Source: a virus. Taken from it: 22,039 nt of DNA. Numbering within the stretch: the stretch's first letter is position 1; every line of letters begins with the position of its first letter. Positions 1 through 22,039 of the stretch are shown piece after piece. A program made the translations under genes and the position numbers. The stretch covers positions 1-22,039 of IMG/VR virus record IMGVR_UViG_3300047586_000032. One strand, written 5' to 3'. The notes beneath the pieces were generated by a model. The model saw only the letters and a list, made by a program, of their open reading frames with translations, did not search any database and was not told the origin of the DNA.

Positions 1-148
1 AGCCACTTATTAGACTTAATAAAAGAGAGAGCCTTAATTAAAAGACTCATTAAGTTTTATTTGTTTTAACGTCTGGCAGTTTAATTAAATCAAAGACTTT
101 TGCTTCCTTGATTCCTGCCTTACTTGAGCATCAAGGGCAAAGTTCTGA

Positions 149-172
149 GGGGGGATCATCGCAATGCCCCCC
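149..172. other. G-run/C-run inverted repeat
   Basis: Six G (149-154) face a run of eight C (167-174) across a 12-base loop, so a 6-bp all-GC stem could form. It is striking within otherwise AT-rich DNA. Function unknown. Confidence 0.35.
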
Positions 173-616
173 CCGTTGACTTTACTTTTTCCTTGAGGTA
201 TCGCCCATCATCGCAGCATCAAGCCACTACTGAGCTTGTCTCAAGTTCATTGTCTACAATAACTAATACAACTCTATACTATATAGGTATATGTATTATA
301 TCTAAGATCAAGCAAGCAAGCAATTAAAGAATAGATCAAGCAAGACAAGCAAGAGTCTATATAACTATCAAGAAAAAGAAATAAGAATCAATTCAAAAAA
401 TTGATGGAATCCGCGAATTAAATCTAACTCCTATCTCCTTTCTTATTTCAGGCAAAGGGGGCTGTCCTGCCCTTCTTTATTAACCCACCTACTCTACCCC
501 CCTACTTTGACCCTTATGTTTAGCCTTGCAAGCAACCTTTAATCTATATATAAGGCTATCTATCAACTATCGAGCCTTAACTTATCAACTAATCATCATC
601 TTATCAGCATCTAACA

Positions 617-715
617 TCTAAGCAATCATCATATAATCATCATCTAATCAACTATCTAACCTCTAAGCAATCATCTATGAGTCTAAGCAATCATCTAACA
701 TCTAAGCAAACAAGC
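617..715 (+). repeat. Direct-repeat cluster, core TCTAAGCAATCATCT
   Basis: The 15-base core TCTAAGCAATCATCT is seen at 617-631 (last base A), 662-676 and 682-696 (both exact), with a degenerate fourth copy from 701 (TCTAAGCAAACAAGC). Starts are 45, 20 and 19 bases apart. The surrounding DNA (570-680) is also full of ATCATC and ATCTAAC motifs. The layout is iteron-like, but a replication or packaging protein site is only a guess. Confidence 0.5.
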
Positions 716-789
716 AAACAGTAGAAGCAAATAAAAGAATATTGCGCCATCATTAAGTTTAGCAATACGCCCATAGGCTCTACTGCCCG

Positions 790-818
790 CCCTCTTTAGA
801 GGGTTCCTAGTGACTAGG
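790..818. other. Tandem palindromes
   Basis: CCCTCT-TT-AGAGGG (790-803) is followed two bases later by CCTAGT-G-ACTAGG (806-818). Both are perfect inverted repeats with tiny centres. They could be operator half-site pairs or small hairpins; no gene starts or ends beside them. Confidence 0.35.
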
Positions 819-964
819 TTATTCAAGGCTCATAAAGAATTACTTCTTTCAAAAATTTGAATGACTCACTGCCCCCCTCTTTCTTTGGAATTATGAGAAA
901 AAAAAATTTTTAAAAGGATGCATCGATAAGCATACCCTCATCGAGTTCTGGCTATTTTTTCTAG

Positions 965-972
965 TATAAAAA
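965..972 (+). promoter_or_regulatory. TATA-like element (TATAAAAA)
   Basis: TATAAAAA after CTAG, in the style of an archaeal TATA box. Initiation would be expected about 25 bases downstream, near 990. No clear gene follows on this strand before the oppositely oriented thioredoxin-like gene, so a short transcript ending near the 1111-1149 hairpin is possible. Weak evidence. Confidence 0.25.
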
Positions 973-1110
973 CCCTTGCATCCAATCTCTTCTCTACGCT
1001 CTTCAATCTCGAATCTAAAGGCAGAATAGAAAGGAAGACAAATTAAAAATAGGCCAATGAGGTGATGCTACAGCAGATGTATGATGCTATAACGCGCTTC
1101 TGTCTTCCTA

Positions 1111-1149
1111 TGGTTTCTCCAAGGAAGGTTTAGTAAGCCAGAGAAACCA
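1111..1149 (-). terminator. Possible hairpin terminator after the thioredoxin-like gene
   Basis: TGGTTTCTC (1111-1119) and GAGAAACCA (1141-1149) are perfect 9-base arms around a 21-base loop. The structure sits just past the stop codon (1156-1158) of the minus-strand gene. No long T-run follows, so termination is inferred from position only. Confidence 0.35.
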
Positions 1150-1155
1150 GTTAAT

Positions 1156-1665
1156 CTACAATAGACTTGCGGAAATAGTTTTCTCAGAAGTTACGCCAAT
1201 AAATCTCGTCGTTTCATTCCCATTCGATAACACGATAGTAGTAGGCGTTGTTGTCACGTTCCACTGCTTTGCTAGACTCTTCCCATTAGGATCACTCGTT
1301 AAGTTGATTGTCATTACGTCGTGTTTTAGGGAAAGATTGGCTATGGCGGGCGCTTGGGCTTGACAGAACGGGCAACCATCTTCCATAAAGAAAAGGAGTG
1401 TATAGTTCTTTTGAGTAGTATTCATTGTGGCATTGGCTACTTCAATAGGGCAGGGCTTTTCTGAGGGTTTAACTGAGGAGGCTAGATCGTTCATTTGAAA
1501 TGCTAGAAAGCTCGCTGAAACTATTAATCCAATGAGAACGACGACCAGCAACCCGATAATGAGGTGCCATTCCCGTCTACTTACTCGAGAAGTCATATGC
1601 TTTGTGAAATTCTCAGCGTTTGCCTTATAGTTTTTCTGAGGGTTTTTTATACAGCGGCGGGGCAT
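1156..1665 (-). CDS. Membrane-anchored thioredoxin-like protein, sequon-rich
   Basis: 169 residues. A basic N-terminal tail (about 1-32) is followed by one hydrophobic segment (about 35-57) and an outer domain. The charge pattern (Arg27, Arg30, Arg31 before the span) predicts N-in, C-out. The outer domain has the redox motif CPFC at 98-101 after hydrophobic strand LLFFM, and a TTTP turn (Pro141) where thioredoxins have the cis-proline, so a thioredoxin fold acting on disulfides outside the cell is likely. Cys72 is a third, non-motif cysteine. Seven N-x-S/T sequons (Asn 78, 82, 87, 110, 121, 136, 150) crowd the outer part, which suggests N-glycosylation. The start at 1665 has GGAG 7 bases upstream; an internal Met24 (1596) lacks a ribosome site. 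It points away from the virion operon, so it may be a host-modifying accessory gene or flanking host DNA. Confidence 0.8.
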   Translation of the reverse strand: MPRRCIKNPQKNYKANAENFTKHMTSRVSRREWHLIIGLLVVVLIGLIVSASFLAFQMNDLASSVKPSEKPCPIEVANATMNTTQKNYTLLFFMEDGCPFCQAQAPAIANLSLKHDVMTINLTSDPNGKSLAKQWNVTTTPTTIVLSNGNETTRFIGVTSEKTISASLL

Positions 1666-1678
1666 AAGGGAACTCCGA

Positions 1679-1687
1679 CTTATAAAG
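1679..1687. promoter_or_regulatory. Shared divergent TATA-like box
   Basis: The nine bases read CTTATAAAG on the plus strand and CTTTATAAG on the minus strand, so one spot offers a TATA box in both directions. On plus, initiation about 25 bases on (near 1710) would leave a roughly 50-base leader containing the 1741-1756 palindrome before the small terminase. On minus, initiation would fall close to the start codon at 1665, leaving little or no leader. Promoter role inferred, assuming an archaeal host. Confidence 0.4.
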
Positions 1688-1740
1688 GATTAACACAAAA
1701 CACGAATCCTCGAGGGACAAATTCTACATTGAGGATAATC

Positions 1741-1762
1741 GTTTCCTGCAGGAAACAACAAA
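1741..1762 (+). promoter_or_regulatory. Inverted-repeat element, copy 1, abutting the small terminase start
   Basis: GTTTCCTGCAGGAAAC (1741-1756) is a perfect 16-base palindrome followed by AACAAA up to the start codon at 1763. As RNA it can fold as a 6-bp stem with a UGCA loop that includes AGGA, the only ribosome-site-like motif for this gene. A 22-base stretch recurs with one mismatch at 19678-19699 before the tail tube gene. Confidence 0.6.
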
Positions 1763-2329
1763 ATGCCGGATAAAGAAACTTTTGGGGATATACTCAGGAA
1801 AACCCAGACCGTTAAGGCTCCTTCTAAACCTAAAGAAGAGCCGTCTAAAGAACTAAACGAGTTTCCCTGGGACCGTTTGGCTGATGAATCCACAAAGGCT
1901 TACGAGTTATTCTGTTTTTATCGTGATTACGGGCCGACGCGAACGTACACGGCGGTCCAGCGCAAATACTCTGGCGTAGAGTTTGACTTGACGCCTACGA
2001 CACTGCGAACGTATGGGAAGAAGTTCAACTGGCCGATGAGGGCGCAGGCGTATGACGATCACATAATGGCGCAGGAGCAGTCGCAAAATGAGAAACTAAT
2101 ACTAAAATTCAAAAAGAAACGCGCTAAGCAGGCGCAGAAGATGATGGACAAATATTTTGAGCTAATGGAAACAGAGGATTCAGAACTTTTAACGTCAAAA
2201 GAAAAGCGTGAACGGTTTAAATTAGGATTTGATCTATTTAATGAGATTTTCCAGCTTGATAAAGATAAGAAAGTCGAGCACTCTGGAAGCGTTACAATCG
2301 TGTTCGGAGACGAGGTAAAAGACGTTTAG
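1763..2329 (+). CDS. Terminase small subunit
   Basis: 188 residues. It should bind viral DNA and hand it to the large subunit to begin packaging. Residues about 40-70 (ESTKAYELFCFYRDYGPTRT) followed by a TLRTYGKKFNWPMRAQAYDDH stretch (about 80-102) match the family pattern in which stretches about a worker helix-turn-helix precede a conserved W..RA..YD motif. Residues 110-150 are strongly basic and helical, as in the oligomerisation part, and the tail is acidic and beta-like. The first 35 residues are charged and rich in Pro/Lys/Glu. The ATG is preceded only by AGGA inside a palindrome. First gene of the rightward virion module, 896 bases before the large subunit. Identified from motif style and position. 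Confidence 0.8.
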   Translation: MPDKETFGDILRKTQTVKAPSKPKEEPSKELNEFPWDRLADESTKAYELFCFYRDYGPTRTYTAVQRKYSGVEFDLTPTTLRTYGKKFNWPMRAQAYDDHIMAQEQSQNEKLILKFKKKRAKQAQKMMDKYFELMETEDSELLTSKEKRERFKLGFDLFNEIFQLDKDKKVEHSGSVTIVFGDEVKDV

Positions 2330-2338
2330 GAGAGCATT

Positions 2339-2419
2339 ATGGACGCAATGGACGTAGTGTGGGTTCTAATCGTAATTGTAATCCTGGTAGTGATTTTGCG
2401 AGCGATCGGGATTCTGTAG
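2339..2419 (+). CDS. 26-residue single-span membrane peptide
   Basis: Starts MDAMDVVW and then runs through an almost unbroken Val/Ile/Leu stretch (about residues 7-20), ending in Arg-Ala-Ile-Gly-Ile-Leu. A ribosome site (AGGAG at 2329-2333) lies 5 bases ahead and the next gene begins 9 bases after the stop. Too short for a family assignment. It could be a small membrane peptide such as a holin-like or membrane-signalling peptide, but nothing shows that directly. Confidence 0.55.
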   Translation: MDAMDVVWVLIVIVILVVILRAIGIL

Positions 2420-2428
2420 GAGCAAAGG

Positions 2429-2566
2429 ATGTCTAACGGTGAAACCGTAGAGAACGTCCGGAAAGGCACGAAAGAGCGACAGGACGCCTGGAAGGACAAA
2501 GTAGACAAGACGCACGAACAGAAGAAGAAGGGCGAGGTTCAGGAAGAATACGCCCAGGAGCGCTAG
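2429..2566 (+). CDS. Small highly charged hypothetical protein
   Basis: 45 residues, about half of them Lys, Glu, Asp or Arg, with no hydrophobic core; it looks helical or disordered. AGGAG (2418-2422) sits 6 bases before the ATG, and its stop codon touches the start of the next small gene (TAG-ATG). It lies between two tiny membrane peptides, so a cytosolic partner of them is possible. Function not recognised. Confidence 0.6.
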   Translation: MSNGETVENVRKGTKERQDAWKDKVDKTHEQKKKGEVQEEYAQER

Positions 2567-2644
2567 ATGCAAGTAACCTATCTTGAAGTTGTGGCGACGA
2601 TCATCCTGATTGTCGAGATACTAATCTGGTTAGGAATCAGATGA
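2567..2644 (+). CDS. 25-residue single-span membrane peptide
   Basis: Short polar start (MQVTYLE) followed by a hydrophobic span about residues 8-22 and a C-terminal GIR. AGGAG (2556-2560) is 6 bases ahead. The start follows the preceding stop with no gap, and the stop overlaps the next start (ATGA at 2641-2644), so translation looks coupled. It resembles the 26-residue peptide at 2339 in size and layout. Function not recognised. Confidence 0.55.
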   Translation: MQVTYLEVVATIILIVEILIWLGIR

Positions 2645-2817
2645 AGGTGCCGGCGCGGATTGAGACGTTAATCCAGCCAAAAGAGATGACGATGGCCGAG
2701 GATATCGCTCGTCGTTACCTTGATGATATGAAAAACCGGCTTCGGGCGGAGGAAGGAATCACTCTGCGAGTTTATTACGAGGCTGATTATGCCAATAAAG
2801 AAAAAGGGGAAGAGTAA
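2641..2817 (+). CDS. Small hypothetical protein, 58 residues
   Basis: Begins MKVPARIETLIQPKEMT and continues as an amphipathic helix-like segment (about 17-40) followed by a short strand (ITLRVYYEADY) and a charged end. AGGA (2632-2635) precedes the ATG by 5 bases; the start overlaps the upstream stop by 4 bases and the next gene starts inside its 3' end. Family not recognised; a small DNA-binding or assembly factor would fit the position but is a guess. Confidence 0.55.
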   Translation: MKVPARIETLIQPKEMTMAEDIARRYLDDMKNRLRAEEGITLRVYYEADYANKEKGEE

Positions 2818-2950
2818 GGGACTCAAGAAGAAAGGCGCGAAAGGGTCGTATGTTTTGACGAGTCCTAAGAGTGGAAAGGTTCTAGCGCAAGGATCGAAGA
2901 AGGCTGTGACAAAAAGAGCCGGACAGATTGCATACTTCAGAAAACATTAG
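2789..2950 (+). CDS. Small strongly basic protein, 53 residues
   Basis: About one third Lys/Arg, with a KKKGKSKGLKKKGAKG start and a GQIAYFRKH end; almost no acidic residues. The gene begins 29 bases before the end of the previous one in another frame, with GAGG (2779-2782) 6 bases ahead of the ATG. High basic charge suggests nucleic-acid binding, perhaps with the neighbouring terminase or packaged DNA. No family recognised. Confidence 0.6.
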   Translation: MPIKKKGKSKGLKKKGAKGSYVLTSPKSGKVLAQGSKKAVTKRAGQIAYFRKH

Positions 2951-2957
2951 GTGAAAA

Positions 2958-3215
2958 GTGCCAGAAAATGAACAAAAGCAGCAGCGGGTTCCGTTGGAAA
3001 AGAACGCCGGATGTTTTTGTTCCGATGAAGAAAATAGGCTCATATTAAGCGTTTCTAAAAGCGATTTTGAGAAAATTAAGGAGAAAATAAGCCAAAATTG
3101 GACAAAACGACGAAATTTTGGCATAGTTAGGGTCACAATCATGCAATCGGAGGCCAAATTAAGCCCCGTTGAACAACTTACAGGGACGATATTGCTCCGA
3201 TTGGAACCGGATTAA
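2958..3215 (+). CDS. Hypothetical protein, 85 residues
   Basis: GTG start with AGGTGA at 2949-2954, overlapping the stop of the basic protein. The protein has a charged N-terminus, a CFC pair (about 19-21), a helix-like region (SKSDFEKIKEKISQNWTKRR) and strands IVRVTIMQ and TILLRLEP. The pattern suggests a small alpha-beta fold. It is the last small gene before the large terminase, 10 bases on. Function not recognised. Confidence 0.6.
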   Translation: MPENEQKQQRVPLEKNAGCFCSDEENRLILSVSKSDFEKIKEKISQNWTKRRNFGIVRVTIMQSEAKLSPVEQLTGTILLRLEPD

Positions 3216-3225
3216 ATAGATCAAT

Positions 3226-4719
3226 ATGGCTTCAGCCAAGAGTCGGAAGATAAAATCGCCCTGGAAGCGAGATGAGCGGGTAATAGGAGATGACGATCAC
3301 ATTGAACTCGACCTGGGCGACGGTCCGACCCTCCGCACAGACTTTCAACCGCTTTCGAGAGATGTGGAAGCGTTGAAGATGGGCGCGGAGCCTCCTGAGT
3401 ACGGCCCAATGGTTATGGGCCGTGAAATCCACCCCCGACACTTCCCCCAGGCAAGTTTTGTGCCTGCCTTCACCGCGAAGGAGCGGTATCTTGTTTTGCA
3501 CGGCGGAGCCGGTGCTGGTAAGTCTATAGCAGCGGCCCAGAAAGTGATAATGAAAAGTCTGAAATATCCCAATTCTATGACCGTCGTGATGCGTGCGTGG
3601 TCGCCTCGACTCCGGGTTACTGCGTTCCGTATGCTCAAGGAAATCTTAAATGAAAACATGATTCCCTACCACGTCAACAACACCACGATGAAGATCGACT
3701 TCCCGAACGGGAGCACGATTCATGGGATGGCGATTGTTGATTCACAGGGCGGCGAGATTGCAGCCTCAATCAAGTCACTGACTGATATCAGCGGGATGTG
3801 GATTGAGGAGCCAACAGAGCTTTCATTAGAGGAGTTTGAGATGATCCGGATGCGACTCAGAGGTAGAGAGCTTCCGGAGGGACAGTCGCGACAATTAATC
3901 CTGACATTCAACCCGATTGACCGAAACCACTGGCTGCACGAGATGTTCTTTAACGAGATGGATGACCCGATGGAAGATGAGGACACGCGGATTTTCCACT
4001 ACACCTTTGAGGATAACGAGTTTATTGATGCGGCATACAAGAAGATGCTCCTCGGAATCAAGGATCAGAACCGCTATAACGTTTACACGCTTGGCAAGTG
4101 GGGCGAACTGGGTGCGATGGTCTACGATCGGTGGAAGCAGTGGGACTTTAACTCACAGGAGATGAACTTTGACACAATTATTGGAGGAGCTGACTTCGGG
4201 TTTTCTCACCCGTCTGCCTTTTGTGTACTGGGAATTGACGAGTCGAAACACGAAATATACGTCATTGATGAGGTGTACCAGCACGCGGCTCTCAACAGAG
4301 ACTTCATCGACTCAATCAAATCTAAACTCAAGCAAAACGGAATTGAGACTACTATCCCCATCTACTGCGACGCCTCAGAGCCAGCCTCAATACAAGAGAT
4401 GCGGCAGCATGGGCTGAACACGATAGCGGGACAGAAGAACATCCTTGACGGCATATCCTCGGTTCGACAGTACTGCGTTCGTGTGCATCCTCGTTGTGAC
4501 AGTTTCCTTAGCGAAATCAGTGGCTATACGCGCCAGAAAGACCAGCAAGGCCGCGTTTTAGAAATGCCGAACAAAAAGGCAGGATTCGATGATCTTATGG
4601 ACGCTATGCGCTATGCGGTTTACACCTACTCATTATCACAAAAACTCTACACGACCGTCATTCCGTCGATCCGGCGCGGCAGAGGGAGATACGATTTTAT
4701 TGAAATGGCAGGAGAGTAA
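3226..4719 (+). CDS. terL: Terminase large subunit (PBSX type)
   Basis: 497 residues. This motor pumps DNA into the prohead and cuts it. ATPase domain: Walker A GGAGAGKS (93-100), Walker B MWIEE (191-195) and coupling motif TFNP (227-230). Nuclease domain of RNase H fold: Asp323 in GADFGF, Asp382 in YCDASEP, and Asp456/457 and Asp459 in GFDDLMDAMRYA. All key parts are present and the length is normal, apart from a roughly 60-residue leader before the ATPase core. The ribosome site is weak (only GGA 14 bases ahead). Its stop overlaps the portal start by one base (TAATG), the usual order. The TTFNP-like region and overall motif spacing match the PBSX-type terminases. Confidence 0.95.
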   Translation: MASAKSRKIKSPWKRDERVIGDDDHIELDLGDGPTLRTDFQPLSRDVEALKMGAEPPEYGPMVMGREIHPRHFPQASFVPAFTAKERYLVLHGGAGAGKSIAAAQKVIMKSLKYPNSMTVVMRAWSPRLRVTAFRMLKEILNENMIPYHVNNTTMKIDFPNGSTIHGMAIVDSQGGEIAASIKSLTDISGMWIEEPTELSLEEFEMIRMRLRGRELPEGQSRQLILTFNPIDRNHWLHEMFFNEMDDPMEDEDTRIFHYTFEDNEFIDAAYKKMLLGIKDQNRYNVYTLGKWGELGAMVYDRWKQWDFNSQEMNFDTIIGGADFGFSHPSAFCVLGIDESKHEIYVIDEVYQHAALNRDFIDSIKSKLKQNGIETTIPIYCDASEPASIQEMRQHGLNTIAGQKNILDGISSVRQYCVRVHPRCDSFLSEISGYTRQKDQQGRVLEMPNKKAGFDDLMDAMRYAVYTYSLSQKLYTTVIPSIRRGRGRYDFIEMAGE

Positions 4720-6275
4720 TGATGGCTCCGAATAAGAGGAGAAGAAAGCCAGGGGCCGGAAGGCCACGATCGGAATTTGGCGAGATAGGCAAGCCTGGAC
4801 TAAGGGAATTTGGCGGCTATATCAGAGAAGAGTGGCTGCCTGCACTAACAGGCCGTCAGGGCGTCCGTGCGCTCAAGACCATGATCGGCACGGATGCAAC
4901 GGTAGCCGCAATCGGCACCGCTACAAAGATGGCCGTGCTGCAGGTGAACTTCTTTATGCAGCCAGGGGGCAAAAGCGCCAACGATCAGAAGGCGTCTGAT
5001 TTTATCGAGCATTGCATCTTCGATTGGCTTGACACATCATGGCAGCAGAAACTCCATGAGATCCTGACCTGTGGTGACTTTGGCTGGTCTTTATTTGAAA
5101 AGGTCATGGAACGCCGAGATGACGGCACAATAAGCTGGGCGAAGTGGGGATTCAGGCCACATGAAACCCTATTGAGGTGGGAACCTGACCCGAACACCGC
5201 CGAGATCATCGGCTTCAACCAGCAGATTTATTATCCCGCTTCAGAGGTTCTGTTGATCCCGCTGGAGAAATGTATTCATTTCACCCTTAACGCGACCAAA
5301 GGCAACCCAGAAGGCACCAGTTGGTATAGAGGAGCCTATATGGCCTGGTATGCCAAGCATAAGCTTGAGCTCATTGAGATGATCGGCATTGAGCGGAACA
5401 TGGCCGGTCTACCCGATATCAAGATCCCTGCCGAGAACTTCCTGCCTAAGAACAAGAAGGTTCTGAAAGTCTATCAGGACATGGCAGATAACGTTCACCG
5501 AAACGAGGATGCGACGTTCGTTACACCATCGGACGTGTGGCCAGGGACAAGCATCCCCATGTTTCAGATTGGATTGGTAGGCGGCCAACAACTGACCACC
5601 AGGGGGACGGGGCTGCCTACCATTCAACCTATAGCACGATATCAGGCGGAGATTGCGCGATGTCTCCTTGCCGACTTCATGTTGCTTCCACAGGGCGGAC
5701 CAGGCTCATACGCCCTGTCGAGCAACAAATCAAGCTTCTTTGTAATGTTTATCGAATCTATCTGCGATCTGATCTGTGACACGATCAACAAGCAGGCGAT
5801 CCCTGAGCTCGTTGAGCTCAATCAGTTCGGTGATCTCACCGATATGCCAAAACTTGTGCATGGGAACGTCTCGAAGACTGACGTAGGCGTGCTAGGCAAG
5901 CTCCTCGCAAACCTCTACAAGGCCGGAGCGGACTCGATCTTCCCGAACGATGATCTGCTTAACGCGGTTATGGAAGAGGCGGGGCTGCCGGATGTGGACA
6001 CATCACAGAATGAGCTCGAGGTAGAGAAAGAAAAGAAGGCTATGGCCGCAGCGACGGCAGTTACACCAGAACAGGCTGAATGGGTAGAAACAGGCCCAGA
6101 CGGAAAACCAGTACCAGTTCCGGCAAACATTAAGCGAGCGGCGCCTGCTGCTTCAGCGATGAAAGCACAGCCGCCTCAGAACGTGGCGCAGACGAAAGAG
6201 ACACAGGCACAGCAGAAAAAGCGAGCAAAGAAACCGACTCGCGCACAGGATCGCAGAAATTTAGGTAATATGTAA
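4719..6275 (+). CDS. Portal protein (DUF935 / Mu gp29-like)
   Basis: 518 residues. It would form the dodecameric ring through which DNA enters and to which the neck attaches. Recognised by the family's wording across 30-330: GTDATVAAIGTATKMAVLQV, CGDFGWSLFEKV, a RPHETLLRW strand and the WYRGAYMAWYAKHKLELIEM stretch, followed by GLPTIQPIARYQAEIARCLLADFM. The C-terminal 90 residues are charged, Ala/Pro/Gln-rich and probably disordered. GGAG lies just before the overlapping TAATG start; a second in-frame ATG follows directly. Stands between the large terminase and the protease as expected. Confidence 0.9.
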   Translation: MMAPNKRRRKPGAGRPRSEFGEIGKPGLREFGGYIREEWLPALTGRQGVRALKTMIGTDATVAAIGTATKMAVLQVNFFMQPGGKSANDQKASDFIEHCIFDWLDTSWQQKLHEILTCGDFGWSLFEKVMERRDDGTISWAKWGFRPHETLLRWEPDPNTAEIIGFNQQIYYPASEVLLIPLEKCIHFTLNATKGNPEGTSWYRGAYMAWYAKHKLELIEMIGIERNMAGLPDIKIPAENFLPKNKKVLKVYQDMADNVHRNEDATFVTPSDVWPGTSIPMFQIGLVGGQQLTTRGTGLPTIQPIARYQAEIARCLLADFMLLPQGGPGSYALSSNKSSFFVMFIESICDLICDTINKQAIPELVELNQFGDLTDMPKLVHGNVSKTDVGVLGKLLANLYKAGADSIFPNDDLLNAVMEEAGLPDVDTSQNELEVEKEKKAMAAATAVTPEQAEWVETGPDGKPVPVPANIKRAAPAASAMKAQPPQNVAQTKETQAQQKKRAKKPTRAQDRRNLGNM

Positions 6276-6280
6276 GCCCA

Positions 6281-6286
6281 GAGGTG
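6281..6286 (+). promoter_or_regulatory. Ribosome site that places the protease start at 6293
   Basis: GAGGTG ends 6 bases before ATG 6293. An upstream in-frame GTG at 6284 lies inside this motif, so the ATG is the better start. Confidence 0.7.
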
Positions 6287-6292
6287 GGTCAC

Positions 6293-7999
6293 ATGACAGA
6301 TGAAACCGACAAATATGGAATGCAGATGGCGGGGATGACCATCACACCTGGGCTCCTCAGCCAATTTAACGACCGACAACTCTCACAGGAGTGGGAGATG
6401 CACAACGAATGGTCCAAAGACGCGACAAGAATGCAAAAATCAGCCAAGGCATATTCCACTCCTGGTGAGATGATTTTTGACGAGTTGCAGCGAAGAGGGA
6501 TCAGAATTAACCTGCGTCTTCCATTAGTTCCTAAAGACTTCCGAGTTGAAGGAACTGAAGAAGAACTAGCCAAAAGCGGCCTTCCGATGGCGGCTGCAGG
6601 AACCAGCTGGGATGCTGGTGCTGCACGCGCTGCGCTAAAGAAATGGGCCACCAAAGGCGATGGAACGATTGACGTTGCAAAATATGGTAGGGCTTTTCTA
6701 TTTCACGGAACGCCAGCTAATCTGCTCGGGTCGTATAAGTTTCCTATAGCGACCATTATCAATGGGAAATTAACCGCTGTACCTAACGCGATCCGTGCGG
6801 CAAAAGGTCGTTTGGCTGGAAGCAGTATTCCTGCCGCTGCTAAAGCACGGATCGCGTCTATCCTAAGTGGCTATTCGAGCCGATTGGGATGGAACGATCT
6901 TCACAAGTCAGACGTCAAACCACTACACCCAGTCATAAAAGATGACCAACCACTCGTTGCCTTCGTAAGCGGTTCGCCAGACTTTGACGAAGCAATGAGA
7001 AATGAACCGATTGTAGGCGTCGCGGGCAACATCTTTGCCAAGCGTTACCTCGAGCCTCTTGGCCTCGCTAAAAGCGACGTGGCCATACTTCACCAAGTCC
7101 CCGTCCTCCTCAAAGGATTCGACGGCGGTGCTCGAGGACCCACACCACAGGAAGTCCTTGAATGGAAAGAGTGGGTCGCTGACGAGCTTGATACGCTCGC
7201 TCCAGACATAACAATCGCGCTTGGCCATGGGGTCGGCGAGGCCGTACCTGCTGACTTCACGCTACCGCACCCCAAAGTCCTGATGAAATCAGGCTCACAG
7301 ATGCGCGACGCCTACACTACGGATGAATTGAACCGCAAACTAGGGGTTATTAAGGAATATCTCGATGAACGTCGAGAAGCGGCTGTTAGCGAGGTGCTAA
7401 CGCCGGAAGAACCGAATAACGGTAATCAGGGCGAACAGTATATGAGGAAGTCCGCCCTTGATAACAATGAACATCAATTCAGCTTGTTTACGGCTGATGA
7501 ACCAGATAAACGGAATCTGATCTTCGGGGTTGTTTATAAGCCGGACACACTCGACTCGCAGAAACAGTGGGTGCCTCCAGAAGTATTGGAAGATGCAGCC
7601 CAATGGTTTATGAAGCATAGTCAGTTGACGGATACCGAACATCAGGAACTGGCCGGAGCTAGGATTGTTGAAAGCTACATCGCGAAAACCGACGAAAATA
7701 TCTACGGACGCGATGTTCCGAAGGGCAGCTGGGCTGTTACCACGGAAGTTAGCGATGACCTGAAAAAGGACATCGACAACGGCCTGTATAACGACTACAG
7801 CATGTTCGGGAAGTCGATGGCACTTTATGGGGCTGTTCCGCCAGGCTATGAACCTGCGAGTGACGAGGAGCGCATGGCTATTGCCAAGTTGGAGAAGGTG
7901 AGGCCAGTCACGCTAGGATTTGTCAACGATGGCGCGGCTAAGGAACCGTTCATAATCGTGAAGTGCTCAGGCGCCGATTGCCCATTGGAAAATGCTTAG
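6293..7999 (+). CDS. XkdF-type maturation protease with embedded uracil-DNA-glycosylase-like domain
   Basis: 568 residues in three parts. (a) About 100-200: GTSWDAGAARAALKKWA and a following LFHGTPANLLGSYKFPI region, a pattern I know from phage prohead-protease proteins. (b) About 219-362: a domain that reads like a family 4-type uracil-DNA glycosylase, with EPIVGVAGNIFAKRYLEPLG, PDITIALGHGVGEA and LPHP; the usual GEAPG first motif is replaced by SGSPD, so activity is uncertain. (c) About 405-517: XkdF-like domain (FGVVYKPDTLDSQKQWVPPE, then NDYSMFGKSMALYG), the putative serine protease that processes the prohead. The next gene is a scaffold-like protein, as expected for a protease. The glycosylase-like insertion is the odd feature. 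Confidence 0.85.
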   Translation: MTDETDKYGMQMAGMTITPGLLSQFNDRQLSQEWEMHNEWSKDATRMQKSAKAYSTPGEMIFDELQRRGIRINLRLPLVPKDFRVEGTEEELAKSGLPMAAAGTSWDAGAARAALKKWATKGDGTIDVAKYGRAFLFHGTPANLLGSYKFPIATIINGKLTAVPNAIRAAKGRLAGSSIPAAAKARIASILSGYSSRLGWNDLHKSDVKPLHPVIKDDQPLVAFVSGSPDFDEAMRNEPIVGVAGNIFAKRYLEPLGLAKSDVAILHQVPVLLKGFDGGARGPTPQEVLEWKEWVADELDTLAPDITIALGHGVGEAVPADFTLPHPKVLMKSGSQMRDAYTTDELNRKLGVIKEYLDERREAAVSEVLTPEEPNNGNQGEQYMRKSALDNNEHQFSLFTADEPDKRNLIFGVVYKPDTLDSQKQWVPPEVLEDAAQWFMKHSQLTDTEHQELAGARIVESYIAKTDENIYGRDVPKGSWAVTTEVSDDLKKDIDNGLYNDYSMFGKSMALYGAVPPGYEPASDEERMAIAKLEKVRPVTLGFVNDGAAKEPFIIVKCSGADCPLENA

Positions 8000-8007
8000 A
8001 GACAAAC

Positions 8008-8013
8008 AGGAGA
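8008..8013 (+). promoter_or_regulatory. Ribosome site placing the scaffold start at 8021
   Basis: AGGAGA ends 7 bases before ATG 8021. The in-frame GTG at 8015 would be too close to it. Confidence 0.6.
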
Positions 8014-8020
8014 TGTGTAT

Positions 8021-8776
8021 ATGGGCAAAAAAACCCAGGACACGCCTTTAGACCCGTTACTGGCCAGTCGAATTGAAGAGATTCTTTCAAAGGCTTCGCT
8101 AGACGATGCAAGCAAAGACAGAGCACGAATTGGATTTGCTGCGCTTGCACCGATAGCTGACCAAGCTGATGTTATGAATAGTCTCAAGGACTTGCTCAGT
8201 GGCGAGATTGACGTTCCACCGACGACTGAAGAGCCGTTGGCTAAGAGCGTTACAAAGGACACAGAAAAGTCCGAGGAGATTAATATGGAAAAGAGCGACA
8301 TTTCAGAGAAAGTCTCTGAGATTGCCGACGAAGGACTCCGCACGGCTGTAGAAGCCATGCTCAAGAAGAGCGCGGAGGACGAGAAGGCAAAAGAGGAAGC
8401 TCTAGCAAAAGCAGCAAAGCTTGAAGACGAGAAGAAGACCGAGGAGTTTATGAAAAAGGCATCTGAATTTTCGCACCTGCCTTCTGAAGGACTCGGAGAG
8501 CTTCTAAAGAGCATTGCTGACAAAGCTCCGGAAGAGTATGAAAAACTCGAGGAGATGCTTAGAGCGACTGAGACGAACATGGCCAAATCTGCCGTTTATA
8601 AGGAGATTGGCAAGGAACAATACAAGTCGAGCAAAGTAGAAGAGACAGTGAACGCTCGCGCTGCTGAGATAATGGCTAAGTCGGAAGGCAAGGTCAATAA
8701 GGTGGCAGCGAAAGCGTTGGCATGGACGCCTGACTCCTACCAAGAGTGGCTTGACGAAGAGAAGAGGGGATCGTAA
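8021..8776 (+). CDS. Scaffold-like protein
   Basis: 251 residues, very rich in Lys, Glu and Ala, with long coiled-coil-like stretches (about 100-185) and only scattered hydrophobic positions. Position between the maturation protease and the decoration and major capsid genes is where scaffolds sit: they guide coat assembly and are then cleaved away. The C-terminal 35 residues (KVNKVAAKALAWTPDSYQEW) are more ordered and could be the coat-binding end. An internal ATG at 8285 has its own ribosome site, which could yield a 163-residue short form. Stop overlaps the next ATG (TAATG). Assignment rests on composition and position. Confidence 0.7.
   Translation: MGKKTQDTPLDPLLASRIEEILSKASLDDASKDRARIGFAALAPIADQADVMNSLKDLLSGEIDVPPTTEEPLAKSVTKDTEKSEEINMEKSDISEKVSEIADEGLRTAVEAMLKKSAEDEKAKEEALAKAAKLEDEKKTEEFMKKASEFSHLPSEGLGELLKSIADKAPEEYEKLEEMLRATETNMAKSAVYKEIGKEQYKSSKVEETVNARAAEIMAKSEGKVNKVAAKALAWTPDSYQEWLDEEKRGS
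8273..8287 (+). promoter_or_regulatory. Internal ribosome site and start inside the scaffold gene
   Basis: GAGGAG (8273-8278) precedes an in-frame ATG (8285) by 6 bases, as good as any start in the window. Use would give a C-terminal scaffold of 163 residues starting MEKSDISEKV. Nested scaffold starts are known in other viruses (lambda C/Nu3). The same bases also encode Glu-Glu, so chance is possible. Confidence 0.35.
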
Positions 8777-9540
8777 TGGCTGGAGATATCCCAGGCGATC
8801 AATATACACTACCAGCGTACGCGGATTACCGAAGTTACCAGTATTACGCCGTCTACCTAGACAGCGGCGGACGCGCACGCAAATGTTCTACCGGCGCGAC
8901 CAGTGCAGTCTTTGGAATCCTCCAAGACCTCCCTAGCGCACAGGATGTTCCGTGTAACGTAATGACGCACGGCAAGTCCTACTGTGTCTATGGCGGAAGT
9001 GTCACTGTTGGACAGAACCTTACAACCAATTCATCGGGACAGCTCGTAGCTGGGGCATCACCCACTACTGACGTTGTGGTAGGCGTCGCAGGCATTTCTG
9101 GTGACAGTGGGGACATAGGTGAGGTTTACCTTGACATACAGAGTGGCAGTCCACCTGGAGTCAGTGCAGGGAACCCAGTTATCAACCCAGTCAAAATAGC
9201 CTTGAACGGTATCACCACAGGCGCAGCGATTGTGTCCGGCATTCCGGTCAGCGGAGCAGGTCATGTCACCGGCTTCTATATGGTAGTTGACACGGTGGCG
9301 ACGCTCAGTGCGAAGGCGGCGACGATAACGCTCAGCACGGACGCGGGAGCAGTAACGGGCGGCGTTCTTGCGATGACGTCGGCGAACTGCAAACTGACAG
9401 CGGCTGTCGCATCGACGGCAATCAGCGGCGCGAACTCGGCTATAACTGCGAGTAGCACGATAACCTTGACAGCGAGCGCAGTCACATCATTTGCGGGTGA
9501 CGCGGGGTATGTCTGGTTCTACTTCGTTACTACGGCCTAA
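8776..9540 (+). CDS. Capsid decoration protein (DUF2190-like) with extra C-terminal domain
   Basis: 254 residues. The first 120 or so read like the small beta-rich decoration family that caps capsid surfaces: LPAYADYRSYQYYAVYLDSG, GILQDLPSAQDVPCNVMTHG, VGVAGISGDSGDIGEVYLDI. From about 140 a Thr/Ser/Ala-rich beta domain follows, with little charge, likely displayed outward. Located directly before the major capsid gene. GAGGGGAT precedes the ATG. Cys residues at about 37, 60 and 70 are not in a recognised motif. Confidence 0.75.
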   Translation: MAGDIPGDQYTLPAYADYRSYQYYAVYLDSGGRARKCSTGATSAVFGILQDLPSAQDVPCNVMTHGKSYCVYGGSVTVGQNLTTNSSGQLVAGASPTTDVVVGVAGISGDSGDIGEVYLDIQSGSPPGVSAGNPVINPVKIALNGITTGAAIVSGIPVSGAGHVTGFYMVVDTVATLSAKAATITLSTDAGAVTGGVLAMTSANCKLTAAVASTAISGANSAITASSTITLTASAVTSFAGDAGYVWFYFVTTA

Positions 9541-9549
9541 AGGAGGTGA
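9541..9549 (+). promoter_or_regulatory. Near-perfect ribosome site of the major capsid gene
   Basis: AGGAGGTGA, preceded by AA, is complementary to the 3' end of 16S rRNA over its whole length and lies 6 bases ahead of ATG 9556. It fits the need for a very abundant protein. Confidence 0.8.
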
Positions 9550-9555
9550 AGAAAG

Positions 9556-10566
9556 ATGCAACCAACGCAATCAATGATTCACACGAATGTTCCAATCACG
9601 GAATTTTCGGAAATGTACCGACAGCAACAGACCGCCTTTATCGCGGATCGACTTGCACCCAATCTTGGCCTCCCTAACAAGACTGACATCTACTACACGT
9701 ACAGTCAGGCTGACTTCATGAGAGATGAAGTCAAAGAGAGGGCCGCTGGTACTGAATCACAAGGAACCGAATACGGACTAAGCTCAAGCGATTATAAGTG
9801 TCAGAGGTGGGCCTTGCACAAAGACCTGACCGACGAAGACGTTAAGATCGCTGACTCGATGCTTGACCTCCACCAGGACGCGACGCAAATCCTCATGGAT
9901 AAGATGTTGCTCAAGAGAGAAACCAACCTTATCAGCACTGTCTTCAAGACAGGCGTTTGGACGGGAGCTCTTGCTGGGACTGACATCACTGCAGCTGCCC
10001 ACGGCAACGAGTCGTGGACCAGTAGCAGCCAAGTGGTTTGCCTTTGGAGCGACAAGACCAACAGTACTCCAGTGACCGATATCGTGAATGCGTGCTACGA
10101 CCAAGCTGAGATCACAGGACAGATGCCTAACACGCTTGTTCTTGGTCCCAGAACGTTCCTAGCACTCAAGAACCACCCTGATATCAAACAGCAATATATG
10201 TACACCAGTCCGGACTCCATCACGACCGAGATGCTTGCTCGCGTATTGGAGATCGACACGGTTCTTGTACCAACAGCAATCAGCAACACCTACAAGAGGA
10301 AAGTAGCTGGCACGAAGTCTATGTCCTATCTGTGGGGCAAGGACGCGCTTCTATGCTATGTGGCTCCGAGAGTCGCCCTAAAGACGGCTACCTCGATGCT
10401 GACCATAACATGGAACAACGCACCTGGCGCAGCCGCAGGCGGACAGGCCATCAGCACAATACCGATACCTGAGAAGAAAGTCGAGAGAGTCGAAATTGAG
10501 GCTTTCTGGACTCAGAAGGTTATCGGGGCTCCGATGGGCGCTTACTTCAGCAGCGTAGTGAGCTAA
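9556..10566 (+). CDS. Major capsid protein (HK97 fold)
   Basis: 336 residues. It forms the capsid shell. Features of the fold: N-terminal arm (about 1-75), spine-helix region with LHKDLTDEDVKIADSMLDLH (about 90-115), the peripheral domain, and the axial stretch CYDQAEITGQMPNTLVLGPRTFLALKNHPDI (about 178-208), which is the typical middle-of-protein pattern. The C-terminal part (VERVEIEAFWTQKVIGAPMGAYFSSVV) is the closing strand. No N-terminal scaffolding domain of the HK97 kind is seen; a separate scaffold gene is present instead. The strong ribosome site and the flanking genes support the call. Confidence 0.9.
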   Translation: MQPTQSMIHTNVPITEFSEMYRQQQTAFIADRLAPNLGLPNKTDIYYTYSQADFMRDEVKERAAGTESQGTEYGLSSSDYKCQRWALHKDLTDEDVKIADSMLDLHQDATQILMDKMLLKRETNLISTVFKTGVWTGALAGTDITAAAHGNESWTSSSQVVCLWSDKTNSTPVTDIVNACYDQAEITGQMPNTLVLGPRTFLALKNHPDIKQQYMYTSPDSITTEMLARVLEIDTVLVPTAISNTYKRKVAGTKSMSYLWGKDALLCYVAPRVALKTATSMLTITWNNAPGAAAGGQAISTIPIPEKKVERVEIEAFWTQKVIGAPMGAYFSSVVS

Positions 10567-10585
10567 ACAAAATAAAGCGGAACAC

Positions 10586-10590
10586 GGTGA
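10586..10590 (+). promoter_or_regulatory. Ribosome site placing the adaptor start at 10596
   Basis: GGTGA ends 5 bases before ATG 10596; the in-frame GTG at 10587 is inside the motif and is less likely. Confidence 0.55.
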
Positions 10591-10595
10591 GAAAC

Positions 10596-11000
10596 ATGCA
10601 CTTCACATATGGCGGCGTCTTAACTGACACGAACGGAGCAGCAGACAAACCCTTAGACTGGGTGCGGTTTCTCATCGGAGACACCGCTGTAAATGATACA
10701 CAAAACCAATTACTCTCCGACGAGGAGCTTCTAGCACTCATCGGAACTGAAACAGACAAGGACGCTCTTCACGCTCCTGCAGCAGATGCGGCAGAAGCCA
10801 TAGCCACAATGTTCAGGAAATTCCCACCTACGCGAGTAGGCGGCCTGGCAAACAAAGACCCACGATATATCGTGGAGCAATACGAGCTATTGGCTGAGGT
10901 TCTAAGGAGCCATATCGGCAACACTCCGATGATCTACGCGGGCGGCCTTGATAAGCCGAAGGCGTTTTACTCAGAACAATGGGAGGACACCAGCTGGTGA
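10596..11000 (+). CDS. Head-tail adaptor protein
   Basis: 134 residues. It would sit under the portal as the first neck ring. The family signature is clear at the N-terminus: DWVRFLIGDTAVNDTQNQLL followed by SDEELLALI, then an Ala-rich helix (AADAAEAIATMFRKFPPTRVGG), then a YELLAEVLRSHI helix. Length and place after the major capsid gene are typical. ATG 10596 chosen over a GTG upstream because of the GGTGA motif. Its end overlaps the next gene (GTGA at 10997-11000). Confidence 0.8.
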   Translation: MHFTYGGVLTDTNGAADKPLDWVRFLIGDTAVNDTQNQLLSDEELLALIGTETDKDALHAPAADAAEAIATMFRKFPPTRVGGLANKDPRYIVEQYELLAEVLRSHIGNTPMIYAGGLDKPKAFYSEQWEDTSW

Positions 11001-11350
11001 CGAGAATACCGCTCTATCTGGACCTACCTGACGTAATCGAGATTCAGAGCAAGCCCGACGATGCTACCACTGGTGGCGGCTGGGAAAACCGCTGGCCGAC
11101 GTTCGCTGAGCATGTGCGGGCCGAAGTGATCCCGACTAATGCCGAAGAAGTAATTATTGGTGACAGGCCGCAGGCCGAGATAGTTTACTCGATTATCATA
11201 CCGGCCAAGGTGAAAGGGCTTCTTTCATCAATGCGAATCATCTGGAAAACACGGGAGCTTTATATCACCGCTATAATGCCAGAGATCGCGGAGAATGGCG
11301 TCCAGATTGTCACCGCAAGAGAGCGGCAATACGATCCTGAAATGACGTAA
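10997..11350 (+). CDS. Head closure protein
   Basis: 117 residues from the GTG chosen here; an in-frame ATG at 10979 would add six residues. It belongs to the head-tail joining proteins (SPP1 gp16-like) that seal the neck. The strand pattern HVRAEVIPTNAEEVIIGDRPQ, then YSIIIPAKV, then MRIIWKTRELYITAIMPEI is the small beta-barrel typical of these proteins. GGGAGG (10981-10986) lies 10 bases ahead of the GTG. It directly follows the adaptor, the expected order. Confidence 0.8.
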   Translation: MTRIPLYLDLPDVIEIQSKPDDATTGGGWENRWPTFAEHVRAEVIPTNAEEVIIGDRPQAEIVYSIIIPAKVKGLLSSMRIIWKTRELYITAIMPEIAENGVQIVTARERQYDPEMT

Positions 11351-11364
11351 CGGAGGTGATTGCG

Positions 11365-11505
11365 ATGACGAATGCAAGCGATGTTCAGGCTGTAATCACA
11401 GCGATCAACACAGTAGAAACTGATTTAGGAACGACCTCGGAATGGGTTTACTTGACTCTCAAACGAATGAAAGCAGACCTGTATCGAATCAAGAGAGGCG
11501 TCTAA
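11365..11505 (+). CDS. Small hypothetical protein, 46 residues
   Basis: Helical-looking protein MTNASDVQAVITAINTVETD followed by TLKRMKADLYRIKRGV. GGAGGTGA (11352-11359) is 5 bases ahead of the ATG, a very strong ribosome site. It lies between head closure and the surface-protein cassette. Too short to assign; a structural peptide is possible. Confidence 0.65.
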   Translation: MTNASDVQAVITAINTVETDLGTTSEWVYLTLKRMKADLYRIKRGV

Positions 11506-11557
11506 ACCCTAGATCAGCGATTGACTCACACGAAAAGGTGGAAGGAGGTAAAAACGT

Positions 11558-12625
11558 ATGGAGTCTAGTGCGGTCTATTTAACAGACCGAAATAACAAGC
11601 CTATATTATTCGCGCATAAAGTGCGTGCAATAGGCGCCCTGACGAAAGGGGAACTGGTTTATTTTAACGGCTATCTCAATGGCTATCCTACGGTAGCTGC
11701 AGCCGACGGTTCCGACGTTACCAAGCCCGCGCAGCTTGTGATGCTGAGGGCAGTAGCAGATGGGCAAGTAGGCGAAGCGAAAGGGGTAGCCACTGTCGGC
11801 GACTTTGACACATCAGCTCAGTCAGTAGGTGATCTGGTGTATCTCAACGTCACCACGCCAGGCAGCATTCAATATACCGCGTCAACTGACACAGGAACGC
11901 AGGTTCAGCCGATTGGCGTAGTAGCAATCGCAAGCACCACAGGGTCGATCTACTTCTACCCAGGGATCTCTTTCGAGACTCAGCTGGGCGGCTCGTATAT
12001 ACAGAGTGGCGCGATCACCAACTCAAAGCTCTCATCGACGGCAGTCACTGCGAACAAGGTCAACACTGGCGTTCAGAAGCTGGCAACTGCAACAGTCACA
12101 TTCGCTGGAGCAGCCCCACTGATAACAATTCCCGCAAATTCAATCGTCACCGACGTTATGACGGTTTGTACAGAGACGTTTAACGGCACAACGCCTGCAG
12201 TAACTATTGGTGATGATTCAGTCGCAGCAGGATTCTTAACGCTGGGCTTGGCGACAGGACTCACCAACGGCGTCGTGAAAGGAGAAATAGCATCAGAGCG
12301 AGGCACATTGCTCTGGGTGCCAGGCGTGTTAAGCGGAGGCGATTGGACAGTCACACAGGGAACGTACACGCCGAGCTCTTGGGAAGTAACTGCGTTACAC
12401 GTAGATGGCACTACGCACAGTATGGACACAAAAACGCAAGGCTCAGGAGCAGGATCGCTGAGTGCAGGGTCACAAACCAAGACTGCAGCAAGCATGACAA
12501 CGTGGGGATCACCACGGCGAAAGTATTACGCCACGGCAAATCATATAAACGTGACAATCGGCACTACAGGAACGCCAACAACCGGCGCTCTGACCGTGAT
12601 GATGACCTATCTGGTGGTGGCGTAA
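11558..12625 (+). CDS. Decoration/fibre-like surface protein
   Basis: 355 residues. Residues 1-140 resemble the DUF2190-like decoration fold (VRAIGALTKGELVYFNGY, GVATVGDFDTSAQSVGDLVYL, QPIGVVAIA). A linker with SGAITNSKLSSTAVTANKV (about 150-170), a motif common at trimerisation linkers of fibre proteins, leads into a second beta-rich domain (about 175-355). The layout fits an attachment domain plus a displayed domain. GGAGGT precedes the ATG. Second decoration-like protein in the window besides the one at 8776. Low charge and Thr/Gly richness are typical of surface beta structures. Confidence 0.65.
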   Translation: MESSAVYLTDRNNKPILFAHKVRAIGALTKGELVYFNGYLNGYPTVAAADGSDVTKPAQLVMLRAVADGQVGEAKGVATVGDFDTSAQSVGDLVYLNVTTPGSIQYTASTDTGTQVQPIGVVAIASTTGSIYFYPGISFETQLGGSYIQSGAITNSKLSSTAVTANKVNTGVQKLATATVTFAGAAPLITIPANSIVTDVMTVCTETFNGTTPAVTIGDDSVAAGFLTLGLATGLTNGVVKGEIASERGTLLWVPGVLSGGDWTVTQGTYTPSSWEVTALHVDGTTHSMDTKTQGSGAGSLSAGSQTKTAASMTTWGSPRRKYYATANHINVTIGTTGTPTTGALTVMMTYLVVA

Positions 12626-12850
12626 ATGCAGCCGGTTAAAATCTACGGCATCTATGACGACGGCACCACAGAAGGTTCGACAGTCCCGTTAAAAATTGGC
12701 TCAGATGGGTCACTTGACATTGGTTCGCTCAAGGCGTCCGTTGATGCACTGAAGACGTCAACAGACGCTCAAAAGACGTCAACAGATGCACTGAAGACGT
12801 CAGTAGACTTGCTCACGACAGCGGTTAACGCTCTCGCGGCAAAAATGTAA
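12626..12850 (+). CDS. Small coiled-coil protein with heptad repeats
   Basis: 74 residues. Residues about 1-33 are a short beta region (VKIYGIYDDG, TVPLKIGSDGS). Then five seven-residue units follow: KASVDAL, KTSTDAQ, KTSTDAL, KTSVDLL, TTAVNAL (about 36-70). Val/Thr and Leu/Gln alternate at core positions, so a trimeric coiled coil, as in a short fibre stem, is likely. The start abuts the stop of the fibre-like gene. Confidence 0.65.
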   Translation: MQPVKIYGIYDDGTTEGSTVPLKIGSDGSLDIGSLKASVDALKTSTDAQKTSTDALKTSVDLLTTAVNALAAKM

Positions 12851-12864
12851 ACAGGAGGATTAAG

Positions 12865-13317
12865 ATGACAGCAGATTCGGCGAAATGGTTTTACCTGGGC
12901 GTAAAACATATATTGAAGGGGGAGATTCCGTGGGTAGCAAGCAGCTCATCGTTTAAGATGGCTCTCTACACTACGTTTGTCCCAACGCAAGCGAGTGATG
13001 AACTCTATGCTGCCGGAAGCACACCGGCAGGTTGCACGGAAGTATCCGGCGGCGGCTATACCGCAGGCGGCACGACTCTTACGAGTGTGGCTGATCCGGC
13101 GGTTTACTCGACGACGAATTACAGTCTCTCGTCAGCCGACGCACTATGGTCAGGCACGATGACGTTTACTGGCGTCAATGGTGCTGTGATCTATTACAAC
13201 GGCGCGACCAAGTATCTTCTCGGCTACATAGCTTGGGGTACGACAAAGGCAGCACAAGGCGGCAATTTCACGGTTCAATGTCCAGCCGCAGGTTGGTTCG
13301 AGCAACCAGTAGGCTAA
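12865..13317 (+). CDS. Virion structural protein, beta-rich
   Basis: 150 residues. The pattern SFKMALYTTFVPTQASDELYA, then EVSGGGYTAGGTTLTSVAD, then GVNGAVIYYNGATKYLLGYIAW matches a family of phage structural proteins often annotated next to fibres. GGAGG lies 6 bases ahead of the ATG. It precedes the hairpin-controlled cysteine-rich gene by 37 bases. Exact location in the virion not known. Confidence 0.6.
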   Translation: MTADSAKWFYLGVKHILKGEIPWVASSSSFKMALYTTFVPTQASDELYAAGSTPAGCTEVSGGGYTAGGTTLTSVADPAVYSTTNYSLSSADALWSGTMTFTGVNGAVIYYNGATKYLLGYIAWGTTKAAQGGNFTVQCPAAGWFEQPVG

Positions 13318-13319
13318 TC

Positions 13320-13351
13320 GAGCCTCCTTTAGGGGCGCCTAGCGGAGGCTC
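13320..13351 (+). promoter_or_regulatory. Hairpin burying the ribosome site of the YkgJ-like gene
   Basis: GAGCCTCC (13320-13327) pairs with GGAGGCTC (13344-13351); inside, TAGG (13330-13333) pairs with CCTA (13338-13341) around a GGCG loop. The GGAGG ribosome site (13344-13348) for ATG 13355 lies in the 3' strand of the outer stem, so translation should be blocked unless the stem opens. Confidence 0.6.
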
Positions 13352-13354
13352 TAA

Positions 13355-13711
13355 ATGGAGTATAAGGAGTGCGAGCGCTGCTTTGGGTACTGCTGTATAA
13401 GCAGCCCTTCGCACCGTTATACTGCCTTGACCGAAGTTGATATACGTGCTATAGCGAAGCATTTGAGAATCCCCCTAGAGCGCTTTAGGGAAGAGTATGT
13501 AGTGGAGACTCCAGAAGCGCTCATGTATGACCACGCACCATTTGCGAGGGCGCACATCAAGCGCCTTCCGTCCTCCCCTTGTCCTTTTTTACGCTCAGGA
13601 CTGTGCGGGATCAATTCAGTTAAGCCTGAGATATGCCGCAATGCCAAGCCGGTTCCATTAATGGGTGACGTGACGTGCGCGATGTGGAATAAAGTAAGAG
13701 CTGGAGTATAA
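13355..13711 (+). CDS. YkgJ-family cysteine-cluster protein
   Basis: 118 residues. CERCFGYCC near the N-terminus (Cys 6, 9, 13, 14) and CPFLRSGLC (about 76-84) followed by KPEICR (about 90-95) match the YkgJ family of zinc- or iron-chelating cysteine-cluster proteins; family members are thought to bind metal, but the exact role is unknown. It is embedded among virion-surface genes, overlapping the giant protein's ATG (TAATG at 13709-13713). That, and its hidden ribosome site, suggests co-expression with the giant protein, perhaps for modification or assembly; this is inference. Also Cys109 (TCAMW) near the end. Confidence 0.75.
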   Translation: MEYKECERCFGYCCISSPSHRYTALTEVDIRAIAKHLRIPLERFREEYVVETPEALMYDHAPFARAHIKRLPSSPCPFLRSGLCGINSVKPEICRNAKPVPLMGDVTCAMWNKVRAGV

Positions 13712-16700
13712 TGGCTGGCGTTCAAACCTTCATGGGGTCGTTCACGGCCAAGACCGGAACGGGAACGCAGCAAACCACCGGCATAGGTTTCACTCCAGCA
13801 GCGATTATCTTCTGGTATGATTTTGGCACCACAACCGCGAATACGTGGCACAATACGGCAGGGCAAGGACACGGTTTTGCGGCGTTCGATGGAACAAACT
13901 ACACGAACGCTGGAACAAGTTACGCCGCAGAACTCTTCGCTTCCTCTCACGCTTGCGTAAACCAGTCCTTCTCAAGCGGTAGTTATTGTCTCTATGCTGG
14001 TAACTATGCCGGAACAGCGCAAGTTGAGGCAAGTCTGACTGCCGTGGCAAACGGTTCGTTCACCCTTACCTATGCCGTCGCCGCTGCATCAGCGTTCACA
14101 GTTAATTATCTCGCTATCGGTGGAAACTGCACGAAAGGATACGTCAAGAAGTGGGCATTTCCAGCATCCGGTACAACTCAGGATGTCGCCGTAACCGGCG
14201 TAGGATTCAAACCGCAATGTGTCCTCCACGCGAGCATTGATGAGGGTACTGACCCCGATACAAGTGGATGGGCCGTCATTGCTTTCGGCGCGATGGATGC
14301 AGCCGGAAACCAATGGGCTACATATAACGTTCAAAATTCTGCTTCATCAGCGGTAGCTAACCGCGTTCAAACCAACGCGAGCTGTGTCTGGTGGACTGAC
14401 GGTGAAACGAGCGTCAGTGAAAAAGCGACCTACAAAAGCATGGATACTGACGGGTTTACCGTCAATTCCACTGCAAATGACGGACAAGCCACGGTGATCT
14501 ATTCACTTTGCCTCTATGATGCGACGCCAAACGAGATGGGCGTGGGATCATGGGCAAAGACAACCGGAGGCAACGGATCAACGGATGCCGTCACCACGCC
14601 GGTTACATACCAGATCAACGGCATGATGTATTTCACCGACTCTTACACCGTCAATACTGCGCTGCAAACCGGCGGACGTTGTAGTATCGGTGGTTCCGAC
14701 GGAACACATCTCGGCAGCATCGTCGAATCTACCAAGACCGCAGCGGCCACTCCTCTCGCATATGGTGCGTTTTACAACAATAATGCGCTTGTTATCGCAG
14801 ATAATGATACAAAAACGAATAATTCACTCCTAACGGCGAACACACTCAACGCAAACGGCACCGTCACGGTGACATGGGGAACCAGCGCAGCGGTGGCGAC
14901 GCAGGTTTTATATGTCGCGTTCGGCGTCGGTGCTGGTGATGTAACGGTTGCGGGAGCCACAGCAACATCCAGCTTCAACGCCAACGCCCCTTCATTACTT
15001 GTCAATGATGTTGACGGCGCGACGGTCACAAATTGTCAAGTTGAATACATTGGCACCAGTTGGCCAACTTCAGGAACCGCCGTCACCAATATAGGGCAGT
15101 CTACAGGGAACAACGCGACTGCCACAGCGAATGAATATTATCTTAATCCGAGCAGCCAAGCTCAGGCGTGGAGAATCCCATTAGGAGCCAATGACATAAT
15201 CTCGACGGCACGTTGGGCGGCCATTGATAACCCAACGAGTCTTACCTTTGAGGTTGGGTTCAGCATTGACGGCACGATTGAAGCAGGGCGGCATTATTTA
15301 CTCGCTAAGGTAACTACAGCCCCTGCCGGTTGGGGCGTTTGGTTCAGTGATGATGGATCACTCGCTTGTTCAAGAGACGGAACATCGAGCTATCGCTTTT
15401 ATTTGACGACTGGATCGCTGGTTGCGAACGGCCATAAATATGTCCTTCAGGTCCACTGGGATATGTCGGCGACCACGAACGCGCCGGTAATGCGCCTATC
15501 AACTGATGGAGCCGCCTTCACGACGCCTTCTCTTACAGCGTCGGGAACCGCGACCGCGTGGGTCAACGATTCGACCAGCGGAACGTTATCCATTGGCTTC
15601 TCGACCAGCTATCCACGAGCTATTACGGTCTACTATTGGAGGCTGCATATCGGCGTCATTCTCTCCGACGCGGTATTAAACGCGAATGATACTGCGAGCA
15701 AGTGGAGGCTTTATGATGCAAGAATTGCCGCAGCCACCGCTACCGCGAACTTCAACGCTAATGCGGGAGTAATTTCTGTAGTAACTCCATCCGTTACTGC
15801 TACCTCAAACTTCAACGCTAATGCGGCATTGATTGGAGCTGCAACAGCAGCAGCGACTGCTACCGCTAACTTCAATGCGAACGTTCCGTCTCTCGTTTGG
15901 GACGTAGTAACAGCCGCAGCTACCGCAAGCTTCGAGCTTGATGCCAACGCTGGACTGGTTGGAGCGGCTACGACCGCACCCGCTGCGACCGCTAGCTTCA
16001 ACGCGAACGTTCCGTCTCTCGTTTGGGATGTGGTAACGACAGCGGCAACAGCAAGCTTTGAGTTTGATGCAAATGCTGGGTTAGTCGGCGCCGCAACAAC
16101 CGCACCTACAGCTGAACTCGACTTCAATGCCAATGCCGCTGTGATAAGCGTCGTAACTCCAGCAGCTACCGCTACTGCAACATTCGACGCTAATACAACC
16201 GCAATCAACGTAGGAACTGACGCTATAGCGGCCACTCTGACGTTCAATGCGAATGTCCCGACGGAGGAATGGGACGTAGTGGTTCCGGCAGTTGAGGCCA
16301 TTGCTAACTTCAATGCGAATACCACGGCGGTTGATGTAGGAACTACGGCCCCTACTGCTGCCGCGACCTTCAATGCCAACGTTCCGTCGGCAGTCTGGGA
16401 TGTAGTAACGACGGCTGCAACCGCTTCCGTAACCTTCAATGCAATCTCGCCGCTGGTAGGCGTAACCACCCCTGGAGCGACAGCTGAACTAGACTTCAAC
16501 GCCAATGCTGCGCTAATTGACGTAGTAACTGCCGCAGCAACGGCAGCACTTACGTTTAATGCTAATGTTCCAACCGAGGAATGGGACGTAGTTGTTACAG
16601 CGGCAACAGCCATTGCTAACTTCAATGCGAATACCACAGCTGTAAATGTAGGGACTACCAGCGCAGCAGCTCAGCTCAGCTTTAATGCCAATGTCCCCTC

Positions 16701-18336
16701 TACAATCTGGGACGTCGTAATATCAAGCGCCACAGCCACCGCGACGTTTAACGCCAACGCGGGGCTGGTTGGCGTAGGCACTTCGAGCGCTACAGCTGAG
16801 CTTGATTTTAATGCTAACGTCGCATTGATAGGCGTCGGAACGCAGGCAGCGACAGCGACTTTCGAGTTTGATGTAACCGACTGGACTGTAGTTACCGCAT
16901 ACGATGTCGTTGTCACCGCAGCAACGGCAGTGGCATCCTTTGCGTCGAATGCGCCATTAGTAGGCGTCGGTGCTATTGGAAGCACAGCGCAGCTGAGCTT
17001 TAACGCTAATGTAGCTAGTGCAGTCTGGGATGTGATAATCTCAGCCGCTACAGCCTCTTTGGAGTTTGACGCAAACACAGGCGTCGTAGGCGTCGGGACC
17101 ACAAGTCAAACTGCACAGCTGAACTTTAACGCGAATGCAGGATTAGTTGGCGTCGGCCTCGTAGCAGCAACAGGCACCTTCCAGTTTAATGCAAACATCG
17201 TTGCGGCAGCTGAAGATGTCGTGATAATGGGCGTCACCGCAGAGATGACGTTCGCTGCTAATTCACCTTTGATTGGCGTCAGCGTTCTAGGAGCAGCTTC
17301 GCAGTTAGGCTTCAATGCCAACGTAGCGAACGCCGTGTGGGACGTGGTAACTGAGGTTCCCCCAGCTCTCTTGGAATTTAATGCCAATACATCAATCGTA
17401 AGCGTGGGGGTGCTAAGTGAAGCTGCCCAGCTAGAGTTTGCCGCAAATACCCCATTGATTAGTGTTATTGTTACTGGCGCCACAGCACAAACCCAGTTTG
17501 ATGCTAATGTAGGCTTGGTTGGCGTAGTGGTTCTCGGACAAACTGCAATCGCTACCTTCGATGCGAATGTCCCCATAGCGGCGCTGGATGTGATTATTGC
17601 CGGAGCGACAGCGGTGATGCCGTTCGACGCGAATGCGGCACTCATTGGTGTAGGTACTCTTGGTTCTACAGCTGAACTCACATTCAATGCAAACGCGGCA
17701 AGCGTGACCTGGGATATCCTAATCGCAGGGGCAACTGCTTTTCTGGACTTCAATGCAAACGCTTCTGTCGTAGGTGTAAGCACTCCAAGCGCGACTGCCA
17801 CGGTTCAGATGGATGCGAACGCGGCCCTAGTTGGCGTGAGCGCTGTAGGAACATCGGCACAGTTCACTTTCGGCGCAAACTCAGGACTCGTAGCGGTCAG
17901 TGTATTAGGCACCACAGCCACTTTCGAGTTTGAAGCTATCATCGGTTTCGTTCCGCAGGACATATTCGTAACCGCAGCTACAGCAATTCTTGAGCTTGAA
18001 GCGAATCCTGCATTGGTCGGTGCAGGCGTGGAGGGCGCTACAGCTGAGCTTGATTTTGACGTTAACGCGCCGATTATCAGTGTAGGCGTCAATGGCGAAA
18101 CGGCGATCACAGGGTTTACCGCAAATGTTCCAGTAGTCACCATTGAGTATATCGGCACGGTGATTCATTTGATTGGAACCTCGTCTAGTACGCACGCGGC
18201 TACAGGATCAAGTGCTGAAGCGGTCGAACTGGAAGGAGATTCGACTGAAACAGCTGGCGTAGAAGGATTGACTTCAGAAACTATTAAGCTCGAAGGTGAG
18301 TCATTAGATACGGTTGAGTTAGAGGGGACAAAATGA
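13711..18336 (+). CDS. Giant repeat-containing surface/fibre protein, 1541 residues
   Basis: Layout: residues 1-410, beta-rich virion-type domains (GIGFTPAAIIFWY, GVGFKPQCVLHASI); about 412-432, a lone repeat (ATATSSFNANAPSL); about 442-670, a lectin-like (LamG/concanavalin-like) region with HKYVLQVHWD and APVMRLSTDG; about 673-1484, about 39 tandem repeats of 20 or 22 residues with consensus TA-x-x-x-FNAN-x-x-LVGVGT; about 1485-1541, an acidic end with ELEG repeats. A 22-residue variant with WDVV alternates with 20-residue ones. The protein is nearly free of Lys/Arg in the repeats. A long beta-structured fibre shaft carrying a sugar-binding head is my best reading, with host attachment as likely role. 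ATG overlaps the stop of the YkgJ-like gene. No cysteines or signal peptide in the repeats. Confidence 0.75.
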   Translation: MAGVQTFMGSFTAKTGTGTQQTTGIGFTPAAIIFWYDFGTTTANTWHNTAGQGHGFAAFDGTNYTNAGTSYAAELFASSHACVNQSFSSGSYCLYAGNYAGTAQVEASLTAVANGSFTLTYAVAAASAFTVNYLAIGGNCTKGYVKKWAFPASGTTQDVAVTGVGFKPQCVLHASIDEGTDPDTSGWAVIAFGAMDAAGNQWATYNVQNSASSAVANRVQTNASCVWWTDGETSVSEKATYKSMDTDGFTVNSTANDGQATVIYSLCLYDATPNEMGVGSWAKTTGGNGSTDAVTTPVTYQINGMMYFTDSYTVNTALQTGGRCSIGGSDGTHLGSIVESTKTAAATPLAYGAFYNNNALVIADNDTKTNNSLLTANTLNANGTVTVTWGTSAAVATQVLYVAFGVGAGDVTVAGATATSSFNANAPSLLVNDVDGATVTNCQVEYIGTSWPTSGTAVTNIGQSTGNNATATANEYYLNPSSQAQAWRIPLGANDIISTARWAAIDNPTSLTFEVGFSIDGTIEAGRHYLLAKVTTAPAGWGVWFSDDGSLACSRDGTSSYRFYLTTGSLVANGHKYVLQVHWDMSATTNAPVMRLSTDGAAFTTPSLTASGTATAWVNDSTSGTLSIGFSTSYPRAITVYYWRLHIGVILSDAVLNANDTASKWRLYDARIAAATATANFNANAGVISVVTPSVTATSNFNANAALIGAATAAATATANFNANVPSLVWDVVTAAATASFELDANAGLVGAATTAPAATASFNANVPSLVWDVVTTAATASFEFDANAGLVGAATTAPTAELDFNANAAVISVVTPAATATATFDANTTAINVGTDAIAATLTFNANVPTEEWDVVVPAVEAIANFNANTTAVDVGTTAPTAAATFNANVPSAVWDVVTTAATASVTFNAISPLVGVTTPGATAELDFNANAALIDVVTAAATAALTFNANVPTEEWDVVVTAATAIANFNANTTAVNVGTTSAAAQLSFNANVPSTIWDVVISSATATATFNANAGLVGVGTSSATAELDFNANVALIGVGTQAATATFEFDVTDWTVVTAYDVVVTAATAVASFASNAPLVGVGAIGSTAQLSFNANVASAVWDVIISAATASLEFDANTGVVGVGTTSQTAQLNFNANAGLVGVGLVAATGTFQFNANIVAAAEDVVIMGVTAEMTFAANSPLIGVSVLGAASQLGFNANVANAVWDVVTEVPPALLEFNANTSIVSVGVLSEAAQLEFAANTPLISVIVTGATAQTQFDANVGLVGVVVLGQTAIATFDANVPIAALDVIIAGATAVMPFDANAALIGVGTLGSTAELTFNANAASVTWDILIAGATAFLDFNANASVVGVSTPSATATVQMDANAALVGVSAVGTSAQFTFGANSGLVAVSVLGTTATFEFEAIIGFVPQDIFVTAATAILELEANPALVGAGVEGATAELDFDVNAPIISVGVNGETAITGFTANVPVVTIEYIGTVIHLIGTSSSTHAATGSSAEAVELEGDSTETAGVEGLTSETIKLEGESLDTVELEGTK
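15727..18162 (+). repeat. About 39 tandem 60-66 bp protein-coding repeats
   Basis: The repeats encode FNAN-centred units. At the DNA level most copies differ at synonymous sites, but some are recent copies: 26 bases at 15877-15902 recur exactly at 16003-16028 (126 apart, one 20+22 pair), and 29 bases at 16297-16325 recur at 16609-16637 (312 apart, five repeats). Confidence 0.85.
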
Positions 18337-18337
18337 C

Positions 18338-18685
18338 ATGATGCACTATCAGGATATTGGCGTAGACGAACCGATTGTCGCAGGAGAATATACGCGGATC
18401 ACGGCGGACATTTATACCGATGATACTAAAACCGTGCTTGATCCGACTCTCGCAACTGGCGTGATAACGTGGACGCTCATGGGCGGTCTTGGCGATCTGG
18501 TCGTGAAGACCTCAGAAACTGAGGGAGGGATCACCGTTGACAGTCCTACTGCTGGCTCGATTATCATAGAGATATTAGAAGTAGATACTGAAGGATTCTC
18601 GCCAGGGGAATACACGCACAGGGCCGAGATTGAGATATCTAGTCACAAGAAAGGTTTATTCGAGGGCATTTTCAGGATGGAATAA
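18338..18685 (+). CDS. BppU-like baseplate/tail Ig-like protein
   Basis: 115 residues. The pattern EYTRITADIYTDDTKTVLDP, ATGVITWTLMGG, TDS-like turn with GSIIIEILEVDTEG, then FSPGEYTHRAEIEI is that of small Ig-like domains at the N-terminus of baseplate upper proteins (BppU type), which attach receptor-binding proteins. GAGGGG lies 11 bases ahead of ATG 18338; ATG 18341 is an alternative. It follows the giant protein with a one-base gap, so it may anchor or partner it. Confidence 0.6.
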   Translation: MMHYQDIGVDEPIVAGEYTRITADIYTDDTKTVLDPTLATGVITWTLMGGLGDLVVKTSETEGGITVDSPTAGSIIIEILEVDTEGFSPGEYTHRAEIEISSHKKGLFEGIFRME

Positions 18686-18691
18686 GCAAAC

Positions 18692-18698
18692 CTATAAG
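18692..18698 (+). promoter_or_regulatory. TATA-like element before the neck/tail genes
   Basis: CTATAAG in a 42-base AT-rich gap with an eight-A run (18701-18708). A start of transcription near 18716-18720 would leave a short leader with AAGG (18714-18717) before ATG 18728. A separate late promoter after the long cassette is plausible. Confidence 0.35.
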
Positions 18699-18727
18699 TT
18701 AAAAAAAAGCGTTAAGGTCAGCAGAAA

Positions 18728-19240
18728 ATGGTATTCGACGTTTATGTGGAAGATGAGGCTTGTATTGCCTCATTGATGGCACTTGCCGCCGAAGCTCCGA
18801 TAATGTGCGCGGCGGGAGTAAATCTCGCTCTGGAAGAAGGAAAAGAGATGGCGGAGGCGGATATTAAGGTTGATACCGGCGCAGCTAGATCCCTCATTGA
18901 TATCATTCCGGCTACGCCGACCACTATTTTTGATGCTCAGCTGCGTTCAATGGCCGACTATTCTGGCTACATAGAAAATGTTGAAGGGGGGCCGTTCGCT
19001 AGGAGCCCAGGTTCAAGGGCGCCCCCTGCAAGCGCGTTAATGGGCTGGGCTTCGCGGCACGGCAGCACCGAAGGCTATACTGACCAACAGTTTGCATACG
19101 TTCTCGCTAGGTCGATTGGCGAGAAAGGTGTAGAGAGCAAACCATATATCGCGTATTTAGCCAAAGAAAAACTACCTGCATTGCTTGAAGCGCAGGTTAC
19201 ACTTGCATTAGATGAGCTGGCGGGAGTGTCGGCACTATGA
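18728..19240 (+). CDS. Neck / tail completion protein (HK97 gp10-like)
   Basis: 170 residues. KVDTGAARSLIDIIP (about 48-62), YSGYIENVEGGPFARSP (about 78-95), ALMGWASRH, and GVESKPYIAYLAKEKLPALLE (about 136-156) give the recognisable pattern of HK97 gp10-like proteins that link head and tail. Preceded by a short gap with a TATA-like element, followed by the tail terminator in an ATGA overlap (19237-19240). Length is normal. Confidence 0.85.
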   Translation: MVFDVYVEDEACIASLMALAAEAPIMCAAGVNLALEEGKEMAEADIKVDTGAARSLIDIIPATPTTIFDAQLRSMADYSGYIENVEGGPFARSPGSRAPPASALMGWASRHGSTEGYTDQQFAYVLARSIGEKGVESKPYIAYLAKEKLPALLEAQVTLALDELAGVSAL

Positions 19241-19644
19241 CGGCAATGCGATCTGCAGCATACGCATTGCAGGTTGCAGTTAAAGATCGCGTACAAACCT
19301 ACCTCCCAACATGGCCAATATCAGAAAAGACGCAGAAGAATAAGAAACCCCCATATATTGAATTATACGATATCTCAATGGTTTCTAGCCTGGATACTAA
19401 GACCACCAAAGCCGAGAGAATTAGGCTGACCATCAGGGTCTTTGATGAGGGTGAAAATTCAGATGCGGTCAAAGACGCTATTGATGACATTATGCAGGCG
19501 ATAAGCAGTAGCAACTTGTCGCTTATTGACAATTTTATTTGCTACCTTCAAATTCACGAACGAACCGTTCCAAGTGTGCTCCAACGCGACAACAAGACGT
19601 GGATGGGGTCAACTACTTGGCAGTTCAGTATCAGGCAGGCGTGA
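19237..19644 (+). CDS. Tail terminator (DUF3168-like)
   Basis: 135 residues. It caps the tail tube and joins the neck. Early helix SAAYALQVAVKDRVQTYL, then PYIELYDI, KAERIRLTIRVFDEGENSDAVKDAIDDIMQAI, and the late strand WMGSTTWQFSIR match the family layout. It overlaps the neck gene by 4 bases. The intergenic space after it holds the second copy of the inverted-repeat element. Confidence 0.75.
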   Translation: MTAMRSAAYALQVAVKDRVQTYLPTWPISEKTQKNKKPPYIELYDISMVSSLDTKTTKAERIRLTIRVFDEGENSDAVKDAIDDIMQAISSSNLSLIDNFICYLQIHERTVPSVLQRDNKTWMGSTTWQFSIRQA

Positions 19645-19674
19645 AGTCCTAGAACCGAAAACCGAACTAAATCA

Positions 19675-19699
19675 GTTGTTTCCTGTAGGAAACAACAAA
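19675..19699 (+). promoter_or_regulatory. Inverted-repeat element, copy 2, before the tail tube gene
   Basis: GTTGTTTCCT (19675-19684) and AGGAAACAAC (19687-19696) flank GT: a 22-base inverted repeat, or as RNA a 9-bp stem with a UGUA loop. From 19678 it matches the element at 1741-1762 with a single C-to-T change in the loop. A separate ribosome site (AGGGGTGA) follows before ATG 19719. Confidence 0.65.
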
Positions 19700-19718
19700 C
19701 CAGGGGTGAATATAGAAC

Positions 19719-20150
19719 ATGACAGGCGAAATTCCGCTGATTGGAACGGACGTTCTGTTGCAGGTTTATACCGGCAGCATATACGAAACGGTCTTTGGTC
19801 AGCGTGGATGCACTTTGAACCTAAAGATGACCACTGTTGCTGTGAACTGGAAAGGTTCAGGCCGGTGGACAAACAGAGTGCCAGGCGACCGTGATTGGTC
19901 AATGGATTTGACCGGCATGCACTGGCTCCAGAGCGACAATGCAACGTGGGAATCGACAATTATGTTTCTGAAGGACTCGTTTATTGGCTCAGAGACAGTT
20001 AACCGACTTAGACTAAAGATGCTCTTCCCAGGCGGCTACGCTGCTTCCGGCTACGGCTATATGGAGACTATGACGCTCGATGAGCCGGTCGGTGCTGAGG
20101 CGACGCTGAAAGGGACATTTGTTGCAGACGGCGCATTAACATTCGCTTAG
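19719..20150 (+). CDS. Major tail tube protein (TP901-1 type)
   Basis: 143 residues. It forms the tube of the long tail. GTDVLLQVYTGSIYETVFGQ, then LNLKMTTVAVNWKGSGRW, then RDWSMDLTGMHW and the closing GAEATLKGTFVADGALTF give the tail tube pattern, in which a membrane-free beta-barrel core is followed by FxGDG-like end. AGGGGTGA is 10 bases ahead. Sits after the terminator, with the inverted-repeat element in between. Confidence 0.85.
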   Translation: MTGEIPLIGTDVLLQVYTGSIYETVFGQRGCTLNLKMTTVAVNWKGSGRWTNRVPGDRDWSMDLTGMHWLQSDNATWESTIMFLKDSFIGSETVNRLRLKMLFPGGYAASGYGYMETMTLDEPVGAEATLKGTFVADGALTFA

Positions 20151-20166
20151 GCGGGGGTGACAGGAA

Positions 20167-20517
20167 ATGGCGGTTATAACGCCTATAACTCCGACCCAGA
20201 TCACTAGCGCCGGTGTCCAGCAGACTCTAGCAGCGGCTACCGCTTGCGGTGACAAGTTTAAACCACAGGCAAACCACGACTTTATCGTAGTCAAGAATGG
20301 CTCTTCAGCAGCAATCACCGTAACCATCCCCAACCAGGCAGGAGGCGACGACCTTGTGGTCACTGTCGCAAAGCTGGCAGATGGGGCGGACAGCAACAAA
20401 ACTATCGCTTTCGATTCGGCGTATCCCATCACAGATTACATTGACAGCGATGGCTACGTGAACATCGGCTACAGTCTGGCTACTACAATAACAGTCGGAG
20501 TATTTAGAGCGAATTAA
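20167..20517 (+). CDS. Small Ig-like structural protein A
   Basis: 116 residues. Beta-rich: NHDFIVVKNGSSAAITVTIP, a loop, then YPITDYIDSDGYVNIGYS and TITVGVFRAN at the end. Resembles the next gene's product in its middle and end, so the two look like paralogs. GGGGGTGA 8 bases ahead. Located between tail tube and chaperones, where accessory tail-surface proteins occur. Family not assigned. Confidence 0.6.
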   Translation: MAVITPITPTQITSAGVQQTLAAATACGDKFKPQANHDFIVVKNGSSAAITVTIPNQAGGDDLVVTVAKLADGADSNKTIAFDSAYPITDYIDSDGYVNIGYSLATTITVGVFRAN

Positions 20518-20531
20518 AAGAGGAGGTTAAG

Positions 20532-20930
20532 ATGACTTCAGTTGATACAAGAGTCCCCACAAAAATAGTGGCGACTGGGATCGACCAAGATACATACATC
20601 ACACAGCCAAGCTATTCTACCGTTCAGTTTGCACCCAATGGAAACAAGAATCTAATTGTGATTTCTTGCTCCAGTGGCACGGCTGTCGTGACGGCAAATG
20701 CAGTAACGGCGTGCAACATGCCGCTTGCGTGCTATCAAGGCTCCGTAGCGGGGAAACCTAACGACCACGGCTTGCACAACTTTGTGATGAGCGTGGATTC
20801 TGGAGCTACCAGTCCAGAAACGTTCGTGCTTCCGTATGTTGACCACTACACCGATGACACCGGATTGGTGACATTGACGGTGAGCTCAACACTGGGTAAC
20901 ATGAAGATCGGCATATTCGAGATGCCTTAA
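20532..20930 (+). CDS. Small Ig-like structural protein B
   Basis: 132 residues. NGNKNLIVISCSSGTAVVTA and DDTGLVTLTVSSTLGNMKIGIFE match the first gene's NHDFIVVKNGSSAA and DSDGYVNIGYSLATTITVGVF at equivalent places. An inserted loop (about 60-85, with HGLHNF) is extra. GAGGAGGT lies 5 bases ahead of the ATG. Likely a duplicated tail-surface protein. Confidence 0.6.
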   Translation: MTSVDTRVPTKIVATGIDQDTYITQPSYSTVQFAPNGNKNLIVISCSSGTAVVTANAVTACNMPLACYQGSVAGKPNDHGLHNFVMSVDSGATSPETFVLPYVDHYTDDTGLVTLTVSSTLGNMKIGIFEMP

Positions 20931-20943
20931 ACGGTGAGGGTGT

Positions 20944-21435
20944 ATGCCAGCACGAAAGGCAGGGAGCGGGACAGACGGGCTTAGAAAATCGAGAGGAGGA
21001 AAAGTTATGAAGGGGGCAGGACCGGATACGTCAATTCCCGTGAATTTTAAAGACGGGGAACGGCGTATCGACTTTAAAATGGGCGCAATAGAAGCGATAG
21101 AAAGTAGCTATCCGGACCCAGATACCGGCAACCCAACCACACCGATATCAGTTATTCTCAGGTGGCAGAAAGGTGGCTTCGGGATGTCATGGTCACAGCT
21201 CAAGGTTTTCCTATGGGCGGGGCTTCTTTGGGAAACGCCTCACTTACGAAAGGATGAGCTTAATGACATGATGGAACTTAAAAAGGTCAAGTACTATTCA
21301 GATCAAGTCGATGAAGCCCTAAAACTGGCGTTCGGAATTTCAGATGAAGATATTGCCAACGCGCAAGCAGCTGCAGATGACCAGAAAGCGCAAGAGGCAG
21401 TAGAAAAAAATGGAGCCTTGACTGGCGAGAGTTAA
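20944..21435 (+). CDS. Tail assembly chaperone, short form (G-like)
   Basis: 163 residues, produced without frameshifting. Function by family: binds the tape measure during tail building. Core IDFKMGAIEAIESSYPDPDTG, ILRWQKGGFGMSWSQLKVFLWAGLLWE, then DQVDEALKLAFGI, a typical chaperone layout. First 30 residues are charged. Ends in AVEKNGALTGES, after the slippery site. The ribosome site is GAGGGTG (20936-20942) directly before the ATG, spaced closely. Short and long forms share the N-terminus. Confidence 0.8.
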   Translation: MPARKAGSGTDGLRKSRGGKVMKGAGPDTSIPVNFKDGERRIDFKMGAIEAIESSYPDPDTGNPTTPISVILRWQKGGFGMSWSQLKVFLWAGLLWETPHLRKDELNDMMELKKVKYYSDQVDEALKLAFGISDEDIANAQAAADDQKAQEAVEKNGALTGES

Positions 21436-21863
21436 AAAATCAGGCATACGGGTTCTTAAATTTACGTCCCCGCGAGTTTTGGTGGGAGTACACCTTGGTT
21501 GAGATAACCGAGATGCTGCAAGCCCATTATGAATGGGAAGAGCGACTTGGTGATATAATTGCGTACGGCACAAATGTAGGTTTCACTGGCAAGAAACCGA
21601 AGCGCAGAACAGATTCTACTACCAAGAGATCAGTGGAGTCCGACCGGCAGCATCTTCTGAAGATGATGCGTGGAGACGCTGACCCTGAGCCAGTGGAGCT
21701 GACTCCTGAGCTTGTCGAGACTGTTTTTGCCAATGAGGTTAAAGGTGCAAAGCGAGTTGACATCCTACCCCCTCAGACAGAGCCAGATCAAGATGTGGCG
21801 GCTGATGTGAGATATCTTAGGGCATTGGATCGCCTGCTCAAAGAAGAGCACAAGGAGAATTAA
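20944..21863 (+). CDS. Tail assembly chaperone, -1 frameshifted long form (GT-like)
   Basis: About 306 residues if a -1 shift happens at 21405-21411. The second part (frame of 21411-21863) reads WSLDWRELKNQAYGFLNLRP followed by REFWWEYTLVEITEML, a pattern typical of the T domain of chaperones (LxP..FW..T..E). It is open from 21381, so it covers the shift site, has no strong start codon of its own, and ends overlapping the tape measure start by one base. Acidic, Lys-rich C-terminus. By analogy with lambda G/GT the long form recruits the tape measure and tube protein. Confidence 0.8.
21405..21411 (+). other. Slippery heptamer for -1 frameshifting
   Basis: A_AAA_AAT in phase with the upstream frame (codons GAA AAA AAT). 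After slipping, reading continues TGG AGC CTT. The upstream frame ends 22 bases after the heptamer (stop TAA 21433-21435). Confidence 0.8.
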
Positions 21864-22039
21864 TGACTGTAGCGCCAATTATTGTACATATCTTGGGTGA
21901 CACCGCTGAGCTAGAGGCTTCTCTAGCGACTGCAGGTGGCGCGATAAAAGGCTTCGGCGCGGCATTGATGGGGATCGGGACCGGACTAACCGCCCTCCTA
22001 ACCGTTCCTATAGTTGGAATTGGGGCCGCAGAGATCGGA
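21863..22039 (+). CDS. Tape measure protein, N-terminal fragment
   Basis: 59 codons to the window edge. The start MTVAPIIVHILGDTAELEAS leads into an Ala/Gly-rich helix and GTGLTALLTVPIVGIGAAEIG, the recognisable N-terminus of tape measures (ends in the typical LT.P...G.GAAE). The protein determines tail length and would run far beyond this window. AGGAG (21853-21857) lies 5 bases ahead; start overlaps the chaperone's stop (TAATG). Confidence 0.85.
   Translation, partial: MTVAPIIVHILGDTAELEASLATAGGAIKGFGAALMGIGTGLTALLTVPIVGIGAAEIG

Follow-up and report, generated by a model that had tools for sequence, protein, structure and literature searches.

A divergent uracil-DNA-glycosylase-superfamily domain in the presumed head protease of a clade of tailed viruses

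What would a relative of uracil-DNA glycosylases (UDGs) be doing inside a presumed capsid protease? The question is raised by a virus record of 22,039 bases (IMGVR_UViG_3300047586_000032), termed here the window, meaning the whole stretch of DNA that was analysed. A preliminary description of it had proposed that a UDG-like domain is embedded at 6941–7378 in an XkdF-type protease, as a repair fold recruited into a capsid maturation protein, possibly to hold DNA or probe it for uracil in assembly, or as a dead fold used for packing. We know of no head maturation protease with a DNA-repair fold, and the open-licence literature yielded no paper joining XkdF, prohead protease or head maturation protease to UDG or DNA glycosylase, nor any on XkdF with a DNA methyltransferase or on the SPO1 polymerase with a UDG domain. 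The available portion of PMC2147016 names a phage UDG gene, with no fusion. A conserved UDG-derived domain in a head protease would tie capsid maturation to the handling of DNA.

The fusion gene and its head module

The head module of the window (Table 1) runs in the order small and large terminase subunits, portal, fusion gene, scaffold-like gene, one more gene and major capsid protein, the XkdF-bearing fusion gene being placed between the genes of the portal and the major capsid protein.

Table 1. Coordinates of the fusion gene, its domains and motifs, and neighbouring head genes in the window
Feature	Coordinates	Strand	Basis or remark
Terminase large subunit	3226..4719	+	Sequence match
Portal protein	4719..6275	+	Sequence match
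Fusion gene, 571 aa: N-terminal region, domain X, UDG-like domain, XkdF protease domain	6284..7999	+	ORF, translation, Pfam
N-terminal region, aa 1-99	6284..6580	+	Without significant family match; 31/99 columns invariant in 6 sequences
Domain X, aa 100-206; W-D-x-G-A-A-R ... K-Y-G-x-x-F-L ... Y-K-F-P-I-A-T	6581..6901	+	Alignment; 24 other viral contigs
UDG-superfamily-like domain, aa 220-344	6941..7315	+	Pfam, NCBIfam, PDB-sequence profile search, profile-profile
Motif A position, SGSPD	6968..6982	+	GE(A/G)PG in family 4
P-I-V-G-V-A-G loop	7007..7027	+	Equivalent of P-F-V-G-x-A-G in aligned family-4 proteins
H-Q-V-P	7091..7102	+	Position of the uracil-binding Asn in T-N-x-V
Motif B position, HPKVLMK	7268..7288	+	HPS(S/A)(L/V)(L/V)R in UdgX
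XkdF protease domain PF14550, aa 403-511	7490..7816	+	Pfam, alignment; D450, H453, S506 kept
Likely separate scaffold gene	8015..8776	+	Comparison with L073, whose relative is fused behind XkdF
Major capsid protein	9556..10566	+	Sequence match

The embedding in an XkdF protease protein was borne out by Pfam, which matched PF14550 to the 571-residue protein at 77.9 bits (cut-off 24; E 8.7e-22). The Asp, His and Ser columns given in Table 1 are invariant in all 11 aligned XkdF sequences, five of which are the UDG-domain clade and its cousin L073, and from these residues the protease domain adjoining the UDG-like domain looks intact. This C-terminal XkdF domain is also the sole protease domain that Pfam detected in the protein. 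For the proposed prohead-protease-type N-terminal part no support was obtained: the first 99 residues have no significant family match and are followed by domain X, for which a search of the PDB sequences gave no match.

Three other genes of the window were observed in passing. A 1541-residue protein at 13711–18336 carries many repeats of the type T-A-x-x-x-F-x-A-N (by eye) and has no Pfam match at E ≤ 0.01; a thioredoxin-like protein with CPFC and an apparent N-terminal membrane anchor is encoded at 1156–1665 on the minus strand, opposite to the head genes; and a small protein with a putative CxxCxxCC metal-binding domain lies amid the structural genes (13355–13711), with a similar small protein, judged by eye, in the record G003 (21868–22254).

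Homology of the central segment to uracil-DNA glycosylases

In the whole protein, Pfam matched PF03167 to residues 220–344 at 28.7 bits (E 1.6e-6; curated cut-off 24.3), and the UDG segment searched alone reached 32.0 bits (E 1.5e-7). The cut-off was passed by all five distinct versions of the domain (window 28.7, L003 34.9, L027 30.9, L016 29.3 and L017 34 bits). A profile of these five sequences, searched against all PDB sequences, gave 35 matches at E ≤ 1, the best being 4zbx at 1.3e-8; 28 of the 35 were UDG4 or UdgX chains, all at E ≤ 0.001, and the other seven were unrelated and weak (E ≥ 0.03). One of the 28, 1l9g, is named 'conserved hypothetical protein' and aligns like TM0511. Profile–profile comparison with eight UDG-family proteins, drawn from phage and plasmid records, returned a probability of 97.6% (E 4.6e-12 for this single comparison) over 124 columns that include motif B.

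The controls behaved in the same manner. When all loci collected by that stage were scanned in six frames (frames of at least 60 residues) with the profile of the eight UDGs, E ≤ 0.01 was reached only by UDG loci and the clade's family. The domain was also shuffled 5000 times with its composition preserved, and the top shuffled score on this profile was 9.4 bits, against 32.0 for the window frame. The family profile recovered eight of the ten fetched UDG loci at E ≤ 0.01 (L052 and L054 were missed). Among the NCBIfam models, those of archaeal and family-4 UDGs ranked first, far under their cut-offs (26.2 versus 250 and 26.1 versus 125.3 bits).

Structure prediction gave a mean pLDDT of 41.1 for the domain, modelled from five sequences, and of 30.5 for the whole protein, modelled from six; this low confidence is probably due to the scarcity of sequences. 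Foldseek with the low-confidence domain model returned 14 matches at E ≤ 10 and none at 0.001, the top match being a UdgX at E 1.8 and ranks 1, 3, 4 and 5 all being UdgX; we place no weight on these matches. A chance resemblance, with no homology behind it, could be argued from these models and their non-significant Foldseek matches, and from an identity of 23% in the profile alignment; the Pfam, NCBIfam, PDB-sequence, profile–profile, six-frame and shuffle results speak against it, and we regard it as highly improbable. Judged by sequence profiles, residues 220–344 are a divergent UDG-superfamily domain.

The UDG-type assignment first made for 6941–7378 is thereby upheld, and significance in a profile search, named beforehand as one of its tests, was obtained with Pfam, the PDB sequences and profile–profile comparison. 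The strings on which the assignment had been based are all present in the translation (SGSPD at residues 229–233, EPIVGVAGNIFAKRYLEPLG at 241–260, PDITIALGHGVGEA at 307–320 and LPHP at 327–330). The extent had to be trimmed: 6941–7378 corresponds to residues 220–365 and locates the domain correctly, and the homology spans only residues 220–344 (6941–7315).

Altered motifs, constraint and candidate functions

According to the available text of PMC10359453, motif A reads GE(A/G)PG in family 4 and GEQPG in UdgX; the UdgX Glu serves to activate the nucleophilic His, or a water molecule when that His is mutated, while Asn N91 and the motif-B His hold the uracil and the motif-B Arg helps to position it. 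The five versions of the present domain all depart from this set. Motif A is SGSPD or EGSPD in each of them, which extends to the family the altered first motif pointed out initially, and the family-4 form GE(A/G)PG occurs in none; where the uracil-binding Asn would be expected there is a His with a Gln next to it (H-Q-V-P); no hairpin separates the A-L-G strand from motif B; and the latter motif is HPKVL(M/T)K, with its His and Pro kept and its Arg replaced by Lys. Family-4 UDGs possess Fe-S cluster Cys, and no Cys occurs in the domain stretch of any of the five versions; the CRPP Cys is also missing from two haloarchaeal members of the UDG comparison set. By motif, the domain is not a family-4 UDG; the UDG catalytic set is gone, and in sequence the helix-entering motif-B loop is largely kept.

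Constraint on the domain was estimated from dN/dS, which was 0.17 for window–L003, 0.05 for L016–L017, 0.20 for window–L027, 0.25 for L003–L027, 0.12 for L027–L017 and 0.06 for L016–L029. The resulting range of 0.05–0.25 covers six of seven pairs that are not independent of one another, window–L016 being saturated and some of the others having dS above 1; saturated dS values, for which the ratio prints as 0.000, were left out. Set against XkdF, the domain has the smaller ratio in three usable pairs and the larger one in the remaining three, and the constraint is therefore similar to that on the protease and not clearly stronger. Motif columns are invariant more often than the rest of the domain (19 of 23 versus 45 of 103; Fisher p 0.00095), also when only the three motifs defined in the literature are counted and the loop is left out (13 of 16 versus 51 of 110; p 0.014). 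Since these columns were picked after the alignment had been viewed and also hold the fold, the excess is moderate evidence, and in an alignment as small as five sequences the invariance of motif columns need not mean ligand binding.

These measurements bear directly on whether the domain could be a catalytically dead fold that acts in the protease precursor as a spacer or packing element only. Such a role would be compatible with the loss of the UDG catalytic residues, with the absence of the domain from the cousin L073 and with the even split of the dN/dS comparison against XkdF. Purifying selection at the ratios above argues against decay, and the motif columns are conserved in excess; we consider a dead fold rather unlikely. 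Of the two possibilities raised at the outset, recruitment of a repair fold is supported as far as UDG homology is concerned, with DNA holding and uracil testing as conjectural roles, and the dead packing fold is disfavoured by selection and motif-column conservation.

The reading that we tentatively put forward, at somewhat below even chances, is a non-canonical DNA-engaging domain in a procapsid-bound protease precursor, which probably would not excise uracil. The UDG-derived domain lies between domain X and XkdF of a presumed head maturation protein, and it keeps most of the motif-B loop, with which UDGs penetrate the helix and grip the flipped-out base. Because the motif-A acid and the Asn are lost and motif B is mostly kept, we infer that the domain probably binds DNA or a nucleotide and leaves uracil in place. 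Being built into the precursor of the protease, it would be expected inside the procapsid, going by what is generally known of head proteases; there it might touch the genome as this enters, or self-cleavage might release it so that it stays with the DNA. A descendant of a repair enzyme has perhaps been re-used in this manner for DNA handling in assembly or delivery. As a counterpoint to DNA engagement, the change of the motif-B Arg to Lys and the missing hairpin could mean that DNA binding, too, has been lost; the invariant GSPD and HQVP could equally form a new catalytic site.

The last possibility amounts to an enzyme, a glycosylase or a related hydrolase, that is active through a rebuilt site, is directed at another base or a nucleotide and is used in, or delivered by, the capsid. 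It would be consistent with pocket positions that are invariant and unlike those of UDGs (G-S-P-D and H-Q-V-P) in five versions, from proteins down to 57% identical, and it has a precedent in Brig3, which the accessible text of a preprint (PMC13160076) describes as excising 5hmC and assigns to the UDG superfamily; the core of Brig3 was compared by the same authors with alkyladenine glycosylase as well (PMC13160076, same portion). On the other side, the domain has other residues in place of the motif-A Glu and the Asn that serve the UDG mechanism, and none of five related records, which are possibly fragments, yielded a dUTPase, a thymidylate synthase or a dCMP deaminase, so that there is no sign of uracil or modified-base metabolism in them. 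We deem a rebuilt glycosylase unlikely. The probability is lower still for a virion-borne, base-sensing or base-modifying UDG descendant that would check or treat the genome at packaging or after ejection by means of a new active site GSPD ... HQVP ... LPHPKVL. A defined residue set is offered here for testing.

Two further candidates were examined and set aside. A uracil-DNA phage was rejected on the same count of zero in five records for each of the three enzymes, and a defence-system reading on PADLOC, which matched none of three proteins.

Distribution, exchange and comparison with known systems

Relatives were sought in scans of viral contigs with the UDG-like domain, the whole protein, the portal, the terminase, domain X and a DNA pattern as queries. 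The whole domain is present in 11 contigs (the window, L002, L003, L012, L013, L014, L015, L016, L017, L027 and L029), which hold five distinct domain sequences and all belong to one virus clade; L011 and L024, whose sequence ends before the domain, were left out of this count. The protein of L002 is identical to that of the window, and the two contigs may come from one virus. Over the whole protein, L003 is 77% identical to the window, and L027, L016, L017 and L029 are 57–58% identical to it. Among 16 portal relatives, all eight close ones with a complete protease gene (portal at least 67% identical; L010, which is the L003 contig, L012–L017, and L018, which is the L002 contig) carry the UDG-like domain, and in six distant ones (portal 30–33% identical) nothing matched the whole protein. 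In L012–L017 and L029 the UDG-like domain is followed by another copy of domain X, and one copy is present in L027, L003 and the window; in the protease protein of L016 (9573–11621), and likewise of L017 and L029, the two copies flank the UDG-like domain.

Beyond the clade, phage records contained no near DNA match to the window and no match to domain X at E ≤ 0.01, and the UDG-like domain gave two matches at E ≤ 0.1 among 50,697 phage records, annotated as DNA polymerase I and as a hypothetical protein. Among 72,556 plasmid records it gave 79 weak matches at E ≤ 1, the best 20 of which are UdgX or unannotated. A prophage and host search of genome contigs found no relative among 37 stretches retrieved with the UDG-like domain or 140 stretches retrieved with domain X. 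Two 67-kb cousin records, G003 and G004, have one UDG-family match each. As separate observations, both encode a Ku-family end-binding protein (G003 43511–44047, locus L096; G004 17624–18157, locus L097), and G003 carries on its minus strand (22307–23449) a papain-family cysteine protease (PF00112) whose tail gives an Ig-like match below threshold.

The cousin L073 (contig IMGVR_UViG_3300014839_000057) has the gene order of the window and is 64% identical to it in the portal, 53% in the terminase and 44% in the capsid protein. The protease protein of L073 is made up of domain X, XkdF and a scaffold portion joined to them and lacks the UDG-like domain, and since the cousin thus has both flanking domains and not the central one, the UDG-like domain is an accessory module. 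By comparison with L073, it was gained by one clade of tailed viruses or lost by one cousin, as far as sequences can tell; gain in the clade is the simpler reading and loss in L073 is possible. UDG profiles matched none of 24 proteins with domain X outside the clade (L070–L093, including L073), some of which are near-duplicates and one of which, L075, is cut at its end. Many of these carriers look like head proteases, the Pfam check covering L073. The comparison of XkdF proteins for the same insertion, suggested initially, found it in none of six named phages (Pfam) and not in L073; the domain was seen only in the one clade of viral contigs.

Within the clade the segment has been exchanged. 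In steps of 60 bases, L029 is 92–100% identical to L016 over residues 17–196 and 93–100% from residue 517 onward, whereas over about residues 200–376 it follows L017 (87–100%, versus 73–90% to L016); the 124-residue domain of L029 and L017 is identical in protein, and the second domain X of L029 differs from those of L016 and L017 alike. The dS between L016 and L017 reaches 1.15 in the domain, compared with 0.12 in domain X, 0.10 in XkdF and about 0.1 in the N-terminal region. A specificity module for a host or viral factor, swapped between viruses, would account for this dS contrast and for an L029 that is near L016 in its N-terminal part, first domain X and XkdF and carries the L017 version of the domain. 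However, the L016 and L017 versions are identical at 111 of 124 positions, and mosaicism is also seen at the portal end, in the genes for decoration and capsid proteins and in the second copy of domain X in L029; because other parts are mosaic too, the segment was exchanged with edges near those of the domain, which does not imply special selection for its exchange. Such a module is, in our view, decidedly unlikely. As a separate observation, the terminase large subunit of L017 (5397–7949) has 851 residues, compared with 492 in L016; an insertion of intein type begins at about residue 99 and includes a LAGLIDADG endonuclease (Pfam Hom_end_hint and LAGLIDADG_3).

The XkdF or Peptidase_S78_2 proteases of named phages (Lactococcus 50901, Enterococcus EG-TP1, psiM100 and others) share the invariant Asp, His and Ser columns with the window, and as in the window their gene lies a short way 5' of an annotated capsid or structural gene. 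Unlike the window protein they have no UDG match, and their XkdF domain starts at residues 12–46 in five phages and at 124 in psiM100, compared with 403 here. The XkdF genes of a Lactococcus and a Rhizobium phage (L057 and L058) are annotated 'DNA methyltransferase', and were considered as a precedent for an enzyme–protease fusion; Pfam finds XkdF and no methyltransferase in the two, and the name looks carried over.

Among the UDGs, the best-scoring families are those of family 4 (TM0511; 4zbx; PF03167, NF040953 and TIGR00758), with which the domain shares the order of the motifs, the P-x-V-G-x-A-G loop, the A-L-G strand end and the HP of motif B. It differs from them in having (S/E)GSPD for GE(A/G)PG, His for Asn, no Cys, another loop after HQVP and no hairpin before motif B, in its fusion to a presumed head protease and in NCBIfam scores far under the cut-offs. 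UdgX is related to it by profile, but the window domain has neither GEQPG nor the KRRIH loop. In the SPO1-type DNA polymerase of Exiguobacterium phage vB_EalM-132 (L047), a domain of the UDG superfamily is likewise part of a larger phage protein; with Q-D-S-P it also has no GE(A/G)PG and no Asn, and it keeps the HP, a parallel change. It is joined to a polymerase instead, retains the hairpin and is 25.5% identical to the window domain. The present family adds to the SPO1-type polymerases a second class of phage proteins that contain a UDG domain with changed active-site motifs.
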